DNA from: Microbacterium sp. HD4P20
GTDB lineage: Bacteria; Actinomycetota; Actinomycetes; Actinomycetales; Microbacteriaceae
Reading direction: 5' to 3'
Length of the DNA stretch: 64,000 bases
NCBI RefSeq assembly: GCF_019449275.2
Contig: NZ_JAHZQZ020000022.1
Location: forward strand, 186,001-250,000
Shown here: piece after piece, positions 1 through 64,000 of the stretch
Layout of the letters: every line of letters begins with the position of its first letter
Position numbering within the stretch: the first letter of the stretch is position 1
Made by a program: the position numbers and the translations under genes
Notes under the pieces: generated by a model
Databases searched by the model: none
What the model was told of the DNA's origin: nothing
What the model saw: only the letters and a program-made list of their open reading frames with translations

Positions 1-246
1 ACAGTGCCTGGTCCCTCCGACAGCGCCAACCCGCCGCCCTCCAGCGAACCGCCGTGCGCCCACGCCACCCGCCGGCCCGAGTGGCGAGGAACGAGCGTGC
101 GGACACCTCCACTCAGGACCCTGCCCAACCTTCCGACGCCCCCTCATCCCCGCCGGTCGAGGAGCGAAGAACGAGCGCATCGAGAACCGCGCACTCGACT
201 GTCCCGTGAGCTCACGGCGGAGATCGCGACACGGCATCGGTCTCCA
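1..246. other. Non-coding left flank
   Basis: No convincing gene is seen. An open frame crosses 4-726, but it is low-complexity, Arg/Ser/Pro-rich and continues through three parS sites, so I take it as a GC-rich chance frame. The conserved actinobacterial neighbours parA and parB, normally beside rsmG, are not here and may lie left of base 1. Confidence 0.5.
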
Positions 247-260
247 GTTTCACGTGAAAC
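247..260. promoter_or_regulatory. parS site 1
   Basis: Perfect 14-bp palindrome GTTTCACGTGAAAC, the core of the bacterial chromosomal parS consensus bound by ParB. First copy of the tandem cluster near oriC. Confidence 0.93.
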
Positions 261-332
261 ATTGGGCCTCCGCGCACGCTGGGGTCGTCCTCAAGCGTCG
301 CGTGCGCGTTGCATTGGGAGCGTCACGTTCTC

Positions 333-346
333 GTTTCACGTGAAAC
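333..346. promoter_or_regulatory. parS site 2
   Basis: Perfect GTTTCACGTGAAAC palindrome, 86 bp after site 1, at the same place in the duplicated unit. Confidence 0.93.
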
Positions 347-420
347 ACTCGACCTCCGCGCGCACGCTGGGGTCGTCCTCAAGCGTCGCGTACGCGTCGC
401 ATTGGAAGCGCCACGCTCTC

Positions 421-434
421 GTTTCACGTGAAAC
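421..434. promoter_or_regulatory. parS site 3
   Basis: Perfect GTTTCACGTGAAAC palindrome, 88 bp after site 2. The sequence after it diverges from the repeat unit. Confidence 0.93.
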
Positions 435-709
435 ATCCATCGTCGAGGCCGCCACCGTTCGCCGCACAGAGCCGACGCGTACAACATGGCGACCACGCGA
501 CAGGGAACGTGTGCTGGTCCTGGGTGGGAGCGTGTCAACGCGGAAGCCCAACACCTTCAAGCCACTGTCGATTCTTCCGTCGCGCACTTGCCTGTCCCGT
601 GCCCGCGATGGGTGGGGTCTAGGCGCGCAGAGTCGTCGGTTCTGTGCGAGCGCCGGTCCGCTGGGCGCGCGCGTCGCCACCAAGACGCGGCCCTGCTACG
701 TCGCCGTCC
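435..709. other. Non-coding stretch between the parS array and the GIY-YIG gene
   Basis: GC-rich and without a recognisable gene, RNA or hairpin. Open frames here have no recognisable family features. Confidence 0.4.
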
Positions 710-1000
710 TCACGCACGCTCACTGAACTGCTTCCTGCTGAGGGTCGGCAGTTGCTCCGGAGTTCCGCTAACGAACGCGAGCCGCTTCGCGCGGCCCCAT
801 CGCTGTACTTGTTCTTCACGCAGGTAGGCGTCGTCGATGCGGGCGAAGGTCTCGACATAGACGAGTCGGGCGGGGCGACGAGTTTGCGTGTGCTCGGCGC
901 CTTCTCCGTCGTGGTGCTGTGCGAGACGGCGTCCGAGATTCCGGGTGCTTCCCACAGAGAACGAGCGATCGGCGCATTCGAGAATGCACATGCAGTTCAT
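710..1000 (-). CDS. GIY-YIG-like small protein, catalytic tyrosines degenerate
   Basis: A 96-residue product starting MNCMCILECAD. It follows the layout of short GIY-YIG (YhbQ/UvrC-N-like) proteins: an opening strand (CMCILECADRSFSVGSTRNL), the RRLAQHH segment, LVYVETF, an REEQVQRWGRAKR helix holding the usual Glu, and LPTLSRK near the end. The first motif, usually VYIL or similar, reads MCIL, and the second, usually YVG, reads SVG. Both tyrosines expected at the active site are therefore Cys and Ser, so nuclease activity is doubtful. The frame is open further upstream, but that part is low-complexity and crosses a parS site. The gene lies alone among parS sites, on the same strand as rsmG. 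Confidence 0.65.
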   Translation of the reverse strand: MNCMCILECADRSFSVGSTRNLGRRLAQHHDGEGAEHTQTRRPARLVYVETFARIDDAYLREEQVQRWGRAKRLAFVSGTPEQLPTLSRKQFSERA

Positions 1001-1374
1001 CGTCCGATCCTGTGCCCTGCGAGTGTGCCGCTTCGTCGGGTACGAGCGAGCCTGGAAACGGGCATGGGCCGATGAGTGGGGAGGAGCGGCGCCCGTTGCG
1101 CACGAGGGCCACTGACTGCCCGTCCCCCGCTCGGCAGCGGGCGGTGCCGACCACTGTGCCGTCACGCGACGGATCTCGATATGCTCACCCCTCGCTGCTC
1201 GATCAGCGGGATAGGGAGGTGGGCCGGCCTCACCGAACAACGCAGGGCCAGCACCGTCTACTCGACTTCCGACGGAGCGCCGCCAGACCGGATCTCGTCG
1301 CGCTCCTTCGCGCGCCTCGTTCGGCGTGCTCGAAAGATTGGTTCCCAGGTCGGGCCGTCGGCACACCATCGTGG

Positions 1375-1388
1375 GTTTCACGTGAAAG
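1375..1388. promoter_or_regulatory. parS-like site 4 (one mismatch)
   Basis: GTTTCACGTGAAAG matches the parS palindrome at 13 of 14 positions; the last C is G. Confidence 0.8.
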
Positions 1389-1534
1389 ATCCCCCAACAA
1401 TCCTTGCCGACCAGGCGAGGCACCCGCACGATCCGGCCGCCGGCAGCTGGACCTCGATGGAGCAGCTGCCCCTCGCTCGTCGTTGGGCCCAAAGACCGTC
1501 GCCCGAGCATGGGCGATCGTGCCCTCTCCAATGG

Positions 1535-1548
1535 GTTTCACGTGAAAC
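1535..1548. promoter_or_regulatory. parS site 5
   Basis: Perfect GTTTCACGTGAAAC palindrome, 160 bp from site 4. Both sites are preceded by gg, but the flanks are otherwise unrelated to the tandem units at 247-434. Confidence 0.93.
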
Positions 1549-1662
1549 ATCGATGCGACGCTACGCCGGGAACGTCTCGGGTGGGCAACACCCAACAGGC
1601 ACGAACCGCAGCCGCCGGCCTGCCACGCGCGCGCCGGTTCGGGAAACGAGTCCTGTCGACGC

Positions 1663-2286
1663 TCAGCGCACGGTGGCGCGGATCACTCGCGATGGCTCGT
1701 CGAGGAGGTCGGCGCCCACCACTTCGACGCGAGCGTTCGTCACCTTGAACTTGCGCAGCTGCTTCTCCGCAGCGTCGATCTCGTTCGTCGCGGCGGCGCC
1801 CTTGAGAAGGATCAGCTCACCGCCGTCGCGTACCAGGGGAGCGGTGATCGGGACGAGCGTGCGCAGCGCGCTGACGGCACGCGCAGTCACCGCGTCGAGG
1901 GAGGGTCCACGCTTCCAATCCTCCGCACGAGCACGCACGACCTCCACGTTCGACAGGGCAAGTGCATCAACTTGCTCGGCGAGCCACGCCACACGCCGTT
2001 CCATCGGCTCGATCAGCACCCACTCGACGTCCGGGCGGGCGATCGCCAGCACGAGACCCGGCAGACCGGCACCCGATCCGACATCTCCGACACGGCCCGA
2101 GAACAGCGGGGCGATGACCGCGCTGTTCAGGATGTGTCGCGACCACAACCGCGGCGGCTCCAGCGGGCCGATCAGGCCACGCTCCTCGCCGTGACGACCC
2201 AAGGCATCGGCGAACTGCCGTGCCAGGTGTATACGGTCGCCGAAGACTGTGCCGGCGGCGTCGGGTTCCTGCTCGATCTCCGTCAT
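1663..2286 (-). CDS. rsmG: 16S rRNA (guanine-N7) methyltransferase RsmG
   Basis: A 207-residue SAM-dependent methyltransferase that, in this family, methylates N7 of the guanosine at E. coli position 527 in the 530 loop of 16S rRNA. The glycine-rich SAM motif DVGSGAGLPG is at residues 68-77, preceded by the family segment LWSRHILNS and followed by an acidic strand end (VLIEP). Loss of this enzyme is known to give low-level streptomycin resistance. The next gene upstream is jag; the 21-bp gap is almost wholly a parS site, and no strong ribosome-binding site is visible. Its place next to the origin is standard for bacteria. Confidence 0.95.
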   Translation of the reverse strand: MTEIEQEPDAAGTVFGDRIHLARQFADALGRHGEERGLIGPLEPPRLWSRHILNSAVIAPLFSGRVGDVGSGAGLPGLVLAIARPDVEWVLIEPMERRVAWLAEQVDALALSNVEVVRARAEDWKRGPSLDAVTARAVSALRTLVPITAPLVRDGGELILLKGAAATNEIDAAEKQLRKFKVTNARVEVVGADLLDEPSRVIRATVR

Positions 2287-2290
2287 GAAT

Positions 2291-2304
2291 GTTTCACGTG
2301 AAAC
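2291..2304. promoter_or_regulatory. parS site 6, in the jag-rsmG gap
   Basis: Perfect GTTTCACGTGAAAC ending 4 bp before the rsmG start codon. It fills the short gap between jag and rsmG, where a ribosome-binding site would normally be. Confidence 0.92.
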
Positions 2305-2307
2305 GCG

Positions 2308-2823
2308 TCAGGCGCGACGGATCACGGTGTGGCGGTCAGCGCCGTCACCGTACGACTCCGACACGAATCCACGTTCGGCGACGATGTCATGGACGAGCTT
2401 TCGCTCGTAGCTGGACATCGCGGGGAGGGAGGCCTGAGAAGCACCGTCCTCGAGCCGATCGATGGCACGTCCGACAAGCTGTTCCAGCTGACGCTGACGT
2501 GTGTCGCGTGAACCGCCGACATCGAGGATCAAGCGTGAGAATCGACCCGTGCGGTTCTGCACCGCGATTCGGGTCAGCTCCTGCAGCGCCTGCACCGTGT
2601 CGGGATCAGCGATGAGCGACACCGACCCGCCTTCGGGGGCCTGCACCGAGACGTAGGCACGCCCGGCACGCACGTCGAGGTCGAGGTCACCATCGATGTC
2701 TGCGATGTCGAGCAGGCCTTCGATGAAGTCGGCCGCCACGTCGCCTTCCTCTTCGAGCTGCTCAGCGGTGGCGGGTGCGCGGTCGACGGAAGTATCGACG
2801 GAGTAGTCGGGTGACGTGCTCAT
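2308..2823 (-). CDS. jag: Jag/KhpB-type single-stranded nucleic-acid-binding protein
   Basis: A 171-residue protein with the two-domain Jag plan: an acidic N-terminus, a central KH-like region (about residues 30-107) and a C-terminal R3H domain with MSSYERKLVHDIVAE. Related proteins (KhpB/EloR) bind RNA and influence cell elongation in other bacteria; the role here is inferred. It sits in the usual yidC-jag-rsmG order and is probably cotranscribed with yidC, whose stop is 35 bp upstream. Confidence 0.9.
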   Translation of the reverse strand: MSTSPDYSVDTSVDRAPATAEQLEEEGDVAADFIEGLLDIADIDGDLDLDVRAGRAYVSVQAPEGGSVSLIADPDTVQALQELTRIAVQNRTGRFSRLILDVGGSRDTRQRQLEQLVGRAIDRLEDGASQASLPAMSSYERKLVHDIVAERGFVSESYGDGADRHTVIRRA

Positions 2824-2858
2824 GGAGTCATCCTCGGGGTGTGAGAAGGGAGGGGAAT

Positions 2859-3995
2859 TCAGGATGCCGAACCAGAGGCGCCGGGGGACCCGGTCGCTCC
2901 GTCCTTGGGCGCCGACCCACCGGGCTTCGGTGTCTGCTTCTGCGCCTGCTTCTTCGCGCGCTGCTTGCCGACCGGCTGCTGGCGCTTGGGAGCCGCGGCC
3001 CGCGCACGCTCGGCCTCCTCGAGAAGGCGCTGCTGCTCGGCCTGGTACTTCTCCATCGGCACGACCTTGCCCTGCGCGTCGATCGCCTTGCCCTTACGCG
3101 CCAGGCGCTCTTCGCGTGCCTTCGCGGCATCCGAACCGGGGGTCGGCATCTCACGGATCACCAGGAACTGCTGCCCCATGGTCCACAGGTTCGACACGAA
3201 CCAGTAGATGACCACACCGAGCGGGAAGAAGACACCCGAGAAGACGAAGGCGAACGGCAAGACGTAGAGCATGATCTTCTGCATCTGGTACGCCTGGCCG
3301 GTCTTGGCCTCGGGGGAGAGGTTCTTCGAAATGATCTGCAGCTGGGTGAAGAACTGCGACGCGATCATCAGCACGACCAGCGTCAGCAGGATCACGATCG
3401 CCGCCGTGTTGCCCGTCTCGAACGCCTGGATGAGCGTCTCGTGCAGCGACGCGACACCGAAGAGCTTGGCGTTGTAGAACTCCGCCGTCAGCTCGGCGCT
3501 GAGGAGCCCGACGCCACCGATTCCGTCGTCGTAGTGCCGCGTGACGTCGTTCAACACACTGAACAGCGCGAAGAACACCGGCATCTGAACCAGGAGTGGC
3601 AGACAGCTCGACACCGGCGTGGTGCCGTGCTTCTTGTACAGCGCCATCGTCTCGCGGCTCATCGCCTCACGCGAGAGCTGGTCCTTCTTGCCGCGGTACT
3701 TCTCTTGAACTTTCCGCAGTTCAGGAGCGATTTCCATCATCTTCCGCTGGCTCTTGATCTGCCGCACGAAGAGCGGGATCATCGCCGAACGCACGACGAT
3801 CACGAGGCCGACGATCGCAAGCACCCACGTGATGCCATCGGCAGGTGGCATGCCGATCGCGGTGAACAGCCAGTGCCAGAAGACGAGGACGGCCTCGACC
3901 AGCCACTTCAACGGCCACAGGATGGTTCCGATGAGATCGAATCCACCCGCCGGTGGCGGCGTCGGGGAGGGGGTGGAGGCCAGCAAGAGATCCAT
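2859..3995 (-). CDS. yidC: Membrane protein insertase YidC (Oxa1 family)
   Basis: A 378-residue polytopic membrane protein that inserts and folds inner-membrane proteins with or without SecYEG. A first hydrophobic segment is followed by the cytoplasmic loop (RQIKSQRKMMEI to YKKHGTTPVSSCLP), the signature LLVQMPVFFALFSVL, and later segments around LTLVVLMIASQFF and the VLPFAFVFSGVFFPLGVVIYW stretch. The last 80 or so residues form a long basic, Lys/Gln/Pro-rich cytoplasmic tail, typical of actinobacterial YidC and thought to contact ribosomes. It is flanked by yidD and jag in the canonical operon. Confidence 0.95.
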   Translation of the reverse strand: MDLLLASTPSPTPPPAGGFDLIGTILWPLKWLVEAVLVFWHWLFTAIGMPPADGITWVLAIVGLVIVVRSAMIPLFVRQIKSQRKMMEIAPELRKVQEKYRGKKDQLSREAMSRETMALYKKHGTTPVSSCLPLLVQMPVFFALFSVLNDVTRHYDDGIGGVGLLSAELTAEFYNAKLFGVASLHETLIQAFETGNTAAIVILLTLVVLMIASQFFTQLQIISKNLSPEAKTGQAYQMQKIMLYVLPFAFVFSGVFFPLGVVIYWFVSNLWTMGQQFLVIREMPTPGSDAAKAREERLARKGKAIDAQGKVVPMEKYQAEQQRLLEEAERARAAAPKRQQPVGKQRAKKQAQKQTPKPGGSAPKDGATGSPGASGSAS

Positions 3996-4003
3996 GCGGC
4001 GGA

Positions 4004-4360
4004 TCAGTCCTTTCCGGTGGGGGCGGGCACGACGAAACCGTGGCGGGTCAGCGCGTGCCGGAAGTTCTTGTGCGCGGGGACGTCATCCACGCCGCCGGCG
4101 GCCCAGGGGTGGCAGCGGGCGATGCGGCGCGCCGTAAGCGCCGACCCGATGACGGCACCATGCTGCTGGACCGCGCCGACGGCGTAGGCCGAGCACGACG
4201 GGTAGTACTTGCACACGTCGCCGTAGGTGTGGGAGATCGTCGCACGGTAGCCGTGGAGAAGAGCGAGCGCAGCATTGCGGGGGAGAAGCGGGATGCTGCG
4301 CAGCACACCGGATGCCTCGAACCTGGCATCGCCGAGGGCATAGGCCGGGAGGACGCTCAT
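4004..4360 (-). CDS. yidD: Membrane protein insertion efficiency factor YidD
   Basis: A 118-residue protein with the family signatures CKYYPSCSAYAVGAVQQHG and, near the C-terminus, RCHPWAAGGVDDVP. YidD is a small peripheral membrane protein that assists YidC-dependent insertion. I chose the start at 4360 because its ATG overlaps the rnpA stop as ATGA, implying coupled translation; an alternative ATG lies seven codons upstream inside rnpA. The stop is 8 bp from the yidC start. Confidence 0.93.
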   Translation of the reverse strand: MSVLPAYALGDARFEASGVLRSIPLLPRNAALALLHGYRATISHTYGDVCKYYPSCSAYAVGAVQQHGAVIGSALTARRIARCHPWAAGGVDDVPAHKNFRHALTRHGFVVPAPTGKD

Positions 4361-4692
4361 GCTGCTCTCCGTTCGAGACACCGTGACACTTCGTCCCGCA
4401 GGTCTGCGAACGAGGCCGTGGCAGCGCTCGGAAGCGCACGGATGACGACCTCGTTGCCGTCAGCCACGGACGACAGGGACTCCGCGCACACGGCCTTGAG
4501 CCGTCGGCGGATCGTGTTGCGCACCACAGCGCCTCCCACCTGACGACTCACGATGAAACCGAACCGCGCCGGACCCGAGGTCTCGACGCGGTTCACGTAG
4601 GTGATGGTGTGCGCTCCGGCGCAACGACGTCCCCGACGGACGACGGCCTTGTATTCCGTCCCGCGGGTGAGTCGATTCGGCCTCGCGAGCAC
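4357..4692 (-). CDS. rnpA: Ribonuclease P protein component
   Basis: A 111-residue basic protein that forms the protein subunit of RNase P, which trims the 5' leader of precursor tRNAs. The RNR motif is seen in VVRNTIRRRLKAV, and the N-terminus MLARPNRLTRGTEYKAVVRRG is typical. It lies 8 bp after rpmH and overlaps yidD, the usual rpmH-rnpA-yidD arrangement. Confidence 0.95.
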   Translation of the reverse strand: MLARPNRLTRGTEYKAVVRRGRRCAGAHTITYVNRVETSGPARFGFIVSRQVGGAVVRNTIRRRLKAVCAESLSSVADGNEVVIRALPSAATASFADLRDEVSRCLERRAA

Positions 4693-4700
4693 CGCTCGGG

Positions 4701-4838
4701 TCAGGCCGAGAGCTCGGTGCGCCCCTTGGAGCGACGAGCCGAGAGGATGGCGCGGCCGGCGCGGGTGCGCATGCGGGCGCGGAAACCGTGCTTCTTGGCG
4801 CGGCGGCGGTTATTGGGCTGGAAGGTGCGCTTGGTCAT
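4701..4838 (-). CDS. rpmH: 50S ribosomal protein L34
   Basis: A 45-codon gene encoding a highly basic protein beginning [19 protein letters not shown] and ending GRTELSA, a full-length bacterial L34. It sits between rnpA and the dnaA promoter region and is transcribed away from dnaA, a nearly universal arrangement at bacterial origins. Confidence 0.97.
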
Positions 4839-5146
4839 GGGATTTCTTCCGATCAGGTGTCACCGGGACGCTCGAGACCGGGGACGCTCTTACAAAGGGA
4901 CTGCCGCGAAGGCACAAGTCAACCGATTAAGGCTACGTCGAGTCGCCCGATAACTCAAACCGAGTCAGGAACGTGTCATTATGCCCCCAATCGCGAACTC
5001 GGCGTGGCAGTGACACGCGGGCCGGTCCTACAGTGGAGTTTGCTCGCGCGACGCCCGCTGACTAGCGTGGCTCCGGCAGTTATCCACAGGCCAGGTCACG
5101 GCGATTCCGCGGCACCCGGTGGAATCATCAACAACCCGGGGGGGCC
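4839..5146. promoter_or_regulatory. Divergent rpmH/dnaA promoter region with a DnaA box
   Basis: About 308 bp between the divergent rpmH and dnaA genes. It is visibly less GC-rich than its surroundings and holds one perfect DnaA box, TTATCCACA, at 5080-5088, about 60 bp before the dnaA start, consistent with autoregulation of dnaA. Individual promoter elements are not assigned. Confidence 0.75.
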
Positions 5147-6592
5147 ATGTCACCGCACGAAGTCCCAGACGTCCCAGTCTGGTCAGCCGTGCTCGAAGAA
5201 CTCGTGAACGACGAGCGGATCACCCCGCAGCTTCACGGATTCCTCAGCCTCGCCGTTCCACAGGGCGTCATGGGAGGCACCCTCTATCTGGATGTGCCGA
5301 ACGACCTGACGGCCGCGCAGTTCACCAAGCGCATGCGGGCACCCATCATGGAGGCCCTTTCCCGGGTCGAGCAGGATGGGCAGAATCCGGCGTCCACCTT
5401 CCGCGTGGTCGTGAACCCCGACCTCGCCGATGCGCATCTGAGTGCTCCCATCTCGATCCAGTCCGGCGCACTCTCCGGCGGCCACCCCGCTCCGGCCTCC
5501 GGGTCGGTCGGACGCCCGCCGCTGGACGCGCCGGCTGAGCCCGCATCCGTCTCGCGAAGCGATACCCGCCTCAACCCCAAGTACACATTCGACAACTTCG
5601 TCATCGGCCAGTCCAACCGCTTCGCACATGCCGCCGCGGTAGCGGTGGCAGAGGCTCCTGCAAAGGCGTACAACCCGCTGTTCATCTACGGCGACTCCGG
5701 TCTGGGCAAGACACACCTTCTGCACGCCATCGGCGACTACGCCATCAGTCTCTACGCGGGCATCAAGGTGCGGTACGTGTCCAGCGAGGAGTTCACGAAC
5801 GACTTCATCAACTCGATCGCCAACAACCGCGGTTCGGCATTCCAGGCGCGGTATCGGGATGTCGACATCCTGCTGATCGACGACATCCAGTTCCTGCAGG
5901 GCCGCGCCGAGACGCAAGAGGCGTTCTTCCACACGTTCAATCAGCTGCACGACCACGACAAGCAGGTCGTGATCACGAGCGACGTGCCGCCCAAACACCT
6001 CACCGGCTTCGAGGACCGCATGCGCAGCCGGTTCGAGTGGGGCCTCATCACCGATGTGCAGGCGCCCGACCTCGAGACCCGCATCGCGATCCTGCGCAAG
6101 AAGGCGCAGTCCGAGCGGCTGCACATCCCCGATGAGGTGCTCGAGTACATCGCAACGGTGGTCTCGAGCAACATCCGAGAGCTCGAGGGTGCGCTCATCC
6201 GTGTCTCGGCCTTCGCCAGCCTGAACCGCTCGACGCTCGACATGTCGCTGGCCCAGACGGTGCTGCGCGACATCGTCGATCAAGATGACGCCAACGTCAT
6301 CTCGCCGACCGACATCATCACGGCGACCGCCGCATACTTCAAGCTGACAGTCGACGACCTGTACGGTTCGAGCCGGTCGCAGTCGGTCGCCACGGCGCGA
6401 CAGATCGCGATGTATCTCTGCCGTGAGCGGACGAGTCTGTCGCTGCCCAAGATCGGCCAGCTGTTCGGAAACCGCGATCACACCACGGTGATGTACGCCT
6501 ATAAGAAGATCAGCGACCTAATGAAAGAGCGCCGCTCGATCTACAACCAGGTCTCCGAGATCACCACGCAGCTCGGCCGTAACGGCCGCTGA
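5147..6592 (+). CDS. dnaA: Chromosomal replication initiator DnaA
   Basis: A 481-residue AAA+ protein that binds DnaA boxes and opens oriC. Domain I spans roughly residues 1-90 ([18 protein letters not shown]), a Pro/Ala/Ser-rich domain II follows, then the ATPase domain with Walker [10 protein letters not shown] near residue 182 and Walker [13 protein letters not shown] near 242. The C-terminal DNA-binding domain carries the family signature [12 protein letters not shown] near 445. The ATG start gives the usual N-terminus. DnaA boxes lie on both sides of the gene, supporting autoregulation and origin function. Confidence 0.98.
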
Positions 6593-7037
6593 CCGGACCC
6601 CGCGGCATATGCCGCAAGAAGTCCTTGACACCAGTGACCGACGGGGCCATCATTCGCGTTCTGCACAGTGTGGAAAACCTGTGGATAACTCCTCGCGGCT
6701 GCGGAAACTGCTGTGAAGATCTGTCGACGCCCTGTGGATGGATTCCGGATGCCGCGGCCCACGGCATCCGCCATTCGACGTCCATCCGCAGCCGCTCCAC
6801 AACTCACACGGATGTGGTTTCGGTGTGCGGATTGGGATCGGCGGAGTTGTCCACAGTTTCCACAGCCGTTAACACCATGACAAAACTCTTTCTCATTGAA
6901 ACCGTTCGATCACCTTTACGTGGACAGAGCGGGCGGAGCCGAGCCTTCCCAGGACCGGGACTGGCAATCCGCAGAGGTGCCACTAGCATGAGAACCCCGA
7001 GCCCGCAGCCTGCGGGTCCGCTGCAGAGGGAGCGTTC
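6593..7037. other. oriC: Probable replication origin oriC
   Basis: The 445-bp dnaA-dnaN gap contains clustered DnaA boxes: TGTGGAAAA 6669-6677, perfect TGTGGATAA 6680-6688, TGTGGATGG 6733-6741, TTGTCCACA 6847-6855 and GTTTCCACA 6856-6864. A perfect 14-bp palindrome, GCGGCATATGCCGC, is at 6602-6615 just after dnaA. A relatively AT-rich stretch around 6875-6920 (acaaaactctttctcattga) could be the unwinding element. The dnaA-dnaN gap is the usual origin site in actinobacteria, and gene orientation switches here. Confidence 0.88.
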
Positions 7038-8186
7038 GTGAAGTTCCACGTCAATCGCGATGTGTTCAGCGAAGCCGTATCGTTCGTCGTCAAGCTCCTC
7101 CCGCAGCGCAACCCGCAGCCGATCCTCGCCGGCGTGCTGATCGAGGCATCCGCCGATGGCCTGTCCCTGGCGGCGTTCGACTACGAAGCATCGGCGCGCA
7201 CCACGATCGAGGCGACCGTCGACGAGCCCGGCACGATCCTCGTGCACGGCCGACTCCTGTCCGACATCGCCAGCCGGCTTCCGAACGCACCGGTCGAGAT
7301 CGCGGTCGATGAAGACAACGGCATCCTCCTCACCTGCGGTTCTGCACGATTCACGCTCGCATCCATGCCGGTGCAGGAGTATCCCGCGATCCCAGAGGTC
7401 TCAGGCGACTCGGGTCTTGTGCCCGGCGAGGACTTCGCCACGGCGATCGCGCAGGTCGCGTTCGCCGCATCGCGCGACGACGTCACTCCGGTGCTCACGG
7501 GCGTTCAGCTCGAAGTGTCGGGCACGAGCCTCAGCCTCGTCGCGACCGACCGCTACCGGGTGGCCTTGCGAGAGATCCCGTGGGACGGCGGCGGCACCGC
7601 TTCGGACGAGTCCACCACCGCGCTCGTGCCGGCCCGCACCCTGACCGAGGTCGGCAAGACGTTCGCCCACGGCGGCGACATCTCGATCGCCTTCTCGGGT
7701 ACCGGCGATCGCGAGATCATCGCGTTCACGGCGGGCAACAAGACCGTCACGTCGCTGCTGATCAAGGGCAACTTCCCGCCCGTGCGACGACTGTTCCCCG
7801 AGCAGACCGAGCACCACGCGGTCGTGAACACCGCCGATCTCGCCGAGGCGGTGCGGCGCGTGTCTCTCGTGCTCGACCGTTCGGCGCCGCTGCGGTTCAC
7901 CTTCACCACGGATGCCGTGTCGATGGATGCCTCGGGCACCGAGCAGGCACGGGCGACCGAGTCGGTCGACGCGAACCTCGTCGGCGAGGACGTCACGCTG
8001 GGCCTGAACCCGCAGTATCTGCTCGAGTCGCTCGGCGCGGTCAAGAGCGAGTTCGTCCGCATCACGTTCACCTCGAGCGAGAACGCCAACAAGCTGAGCC
8101 CCGTGCTGATCACCCCGCAGACCTCGGTCGACCGGGCCGAGGAGTCGTTCCGCTACCTGCTGCAGCCGAACCTGCTGCTCAGGTAG
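7038..8186 (+). CDS. dnaN: DNA polymerase III beta subunit (sliding clamp)
   Basis: A 382-residue clamp protein that encircles DNA and tethers replicative and repair polymerases. It begins MKFHVNRDVFSEAVSFVVKLLP from a GTG codon preceded by an AGAGGGAG ribosome-binding site, and contains three similar clamp folds; the last part has SPVLITP and ends FRYLLQPNLLLR. It lies directly after oriC. No gnd gene lies between dnaN and recF, unlike in many actinobacteria. Confidence 0.97.
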   Translation: MKFHVNRDVFSEAVSFVVKLLPQRNPQPILAGVLIEASADGLSLAAFDYEASARTTIEATVDEPGTILVHGRLLSDIASRLPNAPVEIAVDEDNGILLTCGSARFTLASMPVQEYPAIPEVSGDSGLVPGEDFATAIAQVAFAASRDDVTPVLTGVQLEVSGTSLSLVATDRYRVALREIPWDGGGTASDESTTALVPARTLTEVGKTFAHGGDISIAFSGTGDREIIAFTAGNKTVTSLLIKGNFPPVRRLFPEQTEHHAVVNTADLAEAVRRVSLVLDRSAPLRFTFTTDAVSMDASGTEQARATESVDANLVGEDVTLGLNPQYLLESLGAVKSEFVRITFTSSENANKLSPVLITPQTSVDRAEESFRYLLQPNLLLR

Positions 8187-8258
8187 CCGCGGCGCGGTCG
8201 GGTTCGGCCGCGAGCACGAGCCAGGCGAAACGTCGCACACTCGAACTAGGCTGACGCA

Positions 8259-9422
8259 GTGATCGTGGAGCAGCTGAGTCTCGTGGACTTCCGCAACTAT
8301 GCGGCGGCCGATGTGACGCTCGTTCCGGGTCCGAATGTCTTCGTCGGCCGCAACGGGCAGGGCAAGACGAACCTCGCCGAAGCGATCGCGTTCTTCGCGA
8401 CGCTGGGATCGCACCGCGTGTCGAACGACGCGCCGATGGTTCGCGACGGGGCGGATGCCGCGATCATCCGCGCCCGCCTCGCCCACGGTGAGCGGCGGGT
8501 GCAGCTCGAAGTGCAGGTCAATCGTCAGGGTTCGAACAAGGCCCGGGTCAATGGTTCCGGTGTCAAGCCGTCCGAGCTTCCGCGGTATGCGCAGGTCGTG
8601 CTCTTCGCGCCGGAGGACCTCCAGATCGTGCGCGGCGACCCGTCGTCGCGCCGCCGCTTCGCCGATCAGCTGCTGGTGCAGCGCACTCCGCGCATGTCGG
8701 GCGTGCTGGGTGACTACGACCGCGTGCTCAAGCAGCGCACCGCTCTGCTCAAGTCGGCCCGAGCCCGAGGCGTCCGCGGCGACGCGCTGTCGACGCTCGA
8801 CGTGTGGGACGACAAGCTCGTGGCGCTCGGGACGCAGGTGATTCAGGCTCGCCTGGCTCTCGCTGCCGACCTCGCCGCACCGCTCGCCGCGGCCTACACC
8901 GCGATCGCCGGTGCCGACCACGACCCCGAGATCGAATGGGCCCTGTCGATCCGGGGAGCGGACCCCGACGTCGACGACGCCCCCGCGACGTCCGTCGATC
9001 CCGCACATCCCCCTGACATCGCCGCGCAGTTCCGCGAGGCGCTGGCCGCCCGCCGCACCGCGGAACTCGAGCGCGGACTCACGCTCGTGGGGCCCCACCG
9101 CGACGATCTGCTGCTGCGCATCCGCGGGCTTCCGGTCAAGGGCTACGCCTCGCACGGCGAGTCCTGGTCGGTGGCCTTGTCGCTGCGTCTCGCGTCGGCC
9201 GAGCTGCTGCGGGCAGAATCGCTCCTCGGCGACCCGGTGCTGATCCTCGACGACGTCTTCGCCGAGCTCGACACCGAGCGCCGGGCCCGGCTGGCAGGGC
9301 TTGCGGGCGATTACGAACAGGTGGTGGTGACCGCGGCCGTCGAGGGCGACGTTCCCGACAATCTCCGCGCGCGCATGGTGCGGGTCGAAGCTGGGGAGAT
9401 CGTGGAGGCGACGGATGCCTGA
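8259..9422 (+). CDS. recF: DNA replication and repair protein RecF
   Basis: A 387-residue SMC-like ATPase that helps load RecA at single-stranded gaps. It starts at a GTG with VEQLSLVDFRNYAAADV, has Walker A GRNGQGKTN at about residues 31-39, the family region RRRFADQLL, and a C-terminal signature and Walker B in ASHGESWSVALSLRLA and PVLILDDVFAELD. Its end overlaps the DUF721 gene by 8 bp, so the two are probably cotranslated. Confidence 0.96.
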   Translation: MIVEQLSLVDFRNYAAADVTLVPGPNVFVGRNGQGKTNLAEAIAFFATLGSHRVSNDAPMVRDGADAAIIRARLAHGERRVQLEVQVNRQGSNKARVNGSGVKPSELPRYAQVVLFAPEDLQIVRGDPSSRRRFADQLLVQRTPRMSGVLGDYDRVLKQRTALLKSARARGVRGDALSTLDVWDDKLVALGTQVIQARLALAADLAAPLAAAYTAIAGADHDPEIEWALSIRGADPDVDDAPATSVDPAHPPDIAAQFREALAARRTAELERGLTLVGPHRDDLLLRIRGLPVKGYASHGESWSVALSLRLASAELLRAESLLGDPVLILDDVFAELDTERRARLAGLAGDYEQVVVTAAVEGDVPDNLRARMVRVEAGEIVEATDA

Positions 9423-9957
9423 GCAAGGCGCCGACCGGCAGGCCGCGGCATCCGGTTCTCCCTCGCCCGAGGGCGACGCCGCGCGCATTCCCGAGACGAT
9501 CGCCACCTACCTGCGGCTGCGGGGCCTGGAGCCGTCGGCGCGCACCTTCCGCCGGAAGCGACGCCGCGTGGTGGACGACGAGAACGCGCCGTTCACGCCG
9601 GGGCGGGATCCCCACGGAGTGGGCGACGTCCTGGCCGACCTCACGCGCGAGGCCGGCTGGGACAAGGAACTCGCGCGAGAAGATGTCGTTCGCGCGTGGG
9701 CGGAGGTCGCCGGCGACGACACCGCGCGGCACACGCGCCCGGTGGCGTTCTCGGAGGGGTCGCTCACGGTGCAGGCCGACTCGACGGCGTGGGCCAAGCA
9801 GCTGCAGCTGATGCGGGCGCACATCCTGTCGGAAATCGTCCGGCGGTTCCCCGAGGCGGGGGTCACGGCGGTGCGCTTCATCGGACCGGACGTTCCCTCC
9901 TGGAAATGGGGTCCCAGAACGATTCCAGGGCGTGGCCCGCGCGATACCTACGGTTGA
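9415..9957 (+). CDS. DUF721 (DciA-like) protein
   Basis: A 180-residue protein of the family found after recF in actinobacteria. The C-terminal half has the conserved core: WAEVAGDDTARHTRPVAF, then LTVQADSTAWAKQLQLM and a helix LSEIVRRFPEAGV. Related proteins, named DciA, interact with the replicative helicase DnaB and help load it; I infer a similar role here. The N-terminal 80 residues are polar, Arg-rich and poorly conserved in the family. The start codon lies within recF. Confidence 0.85.
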   Translation: MPEQGADRQAAASGSPSPEGDAARIPETIATYLRLRGLEPSARTFRRKRRRVVDDENAPFTPGRDPHGVGDVLADLTREAGWDKELAREDVVRAWAEVAGDDTARHTRPVAFSEGSLTVQADSTAWAKQLQLMRAHILSEIVRRFPEAGVTAVRFIGPDVPSWKWGPRTIPGRGPRDTYG

Positions 9958-10079
9958 GGCATCTCTGGAGATGTCCGGACGGATTTCCTGGCCTCAGAGG
10001 GGCGCGTACGCCGCGTGACCGGGCCGAAAGCCGATAGACTGTCGAGGCCCCCATCGAAGGATATGGAGCCCTCGCGAAG
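9958..10079. promoter_or_regulatory. gyrB: Leader region before gyrB
   Basis: Spacer of 122 bp between the DUF721 gene and gyrB, with aaggatatggagccctcgcg near the start. It probably carries the gyrB promoter and ribosome-binding site, but I cannot assign promoter boxes with confidence. Confidence 0.4.
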
Positions 10080-12116
10080 ATGACGCCCGACAACCCCGAC
10101 AACGTTCCAGAGGAACCCGACCACCTCGCTCAGGCTCCCGGTGAATATGGGGCAGACGACATCCAGGTGCTCGAAGGCCTCGAGGCCGTGCGCAAGCGCC
10201 CCGGCATGTACATCGGATCGACCGGCGAGCGTGGTCTGCACCACCTCGTTCAGGAGATCGTCGACAACTCCGTCGACGAGGCCCTGGCCGGATACTGCGA
10301 CAACATCGAGGTCACGATCCTCTCCGACGGCGGTGTTCGGGTCGCCGACAACGGCCGTGGCATCCCCGTCGGCATCCACAAGAGCGAAGGCAAATCCACC
10401 GTCGAGGTGGTGCTGACCGTCCTGCACGCCGGTGGCAAGTTCGGCGGCGGCGCGTACGCGGTCTCGGGCGGATTGCACGGGGTCGGCTCATCCGTGGTGA
10501 ACGCCCTCTCGACACGCCTCGAAGTCGAGGTCCGTCAGCAGGGCCACGTGTGGCGGCAGTCCTACCGCGACGGCGGCCAGCCGCTGGCGCCGCTCGCGAA
10601 GGAAGAGGAGAGCATCGAGACCGGCACGACGATCACGTTCTGGCCGGATGACGAGATCTTCGAGACCGTCGACTTCGACTACGACACGCTCCGCACGCGG
10701 TTCCAGCAGATGGCATTCCTCAACAAGGGCCTGCGCATCAGCCTGCGCGACGAGCGCCCGAACGCGCTGGTGCCCGACGACGACCCTTCGGACGGCGTCG
10801 ACGAGCCGCAGCCGCGCAACGACAGCTTCCTCTATGAGCGTGGTCTGGTCGACTACGTCGAGCACCTCAACAGGGTCCGCCACGCGGATGTCGTCAACGA
10901 CGAGATCATCGAGGTCGAGTCGGAGGACCCCGGCCGCAAGATCGCTCTCGAGATGGCGATGCAGTGGACGACCAGCTACACCGAGAACGTCTTCACGTAC
11001 GCCAACACGATCAACACGCACGAAGGCGGGACCCACGAAGAGGGCTTCCGCGCCGCGCTGACGACCCTCGTGAACCGCTACGCGCGCAACAACAATCTCC
11101 TGAAGGAGAAGGACGAAAACCTCACCGGCGAAGACATCCGTGAGGGTTTGACGGCGGTCATCTCGGTGAAGCTGTCCGAACCGCAGTTCGAGGGCCAGAC
11201 CAAGACCAAGCTCGGCAACACCGAGGCGAAGGCATTCGTGCAGAAGGTCGTCGGCGATCAGCTCGGCGACTGGTTCGATCGCAACCCGGCGCAGGCCAGG
11301 AACGTCATCCGCAAGGCCATCGATGCGGCCGGCGCCCGCCTCGCCGCGCGCAAGGCGCGCGAGACCGCGCGCCGCAAGAGCGTCTTCGAGTCAGCCGCGA
11401 TGCCCGACAAGCTCAAGGACTGCACGAGCAAGGACCCCTCGATCAGCGAGATCTTCCTGGTCGAGGGAGACTCCGCCGGCGGCTCCGCGGTATCGGGACG
11501 CGACCCGCACACGCAGGCGATCCTGGCGCTGCGAGGGAAGATCCTCAACGTCGAGCGGGCTCGACTCGACAAGGCGCTGTCGAACAAGGAAGTCCAGGCG
11601 ATGATCCAGGCCTTCGGCACCGGGATCGGCGAGGACTTCGACATCGAGAAGGCTCGCTATCACAAGATCGTGCTGATGGCCGATGCCGACGTCGACGGTC
11701 AGCACATCACGACGCTTCTGCTGACGATGCTGTTCCGCTACATGCGCGGACTCATCGAGGCCGGGTTCGTGTACCTGGCCATGCCTCCGCTGTACCGGCT
11801 GAAGTGGACGAACTCGGCGCACGAGTACGTCTACTCCGACAAGGAGCGCGACGCACTGCTCGAGCACGGGCTCGCGAACGGCAAGCGGATCCCCAAAGAC
11901 TCGGGCGTGCAGCGCTACAAGGGCCTCGGCGAGATGAACGCCAAGGAGCTGTGGGAAACCACGATGGACCACCGCACGCGCACGCTGCGACAGGTCACGA
12001 TCGACGACGCGGCCGCGGCCGACGAGATCTTCTCCGTGCTGATGGGCGAGGACGTCGAGTCCCGACGCACGTTCATCCAGCGCAACGCCAAGGACGTCCG
12101 CTTCCTCGACATCTGA
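10080..12116 (+). CDS. gyrB: DNA gyrase subunit B
   Basis: A 678-residue ATPase subunit of DNA gyrase. The N-terminal GHKL ATPase domain includes [17 protein letters not shown], the NSVDEALAG motif and [11 protein letters not shown]; the transducer domain follows. The TOPRIM domain starts at about residue 461 with [10 protein letters not shown] and includes DADVDGQHI near 535, whose acidic residues bind catalytic metal. The C-terminus ends KDVRFLDI. The subunit drives negative supercoiling together with GyrA, whose gene lies 112 bp downstream across a repeat element. Confidence 0.98.
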
Positions 12117-12130
12117 ATACGTGGTCGTGG

Positions 12131-12209
12131 GCGTTTCGTCTCGTTTCGCTCGCTCAACGACCGGCACACCCTCGCGTTGAGCGAGGAGCGAAGCGACGAG
12201 ACGAAACGC
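12131..12209. repeat. Inverted pair of a REP-like element in the gyrB-gyrA gap
   Basis: Two copies of an intergenic repeat face each other. The outer arms 12131-12143 (gcgtttcgtctcg) and 12197-12209 are exact complements, as are the inner arms 12149-12159 (ctcgctcaacg) and 12175-12185. Single copies with the same cgtttcgtctcg...ctcaacgaccg layout occur at 19972 and 24196. The pair can form a long hairpin in gyrB-gyrA mRNA. Confidence 0.88.
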
Positions 12210-12228
12210 AGAAGACGAAAGACGAGAG

Positions 12229-14852
<2,624 letters not shown>

Positions 14853-14856
<4 letters not shown>

Positions 14857-15257
14857 GCACGGTAGCCGACAAGCTCGCGAAGAAATCCAGCAACAAGACC
14901 AGCGCCAAGCAGGTGCGACTGCGCCTGGTGTACATCGACTTCTGGTCGGCGGTGAAGCTGTCGTTCCTGGCGGCGATCGCGATCGCCGTCGTCACGGTCG
15001 TGTCGTTCCTGGTGGTCTACCTCGTCGTCCAGACGACGGGTCTGATCGACGAGGCCGATGCGTTCTTCACCAGCTTCACCGACGGCAGCATCCTGCTCTC
15101 CGACTTCGTGAGCTTCCCGCAGGTTCTCGCATTCTCGGCGGTCGTGGCGATCCTGAATCTCGTCGTGGTGACGGTGCTCGGCGCCGTCGTCGCCGGCATC
15201 TACAACCTGGCGGTCAAGGTCACGGGCGGACTGCTCGTGGGCTTCACATCCAACTGA
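14853..15257 (+). CDS. DUF3566 membrane protein
   Basis: A 134-residue protein with a basic cytoplasmic N-terminus ([20 protein letters not shown]) and two hydrophobic segments, around [20 protein letters not shown] and [21 protein letters not shown]. The family is found just after gyrA in many actinobacteria. Its function is unknown; the location suggests coexpression with gyrase. The ATG overlaps the gyrA stop as ATGA. Confidence 0.88.
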
Positions 15258-15351
15258 TTCCGCGACGCATACCGGGCGCCGCCGATTCGTGAAATCGTCG
15301 TTCGTCGGGTAAAGTCTTGGAGGTTGCGGGGCGCGAGCACCGCACCGAGAC

Positions 15352-15425
15352 GGGGCTATAGCTCAGGCGGTTAGAGCGCTTCACTGATAATGAAGAGGTC
15401 CCAGGTTCAAGTCCTGGTAGCCCCA
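15352..15425 (+). tRNA. tRNA-Ile (GAT)
   Basis: Complete 74-nt cloverleaf. The acceptor arms GGGGCTA and TAGCCCC pair, the anticodon stem-loop CTTCACTGATAATGAAG presents GAT, and the T-loop has GGTTCAAGTCC. CCA is not encoded. It is followed 11 bp later by tRNA-Ala, the usual pair after gyrA in actinobacteria. Confidence 0.97.
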
Positions 15426-15436
15426 CCCATTGCCCC

Positions 15437-15509
15437 GGGGCCTTAGCTCAGTTGGTAGAGCGCCTGCTTTGCAAGCAGGATGTCAGGAGTTCGAATCTCC
15501 TAGGCTCCA
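15437..15509 (+). tRNA. tRNA-Ala (TGC), integration target
   Basis: Complete 73-nt tRNA. The acceptor stem GGGGCCT/AGGCTCC includes the G3-U70 pair that identifies alanine tRNAs, and the anticodon loop TTTGCAA gives TGC. CCA is not encoded. From 15463 its 3' part is duplicated perfectly at 18942-18993, so an element integrated here and regenerated the tRNA end. Confidence 0.97.
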
Positions 15510-15514
15510 CATTT
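15463..15514 (+). repeat. Left attachment repeat (attL) in tRNA-Ala
   Basis: The 52-bp sequence from the anticodon stem of tRNA-Ala through 5 bp beyond its 3' end is identical to 18942-18993. Spacing between copies is 3479 bp. tRNA 3' ends are classic tyrosine-integrase attachment sites. Confidence 0.92.
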
Positions 15515-15687
15515 TTTGTCCGAAGAGCCAGTGTTTTCAAGGCATCAGACTTCTGACGCTTGAGCCGCAGGTAGTCAGCAGCGACCACGAGCATCCACCT
15601 GCAGTCACACCGGTGCCAGATACCTTTGGCACTCTGGGTGGCACCCCTCCGGTCAGCACGGCAATGCTCTGCCAAGATTGGCTTGTG

Positions 15688-16569
15688 ATGACGCCAGAAT
15701 CCCCGATTTTTCGAGCGCCAGTTGCTCCGGAAGATCAGCAGACGCCCGCGGACGTGGAGCTCGTCGTGCAGTCGGCGCTCGTACGCGGCGGCCTGGTAGA
15801 CGAGATGCCACCAGAGACGTACGAAGCTGTGGTGACAGAGTCACTTGCCTTTATCGAGCGCCGGTTCGCATCGATGCAGGAAGCGCGCGTCGTCAGCGCG
15901 AAGAACAACCTCAACCCCTTCTTGATGTTGTTGATGGCGCCCGCGTACAACGTGTTCTCACCATTCGAGGTGGCGGAGTACCTTCAGAACGCAAAACTGC
16001 CCCACGGTGATGCAACTGCCTTTGGCAAGTTCGTAGAGACCAACATTTTCCCTCTCTTCACCGTGACGTCTCCCCCAGAGAAGGCGCTCGACAAAGATGT
16101 GTACAGCCCGATCGATGCCGAGATCACTGTGGACGGCACCCGGTACCTGACCTCTTGGAAGTCAGGCCCGTGGACGATGAATCAGTCCCATGCGAACGAG
16201 ATGCTCGGGCGGTTCCCGACTATCAACACGCAGACGGGGTGTGACATCATCCTCGGGATCATCTATGGCACCGAGAAGCAGTTGAACAACAAGCCTGCCC
16301 TTGTTCGACGCGGCACTGGTCCATACGTACACGTGCTCGTGGGCGCAGAACTCTGGGAATTCGTCACCGGGGTCCGAAACGCTCATATGAAAGTTCTCGA
16401 TGCCATCCGTGAGGCGCAAGCGCGATTTGCGGTGGCCCACGGCGGCAAGACGTTCTACGAACACATGATCGAGGCAAGACTTGCGCTTGCCGAGTCGTTC
16501 CGCCGCGAGTTTGAACTCACCGGTGACTACGACGACATGTGGACTCAGTTGTTCGAGCGAGCGTTCTAG
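15688..16569 (+). CDS. PmeII-like type II restriction endonuclease
   Basis: A 293-residue protein starting MTPESPIFRAP. Its organisation resembles PmeII-family restriction enzymes: KNNLNPFLMLL with a following FSPFEVAEYL segment, then IDAEITVDGTRYLTSWKSG, where Asp and the W-K pair fit a PD-(D/E)XK nuclease core, then CDIILGIIYGTE and VGAELWEFVTG. The likely role is double-strand cleavage of unmodified DNA. The frame stays open back into tRNA-Ala, so I chose the ATG at 15688; an ATG at 15664 is possible. It is convergent with the methyltransferase, with one base between the stops. Confidence 0.75.
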   Translation: MTPESPIFRAPVAPEDQQTPADVELVVQSALVRGGLVDEMPPETYEAVVTESLAFIERRFASMQEARVVSAKNNLNPFLMLLMAPAYNVFSPFEVAEYLQNAKLPHGDATAFGKFVETNIFPLFTVTSPPEKALDKDVYSPIDAEITVDGTRYLTSWKSGPWTMNQSHANEMLGRFPTINTQTGCDIILGIIYGTEKQLNNKPALVRRGTGPYVHVLVGAELWEFVTGVRNAHMKVLDAIREAQARFAVAHGGKTFYEHMIEARLALAESFRREFELTGDYDDMWTQLFERAF

Positions 16570-16570
16570 T

Positions 16571-17830
16571 TCAGCTCGCCAACGATCGCTCGCGCACCAC
16601 AGCCTGTCCGTTCTTCCACCACGAACGCGTCCGGACATGTGAGCGCAGGTAAGTGTTCGTCCACCCCGCAAGCTCCACCACCGGGGAACTTTCAGTCGCG
16701 GCGGCCTGGAGGTGGGCCGCAATCAATTCACCAGCGACCATACCCAGGCGAGCGGGAACGGCATTACCGACTTGCTTCATCTGCTGAGCCGCGCTGCCTA
16801 CGAATACCCAACCCTCGGGGAACTCTTGTACCCGTGCGCATTCTCCGACGGACAGGACGCGAGTCTCTGATGGGTGGCACATGCTTGTGCTCGAGTGATT
16901 CGGCAACGTCGTGATGGTCGGGCTGGGAAGATCCCACGACAGACGACGCCACCACCCGGAGCGTCCTCCCTTCGCGTAGAAGGCTCTGCCCATCGACTCT
17001 TGCTGAACGCGTTCGGGCATGGCGCGCCAGTTGCCGCCTTCAGGAACGAAACTGAGAAAGTACTTCTTCCGCGGTGAGAAATCCATCATCACGGGAGCTT
17101 CTTCCGCAAAACCACTCAGAGCGTCAGCAAGAGTCTTGAAGGGCAAGAGGCCCTGATCACTCGTGCCGTGCGTGGGTGCAGGGAATTCGACCGTTCGGCC
17201 CATCCGGTTTCCGATAAACAAGACACGTTCCCTCAATTGAGGGGCTCCATAGTTAACGGCATTGACTTCGAAGGAGTCGACTCGGTACTCGCCGCCGTTC
17301 ATCGCGAGAAGGTCCGCGACCCACGATCGCACAACCGAACCGGGCTGCTCGTCAGCGCTTAGTGGCGCTCCGCCCTTATCCGGGCGATCAGCGATGGGGC
17401 GGTGACGCAGCGCGGCTGACAATAGACCGCGGACGTTCTCAACGAGGAACATCTTCGGACGAAGTACCTCCACGAAACGAAGGAAATGCCAGAGCAGCTG
17501 GCCTCGGGGATCCTGAACCGTCCCACGACGGCCGGCGGTCGAAAACGACTGGCACGGGGGGCCACCGACTAGGACATCCAGTTCGCCCGGCTCAAGCCCA
17601 AGATCGCTCAGCAGCTCGTGGGGATCCATCACCGACAGATCGACCTCGTAGATGCGGGTCGCGGCCGTCCCGAAGCGCCCAGCATCTCTGTTCACCTCCA
17701 GAGTCCGGCAACTCGCTGAGTCCCATTCCGCGGCCGCGAGCACGTTGAACTTTCCCGTAGCGTCCAAGCCAGCATCGAGTCCACCCGCTCCGGTGAACAA
17801 GGAGATCATCGAGAGCTGTCCTGGTTCCAT
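16571..17830 (-). CDS. DNA (cytosine-5) methyltransferase
   Basis: A 419-residue C5 methyltransferase of the Dcm/M.HhaI type. Motif I is SLFTGAGGLDAGLD near residue 10, motif IV is VGGPPCQSF with catalytic Cys93, motif VI is VENVRG at 131, motif VIII is QLRERVLFIG, and motif X is QVGNAVPARLG. It presumably protects the host against the adjoining endonuclease; the target recognition segment gives no readable specificity. A second ATG seven codons in (MISLFTGAGG) is a possible start. No controller-protein gene is visible. Confidence 0.92.
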   Translation of the reverse strand: MEPGQLSMISLFTGAGGLDAGLDATGKFNVLAAAEWDSASCRTLEVNRDAGRFGTAATRIYEVDLSVMDPHELLSDLGLEPGELDVLVGGPPCQSFSTAGRRGTVQDPRGQLLWHFLRFVEVLRPKMFLVENVRGLLSAALRHRPIADRPDKGGAPLSADEQPGSVVRSWVADLLAMNGGEYRVDSFEVNAVNYGAPQLRERVLFIGNRMGRTVEFPAPTHGTSDQGLLPFKTLADALSGFAEEAPVMMDFSPRKKYFLSFVPEGGNWRAMPERVQQESMGRAFYAKGGRSGWWRRLSWDLPSPTITTLPNHSSTSMCHPSETRVLSVGECARVQEFPEGWVFVGSAAQQMKQVGNAVPARLGMVAGELIAAHLQAAATESSPVVELAGWTNTYLRSHVRTRSWWKNGQAVVRERSLAS

Positions 17831-18337
17831 TGCGTCAATCTATCGGGCCCTGCCGACGTTCGACCGGAGGCTGACGGCCAGTCCCGCTGGAGCGGTCAGC
17901 TCCTGTTGCTTCCCGCCGAGTCGTGTGTGCGATCTCGGCTCACGGCGCTAGAGGGCTTGGCTTCAGGCGTCCTCCCGAATCACACACTTGAGGATCCACT
18001 GATCGCAGGTAGCAGCACACCGCGGCATGTACGAGGGCTCAATGAGCAACACGTCCTGGGGACGGGCGCTCCGGGGCCAGCGAGCTCCGGGCCTACATCC
18101 TCCCGACCTGTGGGAGCACCCACTCGACCAGCTACCACTCTCAGCCGTCCGAGAGTGGTACGGCCGAATTCACAATCCGCCGCACATACCGCACCCTTGG
18201 CTGACGTAACCCGTCACCGCCGCTTCGCAGTCCACCCAGTTCACGCCGCCCAAGCTCTCGTCGTGAGAGTTTTGTGTGTCGCGGATTCCCACTCAAGACT
18301 GGGTTCCATCGACGTATGCGGCCATACCGCTAGGAAC
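17831..18337. other. Gene-poor part of the island
   Basis: About 500 bp upstream of the methyltransferase. Its promoter should lie near 17840. The only recognisable content is the integrase-like fragment at 18079-18170; other frames show no family features. Confidence 0.5.
18079..18170 (+). pseudogene. Fragment of a tyrosine-integrase N-terminal domain
   Basis: Two adjacent pieces in different frames read SELRAYILPTCG (18079-18114) and EHPLDQLPLSAVREWYGRI (18114-18170). Together they follow the pattern of the core-binding domain of actinophage-type integrases (LRxHILPxLG, then PLxxLTPxxVRxWYxxL). The frame change, the stop soon after and the absence of a catalytic domain show a decayed gene. 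A tyrosine integrase is what integration into a tRNA gene would require. Confidence 0.55.
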
Positions 18338-18574
18338 TCAGATCGGCAGCTTGGCACGGCCATTCCATCCGGCGACTCTCTCGACGGCGAGATCAACCGC
18401 GGTGGCCTCCCGCTCCCAGTCAGCGAGCTTTGCCCAGTCGTCATTCTCGACTTCTGCCTTGGCGACGTCATCAAGCAGGTCGACTAGCGCGAGCTTGCCG
18501 TCTGCCCCGAAGTGCTGCGTCGCCGCCAACATCTCTGTCCTGAGCAACGTGGTAGGTGGCTTCTTCGGCGCCAT
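18338..18574 (-). CDS. Small hypothetical protein in the island
   Basis: A 78-residue frame starting MAPKKPPTTLLRTEMLAA, with an acidic middle (LVDLLDDVAKAEVENDDW) and amphipathic helices; composition looks like real protein. No family is recognised. It overlaps the end of the frame at 18484-18867, so the two may be overlapping genes or one frameshifted gene. No clear ribosome-binding site is seen. Confidence 0.4.
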   Translation of the reverse strand: MAPKKPPTTLLRTEMLAATQHFGADGKLALVDLLDDVAKAEVENDDWAKLADWEREATAVDLAVERVAGWNGRAKLPI

Positions 18575-18867
18575 GCCGCCGTTGAACGTGGCATGATTCG
18601 CACTCCGGCGATGCGGCTGGCGCTATGCGCAACTGCATAGTCATAGAGACGTTCAATGTGTCTCGCGGTGGCCAGAAGAATCTTCACGCGGACGTCTCTA
18701 CGGCGGGCAGACGCATTGGACAGCCACGTCACCGCCACCGCAGCCAGGGACGCAAAGTATGCGGCAAGTGCTGTGCATACTACGTACTCAATCGTCACCC
18801 GCGCGCTGTAGCGGACAAGCGAACCTCTATTGGCAATCCATTTGGCACGCGACCCGTTTCGCACCAC
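18484..18867 (-). CDS. Putative one-pass membrane protein in the island
   Basis: A 127-residue frame. Residues 24-50 form a good membrane segment (VTIEYVVCTALAAYFASLAA and onward), followed by a basic region and a helix (ILLATARHIERLYDYAVAH). The last 28 residues are Arg/Ser/Cys-rich and overlap the 78-residue frame, so the true 3' end is uncertain and a frameshift may be involved. Function unknown. Confidence 0.4.
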   Translation of the reverse strand: MVRNGSRAKWIANRGSLVRYSARVTIEYVVCTALAAYFASLAAVAVTWLSNASARRRDVRVKILLATARHIERLYDYAVAHSASRIAGVRIMPRSTAAWRRRSHLPRCSGQRCWRRRSTSGQTASSR

Positions 18868-18941
18868 CGCAGCCCGGCCTTATGCAGCCGTCCGGGTTGA
18901 CTTTCCGCGGCTCGTTGTTCCCCGCCGTTCACGGGATAGAT

Positions 18942-18993
18942 CCTGCTTTGCAAGCAGGATGTCAGGAGTTCGAATCTCCTAGGCTCCACATTT
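18942..18993 (+). repeat. Right attachment repeat (attR), partial tRNA-Ala
   Basis: Perfect 52-bp copy of 15463-15514. It begins within the anticodon stem, so it lacks the acceptor 5' arm and D arm and cannot make a tRNA. Host sequence, including the old tRNA terminator, resumes after it. Confidence 0.92.
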
Positions 18994-19010
18994 CCAGACT
19001 GCACGACGCA

Positions 19011-19035
19011 GAAGCCGGTCCCCGTGACCGGCTTC
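19011..19035 (+). terminator. Displaced terminator of the tRNA-Ile/tRNA-Ala unit
   Basis: Perfect 10-bp hairpin GAAGCCGGTC-CCCGT-GACCGGCTTC followed by ttcg. It lies 18 bp after attR, so before island insertion it would have been the tRNA terminator. Confidence 0.75.
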
Positions 19036-19068
19036 TTCGTCGTTCGGCACCGGTCGATAGGGTGAAGC

Positions 19069-19563
19069 ATGGATCTGCGTGTCGCGGCGTACGCGGTCAT
19101 CCTCGATCAGGATGACCGCCTGCTGCTCGCACACTGGAACGAAGGCCGTCGCGCCGCGTGGACGATGCCCGGAGGCGGCCTCGAACCGGGTGAGGATCCC
19201 GAGAGCGCCGCACGCCGCGAAGTGCGGGAGGAGACTGGCTATCGGGTCGCGATCGACGAACTGCTCGGCATCCATTCCCGTGTCATTCCGCCCGGTCGAC
19301 GACTGACGCCCGGACGCACCGAGCCGCTGCACACGCTGCGGATCGTCTATCGCGCCCGCCTCATCGGCGGGCACTTGCGCAACGAAGTCGACGGCACGAC
19401 CGATCGGGCGGAGTGGTTCGCTCTGGCCGACGTGCGCGAACTGCAGCGCGTCAAGCTGGTCGACATCGCGCTCGAGATGGCAGGGCTGAGCGGGCGGCTG
19501 CTACCCGACCGGCTGCGAGATGTCGGCGACCGTCGCCCCATACGCCGCGATCAGGGCGTCTGA
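19069..19563 (+). CDS. NUDIX hydrolase
   Basis: A 164-residue NUDIX-fold pyrophosphohydrolase. The Nudix box is intact at about residues 36-58 (GGLEPGEDPESAARREVREE then TGY). Substrate cannot be told from sequence; nucleotide-sugar or oxidised-nucleotide clean-up is common in such short proteins. Its 3' end overlaps the convergent ybaK gene by about 63 bp, which may allow antisense interference. Confidence 0.9.
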   Translation: MDLRVAAYAVILDQDDRLLLAHWNEGRRAAWTMPGGGLEPGEDPESAARREVREETGYRVAIDELLGIHSRVIPPGRRLTPGRTEPLHTLRIVYRARLIGGHLRNEVDGTTDRAEWFALADVRELQRVKLVDIALEMAGLSGRLLPDRLRDVGDRRPIRRDQGV

Positions 19564-19998
19564 ACCGACGAACAGGCTGTAGCCGTGGGCGCCCGCTCCC
19601 ATCGCGATGCGGCGGCCGACGATCTGTTCGTCGGCGTAAAGGGGCCAGTCGTGCGAGCTGCCGATCGGCACGATCGTGCCGCGCTCGTACCCGGTTGCCT
19701 CGAAGGCGCGCTGCGGGTCGGGCAGCTGGAGCTTATTGACGCCCACGACCGCTCGCAGCTTCGGCCACGAGATCGCACGGTCGCCCGGCACCAAGGCGAA
19801 GAGATACGTGTCGTCGCTGCGTTTCACCACCAGCGTCTTCACGATGTCGGAGGGACGGATGCCGAGGATCGCGGCCGCCTCGGGAAGGCTGTTCGCCGCC
19901 GGACGCTCCTTGATCTCGATCTCGAGACCGCGTTCGGCGGCCGCCGTGCGGACGCGATCGACGCCCTCGAGACGTTTCGTCTCGTTTCGCTCGTTCAA
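19501..19998 (-). CDS. YbaK/EbsC-type aminoacyl-tRNA deacylase
   Basis: A YbaK-like protein with the family layout: EGVDRVRTAAAERGLEIEIK, ILGIRPSDIVKTLVVKR, FALVPGDRAISWPKLRA and a C-terminal GRRIAMGAGAHGYSLFVG. Related enzymes hydrolyse mischarged tRNAs. The start is unsettled: normal family N-termini begin close to LEGVDRV, but no ATG or GTG lies there, and the coding frame runs into a REP-like element. I use the TTG at 19998 inside the element; ATGs further upstream overlap the neighbouring gene. Confidence 0.8.
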   Translation of the reverse strand: MNERNETKRLEGVDRVRTAAAERGLEIEIKERPAANSLPEAAAILGIRPSDIVKTLVVKRSDDTYLFALVPGDRAISWPKLRAVVGVNKLQLPDPQRAFEATGYERGTIVPIGSSHDWPLYADEQIVGRRIAMGAGAHGYSLFVGSDALIAAYGATVADISQPVG

Positions 19999-20005
19999 CG
20001 ACCGG
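19972..20005. repeat. REP-like element at the 5' end of ybaK
   Basis: A copy of the intergenic repeat (acgtttcgtctcg, then ttcgctcgttcaacgaccgg) seen inverted at 12131-12209 and at 24196. Here it sits in the gap between the ybaK core and the upstream gene and supplies the likely first codons of ybaK. Confidence 0.8.
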
Positions 20006-20011
20006 ACGGGG

Positions 20012-20596
20012 TCACGCGTCGGGGGCGCGAAGCGGGTCGTCGGCGACCCAGAGCTCATCGTCGGCACGAAGCGTCTGCCAGGCGGCGTAGAGCACACCGA
20101 CCGCCGCAGCGACCCCGAGGATGATCGCGATCACGCCGCCTGCGCTCATCCCCTTCTTCTGCGGCGCCACGCGATCCAGCTTCGACGAGAGGAAGCGGCT
20201 CGCGTCGCGCGAGTACTTGTCGGCCTTCTTGGCGTACTTCTTCGTGTCGGGCATCGACAAGCCGTGCCCGCTTGCGAAGCGCGAACGAGTGTCGTTCGCA
20301 GCGTCCCAGACCGACAGGGCGGAGCCGACGACGGCACCGGCGGCGGGGATCAGCGTGTCGCCGACCACCTGACGGCCGACCTTGACACCCTTCTCGACGT
20401 ACGGTGCGGCGTACTTCTCATAGCCGGCCTGCACCTGCGGCGCGACGCGTTCGCGACCGTAGTGGCCGAGCTGTCGTCCGGCCTCGCGAGCGACCGTCGC
20501 GGCCTCGCCCACCAGCACCTGCTGTGTCTCCCACAGGTTCTCGGCCTGCTTCTGAAGCTTGTGGAGTTCCTTCTTGCGCTTGCGGCTGAGGCTCAC
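20012..20596 (-). CDS. Hypothetical protein with C-terminal membrane segment
   Basis: A 194-residue protein. The N-terminus is highly charged and helical (KRKKELHKLQKQAENLWETQ), probably coiled-coil. The middle has repeated helical segments around YEKYAAPYVEKGVKVGRQ, and one transmembrane segment (GGVIAIILGVAAAVGVLYAA) lies near residue 160. The C-terminal tail is acidic. No family function is recognised. It is divergent from the cyclophilin gene. Confidence 0.75.
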   Translation of the reverse strand: MSLSRKRKKELHKLQKQAENLWETQQVLVGEAATVAREAGRQLGHYGRERVAPQVQAGYEKYAAPYVEKGVKVGRQVVGDTLIPAAGAVVGSALSVWDAANDTRSRFASGHGLSMPDTKKYAKKADKYSRDASRFLSSKLDRVAPQKKGMSAGGVIAIILGVAAAVGVLYAAWQTLRADDELWVADDPLRAPDA

Positions 20597-20691
20597 GGTG
20601 CCCTCCCTATCGTGGGGATGTCGGTCTCCCCATCTTGCCAGACCGATGCCCGGACGGGAGGGGTTGCAGCGAACTCTGATTCAATGTATGA

Positions 20692-21264
20692 ATGCCCCTT
20701 CACACTGCAGTCGCAACGATTCACACCAACCACGGCGACATCGTCGTCAATCTCTTCGGTGACCACGCCCCGCGCACGGTCCAGAACTTCATCGGACTGT
20801 CGGACGGAACCGGGTCGTGGACGCACCCCGCCACCGAGAAGCCCGGCGAGGGTCCCCTCTACAAGGACGTCATCTTCCACCGCGTCATCTCGGGCTTCAT
20901 GATCCAGGGCGGCGACCCGCTCGGCCAGGGAGTCGGCGGTCCGGGATACACCTTCAACGACGAGATCAGCCCCGAACTCACCTTCACCGAGCCCTACAAG
21001 CTCGCCATGGCCAACGCCGGCCTTCGCCGCAATGCGATCACCGGCCAGGCAGAGGGCACCAATGGCTCGCAGTTCTTCATCACCGTGCCCGGCCAGGGTG
21101 GCCGCGGCCCGGAGTGGCTCCAGGGCAAGCACACGATCTTCGGCGAGGTCGCCGACGACGCGTCGAGGGCTGTCGTCGACACGATCAGCGAGGTGCCGAC
21201 CGCTGCCGGTGACCGTCCGGTCGAGCCGGTCGTCATCCAGTCGATCGACATCGTCGCGGTCTGA
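20692..21264 (+). CDS. ppiA: Cyclophilin-type peptidyl-prolyl isomerase
   Basis: A 190-residue cytoplasmic cyclophilin that isomerises X-Pro bonds. Signature segments are FHRVISGFMIQGGDP (catalytic Arg within), NGSQFFITV and HTIFGEV. No signal peptide is present, as for the origin-proximal cyclophilin of mycobacteria. The rhomboid gene follows 24 bp downstream, so the two are probably cotranscribed. Confidence 0.95.
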   Translation: MPLHTAVATIHTNHGDIVVNLFGDHAPRTVQNFIGLSDGTGSWTHPATEKPGEGPLYKDVIFHRVISGFMIQGGDPLGQGVGGPGYTFNDEISPELTFTEPYKLAMANAGLRRNAITGQAEGTNGSQFFITVPGQGGRGPEWLQGKHTIFGEVADDASRAVVDTISEVPTAAGDRPVEPVVIQSIDIVAV

Positions 21265-21288
21265 TCCCGAGCGATCGAGCCCGGCCGC

Positions 21289-22179
21289 GTGACCACCGAC
21301 GACTTCCGCCGCAACCGCGAGAACTTCTGCTACCGGCATCCTGATCGGCAGAGCTTCGTCCTCTGCCAGCGCTGCCTGCGCACCATCTGCCCGGAGTGCC
21401 AGACGCCCGCCGCGGTGGGAGTCGTGTGCCCCGAGTGCCTGCGCGACCAGCAGCAGGCGCAGTCGCCGGCACAGCGCAAGGCGGAACGCCGGTGGTCGCG
21501 GCCCCGGGCGGTCGCGGTCAACGACGGCCGGCCGATCGTCACGTACTCGATCATCGGGATCACGGCCTTCGCGTACCTGCTCGGGCTCATCCCCGGCGTG
21601 GGCGATGCCGTCCAGAATGCGCTGTTCTTCTGGGCTCCGCTGCTCTACCCGAACTTCTTCGGTGCGTTCGAGCCGTGGCGCCTGTTCACGGGCGCGCTCG
21701 TGCACTCGAGCTTCTGGCACGTCGGCCTGAACATGCTGGCGCTGTGGATGATCGGCCGCAGCCTCGAGCCCCTGCTCGGGCGCTGGCGATTCCTGACGCT
21801 CTACGTCCTGGGCGCGCTGGGTGGCTCGGTGGCCGTCACGCTCCTGTCGTTCGACACGCAGGTGGTGGGTGCATCCGGGGCCATCTTCGGCCTGTTCGGA
21901 GCGCTGCTCGTGATCGGCCGGCACCTCGGGGGCAACATCGCCGGCATCGCGATCGTGCTCGGCATCAACCTCGTGATCGGCTTCATCCCCGGGTTCAACA
22001 TCTCGTGGCAAGCGCACGTCGGAGGGCTGGTCACCGGCCTCCTCGTGGGACTGATCTTCACGCGCACCCGTGCGGCGCGCCAGCGGCGCCTGCAGTTCGT
22101 GCTGCTGGCCGCAGTGGGTATCGGGCTCATCGCGCTGCTGTTCGTGCCGGTGGCCTTTCCCGCCCTCGTGCTCGGCTGA
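21289..22179 (+). CDS. Rhomboid-family intramembrane serine protease with N-terminal zinc-binding segment
   Basis: A 296-residue protein starting at GTG. The first 50 residues hold a Cys/His cluster (CYRHPDRQ, CQRCLRTICPEC, CPECL) likely to bind zinc as in B-box-like fingers. A rhomboid domain with about six to seven membrane segments follows. The catalytic Ser is in GASGAIFG near residue 195 and the His in WQAHVGG near 243. It should cleave membrane proteins within the bilayer; the substrate is unknown. Confidence 0.93.
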   Translation: MTTDDFRRNRENFCYRHPDRQSFVLCQRCLRTICPECQTPAAVGVVCPECLRDQQQAQSPAQRKAERRWSRPRAVAVNDGRPIVTYSIIGITAFAYLLGLIPGVGDAVQNALFFWAPLLYPNFFGAFEPWRLFTGALVHSSFWHVGLNMLALWMIGRSLEPLLGRWRFLTLYVLGALGGSVAVTLLSFDTQVVGASGAIFGLFGALLVIGRHLGGNIAGIAIVLGINLVIGFIPGFNISWQAHVGGLVTGLLVGLIFTRTRAARQRRLQFVLLAAVGIGLIALLFVPVAFPALVLG

Positions 22180-22186
22180 GCGGGAC

Positions 22187-22264
22187 TTATCCACAGGTTC
22201 ATCCACAGGGTGGGGAGAATCACAGCTGTGTAATTCACAGCTGTTAACAGAGTTGTTAACAACT
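22187..22264. promoter_or_regulatory. DnaA-box pair and palindrome cluster before crgA
   Basis: After the rhomboid gene lie a perfect DnaA box TTATCCACA (22187-22195) and a one-mismatch box TCATCCACA (22199-22207). Two cacagctgt direct repeats follow (22221-22229, 22236-22244), then a perfect palindrome GTTGTTAACAAC (22253-22264). The density of elements in a 3'-3' intergenic gap is unusual. DnaA titration or a regulatory site is inference. Confidence 0.7.
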
Positions 22265-22266
22265 CA

Positions 22267-22296
22267 AAAGCCCCGGTCACGATGGACCGAGGCTTT
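22267..22296. terminator. Bidirectional terminator between rhomboid and crgA
   Basis: Hairpin with arms AAAGCCCCGGTC and GGACCGAGGCTTT around a short loop, with one mismatch and A/T-rich ends on both sides. It serves two convergent genes. Confidence 0.7.
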
Positions 22297-22309
22297 CGTC
22301 GCTGGGACG

Positions 22310-22549
22310 CTATCGCCAGCGTGTGGTCATCAGGAAGCCGATGAAGGCGATGCCGAAGCCGATCACGAGGTTCCAGGCGTCGATGCCGGGAATCGGGTAC
22401 TGCATGCCACTGAGGTAGAAGACGAGGATCCACACCAGACCGATCAGCATGAGCCCGATCATGATGGGCTTGAACCACACCGGGTTGGGTGCCGCTTCGC
22501 CTTCTGCGCGCTCGACGAGCGAGTCGTCGTCTTTGCCGGATCGTGCCAT
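22310..22549 (-). CDS. crgA: Cell division protein CrgA
   Basis: A 79-residue protein with a charged N-terminus, two transmembrane segments (MIGLMLIGLVWILVFYL and LVIGFGIAFIGFLMTT) and the family motif NPVWFKP. CrgA is an actinobacterial septum component that interacts with FtsZ and penicillin-binding proteins and restrains or coordinates division. The position near ppiA, rhomboid and pknB matches mycobacteria and streptomycetes. Confidence 0.95.
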   Translation of the reverse strand: MARSGKDDDSLVERAEGEAAPNPVWFKPIMIGLMLIGLVWILVFYLSGMQYPIPGIDAWNLVIGFGIAFIGFLMTTRWR

Positions 22550-22603
22550 GCGAAGAGTCTAACTGCCAGCCGGGCCACAGCATGCGCTGACTAGACTCCC
22601 CCT

Positions 22604-23389
22604 GTGGAGGAAGCACTGGCAACCGCGGGGGGCGGGAACCTCCGAACCCGATCACGACCCCGCCCGCGTCGGCGAACATCGGTCGTCGGCGTGCTCGGAG
22701 AGCTGCTCATCACCGCCGGCGCCATCGTGCTGCTGTACGTCGCGTGGCAGCTGTGGCTGGGTGACGTGATCTATGGCGCCGAGGCCAAAGCCGAGAGCGA
22801 GCAGCTGTCGCAGCAGTGGGCGCAGGAGTACGAACCGCCCGCACCCGCTGCGACCGAAGAGCCTGCGCCGGCCGATGTCACGGCGGAGCCGGTGATCCTG
22901 CCAGAGCCCGCCGATGCAGAGGTGTTCGCCATCATGCGGATTCCGCGGTTCGGGAGCGACTACGCCTTCCAGATGGCGGGCGGCGTCTCCCGCGCGCGCA
23001 CTCTCGACAAGACCTACATCGGTCACTACCCCGGTACCAGCATGCCGGGCCAGCCGGGCAACTTCGCCGTCGCCGCACATCGCACGACGTTCGGCGCGCC
23101 CTTCAACCGCATCGCCGACCTCCACGTCGGCGATGCCATCGTGGTCGAGACCAAACAGGGCTGGTACACCTACCGGTTCCGCACCCTCGAGTACGTCACG
23201 CCGAGCGAGGTCGAGGTGCTGCTGCCCGTCCCCCAGGCGATGGATGTCCCCGCCGGAACTCCGTACATCACGATGACCAGCTGCAGCCCGATGTACTCCC
23301 TCGCCGAGCGGATCGTGGGATACGGCGTGTTCGAGTCCTTCACTCCCATGCACGCCGGCCCCCCGGCATCCCTCGAGGCGGTGGCCTGA
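22604..23389 (+). CDS. Class E sortase
   Basis: A 261-residue membrane-anchored transpeptidase. After a basic N-terminus (SRPRPRRRTSV) comes a signal-anchor (LGELLITAGAIVLLYVAWQL), then a Pro/Glu linker and the sortase domain. The catalytic triad is visible: His159 in AAHRTTFG, Cys227 in TMTSCSPM and Arg236 in LAERIVGYG. Class E sortases link secreted proteins to the cell wall in high-GC Gram-positives. It starts at GTG, 54 bp from divergent crgA, and overlaps the next small gene. Confidence 0.93.
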   Translation: MEEALATAGGGNLRTRSRPRPRRRTSVVGVLGELLITAGAIVLLYVAWQLWLGDVIYGAEAKAESEQLSQQWAQEYEPPAPAATEEPAPADVTAEPVILPEPADAEVFAIMRIPRFGSDYAFQMAGGVSRARTLDKTYIGHYPGTSMPGQPGNFAVAAHRTTFGAPFNRIADLHVGDAIVVETKQGWYTYRFRTLEYVTPSEVEVLLPVPQAMDVPAGTPYITMTSCSPMYSLAERIVGYGVFESFTPMHAGPPASLEAVA

Positions 23390-23544
23390 TGTACGCAGGA
23401 CTGTGGCGGATCCTTCCCGGCCCGTGGTGGGTGCGCGCGATCATCCTGCTCGTGCTCGTCGCGGCGGTGCTCTACGGGCTCTTCTTCTTCGCGTTCCCGT
23501 GGGTGAGCCAGTTCGTCAACCCGCAGGAAGTGACTGTTGAGTAG
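23389..23544 (+). CDS. Small membrane protein downstream of sortase
   Basis: A 51-residue protein with one or two membrane segments (WWVRAIILLVLVAAVLYGLF, then FFAFPWVSQFV). Its ATG overlaps the sortase stop (TGATG). Similar small proteins with the motif GPWWVRA follow sortase genes in Microbacteriaceae. Function unknown; likely coexpressed with the sortase. Confidence 0.8.
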   Translation: MYAGLWRILPGPWWVRAIILLVLVAAVLYGLFFFAFPWVSQFVNPQEVTVE

Positions 23545-23562
23545 GTGGCGGGCGGGGAGGCG

Positions 23563-24192
23563 ATGAGCCCCGCGCCGATCCTCGTCGTCGACAATCACGA
23601 CAGCTTCGTCCACACCCTCGTGGGCTATCTCCACGAACTCGGTGCCGACACCGACATGGTCGAGGCCGACTCCATCGACGACGCGGCGGCCGCCATCTCG
23701 GGACGCGCGGGCGTGCTCGTCTCGCCCGGCCCCGGGGCTCCCGCTGACGCCGGCGCGTCGATCGCGGTCGTGCGCGCGGCGGCCGAGTCCGGCATCCCGC
23801 TGCTCGGCGTCTGTCTTGGTCACCAGGCCATCGCCGAAGCCTTCGGTGCGCGCGTCGATCACGCTCCCGAACTGATGCACGGCATGACGTCGCCCGTCAG
23901 CCACGACGGCGGGCCGCTCTATGCCGGCCTGCCCGACCCGTTCACCGCGACGCGTTACCACTCGCTCGCGATCGTCCCCGAGACGCTCCCGAAGGAGCTC
24001 GTGGTGGCAAGCAGCACGACCGGCGGCGTCATCATGGGCGTTGCCCATCGCACGGCACCCATCCACGGCGTGCAGTTCCACCCCGAGAGCATCCTCACCG
24101 AGGGGGGCCATCGGCTGCTGGGCAACTGGCTCGCGACGGTGGGATTTGCGGATGCCGCGGCCCGCGGCGCGCAGCTCAGCCCTCGCCGCTGA
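23563..24192 (+). CDS. pabA: Glutamine amidotransferase, component II of aminodeoxychorismate/anthranilate synthase
   Basis: A 209-residue class I glutamine amidotransferase. The nucleophilic Cys is in LGVCLGHQAIAEAFG and the His-x-Glu pair in VQFHPESIL. It supplies ammonia from glutamine to a chorismate-using partner, which is not in this window, so folate versus tryptophan assignment is open. The ATG at 23563 is preceded by GGGGAGG at good spacing; a GTG six codons upstream is less likely. Location beside pknB matches trpG in mycobacteria. Confidence 0.88.
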   Translation: MSPAPILVVDNHDSFVHTLVGYLHELGADTDMVEADSIDDAAAAISGRAGVLVSPGPGAPADAGASIAVVRAAAESGIPLLGVCLGHQAIAEAFGARVDHAPELMHGMTSPVSHDGGPLYAGLPDPFTATRYHSLAIVPETLPKELVVASSTTGGVIMGVAHRTAPIHGVQFHPESILTEGGHRLLGNWLATVGFADAAARGAQLSPRR

Positions 24193-24195
24193 CGG

Positions 24196-24234
24196 GCGTT
24201 TCGTCTCGTCGCTGCGCTCCTCGCTCAACGACCG
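24196..24234. repeat. REP-like element between pabA and pknB
   Basis: A further copy of the intergenic repeat, gcgtttcgtctcgtc then tgcgctcctcgctcaacgac, within the short 3'-3' gap of two convergent genes. Same layout as 12131 and 19972. Confidence 0.8.
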
Positions 24235-24248
24235 ACGGTCGAGACGGG

Positions 24249-25949
24249 TCAGGCGCCGGAGCAGAAGGTGAGCGTGATCTCGGAGTGCACCGGCACGTCG
24301 CCCGGCGCGAGCGACTGCGCCGACACGGTCGGCGGCGAAGCGGCCGGACAGTTCGGGTCCTCCTGGGTGAGCACCGTCAGCCCGACCTCTTCGAGGTCCC
24401 GGGTGGCCGCGTCGACGGTGTAACCCCGTACGTCCGAAATGGTGACGCGACCCGAGGCGACGACGAGATTCACCGTCGTGCCGGCGGGAACGTCCGCCCC
24501 CTCGGTCTCATCCGCCGAGATCACAGTGCCGCCGGCCAAGCCCGGGTCGTTGCGCTGCGTGATGGTGCCCAGGGCGAGTCCGGCCTCTGCGAGGGCGGCG
24601 GTCGCGGCATCCTGCGACAGCCCCGTCAGCGTCGGCACCGTCGACATCTCTTGACCCGACGAGACGTACACGCGGACCTCCTGCTCGGGGGTGACAGAGG
24701 TGCCGGCCGCGGGATCCGTGCGGATCACGTTGCCCTCTGCCACCTCGGTGCTCGCCTCCTCGGCGCGGATCGCGAGCAGGTCGTGCTCGGCCAGCTCCTC
24801 GTTGGCGCGCTCGTACGTCATGCCCGCGACGTCGGGCACGACGCGCGCGTTGGCCGGAAGCTCGTCGCCCGGCTGAATCGTGAGCACCCAGAACAGAAGC
24901 GAGATGAGCAGTACCGCCAACAGAGCGACGCCCGCCCAGATCCACGCGACGGGCGGTCCCGCCTGCGTGCGCTTCATCGTGGTGTCGGTGCTGAGTTGGC
25001 GCAGCGAGCGGGCGGTCTCGGCGGCCTGCTTGGGGTTGGGACCGTAGAGCTCGCTGGTGAGGGCGCCCATCTGACGCTTGGACGGCTGCCGGCCGTCCAC
25101 GGTCGCGTCGAGCGCCTCGCGAAATCCGGCCGCGTCTTGGTAGCGCTGGAACGGGTCCTTGGCGAGGGCGCGGAGCGCGACAGCGTCGAGCGCGCGGGGT
25201 ACCGTCTCGTTCACCTCCGACGGCGGCAGCGGCGCCTCGCTGACGTGCTGGTAGGCGACGGCCACCGGCGACTCGCCGCGGAACGGCTGCCTGCCGGCGA
25301 GCAGCTCGTACAGCACGACGCCCGTGGAATAGAGGTCGGCACGCGCATCGACCGGCTCGCCCTTGGCCTGTTCGGGTGAGAAGTAGGCCGCGGTGCCGAG
25401 GATCTGGGTCGTCTCGGCGACGGTCGACGAGCTGTCCGACACAGCGCGGGCGATACCGAAGTCCATCACCTTCACCTGGCCGGCGTCGGTGACCATGACG
25501 TTGCCCGGCTTGATGTCGCGATGGACGACACCGGCGCGGTGCGAGTACTCCAGAGCCTCGAGGATGCCGTCGACATAGCGGACGGCATCCGTCACCGGCA
25601 CCGGCCCGGCCGAGATGATGTCTTTGAGCAGATGCCCCTTGACGAGCTCCATGACGATGAACGGAACGGGTCGCACGACGCCGTCGGGCCCGGTGAGCGA
25701 GTCCTCCCCCGCGTCGTACACGCGCACGATCGTCGGGTGGGCCATCCTCGAGGCGGCCTGCGCCTCGAGGCGGAACCGGGTGCGGAAGGCATTGTCGTCG
25801 GCGAGTTCGCGATCGAGGATCTTGATCGCCACTTCTCGCCCGAGCGTGAGGTCGTACCCGCGATAGACGCTGGCCATGCCGCCACGACCGATCGCCTCGT
25901 CGACGCGGTAGCGTCCCGAAAGCACGCGCGGCTCAGCTGTCACAGTCAC
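24249..25949 (-). CDS. pknB: Ser/Thr protein kinase PknB with PASTA repeats
   Basis: A 566-residue transmembrane kinase. The kinase domain has GRGGMASVY, Lys43 in AIKIL, HRDIKPGN at 143-150 and DFG at 163-165. One transmembrane segment follows near residue 350 (WIWAGVALLAVLLISLLFWV). Outside are three PASTA repeats, each starting with VPDVAGM- or VPTLTGL-like motifs, ending in a Cys-containing tail. PASTA domains sense peptidoglycan fragments or lipid II, and such kinases control cell-wall synthesis and division. It is the last gene of the operon running leftward from fhaA. Confidence 0.96.
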   Translation of the reverse strand: MTVTAEPRVLSGRYRVDEAIGRGGMASVYRGYDLTLGREVAIKILDRELADDNAFRTRFRLEAQAASRMAHPTIVRVYDAGEDSLTGPDGVVRPVPFIVMELVKGHLLKDIISAGPVPVTDAVRYVDGILEALEYSHRAGVVHRDIKPGNVMVTDAGQVKVMDFGIARAVSDSSSTVAETTQILGTAAYFSPEQAKGEPVDARADLYSTGVVLYELLAGRQPFRGESPVAVAYQHVSEAPLPPSEVNETVPRALDAVALRALAKDPFQRYQDAAGFREALDATVDGRQPSKRQMGALTSELYGPNPKQAAETARSLRQLSTDTTMKRTQAGPPVAWIWAGVALLAVLLISLLFWVLTIQPGDELPANARVVPDVAGMTYERANEELAEHDLLAIRAEEASTEVAEGNVIRTDPAAGTSVTPEQEVRVYVSSGQEMSTVPTLTGLSQDAATAALAEAGLALGTITQRNDPGLAGGTVISADETEGADVPAGTTVNLVVASGRVTISDVRGYTVDAATRDLEEVGLTVLTQEDPNCPAASPPTVSAQSLAPGDVPVHSEITLTFCSGA

Positions 25950-26022
25950 TCCCCTGCGTGGAACACCAGCCAGACTATCCGAGCGCGAGCGGGCCGCACG
26001 TCAGCGCGGCCCGCTCGGACGC

Positions 26023-27759
26023 TCAACCCTCGTCGTCGGCCTCGTCGGTCGGCCCGGGCGTAGGAGCAGCCTCGATCGGAGCGCTGGCCTCACCCGACGC
26101 GGGACTTGTTCGTTCCCCGGCGGAGCCGCCAGTGCAGGTCACGGTGTAGCTCACGAGCAGCGGCTGGCCCGCCGCACCCGTGACCTGAACGTTGCCGGTG
26201 CGCTCGCCGGGACCGAACGACGCGGTGGACTGTCCCGTCGAGGCGAACACGCCGTTCGTCGCCGTGAAGGTGTATGCACTGACGCTGCCGGTACCGGCGG
26301 GGCAGCTGTACTGACCCCATGAGACCTGTGCCGTCGCGCCGGGCGCGACAGAAGCCGGAAGCGTGGGTGTCGCGGGCGGATCCAGGGGAACCTGGCCGCC
26401 GTAGAAGGTGAGGGTGACGATTGTCGCGACGGGGACGTTGCCGGTCGGGTTGACGTCGTAGATCAGCCCTTCGCTCCCGGCATCCGGCGCGGCGTTGCCC
26501 TGTACGCAGTTCGCGGCCAGGCCGAGCTCGTCCAGGGCGGCGGACGCCGCGTCGCACGTCTGGCCTTCGAAGTCGCCCGGCACGACGTTCACGGTGGTGG
26601 GCTCCGGCGCCGGCGTGTTGGACGGCGTGCGGCTGGCCGTCGCGCTGCTCGACGGCGTCGACGGCCCGGGCTCGGGGTTGCCCTGATTGGACATGACGGC
26701 CCAGATCGTCCCCGCGAGCACCAGCAGCAGCAGCGCGATGAGGGCGATCAACGGCCAGGTCCACGGGCTGCGCTTCTTCTTCTCGGCAGGCGGCTCGTCC
26801 TCGGCACCGGGCTCGCCGGGTGCCGGCATGATGCGCGTGGCCGCGCCGGTCTCGCCTCCGGCGGTCAGCAGCTGCGTCGCCGCGTCTGCTGCGACGACAC
26901 CGCCGGCGACGGCGGGCACGGCGGCCACGGCGGCAGCGACATCACCGCGGCGCAGCGCCGTGGCGGCTCGCGCGACGGCGGCGGCCGAGGCGGGACGATC
27001 CTCGGGCTTCTTGGCGATCATCGCCATCACGAGGTTCTGCACCGGCGCGGCCACCGTGGCCGAGAGCGGCGGCGGCTGCTCGTTGATCTGCGCCATCGCG
27101 ATCGCGACCTGCGACTCGCCCGTGAAGGGACGCTTGCCGGCGAGGCTCTCGTACGCGACGATGCCCAGCGAGTAGATGTCGGTCGCGGGCGACGCCGGGT
27201 GCCCCGATGCCTGCTCGGGCGACAGGTACTGCACCGTGCCCATCACCTGGCCGGTCGCCGTCAGCGGCACCTGGTCGGCGATACGGGCGATGCCGAAGTC
27301 GGTGATCTTGACGCGGCCGTCCGGCGTGATCAGCAGGTTGCCGGGCTTGATGTCGCGGTGCACCAGGCCCGCGGCGTGCGCGGCCTGCAGCGCGAGCGAG
27401 GTCTGCGCGACGATGTCGAGCGTCTTGTCGGTCGACAGCGAGCCGTCGCGCTCGAGGATCGTCGACAGAGCCTCGCCGGGAACGAGCTCCATGACGAGGA
27501 AGGCGCTGCCGTTCTCCTCGCCGTAGTCGAACACGCTGGCGATGCCCTCGTGGTTGACGAGGGCGGCGTGGCGGGCCTCGGCGCGGAAGCGCTCGAGGAA
27601 GCCCGGGTCGCCCATGTACTCGTCTTTGAGGATCTTGATGGCGACAGTGCGCCCGATGACGTGGTCGGTCGCCTCCCATACTTCGCCCATGCCGCCGATC
27701 GCTATGCGCGAATCGAGTTCGTAACGGCCGCCGAAGGTCACGCCTTGCGTCGGTCTCAT
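26023..27759 (-). CDS. pknA: Ser/Thr protein kinase PknA with extracellular PASTA/Ig-like part
   Basis: A 578-residue transmembrane kinase: IGGMGEVWEA, Lys42 in AIKIL, HRDIKPGN from 134 and DFG at 154-156. An Ala-rich linker leads to one membrane segment (LIALIALLLLVLAGTIWAVM), then a Ser/Thr/Pro stalk, a single PASTA-like unit with two Cys (FEGQTCDAA, NCVQG), and a C-terminal region of about 100 residues with Ig-like strand features and paired Cys. Mycobacterial PknA lacks such an ectodomain. The start overlaps the pbpA stop as ATGA. Confidence 0.93.
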   Translation of the reverse strand: MRPTQGVTFGGRYELDSRIAIGGMGEVWEATDHVIGRTVAIKILKDEYMGDPGFLERFRAEARHAALVNHEGIASVFDYGEENGSAFLVMELVPGEALSTILERDGSLSTDKTLDIVAQTSLALQAAHAAGLVHRDIKPGNLLITPDGRVKITDFGIARIADQVPLTATGQVMGTVQYLSPEQASGHPASPATDIYSLGIVAYESLAGKRPFTGESQVAIAMAQINEQPPPLSATVAAPVQNLVMAMIAKKPEDRPASAAAVARAATALRRGDVAAAVAAVPAVAGGVVAADAATQLLTAGGETGAATRIMPAPGEPGAEDEPPAEKKKRSPWTWPLIALIALLLLVLAGTIWAVMSNQGNPEPGPSTPSSSATASRTPSNTPAPEPTTVNVVPGDFEGQTCDAASAALDELGLAANCVQGNAAPDAGSEGLIYDVNPTGNVPVATIVTLTFYGGQVPLDPPATPTLPASVAPGATAQVSWGQYSCPAGTGSVSAYTFTATNGVFASTGQSTASFGPGERTGNVQVTGAAGQPLLVSYTVTCTGGSAGERTSPASGEASAPIEAAPTPGPTDEADDEG

Positions 27760-29219
27760 CTGCCCAGCACCGCCTCCATGACCTTTTTCGCGATGGGTGC
27801 GGCGATGGTGTTGCCGCTGCCCGACTGTCCTTGACCGCCACCGTCTTCGACGACGACGGCCACGGCGACCTGCGGGCTTTCCGCTGGCGCAAACCCGGTG
27901 AACCACAACGTGTAGGGATCACCGGAGCCGTTCTCCGAGGTACCGGTCTTCCCGGCCACGTCGACCCCGTCTATTCTTGCACCCGACGCCGCACCATCAC
28001 TGACATTGGCGACCATCATCGACACGAGCTCGTTCGCGAGGTCTTCGTCCAGCGCCCGCCCGAACTCGGTGTCGTCGAACGTCTGCTCCACCGACAGGTC
28101 GGGACCGATGACGCGGTCGACCATGCGCGGGTTCATCACGACGCCGCCATTGGCAATGCCGGCCGACACCATCGCCATCTGCAGCGGCGTCGCAGTGACC
28201 TGGCCCTGACCGAACCCGCTGAGGGCGGTCTGCGCATCGTCCATGATGGTGCGCGGATAGCTCGACGCGGTCGAGGTCAGCGGCAGCTCGAACGACCGGT
28301 CGAAGCCGTACTTCTCGGCTTCCTCGCGGATCGCCTGGTCACCGAGCTCGACGGCCAGCTCCGCGAACGGGATGTTGCAGCTCAGCCGCAGCGCGTCGGC
28401 GATCGTGACGGTCTCGCCCGGTCCGCAGGTGCCGCCGCTGGCGTTGTACACCAGGCTGCTCGACTGCGGCAGCTGGTACGAGGCGGGATTGGGCAGAGTC
28501 GACTCGGGTGTGTAGTCCCCCGAGGCGAGCGCCGCCGAGGCAACCACGAGCTTGAACGTGGACCCGGGCGGGTTCAGGTCGCCGGCGATCGCCCGGTTCG
28601 ACAGCGGTTTACCCGGGTCGGCGACCAGTGCGTCGTACGCGGCGTTGACCTCAGAGGGGATGTGGGCCGCGAGCACGTTCGTGTCGTAGCTCGGGCTGGT
28701 CACCATGGCCAGTACGCGCCCTGTGGACGGCTCGATCGCGAGGATGCCGCCCTCGAGGTCGCCGAGTGCCTCGTACGCCGCGCGCTGAACCTCGGCATCC
28801 AGCGACAGCACGACGTTCGACCCGCGGGGCGGCTGGCCGGTGAAGATCCGCTCCACGCGATTGAGGAACTGCGAGCCGGCGGTGCCGCTGAGTGCGCCGT
28901 TCATCGCCCGCTCGATGCCGGGCGATGTCGACCCCAGGGCGGGGTTGATGTAGCCGGTGACCGGCGCCCACATCGCGGCATCCGTGTACACACGCTGCCA
29001 GCTGTAGACGTCGTCGGAACGCACCGACGAGGCGATGGCCGAGCCGCTGGCGATGATCGAGCCCCGCTGCACCTCGTAGGAGTCGTACAGGGTGCGCTTG
29101 TTGGCGGGGTTCGCGCCGAGCGTGTCGGCCTGCAGGATCTGGATCCAGCTCGTGGAGGCGAACAGAGCGAGGAACATGATCAGCATCAGGATGCTGAGAC
29201 GGCGCAGTTCTTTGGTCAT
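27756..29219 (-). CDS. pbpA: Class B penicillin-binding protein PbpA
   Basis: A 487-residue peptidoglycan transpeptidase anchored by an N-terminal segment (LMLIMFLALFAST). Active-site motifs are Ser220-x-x-Lys223 in PPGSTFKLV, SCN at 280-282 and KTGTS near 430. It cross-links peptidoglycan alongside the glycosyltransferase RodA encoded just upstream and is probably regulated by the neighbouring kinases. The tail is glycine- and serine-rich (GGGQGQSGSGN). Confidence 0.96.
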   Translation of the reverse strand: MTKELRRLSILMLIMFLALFASTSWIQILQADTLGANPANKRTLYDSYEVQRGSIIASGSAIASSVRSDDVYSWQRVYTDAAMWAPVTGYINPALGSTSPGIERAMNGALSGTAGSQFLNRVERIFTGQPPRGSNVVLSLDAEVQRAAYEALGDLEGGILAIEPSTGRVLAMVTSPSYDTNVLAAHIPSEVNAAYDALVADPGKPLSNRAIAGDLNPPGSTFKLVVASAALASGDYTPESTLPNPASYQLPQSSSLVYNASGGTCGPGETVTIADALRLSCNIPFAELAVELGDQAIREEAEKYGFDRSFELPLTSTASSYPRTIMDDAQTALSGFGQGQVTATPLQMAMVSAGIANGGVVMNPRMVDRVIGPDLSVEQTFDDTEFGRALDEDLANELVSMMVANVSDGAASGARIDGVDVAGKTGTSENGSGDPYTLWFTGFAPAESPQVAVAVVVEDGGGQGQSGSGNTIAAPIAKKVMEAVLGR

Positions 29220-29220
29220 G

Positions 29221-30618
29221 TCAGCCGATCACCACCCGAGGACGACTGCGGACGGCATCCGAGATGCGCAGCAGCAGGGCGACGATGATCCAGTTCGCCA
29301 CGAGCGACGAGCCGCCGGCGGCCAGGAATGGCGTGGTGAGTCCGGTGAGCGGGATGATGCGCGTGACCCCGCCGACCATGATGAACACCTGCAGCGCGAT
29401 CGTGAACGACAGGCCGGTCGCGAGCAGTTTGCCGAAGTCGTCCTGACCGGCGAGACCGATGCGGATGCCGCGGCTCGTGAACACCATGTACAGCGCCAGG
29501 ATCGCGAACACGCCCACGAGGCCCAGCTCTTCGCCGAGGGCCGGCAGGATGTAGTCGCTCTCGGAGACCGGAGTGATGTAGGGACGCCCCTGGCCGAGGC
29601 CTGTGCCGATGAGGCCGCCGTGCGCCATGCCGAACAGGCCGTTGACGAGCTGATAGCTCTCGTTGTCCATCCGCTCGGGGTGGAAGGCGTCGAGCCAGTT
29701 GGTGAACCGCGCGCCGACGTACGGCAGGACCCGCGACGCGAGGAACGCGCCCGTCACCGCCAGGACGACGCCGATGAGCACCCAGCTGGTCTTGCCGGTG
29801 GCGACGTACAGCATCGCGACGAACATGCCGAAGATCATCACGCCGGTGCCGAGATCGCGCTGCATCACGATGATGCCGAGCGAGATGAGCCAGATCACCA
29901 GCAGCGGCCCGAGCTCTCGCCCGCGCGGCCACGTCATCCCGAGGAAGCGCGTGCCCGTCGAGGTCAGGCTCTCTCGGGTGCGCACGAGGTAGCCGGCGAA
30001 GAAGATCGTGAGAGCGATCTTGGCCAGCTCGCCCGGCTGGAACGTGAAGAATCCGAGGTCGACCCACACGTCGGCGTTGCCACCGGCGCTGAGCCCCGGA
30101 ATGATCGGCAGGATCAGCAGCACGATGCCGACGAAGCCGAAGATGTACGTGTAGCGGAAGAGCACGCGGTAGTTCTTCAGGAGCAGCACCACCGCGATCG
30201 CGGCGACGAGCGCGATCGCCGCCCACGCCAGCTGCCTCGTGGAGTACGCCTCCCAGCCGTGCCGGTCGGCGGCGATGTCGAGCCGGTAGATCATCGCCAG
30301 GCCCAGACCCGTCAGCAGCGTGGCGATCGGCACCACGAAGGGATCGGCATCCCGCGCGCGAAGGCGCAGCAGAATGTGCAGGGCGAACACGAGCGCTGTG
30401 AGCCCGCCGCAGTAGACCAGGAAGGTCCAGTCGATCGCGCCGAGGGCTCCGAGCTGGACGAGTGCGATCGCCATGCCGTTGATCGCGAACGCGAACACGA
30501 GCAAGCCCAGTTCGCGGTTGCGCTGGGTCTGCGGTACGCGGATGCGGCGGAGCGCGCGGATGACGGCGGTGTCGGTGGCCACGGGTGCGGTCGCCTGGCC
30601 GGTCGTTCCGCTGCTCAT
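29221..30618 (-). CDS. rodA: RodA/FtsW-type peptidoglycan glycosyltransferase
   Basis: A 465-residue SEDS polymerase with about twelve membrane segments. Conserved parts include WVDLGFFTFQPGELAKIAL, MQRDLGTGVMIFG, the extracellular catalytic loop around NGLFGMAHGGLIGTGLGQG and YILPALGEELG. It polymerises lipid II into glycan strands together with PbpA. The start at 30618 overlaps the phosphatase stop as ATGA, so this reading is much preferred over the longer open frame. Confidence 0.96.
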   Translation of the reverse strand: MSSGTTGQATAPVATDTAVIRALRRIRVPQTQRNRELGLLVFAFAINGMAIALVQLGALGAIDWTFLVYCGGLTALVFALHILLRLRARDADPFVVPIATLLTGLGLAMIYRLDIAADRHGWEAYSTRQLAWAAIALVAAIAVVLLLKNYRVLFRYTYIFGFVGIVLLILPIIPGLSAGGNADVWVDLGFFTFQPGELAKIALTIFFAGYLVRTRESLTSTGTRFLGMTWPRGRELGPLLVIWLISLGIIVMQRDLGTGVMIFGMFVAMLYVATGKTSWVLIGVVLAVTGAFLASRVLPYVGARFTNWLDAFHPERMDNESYQLVNGLFGMAHGGLIGTGLGQGRPYITPVSESDYILPALGEELGLVGVFAILALYMVFTSRGIRIGLAGQDDFGKLLATGLSFTIALQVFIMVGGVTRIIPLTGLTTPFLAAGGSSLVANWIIVALLLRISDAVRSRPRVVIG

Positions 30619-31853
30619 CGGCCTCCCTCCGCCGTTTCGCTGATGCTCGCGACGATACGCCGCGCGTCTGAGAGGGAGCTCGCCGAGATGGTCTGCTCCA
30701 CCGTCGCCCGTGCGAAGTCCGACAGCGAGTCCAGCGGGATCTGCGTGTCTTCGTACGGCGTCGAAAGCGTGATGGGCCCGATGTTCTGCTGAACCCCCTG
30801 GTAGATCACGACGGTGTCTTCGTCGCCTCCCACGAAGAACCGGGTCTGGGTCCACTGGTAGCCGATCCACATCGCGCCGGCGAAGAGCGCGAGCACGAGC
30901 ACGAGCCCGGTGATCCAGCCGGCCCGGCGTCGGCGCACGCGTCGGCGGTCCTCCTCGATGAGCTCCTCGAGGAACTCCGCCGCCGGCTCGAAGTGCGTCG
31001 GCTCGTTCGCCGCCTGCCGGTTGGGATGCAGCCAGCTCGTGCGACCGGTGCGCGCCGCGGGCACCTCGACGCCGACCGGGTTGGACGCGGACCCGACGAC
31101 GGTGGGCGTGCCCGAGAAGACCGGATGCTGACCGCCGACGTCGACGAGCACGATCGTGACGTTGTCGGGGGCGCCGCCGTCGAGGGCCTGCTTCAGCAGG
31201 TGGTCGGACGTGCGGCCGGGGGCGAGGCCCATGTCGAGCGCCTTGGCGATGTGGGCGTCGTCGACAACGCCCGACAGGCCGTCCGAGCACAGCAGCCAGC
31301 GGTCGCCGGGCTGGGTCGGCATGATGAACGAGTCGAGCTCGGGATCGGCATCCATGTCGCCGAGCACGCGCATGAGCACCGAGCGTCGCGGGTGGTAGCG
31401 GGCCTCTTCTGGCGTGATGCGACCCGAGTCGACGAGGCGCTGCACGAACGTGTGATCCGTCGTGATCTGAGTGAGGGCGCCGTCGCGGTAGAGATAGATG
31501 CGCGAGTCGCCGATGTGCGCGATGACGGCGTACTCGTCGACCATGAGCAGGGCGCTCACGGTGGTGCCCATGCCGGCGAGCTCCGGTCGCACGTGCACGG
31601 TGTCGATCAGCTCGACGGCGGTGTCGGAGATCGCGTCGCGCAGGGCCTTCTCGGCTGCGGGGGTGGACTCGTACGGGCGGTCGAGGCGTTCCAGGCGGGC
31701 GATGGCGAGGCTCGAGGCGACGTCGCCACCGGCGTGACCACCCATCCCGTCGGCGACGACGAACAGGTTCGAGCCGGCGAACCCCGAGTCCTGGTTGTTG
31801 GAGCGCACCTTGCCGGTGTGCGAGATGGCGGCGCTCGAGCCCTGGAAGACCAT
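30615..31853 (-). CDS. pstP: PP2C-family Ser/Thr phosphatase PstP
   Basis: A 412-residue PPM/PP2C phosphatase. The metal-binding motifs are visible: HTGKVRSNNQD, VVADGMGGHAGGD, IGDSRIYLYR, LLCSDGLSGVV and GAPDNVTIVLVD. A transmembrane segment (WITGLVLVLALFAGAMWIGY) near residue 320 precedes an extracellular part of about 75 residues. It reverses phosphorylation by PknA and PknB in related organisms. Confidence 0.96.
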   Translation of the reverse strand: MVFQGSSAAISHTGKVRSNNQDSGFAGSNLFVVADGMGGHAGGDVASSLAIARLERLDRPYESTPAAEKALRDAISDTAVELIDTVHVRPELAGMGTTVSALLMVDEYAVIAHIGDSRIYLYRDGALTQITTDHTFVQRLVDSGRITPEEARYHPRRSVLMRVLGDMDADPELDSFIMPTQPGDRWLLCSDGLSGVVDDAHIAKALDMGLAPGRTSDHLLKQALDGGAPDNVTIVLVDVGGQHPVFSGTPTVVGSASNPVGVEVPAARTGRTSWLHPNRQAANEPTHFEPAAEFLEELIEEDRRRVRRRRAGWITGLVLVLALFAGAMWIGYQWTQTRFFVGGDEDTVVIYQGVQQNIGPITLSTPYEDTQIPLDSLSDFARATVEQTISASSLSDARRIVASISETAEGGR

Positions 31854-31871
31854 GTGACGAGGGTCCGCCCG

Positions 31872-32417
31872 CTACTTCCGCAGCTCGAAGGTCGTCGCGC
31901 CGACCTTGATCGGAGCGCCCACCTTGACCGGGATCGGCGAGGTGACGCGGGCGCCGTCATGCCACGTGCCGTTGGTGGAGTCGAGGTCCTGGATCATCCA
32001 CTGGTCGCCCCACAGCACCAGGCGCGCGTGGTGGCTCGAGGTGTAGTCGTCGCGGATCACGAGGCCCGACTCGCTCGAGCGGCCGATGGTGAGGGGCTCG
32101 TCGCCGAGGGGCAGTTCGAGCCCGGCCTTCGGGCCGCTGGTGATGACGATGCGCGAGACGGCGTCGGTGGTGGCCGGACCCCCGGCGTCGGCGGCGCGGG
32201 CCGCCGACGGGGCCGCGGCGACAGCAGCGGTCGGTGCGCTGCCGGTCGCGCCGGCGGGAGCGCCTGCCGGGGCCGGAGCGGCAGCCGCGGGCTCCGGCAT
32301 CCGTCTCACCTTCACACCGAACAGGTCGGCGCGCAGCGAGTAGACGACCGCGAAGACGAAGGCCCACAGCAGCACCAGGAATCCGATGCGCAGCAGCAGG
32401 AGGGTCAGTTCGCTCAT
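31872..32417 (-). CDS. fhaB: FHA-domain protein FhaB
   Basis: A 181-residue protein with one N-terminal membrane segment (LLLLRIGFLVLLWAFVFAVV), an Ala/Gly/Pro linker and a C-terminal FHA domain (LTIGRSSESG, SSHHARLVL, DLDSTNGTWHDG) that binds phosphothreonine. In mycobacteria FhaB (FipA) links PknA to FtsZ/FtsQ. The start overlaps fhaA's stop by 4 bp. Confidence 0.94.
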   Translation of the reverse strand: MSELTLLLLRIGFLVLLWAFVFAVVYSLRADLFGVKVRRMPEPAAAAPAPAGAPAGATGSAPTAAVAAAPSAARAADAGGPATTDAVSRIVITSGPKAGLELPLGDEPLTIGRSSESGLVIRDDYTSSHHARLVLWGDQWMIQDLDSTNGTWHDGARVTSPIPVKVGAPIKVGATTFELRK

Positions 32418-33157
32418 GCCAGCGGACCTCCCTCGCGCAGGTCGAACATGCGCGTCGCCTCGTCGGCAGGCATCGGCGGCTTGGGCGGCGCGGCCTGTGC
32501 GACCACGCGAAAGACGATGTCGGTGCGTCCGATGCGGATGGTGGAGTCGGGCGGCAGTGCGGCCTCGGTGACCTTGCGGTCGCCGAGCATCGTCCCGTTG
32601 GTGGAGTTCATGTCGCGGACCATGGCACGCTCACCGTCCCACAGGATCTCGACGTGCTTGCGGCTGGTGCCCGTGTCGGAGACGGTGATGTCGGCGTCGC
32701 TGCCCCGACCGATGACGGTGCGGGATTTCGTCAGCGGGATGCGGCGACCTTCGACGTCGACGACCCCGCGCCACGAGACGCGGCCGCCCTGGGCGGTCGA
32801 CGACTCGACGCGGAGGGTGCCGGTCGACACGTCCTCGTCGCGACTCACCGAGATCGAGACCGGACCGGCGAACGAGTACCCCTGTGCTTTGGCGTGCTTG
32901 TGGACCAGGGTGTCGAGCTCGTGGACGAGGGCGTCGCCGAGAGCCGACATGCGATCGTCGTCGGCGGGCGACAGCCGAACCGTGAACGTATTGGGCGCGA
33001 GGATGCGGTCCCGACTGACGACCGCGGCCTTCTTGTCGAGCTCACTGCGGAGCGCGGAAGCGATCTCCACAGGCTGGATGCCGCTGCGGAAGGTCTTGGC
33101 GAACGCGCTGTTCACAGCGCGCTCGAGACCTTTCTCGAAGCTGTCAAGTAGTCCCAC
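32414..33157 (-). CDS. fhaA: FHA-domain protein FhaA (DUF3662)
   Basis: A 247-residue protein with an N-terminal DUF3662 domain (MGLLDSFEKGLERAVNSAFAK, then PVEIASALRSELDKKA) and a C-terminal FHA domain (TVIGRGSDADITVSD, SRKHVEILWDG, DMNSTNGTMLGDR). In mycobacteria FhaA binds phosphorylated MviN/MurJ with PknB and restrains peptidoglycan precursor export. It is the first gene of the pknAB operon; its promoter should lie in 33158-33336. Confidence 0.94.
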   Translation of the reverse strand: MGLLDSFEKGLERAVNSAFAKTFRSGIQPVEIASALRSELDKKAAVVSRDRILAPNTFTVRLSPADDDRMSALGDALVHELDTLVHKHAKAQGYSFAGPVSISVSRDEDVSTGTLRVESSTAQGGRVSWRGVVDVEGRRIPLTKSRTVIGRGSDADITVSDTGTSRKHVEILWDGERAMVRDMNSTNGTMLGDRKVTEAALPPDSTIRIGRTDIVFRVVAQAAPPKPPMPADEATRMFDLREGGPLA

Positions 33158-33336
33158 TGGGCTCCTCGGACGGGGGGTGCCGGTTGGTACATGCTAATTG
33201 CACAGTCTGTACCCGGCATGAACCTCTCGTCAGTCGGGCGGGTCTGCGTCGGTCGCGACGCTCGAGTTCGGGCCGCGCGGGACGCGTGATATCCTCGGGA
33301 AGTTGAGTTTCGCGGGGTCTTCGGATGCCGTGACTC

Positions 33337-33420
<84 letters not shown>

Positions 33421-33424
33421 CCGT

Positions 33425-33462
33425 AAGGCTCACGAGGTCCCGTTAGGGGCCTCGTGAGCCTT
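33425..33462 (+). terminator. Terminator after tRNA-Leu
   Basis: Perfect 13-bp hairpin with arms AAGGCTCACGAGG and CCTCGTGAGCCTT followed by tctt, 4 bp after the tRNA. Confidence 0.85.
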
Positions 33463-33538
33463 TCTTGTGTGCGAGGGGAGACCGCGGACGCCCTTGGGGG
33501 GTGGGCTCCCGGGACGGGGCCCTTCTGTCGTCTCCGGG

Positions 33539-34048
33539 TCAATACCCGTCCAGGGTCGGGGTCAGCGTGTAGACGACCTCTTCCGTCTGCCGGCCGAGGC
33601 CAGGAGCGAAGTCGACGTTGCGCGAGACCTCGGTGAAGCCGTTGCGCTCCAGCACGGCGCGCGAGCCGGTGTTGTGCGCGGCGACGCGCGCGAACAGCGG
33701 ACGGGCCGCCTCCCTCGAGATCAGCAGCCGCAGCGCCTCGGTGGCGACGCCGCGCCCCCACGCGTGCCGCGCGATCCAGAAGCTGACCTCGCGGTCGCCG
33801 TCCACCGTGAACGCCGCCGCGGTGCCGGCGAAACCCCCGTTCTCCGTCACGACGAGGCTCAGCACATCGGCCGATGCCCGTTGGCGGGCGATCCACGCGT
33901 CGAAGGCGTCACGGTCGTCGGGATCCTGCGCGGTGAACGCTGCCATCTGGATCGCCTCGCGATCGCGCATCATCTCGAAGATGGCGTCGAGGTCATCGTC
34001 GTCGAGCGGCCGCAACTCGATGTGGTTCACGAGCACAACGCTAACCAT
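33539..34048 (-). CDS. GNAT-family N-acetyltransferase (RimJ-like)
   Basis: A 169-residue acetyltransferase starting MVSVVLVNHIELRPL. The acetyl-CoA-binding motif A is FWIARHAWGRGVATEALRLL, with later GSRAVLERNGF typical of RimJ/RimL-type enzymes that acetylate ribosomal or other N-termini. The substrate is not predictable. I chose the ATG at 34048 because the earlier open frame adds only a non-conserved stretch. Confidence 0.85.
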   Translation of the reverse strand: MVSVVLVNHIELRPLDDDDLDAIFEMMRDREAIQMAAFTAQDPDDRDAFDAWIARQRASADVLSLVVTENGGFAGTAAAFTVDGDREVSFWIARHAWGRGVATEALRLLISREAARPLFARVAAHNTGSRAVLERNGFTEVSRNVDFAPGLGRQTEEVVYTLTPTLDGY

Positions 34049-34073
34049 GCGGGGCGTGCACGAGAAGCGCGGA

Positions 34074-34712
34074 TCAGGGGAATCCGTGGATGCCGCGCAG
34101 TTCCGCCTCGGCCTGGGCGCCATCTCGCCGAGCGAATGCCTCGCGGAACCGCTCGTAGGCTGCGGTGCGCCCGATCGGGCACTCCAGGAACGGCTGCCAC
34201 GACGCGAGGTTGCGGCGGATCGCGATCTCGTACTCGCGGATGAACTGGATCAGCGCCTGGTTGTCGGTCGCGCGTGTCACTTCGCGGAAGAAGATGTGGC
34301 TGGTTCGGGCCAGCGCTCCCGGGTCGTCGGCGCGAGAGGCATCGAGGACTTCCTCCAGACGTTCGAGCGCGTGCGCCAGGGTCTCGTCGGAGCAGCGCGC
34401 CGTGGCCATGCGCACCGCGATGCCCATGTTGTAGGCGACCAGTTCGAAAGTGTCGGCCTCCACTTTGTCGTTCGGCTGCGACACCCGCGTGTACCGATTG
34501 GGCGACACCTCGACCAGGCCGACCCGCTCCAGCCGCTGGAGTGCTTCGCGCACCGGCGTGCGTGAGACTCCCAGCCAGTCGGCGAGTTCGTGGTCGCGCA
34601 ACCGTTGCCCGGGTGGCAGGCGGCCGTCCAGGATGGCCTCGCCCAGGCGGGCGTAGACCTCATCGCCGAGGACGGCGCCACGCGGGACCAGCGGGGCGAG
34701 GGGCGTAGTCAT
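34074..34712 (-). CDS. GntR-family transcriptional regulator (FadR/FCD type)
   Basis: A 212-residue regulator. The N-terminal winged helix includes [40 protein letters not shown] and [13 protein letters not shown]. The C-terminal FCD ligand domain is alpha-helical with [11 protein letters not shown] and conserved His/Asp positions ([10 protein letters not shown]). Directly before the start codon, 34713-34723 reads as TGGTCGCACCC on the coding strand, close to the FadR-type TGGT-N3-ACCA operator; autoregulation is possible. The regulated pathway is not evident from its neighbours. Confidence 0.88.
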
Positions 34713-35017
34713 GGGTGCGACCAGTGTACGCCGGAGGATTCACCTGCATAGACCGGGTTTTCCACCCTCGCCCCGCCGCCGATATATCGGTACGATTGTG
34801 GTGTCCACGCTACGGCGTGGCCTATCCGGGGGGATCCGTCGACGCCCGGGCTTCGAGTATCACTCAGCCCGGGCGTGCGATGGGATCCGTGCGTCGTGCG
34901 AGTTGCAACATTTGTGTCACTGATCAGCATTCGCTCTCGCAGACGGCTGCCGCGCTTCACTACGTTGGAGGCAATCGCCGCAACTGGCGGCGGGATTTCC
35001 GCAAAGAACGGCGAGTA
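34713..35017. promoter_or_regulatory. Divergent gntR/cold-shock leader region
   Basis: About 305 bp between divergent genes. It holds a perfect palindrome CCGATATATCGG at 34779-34790, then a GC-rich hairpin-prone stretch, and a long leader before the cold-shock gene with a small stem (cgccgcaactggcggcg). Long structured leaders are typical of csp mRNAs; individual promoter boxes are not assigned. Confidence 0.5.
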
Positions 35018-35224
35018 ATGAGTACGCAAGGCACCGTCAAGTGGTTCAACTCCGAGAAGGGATTCGGCTTCATCGCTCCCGATGACGGCGGCGCGGACGT
35101 GTTCGCGCACTACAGCGCCATCGAGTCGACCGGATACCGCTCCCTTGAAGAGAACCAGCGCGTCGAGTTCGACGTCGCACAGGGTCCCAAGGGCCTCCAG
35201 GCCGAGAACATCCGCCCGCTCTGA
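35018..35224 (+). CDS. Cold-shock domain protein
   Basis: A 68-residue CspA-type RNA/DNA chaperone. It has the full five-strand OB fold with RNP1 (KGFGFIAP) and RNP2 (VFAHYSAI) motifs, starting [15 protein letters not shown]. It binds single-stranded RNA and prevents secondary structure. The long upstream leader suggests post-transcriptional control. Confidence 0.96.
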
Positions 35225-35236
35225 GCTGAGCGGGCT

Positions 35237-35303
35237 GACCGCTTCGTGCGGTCGCTTCGCCGCGGCATCCGTTCCCTGCTGTCGAGAGGGCGGATGCCGC
35301 GGC
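35237..35303. terminator. Paired hairpins between cold-shock gene and the DUF2156 gene
   Basis: Two stems lie in the 3'-3' gap: GACCGC/GCGGTC at 35237-35253, and a perfect 13-bp stem with arms 35259-35271 (GCCGCGGCATCCG) and 35291-35303. The second stem is made of the CGGATGCC motif that is frequent in this genome. It ends at the stop of the minus-strand gene, so it may terminate both transcripts. Confidence 0.7.
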
Positions 35304-37379
35304 TCACTCGCGTTCGCCGCGTACGAGGTCGAGGCCGGCCCCGGCGAACTGGCGCAGTGTCGCGTCGGGCAGGAACGCCCGCGTGAGTGCGCCGCCGATG
35401 CGGGTGAGGTCGCTCTCGTCGCGATAGAGAAGGAAGAGCGTCTCGTACCTCGGGTGGAACTTCTGCTTGAACCGGTGCAGCGACTGGAAGCCGTAGACCG
35501 GCTCGAGCGCGGTGGCGAGCTTGTCGCTGAGGGTGGCGATGAGGCCGGCATCCGCCGGGTATTCGTGGGCCAGGGGTGCGCCCGACAGTGACATGACCTG
35601 GGCGCCCTCTTCGGAGAAGAGCTTTGCCGACGAGCCGATCAGAAACTCCATGACGGGTCCGAAACCGCCCTCGCGGCGGCGCATGAGGTCGAGCGTCCAG
35701 CCGCGCACCGTGCCGTCGCCGGCGTAGACGGGCAGCCACGAGAGGAACCCGTCGACGTCGCCTTCCGGTGAGATGGCCAGGGCCAGGCGCACCTCCGGGT
35801 CTTCCGCCTCGACCAGGGTGCCGAGCGTGAAGCCCATCTCGGGCAGGCCCTTGTCGCCCACCCACATCTCGGAGATGGCGCGCAACTGCTGCTGCACTCC
35901 CCACGGCTCGTCGGCGAGCCGCGTCATCCGGAACGTCATCTCCTCGCGTCCGGCCCGGTTGAGTGAGGAGCGGACGGAGTTCCACTGCTTGCCCGTGAAC
36001 TGCAGTCCGGGCAGGTCGACGATGGTGTCATCGGCGACCACGAGGCTGCGCCACGTGGCGGGCACCGCGGCACGGGTGGCCTCGTCGGCGCTGAAGAAGC
36101 ACGGCACGAGGCCGGCGTGCTCGGCCATGCGGATGAACTCGTCGACGGATGCCGCGCGCGATGCCGGCGGGCCGAGCGGGTCGGCGAGGGCCAGCGCAAC
36201 CCCCGCGCGCCGCTGGTAGGCGACGATTCCCGCGGTGGTGCGGGCGTAGCTGTTGCCGTCCCACGTGGTCATCCACGACAGGGTGCCGCCGCCCTCGGCG
36301 CGCAGCAGCTCTTTGACGTCGTCGACGGTGGGAGTCGGGGCTTCTCCGATGGTCGACTTGCGCTTGGCCCGGAAGGCGCCCCGCACCCAGATCAGGTAGA
36401 TCAGCATCAGCAGCCACAGCACGCCGCTGGCCAGTGCCAGCTCGGTCTCGCCGTCGATGGTCGCCTCCAGCTGCGCCTCGCTGGTGATGATGATCACCAC
36501 GAGCACAAGCGCAGCGGTGGCGATGTTGATCGCGGCGAGGATGACGCCCAGCACCCAGGACCACCGGCGGCCCCGGCGCAGGCCGTTGGCGATCAGCAGG
36601 ATGACGATCGCGTCGATCGCGAAGTCGATGAATCCGCCGGACGCCGGCTGGGTCGCGCCGAAGGGTCCGTTGGTGGGTACGAGGATCGTGACGACCTGGA
36701 TCACTCCGAGCACGATCACCGATACGAACGCGATCAGGCGCTGCTCGCGCACGGTCGTGCGCTGGATGCGCAGCGACCGGTCGACGAAGAGCACCAGCAG
36801 GACGGCCAGCAGGTGCTCGAGGTCGGCGAGCGAGCCCCAGAACAGCATCGCGACGAAGACGAACGCCAGCAGCACCAGCCACGCCCGCGTCCGCCACGGC
36901 GCGATGAACAGTCCGACGGCGGCGGCGATGCAGGCCATCGTGCCGCCCGACGCGCCGACGTCCAGCGCGGCGGCCTGCGTCTGCGCCCACTCCCACGGCA
37001 GCTGCGACGCCAGCAGCAGCACCAGCGCGGTGGCGAGGATCGCGAAGAGCTGCCCGATCCAGTAATAGGCGAGGGCCACGAGTGAGCCGCGCCGGTACTC
37101 GAGGTAGCCCATGCCCCAGAAGCCGGTGATCGTGAAGACGTACACCCACGGCTGGTTGACGAAGAAGGTCCCGGTGACCGGCGTCCACCAGCGTCCCTCC
37201 CCCAGGGAGGGAAGGCCGTACGCGACGACGTCGTACAGGGCGGAGTCCTCGAACGGACGCCACAGTCCCTGCCAGGCGACGCCGGCTGCGAGGATGAGCA
37301 TCACCATGACGAGCGTTGCGGGGATGCGTCGCACGACGGCGACTGCGGGATTCGGCGTCCGTGTGGGGTCGTCGCTCAT
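35304..37379 (-). CDS. Rhomboid-like membrane domain fused to DUF2156 (lysyl-phosphatidylglycerol synthase-like) domain
   Basis: A 691-residue membrane protein. Residues 1-200 resemble a rhomboid fold: WWTPVTGTFFVNQPW, MGYLEYRRG, a GASGG motif with Ser144, and His189 in LEHLLAVL. More membrane segments follow to about 335. Residues 345-690 form the DUF2156/MprF C-terminal catalytic fold (TWDGNSYARTT, LADPLGPP, SSLNRAGREEMTF, GWTLDLMRRREGGFGPVMEF, HRFKQKFHPRYETLFLLYRD). MprF enzymes transfer aminoacyl groups to phosphatidylglycerol and lower net surface charge. Whether the rhomboid part is a protease is unknown. Confidence 0.85.
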   Translation of the reverse strand: MSDDPTRTPNPAVAVVRRIPATLVMVMLILAAGVAWQGLWRPFEDSALYDVVAYGLPSLGEGRWWTPVTGTFFVNQPWVYVFTITGFWGMGYLEYRRGSLVALAYYWIGQLFAILATALVLLLASQLPWEWAQTQAAALDVGASGGTMACIAAAVGLFIAPWRTRAWLVLLAFVFVAMLFWGSLADLEHLLAVLLVLFVDRSLRIQRTTVREQRLIAFVSVIVLGVIQVVTILVPTNGPFGATQPASGGFIDFAIDAIVILLIANGLRRGRRWSWVLGVILAAINIATAALVLVVIIITSEAQLEATIDGETELALASGVLWLLMLIYLIWVRGAFRAKRKSTIGEAPTPTVDDVKELLRAEGGGTLSWMTTWDGNSYARTTAGIVAYQRRAGVALALADPLGPPASRAASVDEFIRMAEHAGLVPCFFSADEATRAAVPATWRSLVVADDTIVDLPGLQFTGKQWNSVRSSLNRAGREEMTFRMTRLADEPWGVQQQLRAISEMWVGDKGLPEMGFTLGTLVEAEDPEVRLALAISPEGDVDGFLSWLPVYAGDGTVRGWTLDLMRRREGGFGPVMEFLIGSSAKLFSEEGAQVMSLSGAPLAHEYPADAGLIATLSDKLATALEPVYGFQSLHRFKQKFHPRYETLFLLYRDESDLTRIGGALTRAFLPDATLRQFAGAGLDLVRGERE

Positions 37380-37400
37380 GCGTTCACCCTAGCGACGGGC

Positions 37401-38651
37401 TCAGAGCGGCGTGGCGAGCGCCGCGGCGTCTTCGGCATCGCGCATGGCGCGTCGCGCGGCGTCCAGCGCGGCCACCGGATCCTCGGCCTGGCGGGCCTGC
37501 GCGAGTTCGCGCTGCGCCGACAGCAGCCGCGATCGAGCGTCCGCTCCGGCGCGGGCATGCGCGACGGATGCCTCGGCCTGCGCGATCGCGCCGCGTGCGG
37601 CGGCGAGGGTTCCGGGCAACGCCGTGCGAGCACCGCGCAGGCGCTGCTGCGCGGTGCGGGCGTCGCCGAGAGCGAGGTCGAGGCGGCTGCGCAGGCGCGC
37701 GATCGCGTCGACCGCGCGGGTGGGCCGGCGTGTGGCATCCGTCTCGATCTTCGTCAGTTCGCCTTCGATGGCCCGCAGCTCCACGCCGAGGCGCTCGGCG
37801 TCGTCGGCCTCGAGGTGCGCGCGCGTGACGGACGCCTGTCGCAGCGCGGCGCGGGCGGCCGCGATCTCGTCGGGCACGGCCTGTGCTGCTTGGAAGATCA
37901 GCCGGTGGGTCTCTTCGAGGATGCGCGCGTCGGTCTCGGCCTGTCGCAGCGACCGCTCGGCCGCGGCGAGGTCGGGAAGAGCGCTCAGCGACGGATCGGC
38001 CGCTCGTGCCGTCGCGGAGTCGATCAGACGCCCGGCCTCGGCGACCTCGGTCCGCGCGGCGTGCGCCGCCCGCGCGGCTTCCCGCCACTCGGTCTCGTCG
38101 AAGCGGGCCGACAGTTCGGCGACGAGTGCGCCGGGATCACCCATCGACGCGCGCAGTTGTGCCAGCCGCGCGGCGGCCGACTCGACCTGGGCTGCGGCCG
38201 ACACGTTGGCGCGCACCCAAGCGCCGTGCTCGGCGCGTGCCGAGGCGATGCGAGCCAGCGCCTCGGTCGCGGTGCGTTCGATGCGCTGCGCCACGCGGCG
38301 CACCTCGTCGGGCAGCATCCCCGTGCCGCTGATCGCCCGGTACTCCTCGAACGCGGCGTCACGCGCGTGCTGTGCGGTGAGGCGCGCTCGCCGCAGCGAG
38401 GCCGGAGCGCCGCCCCCGTACATCGCTCCCGACAGGCCCACCTCGAGGTCGAGCTCGCCGACGGCGTCATCCAGCCGTACCAGCGCCGCTCCCGCCTTCA
38501 GCCGCAGCTGCTCGGCGGCGGTCCGTGCGCGCGGCGATCGTCGCGCACGCCGCAGCGCCCACATGAGCACCGCGATGGCCAGCGCCACGACGACCACCGC
38601 GACCAGGGGTGGCACCAGCCATCCCAGGATCGAGGCCGCGAGCTCAGGCAT
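37401..38651 (-). CDS. Membrane-anchored coiled-coil protein
   Basis: A 416-residue protein starting MPELAASILGWLVPP, with one membrane segment (LVPPLVAVVVVALAIAVLMW) and about 370 residues of Ala/Arg/Glu-rich helix likely to form coiled coils. The helical part resembles the C-terminal portion of actinobacterial TPM-domain membrane proteins (LKAGAALVRLDDAV), but no TPM domain is present. Function unknown. The start overlaps the preceding HAD-gene stop by 8 bp, suggesting coupled expression. Confidence 0.75.
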   Translation of the reverse strand: MPELAASILGWLVPPLVAVVVVALAIAVLMWALRRARRSPRARTAAEQLRLKAGAALVRLDDAVGELDLEVGLSGAMYGGGAPASLRRARLTAQHARDAAFEEYRAISGTGMLPDEVRRVAQRIERTATEALARIASARAEHGAWVRANVSAAAQVESAAARLAQLRASMGDPGALVAELSARFDETEWREAARAAHAARTEVAEAGRLIDSATARAADPSLSALPDLAAAERSLRQAETDARILEETHRLIFQAAQAVPDEIAAARAALRQASVTRAHLEADDAERLGVELRAIEGELTKIETDATRRPTRAVDAIARLRSRLDLALGDARTAQQRLRGARTALPGTLAAARGAIAQAEASVAHARAGADARSRLLSAQRELAQARQAEDPVAALDAARRAMRDAEDAAALATPL

Positions 38652-39351
38652 CCGTCCCCTCCGCCGGTCCGGGGGCCACCCCGTCGAACAGCAGCAGTGA
38701 GCGCAGCTGGGCGGCATCGTCGACGACGGCCTGGGCGCCCTCGGACTCGTGGGGCCAGCTGAAACCCCACCGCACGAAGATCACCGGCACGCCTTGGGCC
38801 GCGCCGCCCTCGACGTCATGGTGGCGGTCGCCCACGAGCACGGGTCGGCTGGTGTCGACGCCGGCGGCGTGCAGTCGGCGCAACGCTTCGGCCACGATGT
38901 CGGACTTGGCTGCCAGGGTGCGCTCGTCGGCCGTGGCGCCGACGATCGCGGTGAGCGAGGTCGACAGGTCGAAGTAGTCCATGAGAGCCACGACCTGCAC
39001 CTCGGGCTTCGAGCTGGCGGTCGCCTGAGGGATGCCGGCGGCCGCGACATCCCGGATCAGCTCGCCCATGCCGGGAAACAGCTTGGCGCCGGCCTCATAC
39101 CCCTCGGATTTGTTGAGTCCTCGGTAGAACGCGACCGCCTCAGAGGCTCGTTCCGGAGTCATGCCGACGTTCACCTGGAACGACTCGTACATCGGCGGTC
39201 CGATCCAGTGCACGAGCTCCGCCCGCGTCGGCGCAGGCTTGCCGAAATGCTCGAGCGCGATGGTCAGCCGTCGCAGGATGCCTTCCGACGCGTCGACGAT
39301 GGTGCCGTCGACGTCCCACAGCACACAGGTCCAGGGGGATCGGCTCGGCAT
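38644..39351 (-). CDS. HAD-superfamily hydrolase (phosphoglycolate phosphatase-like)
   Basis: A 235-residue HAD phosphatase. Motif I is LWDVDGTIVDAS, motif II is QATASSKPEV, a Lys lies in LAAKSDIVAEAL, and motif III/IV is VLVGDRHHDVEGG. The helical cap (residues 20-85) places it in subfamily I like Gph/PpaX. Possible substrates are phosphoglycolate or other small phosphates; the DVDG pattern is standard. Confidence 0.9.
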   Translation of the reverse strand: MPSRSPWTCVLWDVDGTIVDASEGILRRLTIALEHFGKPAPTRAELVHWIGPPMYESFQVNVGMTPERASEAVAFYRGLNKSEGYEAGAKLFPGMGELIRDVAAAGIPQATASSKPEVQVVALMDYFDLSTSLTAIVGATADERTLAAKSDIVAEALRRLHAAGVDTSRPVLVGDRHHDVEGGAAQGVPVIFVRWGFSWPHESEGAQAVVDDAAQLRSLLLFDGVAPGPAEGTDA

Positions 39352-39393
39352 GCCCCCAGCCTATTCGGCGTCGGGGTCCTGACCATCAGTGCG

Positions 39394-40089
39394 TCAGAAC
39401 AGGCGCGGGGCGCCGGATTCGACGCCCTTCATGCCCTCGTAGTCGAGGGTGACGCACCGGATGCCGCGGTCCGAGGCGAGCACCTTGGCCTGGGGCTTGA
39501 TCTCCTGGGCCGCGAAGACGCCGGTCACCGGCGCGAGGTGCGGGTCGCGGCCGAGCAGCTCGAGGTAGCGGGTGAGCTGCTCGACGCCGTCGATGTCACC
39601 GCGCCGCTTGACCTCGACGGCGATCGTGCCGCCTGCGGGGTCGCGCAGGAGCAGGTCGACGGGGCCGATCGCGGTCGGATACTCGCGGCGCACGAGCGTC
39701 AGCCCGTCGCCGAGGACGTCGACCTGCTCGGCGAGCAGTCGCTGCAGGTCTGCTTCGACGCCGTCCTTCTGCAGGCCGGGATCGAGCCCCAGCTCGTGCG
39801 ACGAGTCGTGCAGCACCTCATAGATGCGAACGAGCAGAGCATCGCCTGACTTCGCGTGCGTGACCCGCCAGTGCTCGAGCACTCCCGCGGCCGCGGACTC
39901 GGCATCCGGGATCTCGACGTCCAGCCGGCACGGCGGGCTCATCCAGTTGAGCGGCTTGTACGAGCCGCCGTCGGAGTGCACCAGCAGGCTGCCGTCGCCC
40001 TTGTGCACCAGCAGCCGGGTCGCCAAGGGCAGGTGGGCGTTGAGCCGGCCGGTGTAGTCCACCGAGCAGCGGGCGATGACGAGACGCAC
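39394..40089 (-). CDS. nucS: Mismatch-specific endonuclease NucS
   Basis: A 231-residue NucS, the non-canonical mismatch-repair nuclease of actinobacteria and archaea that lack MutS-MutL. The N-terminal domain begins [20 protein letters not shown]; the C-terminal RecB-like nuclease has GPVDLLLRD and the EVK motif in [16 protein letters not shown]. The C-terminal end, GAPRLF, looks like the clamp-binding peptide known to couple NucS to the DNA sliding clamp. It introduces double-strand breaks at G-T, T-T and G-G mismatches in related species. Confidence 0.95.
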
Positions 40090-40163
40090 CCGACGAGCCT
40101 ACGGCGTGCGGAGGACGATGGATGCTGATGACCCGGGCGGCTACTCTGTGCTACTTTATACCG

Positions 40164-40184
40164 GTACTCATTGCTACGGAGTAC
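40164..40184. promoter_or_regulatory. Candidate PadR operator
   Basis: Perfect 6-bp arms GTACTC and GAGTAC separated by 9 bp, 16 bp before the padR start and just after a TTTATACC sequence that could be a -10 element. PadR regulators usually bind such dyads in their own promoters. Confidence 0.45.
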
Positions 40185-40199
40185 TGGACGCGAGGCGCA

Positions 40200-40526
40200 A
40201 TGGAAGACCTGACCGAGATGCTCAAGGGCACGCTGGAAGGGTGTGTGCTGCAGATCATCGGCACTGAGGAGACGTACGGATATGCCATCACGCGCCGCCT
40301 GAACGAGCTCGGGTTCTCTGACGTCGTCGAAGGCACCGTCTACACGATCCTGCTCCGGCTGGAGAGGAACGGCTTCGTCCAGGTGACGAAGCGGCCTTCC
40401 GGCGTGGGCCCACCGCGCAAGTTCTATGCGCTCAATGACGCGGGGCGGGCCGAACTCGCCACATTTTGGGCGAAGTGGGACTACGTCACGACACGGATCG
40501 ACAAGCTCAAGGAGGACGAAGGATGA
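40200..40526 (+). CDS. PadR-family transcriptional regulator
   Basis: A 108-residue regulator. The winged helix is recognised by MLKGTLEGCVLQIIG, TYGYAITRRLNELGF, VEGTVYTILLRLERNGF and PPRKFYALNDAGRAEL. It is the first gene of a three-gene unit with two DUF1048 proteins, overlapping the next by 4 bp. In such PadR/DUF1048 modules the regulator usually controls its own operon; the inducer is unknown. Confidence 0.93.
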   Translation: MEDLTEMLKGTLEGCVLQIIGTEETYGYAITRRLNELGFSDVVEGTVYTILLRLERNGFVQVTKRPSGVGPPRKFYALNDAGRAELATFWAKWDYVTTRIDKLKEDEG

Positions 40527-40879
40527 ATTTCTGGGAGACGATCACCGGCAGCGACCTCACCAAGGACTGGAAGGCGTTCGAGGCGCGGGCCGAAGCACTG
40601 CCCCCCGACTACCGCGAGGCGTGGGGCGAGATCGCTATCCAGCTCCTTCCGCACGGCGACTTCACCGGCCGAAACCTCACACCGATCATGGACGGCGTGC
40701 TGGGCCTGCTCGAGGAATCGGCGGCTGACGGCCTGAGCGTCGAAGAGGTCCTTGGCGACGACATCCCGGGCTTCTGCGCCGCACTCGCCGGCGGCGACAA
40801 GGCTCGCACATTCCGCGACCGCTGGCGCGAACAGCTCAACCGCAACGTGGCACGCAAACTCGACCGGCTGGGAGCCTGA
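40523..40879 (+). CDS. DUF1048 protein
   Basis: A 118-residue soluble, helical protein starting MNFWETITGSDLTKDWKAFEARAEALP. It has the DUF1048 pattern of LPxDYxxAWxEI, an FTGRNLTPIMDGVLGLLEE helix and a DIPGFCAALAGG segment. Structures of this family are small four-helix proteins of unknown role encoded beside PadR regulators. Translationally coupled to padR. Confidence 0.9.
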   Translation: MNFWETITGSDLTKDWKAFEARAEALPPDYREAWGEIAIQLLPHGDFTGRNLTPIMDGVLGLLEESAADGLSVEEVLGDDIPGFCAALAGGDKARTFRDRWREQLNRNVARKLDRLGA

Positions 40880-40880
40880 C

Positions 40881-41207
40881 ATGGGCATTCACGACATCAT
40901 CGAGGGCAAGAAGCAGTGGCGAGCTCACACCGCACGCGTCAAGGCGCTCCCGCCCGACTATCAGATCGTCTACAAGGAGCTGCAGCGATATCTCTTCAAA
41001 GTGGGTCCGGTGGATCTGACCGAGGGCCTGCTGTTGTCCGAGATCGTGGACTTCTTCGAGCAGGGCGTCGCCGACGGCAAGGGTGTGCGGGAGCTCATCG
41101 GTCCTGATGTCGCCGCGTTCTGCGATGGCCTGATCAGGGACACACCCACCTACGCCGAGCTCTACCAGGCATCGCTCGAAGGCAAGGGCGACACGTCCGG
41201 CTCGTGA
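40881..41207 (+). CDS. DUF1048 protein, second copy
   Basis: A 108-residue paralogue of the preceding protein: LPPDYQIVYKELQRYLF, GLLLSEIVDFFEQGVADG and DVAAFCDGLIRD align with the same helices. It starts 1 bp after the previous stop. Two tandem DUF1048 genes suggest a heteromeric complex or divergence after duplication. Function unknown. Confidence 0.9.
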   Translation: MGIHDIIEGKKQWRAHTARVKALPPDYQIVYKELQRYLFKVGPVDLTEGLLLSEIVDFFEQGVADGKGVRELIGPDVAAFCDGLIRDTPTYAELYQASLEGKGDTSGS

Positions 41208-41238
41208 ATCTTCGCAGCTGGGGCGGCCGAGCTGTGCC

Positions 41239-42111
41239 TTACCCGAGCAGGCCGTCGAGCCGCTCGAACAGGCCGAGCTCGGTCGCCGCGCCGCGGGCGA
41301 TGAGGAACCCGACGATGCCGATGATCCACGCGGTGTTCTCGCGACCGGTGCGCTCCATCCAGGCCGCGAGCTTCGCGAGCGGACGCTCCACGAGAGGGGC
41401 GGCGACGCTGCGCAGCACGAGCAGCACGATCGCGGGCAGGATCATCACGGCGCAGTAGGCCGCGAGGGCGCCGAAGCGCAGCGGCATCGCGAGCGGCGCC
41501 TCGGCCAGCATCCCCATCGCCACCAGGTAGGGCAGCATCGTCGCGACCTCGACGAGCCCCGCCGCGATCGCCACCGCCATGACCGCGCCTCCCGATGCCT
41601 GCGGTGACAGCAGCCGGTCGCGCCAGCGCGTGATTCGCGAAGGCGCCGGAGTCTCGGGCGCCGACGCCGGAGGCGCGGGCGGGGTGATCGGGGGCGAACC
41701 GGCGAGGGACGTCGTCGCCCACGACGGCGACAGGCCCGACGCCTGCGCACCCCGGCTCGTGGCGGATGCTGTGGCTACGGCATCCGCCTTCTTCTTGGAT
41801 CCTGTGCCCATGAGGATCGCGGTTAGCAGCAGCGCGGCGCCCGCCACGAGACGCGCGACCTGCCCAGCGGGCGACGACAGGAACCCCTGCGCGACGTCGA
41901 CGAGGTTCACCAGGCCCAGCGTGAACAGCATGCCGACGGCGAGGTAGAACGTGGCGATCGTCACCAGGTACAGCAGCACGCGGCCGGAACGCACGCGGCC
42001 GGGCGCGAGCAGGAGGAACACCGGGATCAGCAGCGTGCCGATGCTGAGGCCGTCCAGCAGCGCGAGGACGACGAGCGTGAGGGCGAGCGGGGCGTCGGCG
42101 ATCAGTTCCAT
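41239..42111 (-). CDS. GAP (Sap-like) family membrane protein
   Basis: A 290-residue protein with about six membrane segments (ADAPLALTLVVLALLDGLS, VLLYLVTIATFYLAVGML, ALAAYCAVMILPAIVLLVL and others) and a Pro/Ala/Ser-rich cytoplasmic loop in the middle. The GLSIGTLLIPVFLLLAP pattern matches GAP/Sap proteins, whose mycobacterial members help export glycolipids. Substrate unknown. It is divergent from the histidine kinase gene and may be one of its targets. Confidence 0.75.
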   Translation of the reverse strand: MELIADAPLALTLVVLALLDGLSIGTLLIPVFLLLAPGRVRSGRVLLYLVTIATFYLAVGMLFTLGLVNLVDVAQGFLSSPAGQVARLVAGAALLLTAILMGTGSKKKADAVATASATSRGAQASGLSPSWATTSLAGSPPITPPAPPASAPETPAPSRITRWRDRLLSPQASGGAVMAVAIAAGLVEVATMLPYLVAMGMLAEAPLAMPLRFGALAAYCAVMILPAIVLLVLRSVAAPLVERPLAKLAAWMERTGRENTAWIIGIVGFLIARGAATELGLFERLDGLLG

Positions 42112-42228
42112 GGTGCGAGCCTCACGCGGGCGCGACGCGCGCACATCGGCAAGAGGAGGGAGGCGTCGCCGCGGTGCCTCGTTCCTTCGACGGATGCCGC
42201 GGCCCGACCGGAGTGGTTGCATGAAGTC

Positions 42229-43455
42229 GTGGAAACCAGCTCCGGCGTGTTCGCCGCCGTCCGGACGTGGGTGCGAGCGCACCGCGGTCCGGCCGACGCG
42301 CTCGCGTATGCGGCCCTCTCGGTTCTCACGGCCGCCGTCGGGCTCGTGGGGCTGTGGTCGATGTTCTCGCTGCTGCCCGCGCCGGTGTCGCCGTGGTGGT
42401 CGCTGATCTTCGCGTTGCCGGCCTCGGCGCTTGCGCTCGTGCGGGCGAGGGCGCCGTTCGCCGCGCTCGCGGTGGGCGTCGCGCTGTGCATCGCCGACCT
42501 GCTCACCGTCGGCGGCATCACCACCTTCATCGTCGTACTCGACCTGGTGTACGCGGCTACTCGTACCTCGTCTGCGGCGGGCCGGCGCCGCATTCTGCTC
42601 GGAGTCGGCGTGGCCACGGCGCTGGTGACGGCGGCCGCCTTCGCCGTGTCGCGCGACCTGCAGGTCACAGTGGTGATCGGCCTGCAGATCGGTGCGCTCC
42701 TGGGCACCGCCTACTGGTACGCGACGGCGGTTGCCCAAGCGCACGAACTGGTGGAGCTTCATCGCCAGCGCGCCCTCGACGCCGAGCGCCTCGCCGAGCG
42801 CGACCGCGCCGAGGCGGTGCGGCACGAGCGGGAAGACATGGCGCGAGAGCTGCACGACCTCGTCGCCGGGCATGTCTCGGCGATGGCGATCCGGGCGGAG
42901 GCGGCGCTGGCCTCCCCCGGCTCGGCCGATCGGTCGGCGTCGAGCGCCTCGCCGGAGGCCGATCGCGCGGCGCTGCGCGCCGTACGCGACTCGAGCCTCG
43001 AGGCGCACCGTGCGCTGCGGTCGATGATCGCGGTGCTGCGTACGGGTGCCGACGCGCCGGCGGCTCCGCTGCGCCGCGACGCGTTGCCGACGCTCGTCGA
43101 GGACGCCCGCCGCCACGGGTTGCACGTGACGTTGGATGATGCGATCGCCGGCGACGTGCCCGCGCCGGTCGACCAGGCGCTTGCCCGCATCGTGCAGGAG
43201 TCTCTCGCCAACTGCCTGCGGCACGCGGCGGGCGCCGACGTCGCGGTGGCCCTCGAGGCCGACGACTCCGACGTGCGCGTGCGCGTCGACTCGCGCGGCG
43301 GCGCGCGGCTCGAGCGGCCTGCCCTGGTGGGCAGCGGCTGGGGTCTCGAGCTGCTCGCCGAGCGGGCGCGAGCGCTCGGGGGTCGCTTGCAGGCGGGGCC
43401 CGTGCCCGGCGGCTGGTCGGTGCAGGCCGAGATCCCACGGGAGGCGCCGGCATGA
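42229..43455 (+). CDS. Two-component sensor histidine kinase (NarX/DesK type)
   Basis: A 408-residue sensor. Four to six membrane segments occupy residues 20-165. The dimerisation domain carries the phosphoacceptor His in MARELHDLVAGHVSAM, and the ATPase domain has IVQESLANCLRHA (N box) and GSGWGLELLAERARALGG (G box). No large extracellular domain is present, so it may sense the membrane. The GTG at 42229 is chosen; a TTG at 42217 is possible. It overlaps the response regulator by 4 bp. Confidence 0.9.
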   Translation: METSSGVFAAVRTWVRAHRGPADALAYAALSVLTAAVGLVGLWSMFSLLPAPVSPWWSLIFALPASALALVRARAPFAALAVGVALCIADLLTVGGITTFIVVLDLVYAATRTSSAAGRRRILLGVGVATALVTAAAFAVSRDLQVTVVIGLQIGALLGTAYWYATAVAQAHELVELHRQRALDAERLAERDRAEAVRHEREDMARELHDLVAGHVSAMAIRAEAALASPGSADRSASSASPEADRAALRAVRDSSLEAHRALRSMIAVLRTGADAPAAPLRRDALPTLVEDARRHGLHVTLDDAIAGDVPAPVDQALARIVQESLANCLRHAAGADVAVALEADDSDVRVRVDSRGGARLERPALVGSGWGLELLAERARALGGRLQAGPVPGGWSVQAEIPREAPA

Positions 43456-44096
43456 ATGGATCGGTGCGAGTGCTCCTCGCCGACGACCACGCCGCGATCC
43501 GCGAGGGCCTGCGGATCATGCTCGAGACGCACGGGCTCGAGGTCGTCGGCGAAGCAGCCGACGGCGCGGTGGCGATCCGCAACGCTGCGGCGCTGCATCC
43601 GGATGTCGTCCTGATGGACCTGCGCATGCCGGGAGTCGACGGCATCGCCGCGACCCGCGAGATCGTCGCGAGCGGCTCGGCCGAGGTGCTCGTGCTGACG
43701 AGCTTCGACGAGGACGAACTCGTCGACGGCGCGCTGCGTGCGGGCGCCGCCGGGTTCCTGTTGAAGACGACGGATGCCGCGACCCTCGTCGACGCCGTGC
43801 GACGCGTCGCTGCGGGTCAGGGCGTGCTCGACCCCGGTGTGACCCGGCGCGCGCTGGCGCTCATCGCGAGGGACGACGGGCCGGTGGCCGGCCCCGCGAC
43901 ACACGGTCTGGATCACCTGACCGAGCGCGAGCGCGAGGTGCTCGAAGGCATGCGGGCAGGCCGGTCCAACGGCGAGCTGGCCGCCGATCTCGGCATCTCG
44001 GTCGCGACCGTCAAGACGCACGTGTCGAGCGTGCTGGCCAAGCTCGGCGCCCGCAGCCGCTCCCACGCCGTCGCGCTCGCCGCGGGCGACGCCTGA
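43452..44096 (+). CDS. LuxR/NarL-family response regulator
   Basis: A 214-residue regulator. The receiver domain has acidic residues in LLADDHAA, phosphoacceptor Asp in VVLMDLRMPG, Thr in VLTSFDED and Lys in FLLKTTD. The C-terminal HTH is LTEREREVLEGMRAGRSNGE, then ISVATVKTHVSSVLAKLG. It pairs with the kinase whose stop it overlaps; targets may include the divergent GAP gene. Confidence 0.95.
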   Translation: MNGSVRVLLADDHAAIREGLRIMLETHGLEVVGEAADGAVAIRNAAALHPDVVLMDLRMPGVDGIAATREIVASGSAEVLVLTSFDEDELVDGALRAGAAGFLLKTTDAATLVDAVRRVAAGQGVLDPGVTRRALALIARDDGPVAGPATHGLDHLTEREREVLEGMRAGRSNGELAADLGISVATVKTHVSSVLAKLGARSRSHAVALAAGDA

Positions 44097-44145
44097 CGGC
44101 GTTCGACTCTCCGCCGGTCGCATCCCCGGCGTCCCTCCCACGCCA

Positions 44146-44404
44146 GGTCGCCTCCCGGTGTTCGGGTGGCGCGACGCGCGGGAACCTCGGCGCCGATCCC
44201 GCAGGGTGCGACCCCCGAGCGCCGTGCGAGGTCGCTGCCCGGTGTTCGGGTTTCGGGTGGCGCGACGCGCGGGAACCTCGGCGCCGACCCCGCAGAATGC
44301 GACTCCCGAGCGTCGTGCCGGGTCGCTGCCCGGTGTTCGGGTGGCGCGACACGCGGGAACCTCGGTGCCGACCCCGCAGAACGCGACCCTCGAGCGCCGT
44401 GCCG
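44146..44404. repeat. Minisatellite of three units of 84-91 bp
   Basis: Units start at 44146, 44230 and 44321. Each reads ggtcgcc/gctgcccggtgttcggg, then ggtggcgcgac and gcgggaacctcgg, then gccgaccccgcagaa and gcgac, ending cgagcg. The second has a 7-bp insertion; point differences are few. It fills most of the 367-bp gap between the response regulator and the next gene; nothing else is seen in the gap. Confidence 0.9.
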
Positions 44405-44463
44405 GGCCCGCGCCGGCCCCGGCCCGGCCCCTGCCCGGCGCCCCCGGCCCGTACGCTGAGGGC

Positions 44464-45210
44464 ATGCGTGAGTTCGCCCGGGGTGTGGGCTTGCTGGCCC
44501 GCGGATTCGGCTATTGGCGGCAGCGGCCGGGGGTCATGGCGCTCGGCATGCTTCCCGCCGCGATCGTCGCCGCGCTGCTGCTGTCGGGTCTGATCGCGCT
44601 GGGCATCTTCCTCCCGGGAATCACCGAAGCGGTCACGCCCTTCGCCGATTCGTGGCCGGGGCTGTGGGCCACCGTCATCCGGATCGCCGTCGGCACAGCC
44701 GTGTTCGGCTCCGCGCTCGTCCTCGTCGCGATCTCGTTCACGGCGCTCACGCTCCTCATCGGCGAGCCGTTCTACGAGCGCATCTGGAAGGCGGTCGAAG
44801 CCGACCTCGGCGGGGCCGAGCTCGACGCCGACTACGGTTTCTGGCGCTCCGTCGGCGACACCCTCTCGCTCATCGGTCGCGGTGTCGCCGTCGCGCTGCT
44901 CGCGGTGCTCCTCGGTCTCATCCCCGTGGTCGGCAGCGTGCTGGGCACGGTGTGCGGTGTGCTGCTCACCGGCTGGCTGATCGCGGACGAGCTCAGCGCG
45001 CGGGCGCTCACGGCGCGCGGCATGACGCGTCCCACGCGGCGGGCCCTGATGCGCAGGCATCGGGGACGGATGCTGGGATTCGGCGTTGCGACGCAGCTGT
45101 GCTTCCTCGTGCCACTGGGTGCCGTGGTCACCATGCCCGCGGCCGTGGCCGGAGCCACGCTCCTCGCCCGGTCGGTGCTCGACGACGCGACACCCTCGAC
45201 GATCGAATAG
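44464..45210 (+). CDS. EI24/CysZ-like membrane protein
   Basis: A 248-residue protein with about four long membrane segments, starting MREFARGVGLLARGFGYWRQRPG. The central FTALTLLIGEPFYERIWKAV with the NPF/EPFYER-like motif is characteristic of the EI24 (CysZ) family. E. coli CysZ is a sulfate permease, but actinobacterial members are uncharacterised. Stands alone after the minisatellite. Confidence 0.8.
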   Translation: MREFARGVGLLARGFGYWRQRPGVMALGMLPAAIVAALLLSGLIALGIFLPGITEAVTPFADSWPGLWATVIRIAVGTAVFGSALVLVAISFTALTLLIGEPFYERIWKAVEADLGGAELDADYGFWRSVGDTLSLIGRGVAVALLAVLLGLIPVVGSVLGTVCGVLLTGWLIADELSARALTARGMTRPTRRALMRRHRGRMLGFGVATQLCFLVPLGAVVTMPAAVAGATLLARSVLDDATPSTIE

Positions 45211-45229
45211 ACGCGACGAACGAGCCGGC

Positions 45230-46525
45230 TCAGTGGTGGGTGTGGCCTGCCCCCACGGTCGAGCCGGCGATCGGCTTGGCCGCCGAAGAGGCGAGACCGG
45301 ATGCCACGGCCAGCGCGACCAGGATGTACAGGGTGTTCAACAGTCCGATCTGCTCGCTGATGAATCCGAGGATGGGCGGTCCGCACAGGAACGAGATGTA
45401 CCCGATCGTCGCGGCCGCGCTGACGCGCGCGGCGGCCTTGGCCGGATCGTCCGCGGCGGCCGACATGCCGAGCGGGAAGCCGAGCGACACGCCCGCGCCC
45501 CACAGCGCCGCTCCGACGAACACGAGCGGGATGCTCGGCGCGAGGATGAACAGCAGCAGACCGCCCGCGGCGAGCACCGACAGCGCGCGCAGCGTGTTCA
45601 CGCGCCCGAAGCGATCGACGAGCGGTCCGCCGAAGACCCGCACCACCGTCATCGAGACCGAGAACACCGTCAGCCCGAGCGCACCGATGGCGGGCGTCGC
45701 GCCGTGCCCCTCGACCATGCCGAGCGCCAGCCAGTCGTTCGCGCCACCCTCGGCGAAGGCCATGCCGAGCATGATCACGCCCAGGGCGTAGGTGCGCGGC
45801 TCACGCCAGGCAGACAGCGAGGTGTGAAGACGCTCGCGCCAGTGCGCCTTGTCGGCCGCGGCGGGGCCCACGCGCCCGGAGGCTCCGGGCGACGCGCCAG
45901 CGGCGCCTGGAGGGGGCGTGGGGACGGTGTCTCCGGTGATCTCCGTCTCGGGGACGTTGGCGTACGTCGCGAACGCGATGCCGACGATAACGACCGCCAT
46001 GACGGCCGTGTGCACGAGCACGTTGATGTGCCAGCCGGCCGCAGCGGCGCCGATGCCGGCGCCGATCACGGTGCCGAAGCTGAAGAACCCGTGGAACAGC
46101 GGAAGGATCGTCTTGCTCGACTGCTTCTCGATCGCCGCGCCCTCGACGTTCATCATGACGTCGACCGCGCCGTTGCCGAGGCCGAACAGCACGAGCCCTG
46201 CCACGACCACGACGAAGGACTGCAGGACGTCGGTGCCGACGCCGATGATCGCGACGCCCGCGGCGAAGACGAGCATGGCCACGAGCATCCCTTTTCGAGC
46301 GCCGAATCGCGCGAGCACCACGCTCGACAGCGAGAGCCCGACGATGGAGGCGATTCCGGCCCCCAGGAGCATGAGCCCGATCTGGATGTTGTCGACGTCG
46401 AGCGTGACCTTGATGGCGGGAACCCGCGATGCCCAGGTGGCGATGCTCAGGCCGCTCGCCAGGAAGATGGCGAAGACCGCTGTGCGCCAGCGGACGTACT
46501 GGGAGCGGGTCAGGACGAGTTCCAT
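45230..46525 (-). CDS. Major facilitator superfamily transporter
   Basis: A 431-residue transporter with twelve predicted membrane segments in two halves, joined by a cytoplasmic linker (residues 215-255, Pro/Gly/Ala-rich). It resembles YbjJ-like MFS proteins: ASRVPAIK near the start, FGARKGMLVAML in loop 2-3, VMMNVEGAAIE and LFHGFFSFG. Substrate unknown; YbjJ relatives are often linked to sugars. The tail GAGHTHH is His-rich. Divergent from the LacI gene, with a palindrome between them. Confidence 0.9.
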   Translation of the reverse strand: MELVLTRSQYVRWRTAVFAIFLASGLSIATWASRVPAIKVTLDVDNIQIGLMLLGAGIASIVGLSLSSVVLARFGARKGMLVAMLVFAAGVAIIGVGTDVLQSFVVVVAGLVLFGLGNGAVDVMMNVEGAAIEKQSSKTILPLFHGFFSFGTVIGAGIGAAAAGWHINVLVHTAVMAVVIVGIAFATYANVPETEITGDTVPTPPPGAAGASPGASGRVGPAAADKAHWRERLHTSLSAWREPRTYALGVIMLGMAFAEGGANDWLALGMVEGHGATPAIGALGLTVFSVSMTVVRVFGGPLVDRFGRVNTLRALSVLAAGGLLLFILAPSIPLVFVGAALWGAGVSLGFPLGMSAAADDPAKAAARVSAAATIGYISFLCGPPILGFISEQIGLLNTLYILVALAVASGLASSAAKPIAGSTVGAGHTHH

Positions 46526-46538
46526 CCGGACAGAGTAC

Positions 46539-46550
46539 CGAATCGATTCG
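46539..46550. promoter_or_regulatory. Candidate LacI-type operator
   Basis: Perfect 12-bp palindrome CGAATCGATTCG with central CG, as in LacI/GalR operators, located in the 62-bp gap between the divergent MFS and lacI-type genes. It could repress both. Confidence 0.65.
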
Positions 46551-46587
46551 ACACGCGGCGCACCGGACGGGTTACGATCGACTCGTC

Positions 46588-47637
46588 ATGAGCACGCGCC
46601 GCGCCACGATCTCGGATGTCGCCCGCGAGGCAGGGGTCTCGCCCTCGACGGCGTCCGTCGTGTTCAGCGGCAAGACGCCCGTGTCGGATGCCACCCGGCG
46701 CCGGGTGCGCGACGCGGCCGCCGCACTCGGCTATACCGGACCGGACCCCCGCGCGGCGTCGCTGCGCCGCGGACGCTCCGGCATCGTGGGCGTGGTCTTC
46801 GAGGAGCACCTGCGCACGGCGTTCCTCGATCCGGTCAAGACGCTCATGATGGACGGCCTCGCCGACGCCGTCGCCCCGCTCGGAGCGGGCCTGCTGCTGC
46901 TGCGCGATCACGAGCCCGCGGGATCGGGACCGTCGCTGACCACCGCCCCGCTCGACGCGGCCGTGCTCGTCGGCTGCAGTGGCCTTCTGCGCGAATCCCT
47001 CGACGCGGTGCGGGCACGTGGCATCCCGGTGGTCGTCATCGAAGGGGATGCCGGCCACGACGTCCCACGGATCGGCCTCGACAACCGAGAGGCTCAGCGG
47101 CACGCGGCCAGCCACCTGCGCACCCTCGGACACCGCGACGTCGCCATCGTTGCGCTCCCCGCCAGAGCCGGGTGGGAACGGGGCTGGCTCGGCGACGGCA
47201 CGGCCATAACGATCGACGTCACGCGCGAGCGCCTCGCGGGGGCGTTGGACGTGTTCCCGGATGCCCCGGCCTACGCCGCGGCGGGCAGCTTCATCGACGA
47301 GGGCCTCCTGGCCGGTCGCGAGATCTTCGCCGGCCCGGCGCGTCGGCCCACCGCCGTGATGGCGCAGTCCGATCTGCTGGCCGCCGGGGTGATCCGCGCC
47401 GCCGAGGAAGCGGGGCTCCGCGTTCCCGAGGACGTCAGCGTCACGGGGTTCGACGGGATCGTCGTCGACGGGCTGGCGCCCTACGAACTCACCACCCTGG
47501 TGCAGCCGGCCGCCGACAAGGGGCGCGCCGCGGGAGAGGCCGTGGCCGCGATGCTCGACGGCGGCGTGGCGGCCTCGATCAACTTCACGTGCACCTTCCA
47601 CGAGGGCAACACCACGGCTCCGGCTCCGGCCGGCTGA
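46588..47637 (+). CDS. LacI-family transcriptional regulator
   Basis: A 349-residue regulator. The N-terminal HTH is ATISDVAREAGVSPSTASVV and the hinge helix RAASLRRGRSG; the periplasmic-binding-like effector domain ends with RVPEDVSVTGFDGI and PYELTTLVQP. The effector is probably a sugar. It likely represses the adjoining MFS gene and itself through the shared palindrome. Confidence 0.95.
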   Translation: MSTRRATISDVAREAGVSPSTASVVFSGKTPVSDATRRRVRDAAAALGYTGPDPRAASLRRGRSGIVGVVFEEHLRTAFLDPVKTLMMDGLADAVAPLGAGLLLLRDHEPAGSGPSLTTAPLDAAVLVGCSGLLRESLDAVRARGIPVVVIEGDAGHDVPRIGLDNREAQRHAASHLRTLGHRDVAIVALPARAGWERGWLGDGTAITIDVTRERLAGALDVFPDAPAYAAAGSFIDEGLLAGREIFAGPARRPTAVMAQSDLLAAGVIRAAEEAGLRVPEDVSVTGFDGIVVDGLAPYELTTLVQPAADKGRAAGEAVAAMLDGGVAASINFTCTFHEGNTTAPAPAG

Positions 47638-47662
47638 GCCGCGGCGCAGCCGCCCGCGCGAC

Positions 47663-48232
47663 CTACTCCGGGGGAACGACGGCCGTGACGAGGTCTTCGA
47701 CCAACTGGTCGATGCCGTTCTCGTCGCCGGGCAGCAGCCCCGGCAGGGTGAGGTACTCCAGGATCAGGCCGCTCATGCCGAGGTAGAGCAGCAGGGCCGT
47801 TCGCCGATCGCCAGGGAAGCCGCCTTCGACGTGTCCGGCTGAGATCTCGTCGAGGTTCGCGGCATACCGGTCCACGATCGCGTCCGCGAGGTCCGGACGC
47901 CGTACCGCCTCGAGCCGAAGCTCGTAGAGCGCCAGAAAACCCTCGCGGTCGGCGCGCGCGCGGCCGAGCAGCTCCTTCATGAGCTGAACCTCCCGGGCGC
48001 GAGTCGGGGCACCGAACTCGGGGACGGGATCGGGCGTGAGTCGCTCGAAGACGTAGCCTCCGAGTTCGCGGAGCAGCTCCTCCCGGTTGGCGAAGTAGTT
48101 CGACGTCGTCCCCTGTGGGACTCCGGCGGCCTCGTCGACTGCGCGGAAGGTCAGCCCCCGGGCACCTTGACGTGCCAGCACGTCGATGCCTGCGTCGAGC
48201 AGCTGGCGGCGGCGTTGCGGGTTGGCGACCAT
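47663..48232 (-). CDS. TetR-family transcriptional regulator
   Basis: A 189-residue regulator starting MVANPQRRRQLLDAGIDVLARQ. The HTH is LTFRAVDEAAGVPQGTTSNYFANREELL; the C-terminal ligand domain is helical with LYELRLEAVRRPDLA. It is divergent from the reductase gene and probably represses it and itself through the palindrome at 48255. The longer upstream reading crosses that operator and is not used. Confidence 0.93.
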   Translation of the reverse strand: MVANPQRRRQLLDAGIDVLARQGARGLTFRAVDEAAGVPQGTTSNYFANREELLRELGGYVFERLTPDPVPEFGAPTRAREVQLMKELLGRARADREGFLALYELRLEAVRRPDLADAIVDRYAANLDEISAGHVEGGFPGDRRTALLLYLGMSGLILEYLTLPGLLPGDENGIDQLVEDLVTAVVPPE

Positions 48233-48254
48233 CGCCCCAGTGTCGCACACAACC

Positions 48255-48268
48255 ACTGCACTTGCAGT
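48255..48268. promoter_or_regulatory. Candidate TetR operator
   Basis: Perfect palindrome ACTGCA-CT-TGCAGT in the 97-bp gap between the divergent tetR-type and reductase genes, with flanking ccact and agtgg elements at 48253-48257 and 48281-48285. Confidence 0.6.
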
Positions 48269-48329
48269 ACTCCACATGTAGTGGTTAGTCTGCGGGAGTG
48301 CGACCGCCGGTCGCCAGGAAGGAGCCACC

Positions 48330-48902
48330 ATGCGTGAGCTGACGTACTACATCGGCATGACCCTCGATGGGTTCATCGCGGGTCCCCACGACGAGGTCGA
48401 CTTCTACCCGCTCGCAGAAGACCACAGCGCGCATATGAACGACGCCTATCCCGAGGTGCTGCCGACGCACGTGCGGCAGGCGATCGGCATCGACGACGTG
48501 CAGAATCGCGGATTCGACACCGTCGTGATGGGCCGCCGCACGTACGATCCGGCGCTCGAGATCGGCATCACGAGCCCGTACGCGCACCTGCGGCAAATCG
48601 TGGTCAGCCGATCGATGGATGCTTCGCCCGACTCGGCGGTGGAACTCGTGCGCGATGACCCGCGCGGCTACATCCGTGAGCTGAAGGCCCAGGAAGGGCT
48701 GGGGATCTATCTCGCCGGCGGAGGACGGCTGGCGGGTGAACTCCTGCCCGAGATCGACCGCCTCATCGTCAAGAAGTACCCCGTGGTCGCCGGCAGCGGG
48801 CTGCCGGCGTTCGCCGCGGACTTCGCCCCGGTGCAGTTCGCGCTTGAAGAAGCGCTGACCTTCAGCAACGGATGCGCGGTTCTGCGGTACCGCCGCCGAT
48901 AG
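48330..48902 (+). CDS. RibD/dihydrofolate reductase-fold protein
   Basis: A 190-residue reductase of the RibD C-terminal (DHFR-like) family, starting MRELTYYIGMTLDGFIAGP. The NADPH-binding portion is recognised by TVVMGRRTYD and GIYLAGGGRLAGELL. True dihydrofolate reductases have other signatures, so the substrate is unknown. TetR control suggests inducible detoxification or reduction of a small molecule. Confidence 0.88.
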   Translation: MRELTYYIGMTLDGFIAGPHDEVDFYPLAEDHSAHMNDAYPEVLPTHVRQAIGIDDVQNRGFDTVVMGRRTYDPALEIGITSPYAHLRQIVVSRSMDASPDSAVELVRDDPRGYIRELKAQEGLGIYLAGGGRLAGELLPEIDRLIVKKYPVVAGSGLPAFAADFAPVQFALEEALTFSNGCAVLRYRRR

Positions 48903-48906
48903 GGCC

Positions 48907-48944
48907 CTGCCCCTGGGTCAGGAACGCTGCGGGCCCAGGGGCAG
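48907..48944. terminator. Hairpin at converging gene ends
   Basis: Perfect 11-bp arms CTGCCCCTGGG and CCCAGGGGCAG around a 16-base loop, straddling the stop of the minus-strand membrane gene and 4 bp after the reductase stop. Confidence 0.65.
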
Positions 48945-50600
48945 CGCTTCGTCGCCGAAGTCGGCGATCGTGTATCGGCCGCACGAGACGTGCCGGGCGT
49001 CATCGACCGACGCGCCTTCGGGCAGATCGAAAGCGGGGGACTGAGCATCCAGCACCAGGAACGACACTTCTCCCACCGCGAAGTCGTCGCGGTTGACCAG
49101 CCACGCGTAGCCGCGCAGCTGGTGGTCGACCTGCACGAGCGCGCGCGGGTCGGCCAGATGCGCCTTCGGCAAGCGCACCGTCCAGAACTGGCCGGCGCCG
49201 GTGCGTCCCGACCGCTCGACCCACTCGACCACGCAGTCGAGGTCGGCGTCGGGCGCCGTCACCGCGGTGACGATCCGGGGGACGCCGACCGCCCCGGCGA
49301 GGATCAACAGCACGACGGCGCCCGCGCCGGCGAAGCCGACAGCGACGGCTGAGCGACGGCTCGGGTTCGTGCTCGCCGCGACACGCGTGCGGGCCGAGAG
49401 CAACCCCGGCACGACGATCAGTCCGAGCAGCGGCGCGAAGGCCGCCGGCTGCAGGTATCGCGCGGCGTTGGTGCCGAGCGCGATCGCGCCCACCACGACG
49501 AGCAGCGGCAGCACCCAGCCGTACGCGGTCACGACCGCAGCGCCCAGGTCACCTCGGCGGGCGAGTACCGCGGTCGCTGCGACGCACCACGCCCACAGTG
49601 CGAGCAGTACGAGGGCGGATGCCGCTCCCCACGGCGCGCTCCACCGCTCGGCCAGCAGGGTGCCGTAGTAGCCGAGCGACTCCGCCCATCGCGACGGATC
49701 GGCGTAGCCGGCTCCGGTGTTGGCGATGAGCGGGGCCAGCGGCATCCGTCCCACGAAGCCCGTGGCCGTTCCCGCGATGAGCGCGCCTGCCAGCCACAGC
49801 GCGGTGCCGCTGCGCGTCAGTGCCCACGTCACCACGAGCACGAGCCCGAGAGGGACGGTCGCCCACGCCGCGAACAGCGGATTCGTGACGACGGATGCCG
49901 CGGCCACGACACCCAGCACAGCCACCGGCGTCCACGGCACGGCGCCCGAGGCGTCGGGGTCGGTCGTTCGAGGGTCGGCTGCGGCGGCATCCGTTGCGGA
50001 GTACCGGCGGGAACTGCCCCCTGAGCCGACGTTGCGCCGATGCCGCCGGTCCAGCGCCCGGCGAGCGAGGCCCACGGCGAGCACGACGCCGATCACCGTC
50101 GCGCTGTAGTACGTCGTCAGGGTCAGCAGAGACGCGAGCTCGAGCGCATCCCGAGAGGGAGAGGTCTCGCTGACGGCGATGAGCCCGAACGTCGCGAAGG
50201 CCAGGAGCGCTCCCGCGATGGGCGCGCGCACCCGCGCCGTCGAACCGGCGACGACGCGGAGGGCGCCGTAGAAGGCGACGAGGTTGACGATGCCCGCGAG
50301 GGCGAGCGTGCCGTTCACCCCGAGGCCGAAGAGAGTCAGCATGCCGAGCACGGCAGTCTCCGGCAGGAAGAGCACGGTCGACATGGCCCAGTCCTGCGGC
50401 TGCCCGGCGGCGACGGATTGCACGACGAGGGTCGTCACGAGCGAGTCCCCGTCGCGGAACATCAGCTCCGAGCGTGCGGATGCCGCCACCATCGCAACGA
50501 CTCCGACCGAGGTCGCAACCGCCGCGGCCAGCCCCAGCAATTCCTCCGCCCATCGGGGCATCGCGACACCGCGCCGTCCCCGAGCCTGTCGAACACCCAC
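48918..50600 (-). CDS. Polytopic membrane protein, glycosyltransferase-like
   Basis: A protein of up to 560 residues with roughly ten to twelve membrane segments and a C-terminal soluble part of about 125 residues (DADLDCVVEWVERSGRT onward). The first external loop has FRDGDSLVTTLVVQSVAAGQ, recalling the acidic loop of GT-C-type glycosyltransferases, but no family is firmly recognised. A basic loop lies near residue 190 (RRALDRRHRRN). The start could be GTG at 50600 or ATG at 50561 (MPRWAEELL). Confidence 0.7.
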   Translation of the reverse strand: MGVRQARGRRGVAMPRWAEELLGLAAAVATSVGVVAMVAASARSELMFRDGDSLVTTLVVQSVAAGQPQDWAMSTVLFLPETAVLGMLTLFGLGVNGTLALAGIVNLVAFYGALRVVAGSTARVRAPIAGALLAFATFGLIAVSETSPSRDALELASLLTLTTYYSATVIGVVLAVGLARRALDRRHRRNVGSGGSSRRYSATDAAAADPRTTDPDASGAVPWTPVAVLGVVAAASVVTNPLFAAWATVPLGLVLVVTWALTRSGTALWLAGALIAGTATGFVGRMPLAPLIANTGAGYADPSRWAESLGYYGTLLAERWSAPWGAASALVLLALWAWCVAATAVLARRGDLGAAVVTAYGWVLPLLVVVGAIALGTNAARYLQPAAFAPLLGLIVVPGLLSARTRVAASTNPSRRSAVAVGFAGAGAVVLLILAGAVGVPRIVTAVTAPDADLDCVVEWVERSGRTGAGQFWTVRLPKAHLADPRALVQVDHQLRGYAWLVNRDDFAVGEVSFLVLDAQSPAFDLPEGASVDDARHVSCGRYTIADFGDEALPLGPQRS

Positions 50601-50628
50601 GCCTCACTCTCCCACGCTCCCTCATCCC

Positions 50629-50680
50629 CCTCTCCCCCTTGTTCCCCTCTCCCCCTCTCCCCCTCTCCCCCTCTCCCTCC
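50629..50680. repeat. Pyrimidine microsatellite (ccctct)n
   Basis: Almost pure C/T on the plus strand, with repeated ctcccc units of 6 bp. It is the left counterpart of the purine tract at 50805-50860; a transcript or single strand crossing both could pair partly. Confidence 0.85.
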
Positions 50681-50681
50681 C

Positions 50682-50806
50682 GACCATGTCGCTCCTGCGC
50701 CGAGCATGTGGGTTCTGCACCGACCATGCCCCACATGGTCGGTGTGAAGGGGACATGCTCGGCGACAAACCCACATGGTCGGCGAGAAAGGGACATGGTC
50801 GGCGAG
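50682..50806. repeat. Symmetric array of 20-bp units centred at 50731
   Basis: The motif acatgGtcggcg (or Gctcggcg) recurs seven times at 20-bp steps, inverted left of a centre and direct to its right. Paired arms are exact: 50718-50728/50734-50744 (CACCGACCATG/CATGGTCGGTG, 5-base loop), 50698-50709/50753-50764 (CGCCGAGCATGT) and 50682-50689/50773-50780. All sit at mirrored distances from base 50731. A further direct unit starts at 50793. The 8-bp spacers between motifs are not complementary. Confidence 0.92.
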
Positions 50807-50860
50807 AGGGAGGGAGGAAGGGAGGGAGGGAGGGAGGGAGGGCGGGAGGGCGGCGGGAGA
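50805..50860 (+). repeat. Purine tract (gggA)n, G-quadruplex-prone
   Basis: A run of gggagggagggaggg-type repeats on the plus strand, about 100 bp before the mrpA start. Four or more closely spaced GGG runs occur several times over, which can fold as G-quadruplex on the non-template strand. Confidence 0.88.
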
Positions 50861-50956
50861 GGGACGGGCGCGCTGCGCGGGTAGACTGGCTTCGACACCC
50901 CGATCGCCCGAGCCGCGCGCGTGAAGCCCCCGGCCGACGACCACGAGGAGGCCCGG

Positions 50957-53896
50957 ATGCTCCTCGTGCTCGGCGCGTTCGCGGTCGTCCCGCTCCTGCT
51001 GCCGTGGCTGGTCTCGCACATCGGCGCACGCGCGTTCTACGTCGCAGCGATCCTCCCCGTCGCGGGGTTCGTTCAGGCCGCCGTGTTCACACCCCGGGTG
51101 ATGGCCGGCGACATTCCGTTCGAGTCATACGCCTGGATTCCACCCCTCGGCATCGACCTCTCGATGCGCATGGACACGCTGTCGTGGCTCATGACGCTCG
51201 TGGTCACCGGTGTCGGCGCTCTCGTGATGATCTACTGCCGCTGGTACTTCCGCGGCAAGTCCGAGAACCTCGGCCAGTTCGCCGCGGTGCTGCTCGCCTT
51301 CGCCGGCGCGATGTACGGACTCGTGCTCACCGACGACCTCGTCGTGCTCGTGATGTTCTGGGAAGTCACGAGCGTGCTGTCGTACCTGCTCATCGGCTAC
51401 TACAACAAGCGCGCGGCGAGCCGACGAGCGGCCCTGCAGGCCCTTCTGGTGACGACGCTCGGCGGGCTCGTGATGCTCATCGGCGTCGTGCTTCTCGTCG
51501 TCGATGCCGGCACGTCCAGCATCTCGACCATCCTCGCCGAAGCACCCACCGGCCCCGTCGTCGACGCGGCGCTCGTGCTGATCCTCGTGGGTGCGCTCAG
51601 CAAGTCGGCGATCTTCCCGTTCCACTTCTGGCTTCCGGGCGCGATGGCCGCCCCCACGCCGGTGAGCGCGTACTTGCACGCGGCGGCGATGGTGAAGGCC
51701 GGCATCTACCTCATCGCTCGGCTCGCACCGGTCTTCGCGATCGCGCCGACGTGGCGGCCGATCGTGATCGGCCTGGGCGTCTTCACCATGCTTCTCGGCG
51801 GACTCCAGGCACTGCGCGAGACCGACCTCAAGCGCGTCCTCGCGTTCGGAACTGTCAGCCAGCTCGGCATGCTGACCGTCGTGCTCGGGTACGGCACGGC
51901 AGATGTCGCGCTCGCGGGACTCGCGCTGCTGCTCAGTCACGCGCTGTTCAAGTCGGCGCTGTTCCTCGTCGTCGGCGTCATCGACCGTCAGCTCTCGACA
52001 CGCGATCTCACAGAGTTGTCCGGTGTCGGCCGGCAGGCACCGGTCATGGCGACGTTCTCGATCATCGCCATCGCCTCGATGGTCGGCATCATTCCCACGA
52101 TCGGCTTCGTCGCCAAGGAGGGCGTGCTGGCGGCGCTGCTGCACGAAGCGGCCGGCGGAGCGGTGTGGGGAATCGTCGCGCTGGCGGGCATCGCTCTGGG
52201 TTCCGTCCTGACCGCTGCTTACGGCATCCGGTTCGTCTGGGGCGCCTTCTGGACGAAGCGGGATGCCGCGGGCGAGCGTATGCCGCAAACGGAATGGCCC
52301 GACCCGCCCATCGGGTTCCTCGCTGCACCGGTGGTGCTCTCGGGGCTCACGCTCGTCGCCGGGTTCTTCGCGCCGTGGCTCGACAAGGTCTTCGCTCCGT
52401 ACGCCGAGCAAGCACCGCTGTCCACACCCGGCGTGGCCGCTCCGGAGCATCCCGCCCACCTCGCGCTGTGGCACGGCCTCGAGCCGGCGCTGTGGATCTC
52501 GCTCGCCACGATCCTCGTCGGCGTGGTGGTGTTCTGGGTGAGCCGGGCGTGGCGCCCGGTGAAGCGGCTGCTGCCCTTCACCGCGGCCGACGTCTACAAC
52601 GCCGCTCTGCGCGGCGTCGCGCGCCTCTCGGTCGTGACGACGAGCTTCACCCAGCGCGGCTCTCTGCCGGTATATGTCGGCACGATCTTCGTCGTCTTCG
52701 TGGCGGCCGAGGCGACGGCGCTGCTGGCCAGTCAAGAGCTGCGTGCGCAGCTGGACGCGTTCCAGACGCCGATGCAGCTCGTGGTCGCGCCGATCATGAT
52801 CGCCGCGGGGCTGGTGGCAGTGCGCGCGCGCAAGCGCTACACGGGAGTGGTGCTCGTGTCGGTCACGGGCCTCGGCATGGTGCTGCTGTTCGCCACGAGC
52901 GGCGCGCCCGACCTGGCGGTCACCCAGGTTCTCGTCGAGACCGTGACGCTCGTGGCGTTCGCGCTCGTGCTGCGCCGCATCCCGTCGCGTCTCGGCGAGC
53001 ACAACGCGTCGGTGTGGCCGGTGGCGCGCGGCGTGCTGGGCGCGGCGGTCGGCGTCACCATGGCCTTCGTCGCGATCGTGGCGACCTCGGCACGTGTCGA
53101 GGAGCCGATCTCGGATGCGTTCCCCGAGCTCGCGTACGAACTCGGGCACGGCAGGAACGTCGTCAACGTGGCGCTGGTCGACCTGCGCGGCTGGGACACC
53201 ATGGGCGAGCTGTCGGTGCTGATCCTGGCCGCGACGGGCGTGGCATCCCTGGTCTTCGTCACCCACCGCGCCGACACGCTCTCACGTTTCTCTCCGCTCC
53301 CGTCGGGAGCGACCCGCAGCCGCCGGCCACTCGTCGAGACCTCGGATGGGCTGCAGCAGGGCGCGAACGAGCGTGGCAGCGGGCGTATGGCCTGGCTCGT
53401 CGGCGGACAGCGCGTGCGACCCGAGAATCGCTCGATCATCCTGGAGGTGATCGTGCGCATCCTCTTCCACACGATCATCATCGTGTCGCTGTATCTGCTG
53501 TTCGCCGGCCACAACCTTCCCGGTGGGGGATTCGCCGGCGGCCTGGTCGCGGGCATGGCCCTGGTGATGCGCTACGTCGCGGGTGGTCGGTACGAACTGG
53601 GCGCGGCTGCACCGACCGACGCTGGGCGCCTCCTGGGCGCGGGCATGACGATCGCCGTCGCGTGCGCGATCGTCCCGCTCTTCTTCGGCGCGCCGCCCCT
53701 GACCAGCACCTTCTTCGAGACCGAGCTTCCGATCATCGGCCACGTCGAGTTCGTCACTTCGACCCTCTTCGACGTCGGGGTGTACCTCGTCGTCATCGGG
53801 CTCGTGTTCGACGTCCTGCGCAGCCTCGGGGCCGAAGTCGACCGTCAGGCGCACGAAGCGCGCCAGGGTCGCCCGGGCGAGGTGGGTGTCTCGTGA
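50957..53896 (+). CDS. mnhA: Mrp/Mnh cation-proton antiporter subunit A (A-B fusion)
   Basis: A 979-residue membrane protein with over twenty membrane segments. The N-terminal part is homologous to respiratory complex I NuoL/ND5 (VVLVMFWEVTSVLSYLLIGYY, FPFHFWLPGAMAAPTPVSAYLHAA, RETDLKRVLAFGTVSQLGM). The C-terminal 150 residues are a subunit-B domain (HNLPGGGFAGGLVAGM). It forms the core of a multi-subunit Na+(K+)/H+ antiporter important for pH and salt tolerance. The ATG at 50957 follows a GAGGAGG site; the GTG at 50921 is less likely. Confidence 0.93.
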   Translation: MLLVLGAFAVVPLLLPWLVSHIGARAFYVAAILPVAGFVQAAVFTPRVMAGDIPFESYAWIPPLGIDLSMRMDTLSWLMTLVVTGVGALVMIYCRWYFRGKSENLGQFAAVLLAFAGAMYGLVLTDDLVVLVMFWEVTSVLSYLLIGYYNKRAASRRAALQALLVTTLGGLVMLIGVVLLVVDAGTSSISTILAEAPTGPVVDAALVLILVGALSKSAIFPFHFWLPGAMAAPTPVSAYLHAAAMVKAGIYLIARLAPVFAIAPTWRPIVIGLGVFTMLLGGLQALRETDLKRVLAFGTVSQLGMLTVVLGYGTADVALAGLALLLSHALFKSALFLVVGVIDRQLSTRDLTELSGVGRQAPVMATFSIIAIASMVGIIPTIGFVAKEGVLAALLHEAAGGAVWGIVALAGIALGSVLTAAYGIRFVWGAFWTKRDAAGERMPQTEWPDPPIGFLAAPVVLSGLTLVAGFFAPWLDKVFAPYAEQAPLSTPGVAAPEHPAHLALWHGLEPALWISLATILVGVVVFWVSRAWRPVKRLLPFTAADVYNAALRGVARLSVVTTSFTQRGSLPVYVGTIFVVFVAAEATALLASQELRAQLDAFQTPMQLVVAPIMIAAGLVAVRARKRYTGVVLVSVTGLGMVLLFATSGAPDLAVTQVLVETVTLVAFALVLRRIPSRLGEHNASVWPVARGVLGAAVGVTMAFVAIVATSARVEEPISDAFPELAYELGHGRNVVNVALVDLRGWDTMGELSVLILAATGVASLVFVTHRADTLSRFSPLPSGATRSRRPLVETSDGLQQGANERGSGRMAWLVGGQRVRPENRSIILEVIVRILFHTIIIVSLYLLFAGHNLPGGGFAGGLVAGMALVMRYVAGGRYELGAAAPTDAGRLLGAGMTIAVACAIVPLFFGAPPLTSTFFETELPIIGHVEFVTSTLFDVGVYLVVIGLVFDVLRSLGAEVDRQAHEARQGRPGEVGVS

Positions 53897-54453
53897 ACGT
53901 CTCTCTGGTGCTCATCGTCGTGATGGCAGTGCTCTTCGCGTGCGGCGTGTACGCGATGCTCGAACGCAGCCTCACACGCGTGCTGATCGGCTTCCTGCTC
54001 CTGGGCAACGCCGCGAACCTGCTCCTGCTGATCGTGATGGGCCGGCCCGGCGTCGCGCCGTTCTTCGGCACCGCGGCAACGCCCGACGAGATGTCGGATC
54101 CGCTGCCCCAGGCACTCACGCTCACCGCCATCGTCATCACCTTCGCCGTCTCGGCCTTCCTGCTGGCTCTCATCTACCGCTCCTGGCAGCTCGGACAGGC
54201 CGACACCGTCGTGGACGACGAGGCCGACCGCGCCGTGCGCGAAGGCACCGCCGACGTCGAAGAGGCCATGGACGACGAGACCGAGATCGAACACACCGAC
54301 GACGACACCCCCACGGACTTCGTCGGCACCGAGACCGCCCCGATCCGGATCATCGGCAGCCGTGACTTCGCCGGCCTTCGCGACGACGCGCCGGTCGATC
54401 GTGCCACCCCGCCCCGCGAGACCGGTGGCCGCGACGGAGGTGAAGACTCGTGA
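53893..54453 (+). CDS. mnhC: Mrp antiporter subunit C (NuoK-like)
   Basis: A 186-residue protein starting at GTG. Three membrane segments with LIGFLLLGNAANLLLL and DPLPQALTLTAIVITFAVSA match MnhC/NuoK. A long acidic cytoplasmic tail of about 80 residues (EEAMDDETEIEHTDDD) extends beyond the usual family length of about 110. It overlaps subunit A by 4 bp. Confidence 0.92.
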   Translation: MNVSLVLIVVMAVLFACGVYAMLERSLTRVLIGFLLLGNAANLLLLIVMGRPGVAPFFGTAATPDEMSDPLPQALTLTAIVITFAVSAFLLALIYRSWQLGQADTVVDDEADRAVREGTADVEEAMDDETEIEHTDDDTPTDFVGTETAPIRIIGSRDFAGLRDDAPVDRATPPRETGGRDGGEDS

Positions 54454-56051
54454 TCGAATTCGCTCCCGCCCTCGTCCCGCTGCTCGTGACGCTGCCGCTC
54501 CTCGGCGCCGCGATCGCCCTCATCGCCGGCCGCCACCGGCACACGCAGGTCGTGGTGTCGGTCGTCACCCTCACACTGGTGTGCGCGATCGCGGCAGTCC
54601 TGCTGTTCGTCGTCGACGTCGGCGATCAGGCCATCGCCGTGTCGGTCGGCGGCTGGCCGATCCCGTTCGGCATCGTGCTCTACGTCGACCGGCTCGCGGC
54701 ACTGCTGGTGATGGTCTCGAGCATCGTGCTGCTCGCCGTGCTGCTCTTCTCGGTGGGGCAGGGCGCCGCCGACGGCGACGACGAGACGCCCGTCTCGATC
54801 TTCCATCCGTCGTACCTGATCCTGGCCGCCGGGATCTTCAACGCCTTCATCGCAGGCGACCTGTTCAACCTCTACGTCGGATTCGAGATCCTGCTGGTCG
54901 CGTCGTACGTGCTCATCACGCTCGGTTCCACCGAGTCCCGCATCCGCACCGGCGTGGTGTACATCGTCGTGTCGCTGGTGTCGTCGATCCTGTTCCTGTC
55001 CGCGATCGCGATGATCTACGGCGCGCTCGGAACCGTCAACATGGTGCAGATCGCCGAGCGCATGAGCAGTCTGCCGCAAGAGACGCAGCTCGTGCTGCAT
55101 CTCATGCTCCTGGTGGCCTTCGGCATCAAGGCTGCGGTCTTCCCGCTGTCGTTCTGGCTTCCAGACTCGTACCCGACCGCGCCGGCACCGGTCACGGCGG
55201 TGTTCGCGGGTCTGCTGACCAAGGTCGGCGTCTACGCGATCATCCGCACCGAGACGCAGCTCTTCCTCGACAACGATGTCAACCAGCTGCTGCTGTGGGT
55301 GGCGCTGGCGACCATGATCGTCGGCGTGCTGGGCGCCGTCGCGCAGGCCGAACTCAAACGCATCCTGTCGTTCACGCTCGTCAGCCATATCGGCTACATG
55401 ATCTTCGGCCTCGCGATCGCGACGCCCGCCGCGATCGGCGCGACGATCTATTACATGGTCCACCACATCGTGGTGCAGACGACGCTCTTCCTCGCCGTCG
55501 GGCTCGTCGAGCGCCGCGCCGGCAGCACCTCGATCCTGCGCGTCAAGGGGCTGATGAAGGCGGCGCCGGTGATCGCCGTGCTGTACTTCATCCCCGCGAT
55601 CAACCTCGGCGGATTGCCGCCGTTCTCGGGCTTCATAGGAAAGTTCGCCCTCTTCGACGCCGCGGCCGAGGTGGGAACCCCCCTCATGATCGTGCTGATG
55701 GTTGCCGGCATCGTCACGAGCCTGCTCACGCTGTACGCGCTCATGCGTGCGTGGAACCTGTCGTTCTGGCGGGAAGAGGATGACTCCGCCGAGACCGAGG
55801 CGCGCATCTCTTATCTGGGCGCCTCGCAGGGCGCAGCACTCGAGACGGAGCGCCGGGTCATCCCGAAGATCATGACCGCGTCCACCGCAGGCATGGTGGC
55901 CGTCACCGTCGCGCTGACGATCTTCGCCGGACCGCTGTACGACGTGTGCACGCGCATCGGTGGCGCACTGCTGCAGCCGATGACCCTCGTACAGCTCGAG
56001 CAGGAGCGCGAAGACAGCAGCGGCGAGCCCGAGAACGGGGTCGAGCCATGA
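54450..56051 (+). CDS. mnhD: Mrp antiporter subunit D (NuoM/N-like)
   Basis: A 533-residue protein with about fourteen membrane segments, homologous to complex I NuoN/M: DLFNLYVGFEILLVASYVL, KAAVFPLSFWLPDSYPTAPAPVTAVF and AELKRILSFTLVSHIGYM, with conserved Glu and Lys for proton translocation. It overlaps mnhC and mnhE by 4 bp each. Confidence 0.94.
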   Translation: MIEFAPALVPLLVTLPLLGAAIALIAGRHRHTQVVVSVVTLTLVCAIAAVLLFVVDVGDQAIAVSVGGWPIPFGIVLYVDRLAALLVMVSSIVLLAVLLFSVGQGAADGDDETPVSIFHPSYLILAAGIFNAFIAGDLFNLYVGFEILLVASYVLITLGSTESRIRTGVVYIVVSLVSSILFLSAIAMIYGALGTVNMVQIAERMSSLPQETQLVLHLMLLVAFGIKAAVFPLSFWLPDSYPTAPAPVTAVFAGLLTKVGVYAIIRTETQLFLDNDVNQLLLWVALATMIVGVLGAVAQAELKRILSFTLVSHIGYMIFGLAIATPAAIGATIYYMVHHIVVQTTLFLAVGLVERRAGSTSILRVKGLMKAAPVIAVLYFIPAINLGGLPPFSGFIGKFALFDAAAEVGTPLMIVLMVAGIVTSLLTLYALMRAWNLSFWREEDDSAETEARISYLGASQGAALETERRVIPKIMTASTAGMVAVTVALTIFAGPLYDVCTRIGGALLQPMTLVQLEQEREDSSGEPENGVEP

Positions 56052-56680
56052 CGCGAGTGACGGATGCTGAAACCCCGCGCCTTGCGAGCAAGCGGGGTCT
56101 GTTCGCGCGGGCTTGGCGGCAGCTGCCGTTCTTCGCCTGGCTCATCGTTCTATGGATGCTGCTGTGGGGGCAGTGGACCTGGCTCGCCTTCCTCACCGGC
56201 CTCGTCGCAGCGGTGGTGGTGACGCGGATCTTCCGCCTGCCCCCGGCCGAGCTCTCCGGCCGCCTCAACCCGTGGTGGGGTCTCGTCTTCGTGGTGCAGT
56301 TCTTCGTCGCACTCGTACGAGGCTCGCTGATCGTCGCCTGGCAGACTCTGGACCTGCGCCGTCAGCCGGGATCGGCCATGATCGCGGTGCCGCTCGCAAC
56401 GGACGACGACCTGATCATGACGCACACCGCGGTGACGGCATCCCTGATCCCCGGCTCGATCATCCTCGAGACGGACCGCGACCGGCGGATCCTCTACCTG
56501 CACGTGATCGGCGTGCACAGTGATGAGGATGTCGAGGAGCATCGCGAGTACATCCGCGAGTGGGAGGCGCGCATCGTGCGCGCGGTGGGTTCCCGTGACC
56601 AGTTGCAGGCCGTGAAGGCAGCGGCTTCCGCACGCCGTGAGGCCGACCGCGCGGCCCGCATCGCCGGAGGTGCCGAGTGA
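56048..56680 (+). CDS. mnhE: Mrp antiporter subunit E
   Basis: A 210-residue protein. Membrane segments FFAWLIVLWMLLWGQW and GLVFVVQFFVALVRGSLIVA are followed by the soluble MnhE domain with TASLIPGSIILETD and LYLHVIGV. The N-terminus of about 25 residues is hydrophilic. Essential for the assembly of Mrp complexes in other bacteria. Confidence 0.93.
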   Translation: MTRVTDAETPRLASKRGLFARAWRQLPFFAWLIVLWMLLWGQWTWLAFLTGLVAAVVVTRIFRLPPAELSGRLNPWWGLVFVVQFFVALVRGSLIVAWQTLDLRRQPGSAMIAVPLATDDDLIMTHTAVTASLIPGSIILETDRDRRILYLHVIGVHSDEDVEEHREYIREWEARIVRAVGSRDQLQAVKAAASARREADRAARIAGGAE

Positions 56681-56946
56681 ACGTCCTGCTGATCGTCATC
56701 TACGTCGTCTTCACGGTGGCCGCCCTCCTGACCCTGTGGCGTGTCGTCGTCGGCCCCTCGATCCTCGACCGGGCCGTGGCATCCGACGTCCTCCTCACCG
56801 AGGTGATGTGCGTGCTCGGCGCCGAGATGGCGATCAACCAGCACACCCGCAGCCTGCCGGCGCTGCTGATCATCGCGGCCGTGGGCGTCTTCGGCTCCAT
56901 CTCGATCGCTCGATTCGTGGCGCGAAGGGACAACGTCGACCGATGA
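56677..56946 (+). CDS. mnhF: Mrp antiporter subunit F
   Basis: An 89-residue protein starting at GTG with three membrane segments (VIYVVFTVAALLTLWRVVV, a short one, LLIIAAVGVFGSISIARFV) and the motif GPSILDRAVASDVL that defines MnhF/MrpF. Overlaps mnhE and mnhG by 4 bp. Confidence 0.93.
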   Translation: MNVLLIVIYVVFTVAALLTLWRVVVGPSILDRAVASDVLLTEVMCVLGAEMAINQHTRSLPALLIIAAVGVFGSISIARFVARRDNVDR

Positions 56947-57305
56947 ACCTCGAACAAGCCCTCGACCTCGCCGCGCTGATCCTGATCCTCCTCGGCGCGC
57001 TGCTGTGTCTGACCGCGGCGATCGGACTTCTGCGTTTTCGCGATGTGCCGGCGCGCCTCCACGCAGCCACCAAGCCTCAGGTTCTGGGGTTGATCCTCAT
57101 CTGCCTGGCCGTCGCGCTCTCGCTGCGGTCGTGGCCGGTCGTCGCCTTCCTCGTTCCGGTGGTGCTGATCCAGCTCGCGACCGCGCCGCTGTCGGCGCAC
57201 ATGGTCGGGCGGCAGGCGTACCGCAACGGCACGATCGACGAAAGCGGTCTGTACGTGGACGAGCTCGCCGAATCCAAGCGCACTCCTCCGGCTGCGGGCG
57301 GCTGA
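56943..57305 (+). CDS. mnhG: Mrp antiporter subunit G
   Basis: A 120-residue protein with three membrane segments and the MnhG signature RFRDVPARLHAATKPQVLG. It ends the mnh operon; subunits A(B), C, D, E, F and G are all present, so the antiporter should be complete. Confidence 0.93.
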   Translation: MNLEQALDLAALILILLGALLCLTAAIGLLRFRDVPARLHAATKPQVLGLILICLAVALSLRSWPVVAFLVPVVLIQLATAPLSAHMVGRQAYRNGTIDESGLYVDELAESKRTPPAAGG

Positions 57306-57379
57306 CTCCGCGGTCGCGGCCAACGCGCGGGCAACCCGCGGTGATGCATGATGGATCCACATCAGCGACGGGGCCCGCC

Positions 57380-58738
57380 ATGACGACGCATCACCAGACG
57401 CCGGATGAGCTGTCCGAATTCGCGGAGCTCCTGCGGCACGAGGAGGAGTTCCCGGTGGGCCGCGCGCAGGTCGATGCGGCGCGCCGTCGACGCCGGCGGC
57501 GCCGTGGTCTGCTCGTCACGGCGATCGTGCTCGCCGTCATCCTCGCGGTGTCGGGCGGCTACGTCGGCTGGGCGCTGTCGGCGCCTCTGAGTGCGCCGGT
57601 GCTGTCGTCTCAAACCCCTGCGGCGCCGGTTCCCTCAGCTGCGAACGTCGCTCTCCCGGCCGAAGGCATCTCGGCGATCAGCGTCGCCGGGGCGGACGAG
57701 TATCTCGGCGCCGGAGCGAGCGGAGTATGGCTGACCAGCGGCACGGACGAGGCTCGTCCGATCGCCAGCATCAGCAAGCTGATCACCGCCCTCGTCGTGC
57801 TCGACGCCAAGCCTCTCGCCCCGGGTGAGCCGGGACCCACGATCACCTTCGACAAGGCCGATCACGACCTCTACGACGAGTACTACGTTCTGGGTGCGAC
57901 GATCGCCGCGATGCCCACCGGCAGCTCGATGTCGCAGTACGACGCGCTCGCGACGATGCTGGTGCCGTCCGCCAGCAACTACGCCGAGGCCGTGGCGACG
58001 TGGGCGTTCGGGTCGGAGTGGGCCTTCTTGAACGCGACGCGTGGGTGGCTCGCGGCCCACGGCCTCACGTCCACCACCATCGTCGAGCCCACCGGCATCA
58101 ACCCTCGCAACACCAGCACGCTCGGCGACCTTCTTGCGATCGCCAAGCTCGCGGCGGCGAACCCGGTCCTCGTGCAGATCCTCGGATCGTCGTCCGTCTC
58201 GGTACCGGGGCTCGGCGTCATGTCGAACACCAATGATCTGCTCGGCACCGAGGGGATCACCGGGCTGAAGACCGGCAACCTCGGCGAAGGGACCTACAGC
58301 CTGCTGTACACCGCATCGCTCGACGTAGGCCTCACCGAGCCACTGAGCGTGACCGGCGTGATGCTCGGCGGGTGGTCGCGTCAGTCCGTCAACAGCAGCG
58401 TCGCGGCTCTGCTCAGCAGCATCCGTCAGGGATTCCGCTCCGTGCCGCTCGCGGAGGCCGGGCAGGTCGTCGGGACCTACTCCACCCCGTGGGGCTCCAG
58501 CGCGCGTCTCGTCGTGGGCGACAGCGCCTCGGTCTTCACGTGGTCCGACACGCCGATCACGGTGACGATGGCCACCACCGCACCGGAAGCATACGAAGAC
58601 GGCCAAGTGGCGGGAGGCCTCATCTGGTCTGCGGGGCCGGATGCCGCAGCATCCGATCTCGAAATCGAAGGCAGCATCAAGCCCCCCACCGCTTGGTGGC
58701 GACTGACACACCCCGCCGAGCTGGGAGACTCCGAGTGA
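57380..58738 (+). CDS. D-alanyl-D-alanine carboxypeptidase (DacC/PBP5-like)
   Basis: A 452-residue serine peptidase of the S11 family. A basic N-terminus (AARRRRRRRRG) precedes a signal-anchor (LLVTAIVLAVILAVSGGYVG). Active-site motifs are SISK (nucleophilic Ser), SASN and KTGN in order. It trims pentapeptides of peptidoglycan outside the membrane. The next gene overlaps by 4 bp. It lies 74 bp after mnhG and probably has its own promoter. Confidence 0.9.
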   Translation: MTTHHQTPDELSEFAELLRHEEEFPVGRAQVDAARRRRRRRRGLLVTAIVLAVILAVSGGYVGWALSAPLSAPVLSSQTPAAPVPSAANVALPAEGISAISVAGADEYLGAGASGVWLTSGTDEARPIASISKLITALVVLDAKPLAPGEPGPTITFDKADHDLYDEYYVLGATIAAMPTGSSMSQYDALATMLVPSASNYAEAVATWAFGSEWAFLNATRGWLAAHGLTSTTIVEPTGINPRNTSTLGDLLAIAKLAAANPVLVQILGSSSVSVPGLGVMSNTNDLLGTEGITGLKTGNLGEGTYSLLYTASLDVGLTEPLSVTGVMLGGWSRQSVNSSVAALLSSIRQGFRSVPLAEAGQVVGTYSTPWGSSARLVVGDSASVFTWSDTPITVTMATTAPEAYEDGQVAGGLIWSAGPDAAASDLEIEGSIKPPTAWWRLTHPAELGDSE

Positions 58739-59058
58739 CACCGAGCGACACGACCACGCGCCGGATCGACCTCACGATGCACAAGCCGCGGTTCGCGCTC
58801 TACGGCGGGGTGAGGCCCACGCTCGTCATCGGCGGGCGCGGCCAGCCGGTGCAATGGGGCCTCGGAACGTGGCAGGTCCCGGCGGACCAGACCGTGGTGC
58901 TCGGGGTCTTCCTCTTCAACCGCATGTGGCGCTTCGGTCAGGCCGAGTTCGCGCTCGAGCCCGAGCACGCGCCCGCGCTGGTGTACCGGGCGCCGGTGCT
59001 GCCGTTCCTCCGCGGGCAGATCCGCCTGCTCGAATCCCAGCCGGGGCAGGGCGACTGA
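58735..59058 (+). CDS. Hypothetical protein coupled to the carboxypeptidase
   Basis: A 107-residue protein starting at GTG, overlapping the peptidase stop as GTGA. It is beta-rich in appearance (FALYGGVRPTLVIGGRGQP, ALVYRAPVLPFLRGQIRLLE) with no signal peptide or membrane segment of full length. Not recognised; tight coupling suggests joint function or regulation. Confidence 0.7.
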   Translation: MTPSDTTTRRIDLTMHKPRFALYGGVRPTLVIGGRGQPVQWGLGTWQVPADQTVVLGVFLFNRMWRFGQAEFALEPEHAPALVYRAPVLPFLRGQIRLLESQPGQGD

Positions 59059-59106
59059 ATCGGACCGGGATTGTCGGGTGCGCGGTCGCGTCGATGACGA
59101 GGCTTG

Positions 59107-59991
59107 ATGCAGAAAGGGGACGCCGTGATCGCAGCTCTCAACCGACTCGTCGAGATCATCGAGCGCCAGCTCACCGATGAGATCGACATCGCCGGCATCG
59201 CGAGCGGTCTCGGCACCACGGAGTACCACCTGCGCCGGATGTTCTCGTCGCTGGCCGGTATGCCGCTGTCGGAGTACGTGCGGCGGCGCCGCATGGCTGT
59301 CGCGGCGGCCGACGTGCTCGGCGATGAAGATCTGCTGGGCATCGCCGTCCGCTACGGCTACGGCTCCACAGAGGCGTTCAACCGGGCATTCCGAGCCGTG
59401 CACGGCGTGAGTCCTGGCGACGTGCGTCGCAACGGCGGTCCCCTTCGCACACAACCGCAACTCAGGTTCCGCCTGACCGTCGAAGGGAACACCACCATGG
59501 ACACTCGAATCACCGACCGACCCGCGTTCGCGCTGGTCGGATATGCGACCCGCGTGCCCCTCATCCACCAGGGGGTCAATCCGCACATCCAGGAGCACAT
59601 CACCGGGCTGCCGGCATCCGCTCACGCTCGACTCAAAGAGGCGAGCAACACCGAACCCGCGGGACTGCTCCAGGTGAGCGCCGATGTCGACCCCGACTAC
59701 ACGGACGGCAGCGAGCTGACGTACCTCCACGGCGTTGCCGTCGCCGAGGGCACCGAGGTGCCCGACGAGCTCGACAGGATCGACGTGCCGGCCGGGGCGT
59801 GGGCGGTGTTCCGCACCGAGGGCCCGTACCCCGAGGCTCTGCAGTCGACGTACGCGGCCACGGCGGCGGACTGGTTCCCGTCGAACCCGTGGCGGCTTCG
59901 CCCCGGTCCGTCGGTGGTGGCGATTCTCGATCGCTCGGACGACTTCAGCACGGCGACCACCGAGCTGTGGCTGCCGGTGGAGCGGGCCTGA
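59107..59991 (+). CDS. AraC-family regulator with GyrI-like effector domain
   Basis: A 294-residue regulator. The N-terminal double HTH has DIAGIASGLGTTEYHLRRMF and LLGIAVRYGYGSTEAFNRAF. The C-terminal half (from about residue 135) is a GyrI-like small-molecule-binding domain with PAFALVGYATRVP and VPAGAWAVFRTEGPYPE, as in Rob or BmrR-type multidrug sensors. It may respond to toxic organic cations. A TTG lies just before the chosen ATG. Confidence 0.9.
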   Translation: MQKGDAVIAALNRLVEIIERQLTDEIDIAGIASGLGTTEYHLRRMFSSLAGMPLSEYVRRRRMAVAAADVLGDEDLLGIAVRYGYGSTEAFNRAFRAVHGVSPGDVRRNGGPLRTQPQLRFRLTVEGNTTMDTRITDRPAFALVGYATRVPLIHQGVNPHIQEHITGLPASAHARLKEASNTEPAGLLQVSADVDPDYTDGSELTYLHGVAVAEGTEVPDELDRIDVPAGAWAVFRTEGPYPEALQSTYAATAADWFPSNPWRLRPGPSVVAILDRSDDFSTATTELWLPVERA

Positions 59992-60098
59992 CAGGGGGTT
60001 CGCGCCCTGCGGGGAGACTCGGGCGGGGCGGGCGAAGTTCGCGCCGGGGGTGAAGTTCGCGCTCCGCGGGTGTCAGGGGTGGCCCATACCCTCGAGGT

Positions 60099-60488
60099 GT
60101 GGCCACCCTTGACGACCTGCGGCGCGTGACGTCGGGGCTGCCCGGCGCCGAGGAGCGTGCGACGACGGGAGGGGCCGCGTGGTTCGTGCGCGGCAAGCTC
60201 TTCGCGTGGGAATGCCACCCGTGGCCCAGCATCCCCGAAGACATGCGCGCGATCATCGCGCGCGAACTCGTCGTCGGCGTCAAGGTCGCCGACAGTATCG
60301 ACGCGGTTGCCCTTCGCGAGATGGCGCCAGACGTGTTCTTGGGCGCCACGACGCGCTGGGGCGAGCCGAAGGTCGCGTTCCGGATGGCCGGAATCGACGA
60401 CGACCATCTGGTCGAGCTGGTGACCGAAGCGTGGCGCGTTCAGGCGCCCCGATACCTGCGGCGCGAGTGGGACGAGCGCGAGGCCTGA
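60099..60488 (+). CDS. MmcQ/YjbR-family protein
   Basis: A 129-residue protein starting at GTG with TLDDLRRVTSGLPGAEE. It follows the YjbR plan: a central WFVRGKLFAWE, a middle strand EPKVAFRMAG and C-terminal helix LVTEAWRVQAPRYLRREW. The fold is shared with a DNA-binding superfamily, but function is not established. Confidence 0.88.
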   Translation: MATLDDLRRVTSGLPGAEERATTGGAAWFVRGKLFAWECHPWPSIPEDMRAIIARELVVGVKVADSIDAVALREMAPDVFLGATTRWGEPKVAFRMAGIDDDHLVELVTEAWRVQAPRYLRREWDEREA

Positions 60489-60505
60489 AGCTCTCGGGTG
60501 GGCGC

Positions 60506-60778
60506 TCAGGCGCTGCGCGCGCCTCGGGATGCTGCGCCGGCCCATTCGTCGGCCAGCTCGTCGAGCGACAGTCCGAGTGCGTCCCCGAGTGCCGCGACGA
60601 CCCCGAATGCCGGGCTCGGCATCCGGCCGGTCTCGATCTTGCGCAGCGTCTCGGGCGAGATTCCGGCCTGGCCGGCGACGTCGGTCAGCGATCGGGAGCC
60701 GCGGGCGAGCCGCAGCGCCTGGCCGAGCCGGCGCCCCGCGGCGAGTTGCTCAGGGGTGAGGGGTGCGCGAACCATCAT
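60506..60778 (-). CDS. XRE-family HTH regulator
   Basis: A 90-residue protein consisting almost only of a Cro/CI-type HTH: LRLARGSRSLTDVAGQAGIS, PETLRKIETGRMPSP and VVAALGDALGLSLDELADE. Two start codons (60778 and 60775) are adjacent. It is divergent from the aminopeptidase gene, with a 26-bp palindrome between, so it likely controls itself and that gene. Confidence 0.93.
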   Translation of the reverse strand: MMVRAPLTPEQLAAGRRLGQALRLARGSRSLTDVAGQAGISPETLRKIETGRMPSPAFGVVAALGDALGLSLDELADEWAGAASRGARSA

Positions 60779-60799
60779 GTCGGTGTTCCCTCCACGTCA

Positions 60800-60825
60800 A
60801 TGACCGGTATTATTATACCGGTCAT
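60800..60825. promoter_or_regulatory. Operator palindrome between xre and map
   Basis: Perfect 11-bp arms ATGACCGGTAT and ATACCGGTCAT with a 4-bp centre (TATT). The right arm ends in the first two bases of the aminopeptidase start codon, and TATTATACC could serve as a -10 element. Binding would block the aminopeptidase mRNA start directly. Confidence 0.85.
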
Positions 60826-61585
60826 GATCTTCATCCATACTCCCGCCGAGATCGAGCAGATGCGCCCGGCGGGCGCCTTCGTGCGAGACACTCTAGCCAC
60901 GTTGTCGAAGATGGTGGCCGTCGGCGTCAACCTTCTCGAGATAGAGGATGCCGCGAGGGCGGCGATCGCGCAGCGTGGTGCCGTCTCGTGCTACTGGGAT
61001 TACGCGCCCTCGTTCGGCAATGGGCCGTTCCGCAACGTCATCTGCCTGTCGGTCAATGACGCCGCCCAGCACGGCCTGCCTCACGACTACCGGCTTCGCG
61101 ACGGCGACGTGGTGAGTCTCGATCTGGCTGTCTCGGTGGACGGATGGGTTGCGGATGCCGCGGTCACCGTGATCGCCGGACGCCCCGACCCGGCAGACGA
61201 GAGGCTGATCCGTTCCACTCAAGAGGCGCTGGCAGCGGGCATCGCAGCGGCCCAGCCCGGCAACCGCGTCGGCGACATCTCCGCGGCGATCGGTGCGGTG
61301 GCGGCGAAATACGGCTACCCCGTCAACCTCGAGTTCGGCGGCCACGGCGTCGGCCGCAGCATGCACGAGGACCTTTCCATCAGCAACGACGGGCGGCCCG
61401 GTCGGGGCTTCCCCCTTCGACCGGGGCTCGTCTTCGCCCTCGAGCCATGGTGGGCCAAGACGACGGCGCGGATCCGGATGGATGCCGACGGCTGGACCGT
61501 CCGCTCCGCCGATGGCAGTCGCGCCGCGCATTCCGAGCACACGATCGCGCTGACGGCGGATGGGCCGTTGGTGCTGACGGAGTAG
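60824..61585 (+). CDS. map: Type I methionine aminopeptidase
   Basis: A 253-residue metallopeptidase that removes initiator Met. The metal ligands are visible: Asp in VVSLDLAVSVDGWVADAAVT, His in GHGVGRSMHED, Glu in VFALEPWW and Glu in SEHTIAL. The start at 60824 sits in the operator palindrome with no clear ribosome-binding site; a leaderless mRNA is plausible. An additional housekeeping map is expected elsewhere, beside secY, so this may be a regulated second copy. Confidence 0.93.
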   Translation: MIFIHTPAEIEQMRPAGAFVRDTLATLSKMVAVGVNLLEIEDAARAAIAQRGAVSCYWDYAPSFGNGPFRNVICLSVNDAAQHGLPHDYRLRDGDVVSLDLAVSVDGWVADAAVTVIAGRPDPADERLIRSTQEALAAGIAAAQPGNRVGDISAAIGAVAAKYGYPVNLEFGGHGVGRSMHEDLSISNDGRPGRGFPLRPGLVFALEPWWAKTTARIRMDADGWTVRSADGSRAAHSEHTIALTADGPLVLTE

Positions 61586-61894
61586 TCGATCGGGGGCATT
61601 CGGGCGTGGGAAGTGGAAACCGGCGCAGTCTCGCCCCGATGCCGCGCGCGTCAGCCGATCGACGCCCTTGAGCGTTCAGTTGGGGCCGCGGTGGTGGCAG
61701 ATCTGGGAGCAAAGTCCCGTTCGCTCGCTGCCGGTGAAACGCGTTCGATAAGGGAGCCCCGCCGAGCATCGTGGGCGGGCGGGCTATACGTGCATGGGCA
61801 CGAGGGCAGAGCGCGAACGGTCACCGCACGCTGAGCGACCGATCTGCGTGCGGGCAGGGCGCTCACCGCGGGCGGGAATTGCTAGCGTCGCGTC
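61586..61894. other. Intergenic region, no recognisable content
   Basis: About 310 bp between map and the next gene. I see no supported gene, hairpin or repeat. A GCTAGCGTC-type sequence just before 61895 may belong to the downstream promoter. Confidence 0.4.
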
Positions 61895-62587
61895 ATGCAA
61901 CATGAAGGTGACTCGCCTGACTGGATGGCGCGGATGGGTACCGAAGCGCTGTTTCGCACCCTGGAGGATCTCAGCGTCGTCACCTCTGCCGGCACGGGAG
62001 CGATCCTCTACGACCGGATGCATGATGAGGAGGGAAAACTCGCCGAGGAACTGTCCGCTCTCGCTGTTGGACGCACGCTAGGCGTTGGGATGACCGCAGC
62101 GCGTCGATACCTGGATGGCAGACGAGATGGGCCAGAGCGCGACCCCGCGCGTGCCGCGTACGTGCGCGCCTACCGCGCTGGCGACGAGCACATCGCCGCA
62201 TCTCTCGCCGCCTTGAGCACTAATCCTGACGCGCCAATGTCACTCGGAATCTATGCTGCGTCGGTTGCGCTGCACCGATTGCGATACACATTCTTCTCCG
62301 CGCACCTGCTGTATCAACTGAGACTGCGCTTCGAGGCTGACACGGTCGCGCGTCAAATGCTTGAGCAGATCGCATGGGCCGTTGCGGCCGCGGACCTAGA
62401 CGATGATCTCGCGATAAACCTTCTCGAGCCGCAAAAGTGCATCGGGCGCCTAAAGCAACTCACCTCGGCTGCGGGACAGTTCTATGGTCTGTTGAGCAAG
62501 TCTGCGCACGCCGGCGTCGGCTACCACCGCGCGGTGTTTGATGTCGACGAGGAAGACCGAGGATTCATTCGGCACGGCACGGCATGA
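61895..62587 (+). CDS. Hypothetical protein, probably the first part of a split gene
   Basis: A 230-residue soluble, helix-rich protein starting MQHEGDSPDWMARMGTEALFRT. Features are an Arg-rich turn (RRYLDGRRDGPERD), a long helix with aromatic residues (LRYTFFSAHLLYQLRL), an acidic LDDDLAINLLE and SKSAHAGVGYHRA. No family is recognised. It ends at TGA just after a GGCAC-GGCAC repeat; removing one copy joins it in frame to the next frame, so it may be a broken gene of about 297 codons. Confidence 0.6.
   Translation: MQHEGDSPDWMARMGTEALFRTLEDLSVVTSAGTGAILYDRMHDEEGKLAEELSALAVGRTLGVGMTAARRYLDGRRDGPERDPARAAYVRAYRAGDEHIAASLAALSTNPDAPMSLGIYAASVALHRLRYTFFSAHLLYQLRLRFEADTVARQMLEQIAWAVAAADLDDDLAINLLEPQKCIGRLKQLTSAAGQFYGLLSKSAHAGVGYHRAVFDVDEEDRGFIRHGTA
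62571..62584 (+). repeat. GGCAC pentanucleotide repeat at gene split
   Basis: Two full GGCAC copies plus GGCA. Gain or loss of one 5-bp copy shifts the reading frame; one copy fewer gives ...FIRHG-MTDWV... without a stop. Confidence 0.75.
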
Positions 62588-62790
62588 CGGACTGGGTTGG
62601 CTCGGCCACGATCATGTTGACGCTCGCGGACCTTTGGGTGATCGCTCACGAGAACAGTCAACGCGAGCACCTATCCGCCATATCCTCGACCGATCCATCC
62701 AACGCGTTCCATCCCGATCCCGCGCGCCCCTTCCGACGGCGTACTGACGAACTCCTCAACGAACTGAGAGCGCTCCACCCTGACGAGTAG
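62584..62790 (+). pseudogene. Likely displaced C-terminus of the preceding gene
   Basis: A 68-residue frame, MTDWVGSATIMLTLADLWVI, ending in acidic helices (DELLNELRALHPDE). It overlaps the previous stop as ATGA, so it could be translated by reinitiation. A 5-bp deletion at the 62571-62584 repeat would fuse it directly to the preceding product, which I think is the ancestral state. Confidence 0.5.
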
Positions 62791-62989
62791 CCGAGGTGGT
62801 GCGCTACCACAGAGTCTCTCCGCCATCTGACTTCAGACTTGACAACGGTCCACTCTGTGGATGGCGTGGCACTACCTCAGTCACTGAGCGAGCGCCCGCC
62901 TCCCGGTGCGATGAGCGACCGGCTTCCGAACGGCGAACGGCACTCGAAGCCCACCGCTGTCGGTCCTCGAGGTGCACCAGACTGACCCC

Positions 62990-63646
62990 ATGCACATCCG
63001 CGTTCCTGCTGGAGATGGCGAAGATCTCATCCTTCACTTCCCCCGAACCGATGCGATCCAGGAGCTTTCGCTTCTCAGCGAGGCGATCGCGACACTGCCC
63101 AGCGTGATGCTCGACGAGCAGATGCCTCTGCTGGTCCGGCACGCCGCTCTACAGGCATTCTTGCTCGATGTGCGCGCGATGGTTGGCTTCCTCAGCGGGC
63201 CGGGACCTAACGCTCGCAAGGACGATCAGTTCGCACGCTACTTGTCTGAGGACTGGAGCTCTGAAGACGAGACCGAAGTCGCCAACGCGATGGCAGGACT
63301 TGTGCAGCAGATCCATAAGCAGCTGGCCCACGTCACCACCCAGCGGATTGGCGACGGTGACAAGGATTTCCCCGTCGACGTTAGCTACTCGGACGAGGAG
63401 CTCCGCTCGATCGCGGATCAGATGACAGCGTTCTACAACCGTTTCGCCGTCGGGGCATCGATGCCCCAGGTCGGTGAGTATCGGCCCTGGCAGAACGCGG
63501 ACGGGACGCTTGCCACGAAGGCAGATATGGAGGCACGGTATCCGGGTGCAGAGAAGCGGAAGCACGTACGCGTGACCGACATGACCTTCACCGGAACCGC
63601 GCCGCCGCTATCCGATGAACCTTTGTCCGGCCCAGCCGGCGAGTAG
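62990..63646 (+). CDS. Hypothetical protein
   Basis: A 218-residue protein starting MHIRVPAGDGEDLILHFPRTDA (a GTG at 62972 is an alternative). It is acidic and helical: VRHAALQAFLLDVRAMVGFL, NAMAGLVQQIHKQLAHVTTQR and LRSIADQMTAFYNRFAV. The helix with H-x3-L-x-H resembles HEPN-like or AbiV-like helical proteins only loosely; I do not assign a family. The C-terminal 60 residues look disordered. Part of the unrecognised block at the window's right end. Confidence 0.65.
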   Translation: MHIRVPAGDGEDLILHFPRTDAIQELSLLSEAIATLPSVMLDEQMPLLVRHAALQAFLLDVRAMVGFLSGPGPNARKDDQFARYLSEDWSSEDETEVANAMAGLVQQIHKQLAHVTTQRIGDGDKDFPVDVSYSDEELRSIADQMTAFYNRFAVGASMPQVGEYRPWQNADGTLATKADMEARYPGAEKRKHVRVTDMTFTGTAPPLSDEPLSGPAGE

Positions 63647-63848
63647 TCCGGCCTGCCGTTGGCTGCACTTAGCCGCTACCACGGTGCCAGGGCGTCAGTG
63701 AGGTCGGCACCAATCGCCTGCAGACCGATCCGGCGCTGTGATCCGCACGCAGGGGTCACGATTCGGGCACGGCCCGCATGGGGACCCGCAATCGCTCGAT
63801 GCGCTCGCGAGGACCTGCATACGAAAATCCGGTAGGGATACTTGTCGA

Positions 63849-64000
63849 ATGAGCCTCCGTCGCGGCGATGAATCTCGCGCTACGCGCCGCCGGAAGCGTC
63901 AGCATCGTGAGCGGTGGGGCCAGATCAGACCGAGATCCTGGGATGACTACCGGTGGCTCGCGTGGGGTGCGGCAATCTCACTCGCGTTCCTCGTCGTGTA
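63849..64000 (+). CDS. Partial membrane protein, runs off the window
   Basis: An ATG at 63849 opens a frame continuing past the end: MSLRRGDESRATRRRKRQ, then RPRSWDDYRWLAWGAAISLA, ending in FLVV. The very basic start followed by a hydrophobic segment indicates a membrane protein with cytoplasmic N-terminus. Family not determinable from 50 residues. Confidence 0.6.
   Translation, partial: MSLRRGDESRATRRRKRQHRERWGQIRPRSWDDYRWLAWGAAISLAFLVV

Follow-up and report, generated by a model that had tools for sequence, protein, structure and literature searches.

Helix-turn-helix repressors of the P22 c2, SinR, C.AhdI and HipB type are known for autoregulation, and methionine aminopeptidase, a drug target, is usually seen as a constitutive housekeeping enzyme. 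No described regulator of this enzyme has been found in the literature consulted, the coverage of which was partial and included few subscription journals, so that this is weak evidence of absence; methionine aminopeptidase is named twice in PMC6022970. PDB 2ofy, a putative XRE-family regulator of Rhodococcus sp., has been deposited without a role, and in PMC9861041 it serves as a simulation test case.

Here we describe a locus in the window (the whole stretch of 64,000 nucleotides that was analysed), in which the gene of an XRE regulator and a methionine aminopeptidase gene (map) are divergent, with a palindrome between them (Table 1). Comparison of genomes has demonstrated a conserved pairing of the two genes, a conserved site and an association of the site with map in trans. 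Judged from these sequences, XRE is most probably a repressor that is dedicated to an accessory type I methionine aminopeptidase and also controls its own gene.

Table 1. Coordinates in the window of the features of the XRE-map locus
Feature	Position	Strand	Basis
XRE regulator, 90 aa, helix-turn-helix only (HTH_31), starts MMVR	60506..60778	-	domain match, relatives, structure model
Probable XRE ribosome-binding site GGAGGGAA, first ATG 7 nt on	60786..60793	-	sequence inspection
26-bp palindrome, 11-bp arms	60800..60825	.	sequence, compared with relatives
Conserved 14-bp operator core GGTATTATTATACC (putative operator)	60806..60819	.	comparison
Putative map -10 box TATTAT, inside operator, 7 nt before ATG	60811..60816	+	inferred
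Putative XRE -10 box TATAAT, inside operator	60812..60817	-	inferred
Accessory type I methionine aminopeptidase (map), 253 aa, probably leaderless transcript	60824..61585	+	sequence

The palindrome, the regulator and the map genes

The original prediction was that a palindrome with perfect 11-bp arms lies between the two genes and ends in the ATG of map. Such a palindrome, ATGACCGGTAT-TATT-ATACCGGTCAT, is present, and the A and T of the start codon (60824-60826) fall inside its 26 bp. Its 24-bp core pattern occurs only once in the 4.03-Mb genome, even when up to 3 mismatches are allowed. Since the window has several palindromes with 11-bp arms (7 with loops of 0-8, versus 0-4 per shuffle with a mean of 0.9 in 20 shuffles), the symmetry alone is weak proof. 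The outer 6 bp on each side (ATGACC/GGTCAT), which touch the map start codon, recur, among the loci examined, in the sister species L292 alone, whose palindrome is longer than that of the window, and are absent from the four nearest loci outside the genus, namely L035 and L037 (Cryobacterium), L036 (Herbiconiux) and L072 (Rathayibacter). On these grounds the full 26 bp has been rejected as the operator. The predicted overlap of operator and map start codon thus holds for the 26-bp palindrome of this genome and fails for the conserved 14-mer, which stops 4 bp short of the ATG. The neighbouring genes in the window encode an AraC-type regulator with a GyrI-like domain (59104-59991) and a YjbR-type protein (60099-60488), and no link between them and the XRE-map cassette was seen.

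The regulator of the window scores 47.6 bits against HTH_31 (cut-off 27). Among the best 80 of 515 confirmed loci in named species, the XRE protein has 86-95 aa and consists of the helix-turn-helix only, without a sensor domain. Its N terminus is (M/V)VR at 80 of these 80 loci and at 79 of 79 class-wide loci; in the same best 80 of 515, the Val is encoded by three codons and the Arg by five. The window XRE and several relatives start with MMVR. A structure model (mean pLDDT 88.5) matches the fold of helix-turn-helix regulators, 2ofy being the best of them with a profile E value of 1.3e-34 and 59% identity in the fold match.

Three type I map genes are present in the genome. The existence of further map genes, on which the prediction depended, was therefore borne out, and the gene of the window, which had been called the second, is a third, accessory copy. 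One of the others (L001) lies in the order secY-adk-map-infA and the other (L003), 61% identical to the window's, between glgX-like and rplS-like genes, the neighbours of both having been read from translations. The window's product scores as a complete type I methionine aminopeptidase by its family model (TIGR00500, 236 bits; cut-off 171.35), with the metal-site positions kept: D100, D111, H174, E207 and E238, which we take to be the five metal ligands of the type I enzyme, are invariant in 13 aligned maps. Its structure model (mean pLDDT 89.6) matches 3mr1 with Z 37.0 and an rmsd of 1.3 over 247 residues; compared with 3tav it has about six extra residues near 62-67, a low-confidence stretch of the model.

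A tree was built from 91 of 141 maps extracted (for most named loci every third one, and without the L035 map). In it, the map of the window belongs to a supported clade (100/97), the 29 sampled members of which are all paired with XRE. The L003 copy of the same genome groups with unpaired maps, and in a separate clade, to which maps of other members of the genus belong, paired and unpaired maps are mixed. Long branches were flagged by the tree program for L154, L166, L171 and others. The L154 map (G007:C1:549134-549890), a member of the sister clade from another genome of the genus, looks broken, since its matches sit in two adjacent pieces in different frames.

Pairing with map and the conserved site

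Two sets of genomes have been used: a scan of named-species genomes, from which the best 80 of 515 confirmed XRE loci were retained and which is biased to close relatives, and a draw of 197 genomes from the class, searched for XRE at E <= 1e-18, which counters this bias; species may overlap between the two. XRE diverges from map at 78 of the 80 named loci (the best 80 of 515), and those placed in the tree belong to Microbacteriaceae, Nocardiaceae, Mycobacteriaceae, Pseudonocardiaceae, Micromonosporaceae, Streptosporangiaceae and other families. In the class draw, XRE was found in 77 of 197 genomes (77 of the 173 of good quality; 26 of 90 genera), giving 79 loci: map is the divergent neighbour at 61 of them and absent from the stretch taken at the other 18. 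A search of 58 related genomes, the window's own included, gave 11 strong matches (E up to 2.3e-21) outside the own genome, in 10 genomes; all 11 diverge from map, and the next match has an E value of 1.1e-8.

Within the genus, XRE at E <= 1e-18 was found in 46 of 198 sampled genomes, and only that of G287 (94% identical) resembles the window's, the others being at most 67% identical. One genus genome, G021, has two separate XRE-map cassettes (L007 and L163). In three members of the genus (L017, L018 and L021), a different XRE gene adjoins, on the same strand, a distant M24 peptidase gene (28-29% identical). Plasmids gave two weak XRE matches; two Streptomyces plasmids carry maps 65-66% identical with exact 14-mers upstream of both, and one of these maps adjoins an annotated helix-turn-helix gene. 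A phage origin has been rejected, the search of a phage collection with map having given only maps of less than 60% identity.

An exact GGTATN4ATACC is found in 79 of 79 XRE-map intergenic regions (the window and 78 from the best 80 of 515 named loci), compared with a mean of 0.09 and a maximum of 2 of the 79 after dinucleotide shuffling. Because its 14-bp core recurs in every one of these regions, the palindrome of the window is more than chance. The same 79 regions contain 139 exact sites (two in 52, one in 23 and three in 4 regions), the four middle bases of which are for the most part A or T. In the class draw, the exact 14-mer is present at just 11 of 61 paired loci and the remainder have a variant form; a looser pattern fits 59 of these 61 loci, and at L202 and L206 a site was detected by neither pattern. 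This second operator form, in which related 14-bp units stand back to back, e.g., CCATTCTAATACC then GGTATAGTAATTGG, is seen in other members of the genus and at many class-wide loci. In the intergenic regions of L006, L008 and L009, this form fits a reading as three 14-bp units that abut over 42 bp, and such a periodic array might seat dimers side by side. At L262 and L263 the sole site lies about 100 bp upstream of map.

Just one other exact GGTATN4ATACC exists in the own genome (L115 1501-1514; G000:C3:133255-133268). It is flanked by ORFs read from their translations as methionine-synthase-like and as ABC substrate-binding, and lies 63 bp before the latter. Its core is CCAA, and since none of the 139 sites has C at that core position, it is probably a chance occurrence; a wider regulon in this genome has been rejected on account of this core, which is unlike the operator.

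Of 19 genomes in which XRE and map lie apart, 18 have the site at a map elsewhere. Two Nocardia loci (L041 and L050) are the only named loci (best 80 of 515) without an adjacent map; by pattern scan, their genomes have a site at XRE and a pair of sites upstream of a map elsewhere that is 67-69% identical to that of the window. In these genomes, 3 of 5 and 3 of 7 exact 14-mers are such XRE- and map-linked sites, and every other 14-mer has one or more G or C pairs in its core. Class-wide, 16 of 17 genomes with a solo XRE (G129, which has both a solo and a paired XRE, was left out) have a map elsewhere bearing the site within 130 bp of its start, and in G144 a map with the site was not found among the matches listed. 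The solo-XRE genomes gave 49 listed map matches, of which 30 are loci, 21 with the site and 9 without. The solo XRE genes themselves have a site within 40 bp of their own start in 14 of 18 cases, and a site of the looser pattern is absent at the other 4 of the 18 loci.

With the loose pattern, the site was found in 0 of 8 readable same-clade maps from genomes without XRE (of a group of 10, L154 belongs to the sister clade and L155 offers just 8 bp of upstream sequence), 0 of 11 sister-clade maps such as L003 and 0 of 30 other maps, and the pattern fits 13 of 1416 random 130-bp stretches. From these controls and the separated loci, the site therefore tracks the relation between regulator and target and not the gene family. 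The central idea of the original prediction, that XRE controls the adjacent map through an operator common to both genes, has thus gained strength at the level of sequence: XRE, site and map are found together in cis as well as in trans, and the negatives are clean.

Promoters and readings of the circuit

No ribosome-binding site is visible before the map gene of the window, where the TATTAT box lies 7 nt from the ATG, and the single 14-bp site holds the -10-like boxes of both divergent genes. A leaderless map transcript, which had been proposed from the short leader, is thus probable, and the mRNA would start at or near the ATG. What is expected of a divergent autorepressor with a shared operator, a conserved symmetric site overlapping promoter elements, is seen here in the sequence. 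An XRE dimer would be expected to sit on the 14-bp site and to block both promoters; since one site holds both -10-like boxes, XRE would silence its own gene and map together. The regulator would limit itself, and map would stay quiet up to the loss or inactivation of XRE.

At 76 of the 80 named loci (best 80 of 515), XRE looks leaderless: its start is preceded at 6 or 7 nt by a TANNNT box, a spacing that suits a leaderless transcript. A ribosome-binding-site-like stretch is seen at 7 of the 80. For the 78 maps of the same set (again from the best 80 of 515), 71 have a ribosome-binding-site-like stretch without a leaderless-type box, 6 the box only, 1 neither and 0 both. The XRE loci without a box are apparently L035-L037 and L072, all from Microbacteriaceae, as assigned from eight upstream stretches inspected, and map is of the leaderless type there, as in the window. 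In the class draw, the XRE box is present at 76 of 79 loci and map is of the leaderless type at 13 of 61. Judged from sequence, leaderless status appears to have been swapped between XRE and map among lineages. This exchange between regulator and enzyme makes the lineages naturally suited to comparing how a circuit is shaped by leaderless translation.

The strongest of the other readings, though an unlikely one, keeps the same circuit and lets the repressor itself sense N-terminal processing through its Met-Val-Arg start. Removal of the first Met would alter the N-terminal DNA-contacting arm of XRE, and falling activity of methionine aminopeptidase (or deformylase) would lift the repression of the accessory map. 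The constant (M/V)VR start at all of the best 80 of 515 named and all 79 class-wide loci, the small size of the protein (86-95 aa, no sensor domain) and a target which is the very enzyme expected to do the processing all speak for it. However, Met-Met is a poor substrate of methionine aminopeptidase and the window XRE and several relatives start with MMVR; a simpler view is that Val-Arg just contacts DNA. If true, a universal step of protein maturation would be under feedback control, by a regulator that 77 of the 197 class genomes carry.

Repression by XRE, rather than activation, is favoured by the position of the site. Activation of map, or action in both directions, would suit the many two-site relatives with one of the sites upstream of map, far enough away for use by an activator, but the single site of the window holds the -10-like boxes, a position usual for repressors, and we regard this reading as still less likely than the previous one. 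Very improbable is a toxin-antitoxin-like pair with XRE as antitoxin: the match of XRE to the antitoxin model TIGR03070 is weak, its 28.4 bits being far under the cut-off of 71.65 for HipB-like antitoxins, the score of the partner (236 versus 171.35 bits) is that of a complete methionine aminopeptidase, and the two genes are divergent and do not form one operon. The least probable reading, a chance repeat or terminator-like hairpin, could appeal to the seven palindromes with 11-bp arms in the window but is rejected by the recurrence of the core in 79 of 79 intergenic regions (78 from the best 80 of 515 loci), its presence with map at separated loci and the control maps without the site.

Comparison with known regulators and enzymes

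The dedicated regulator and operator, with the regulator in 77 of 197 class genomes, suggest that many actinobacteria adjust methionine aminopeptidase activity on demand, and a spare copy of a normally always-on enzyme seems to be kept under its own switch. The enzyme shares its family with housekeeping MapA (TIGR00500; fold of 3mr1) and differs from it in its separate clade, its own regulator and operator, and the extra residues relative to 3tav. The solved 2ofy belongs to the same family as the window XRE and has the same MVR start, so this regulator family obtains a probable role, and the locus offers a simple assay for what the cell senses. With P22 c2, SinR, C.AhdI and HipB, XRE has the helix-turn-helix fold and a symmetric site in common; their targets are phage, biofilm, restriction and toxin genes, whereas that of XRE is methionine aminopeptidase. 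A divergent autorepressor with a shared operator is a familiar logic, and methionine aminopeptidase as its target seems to be new.
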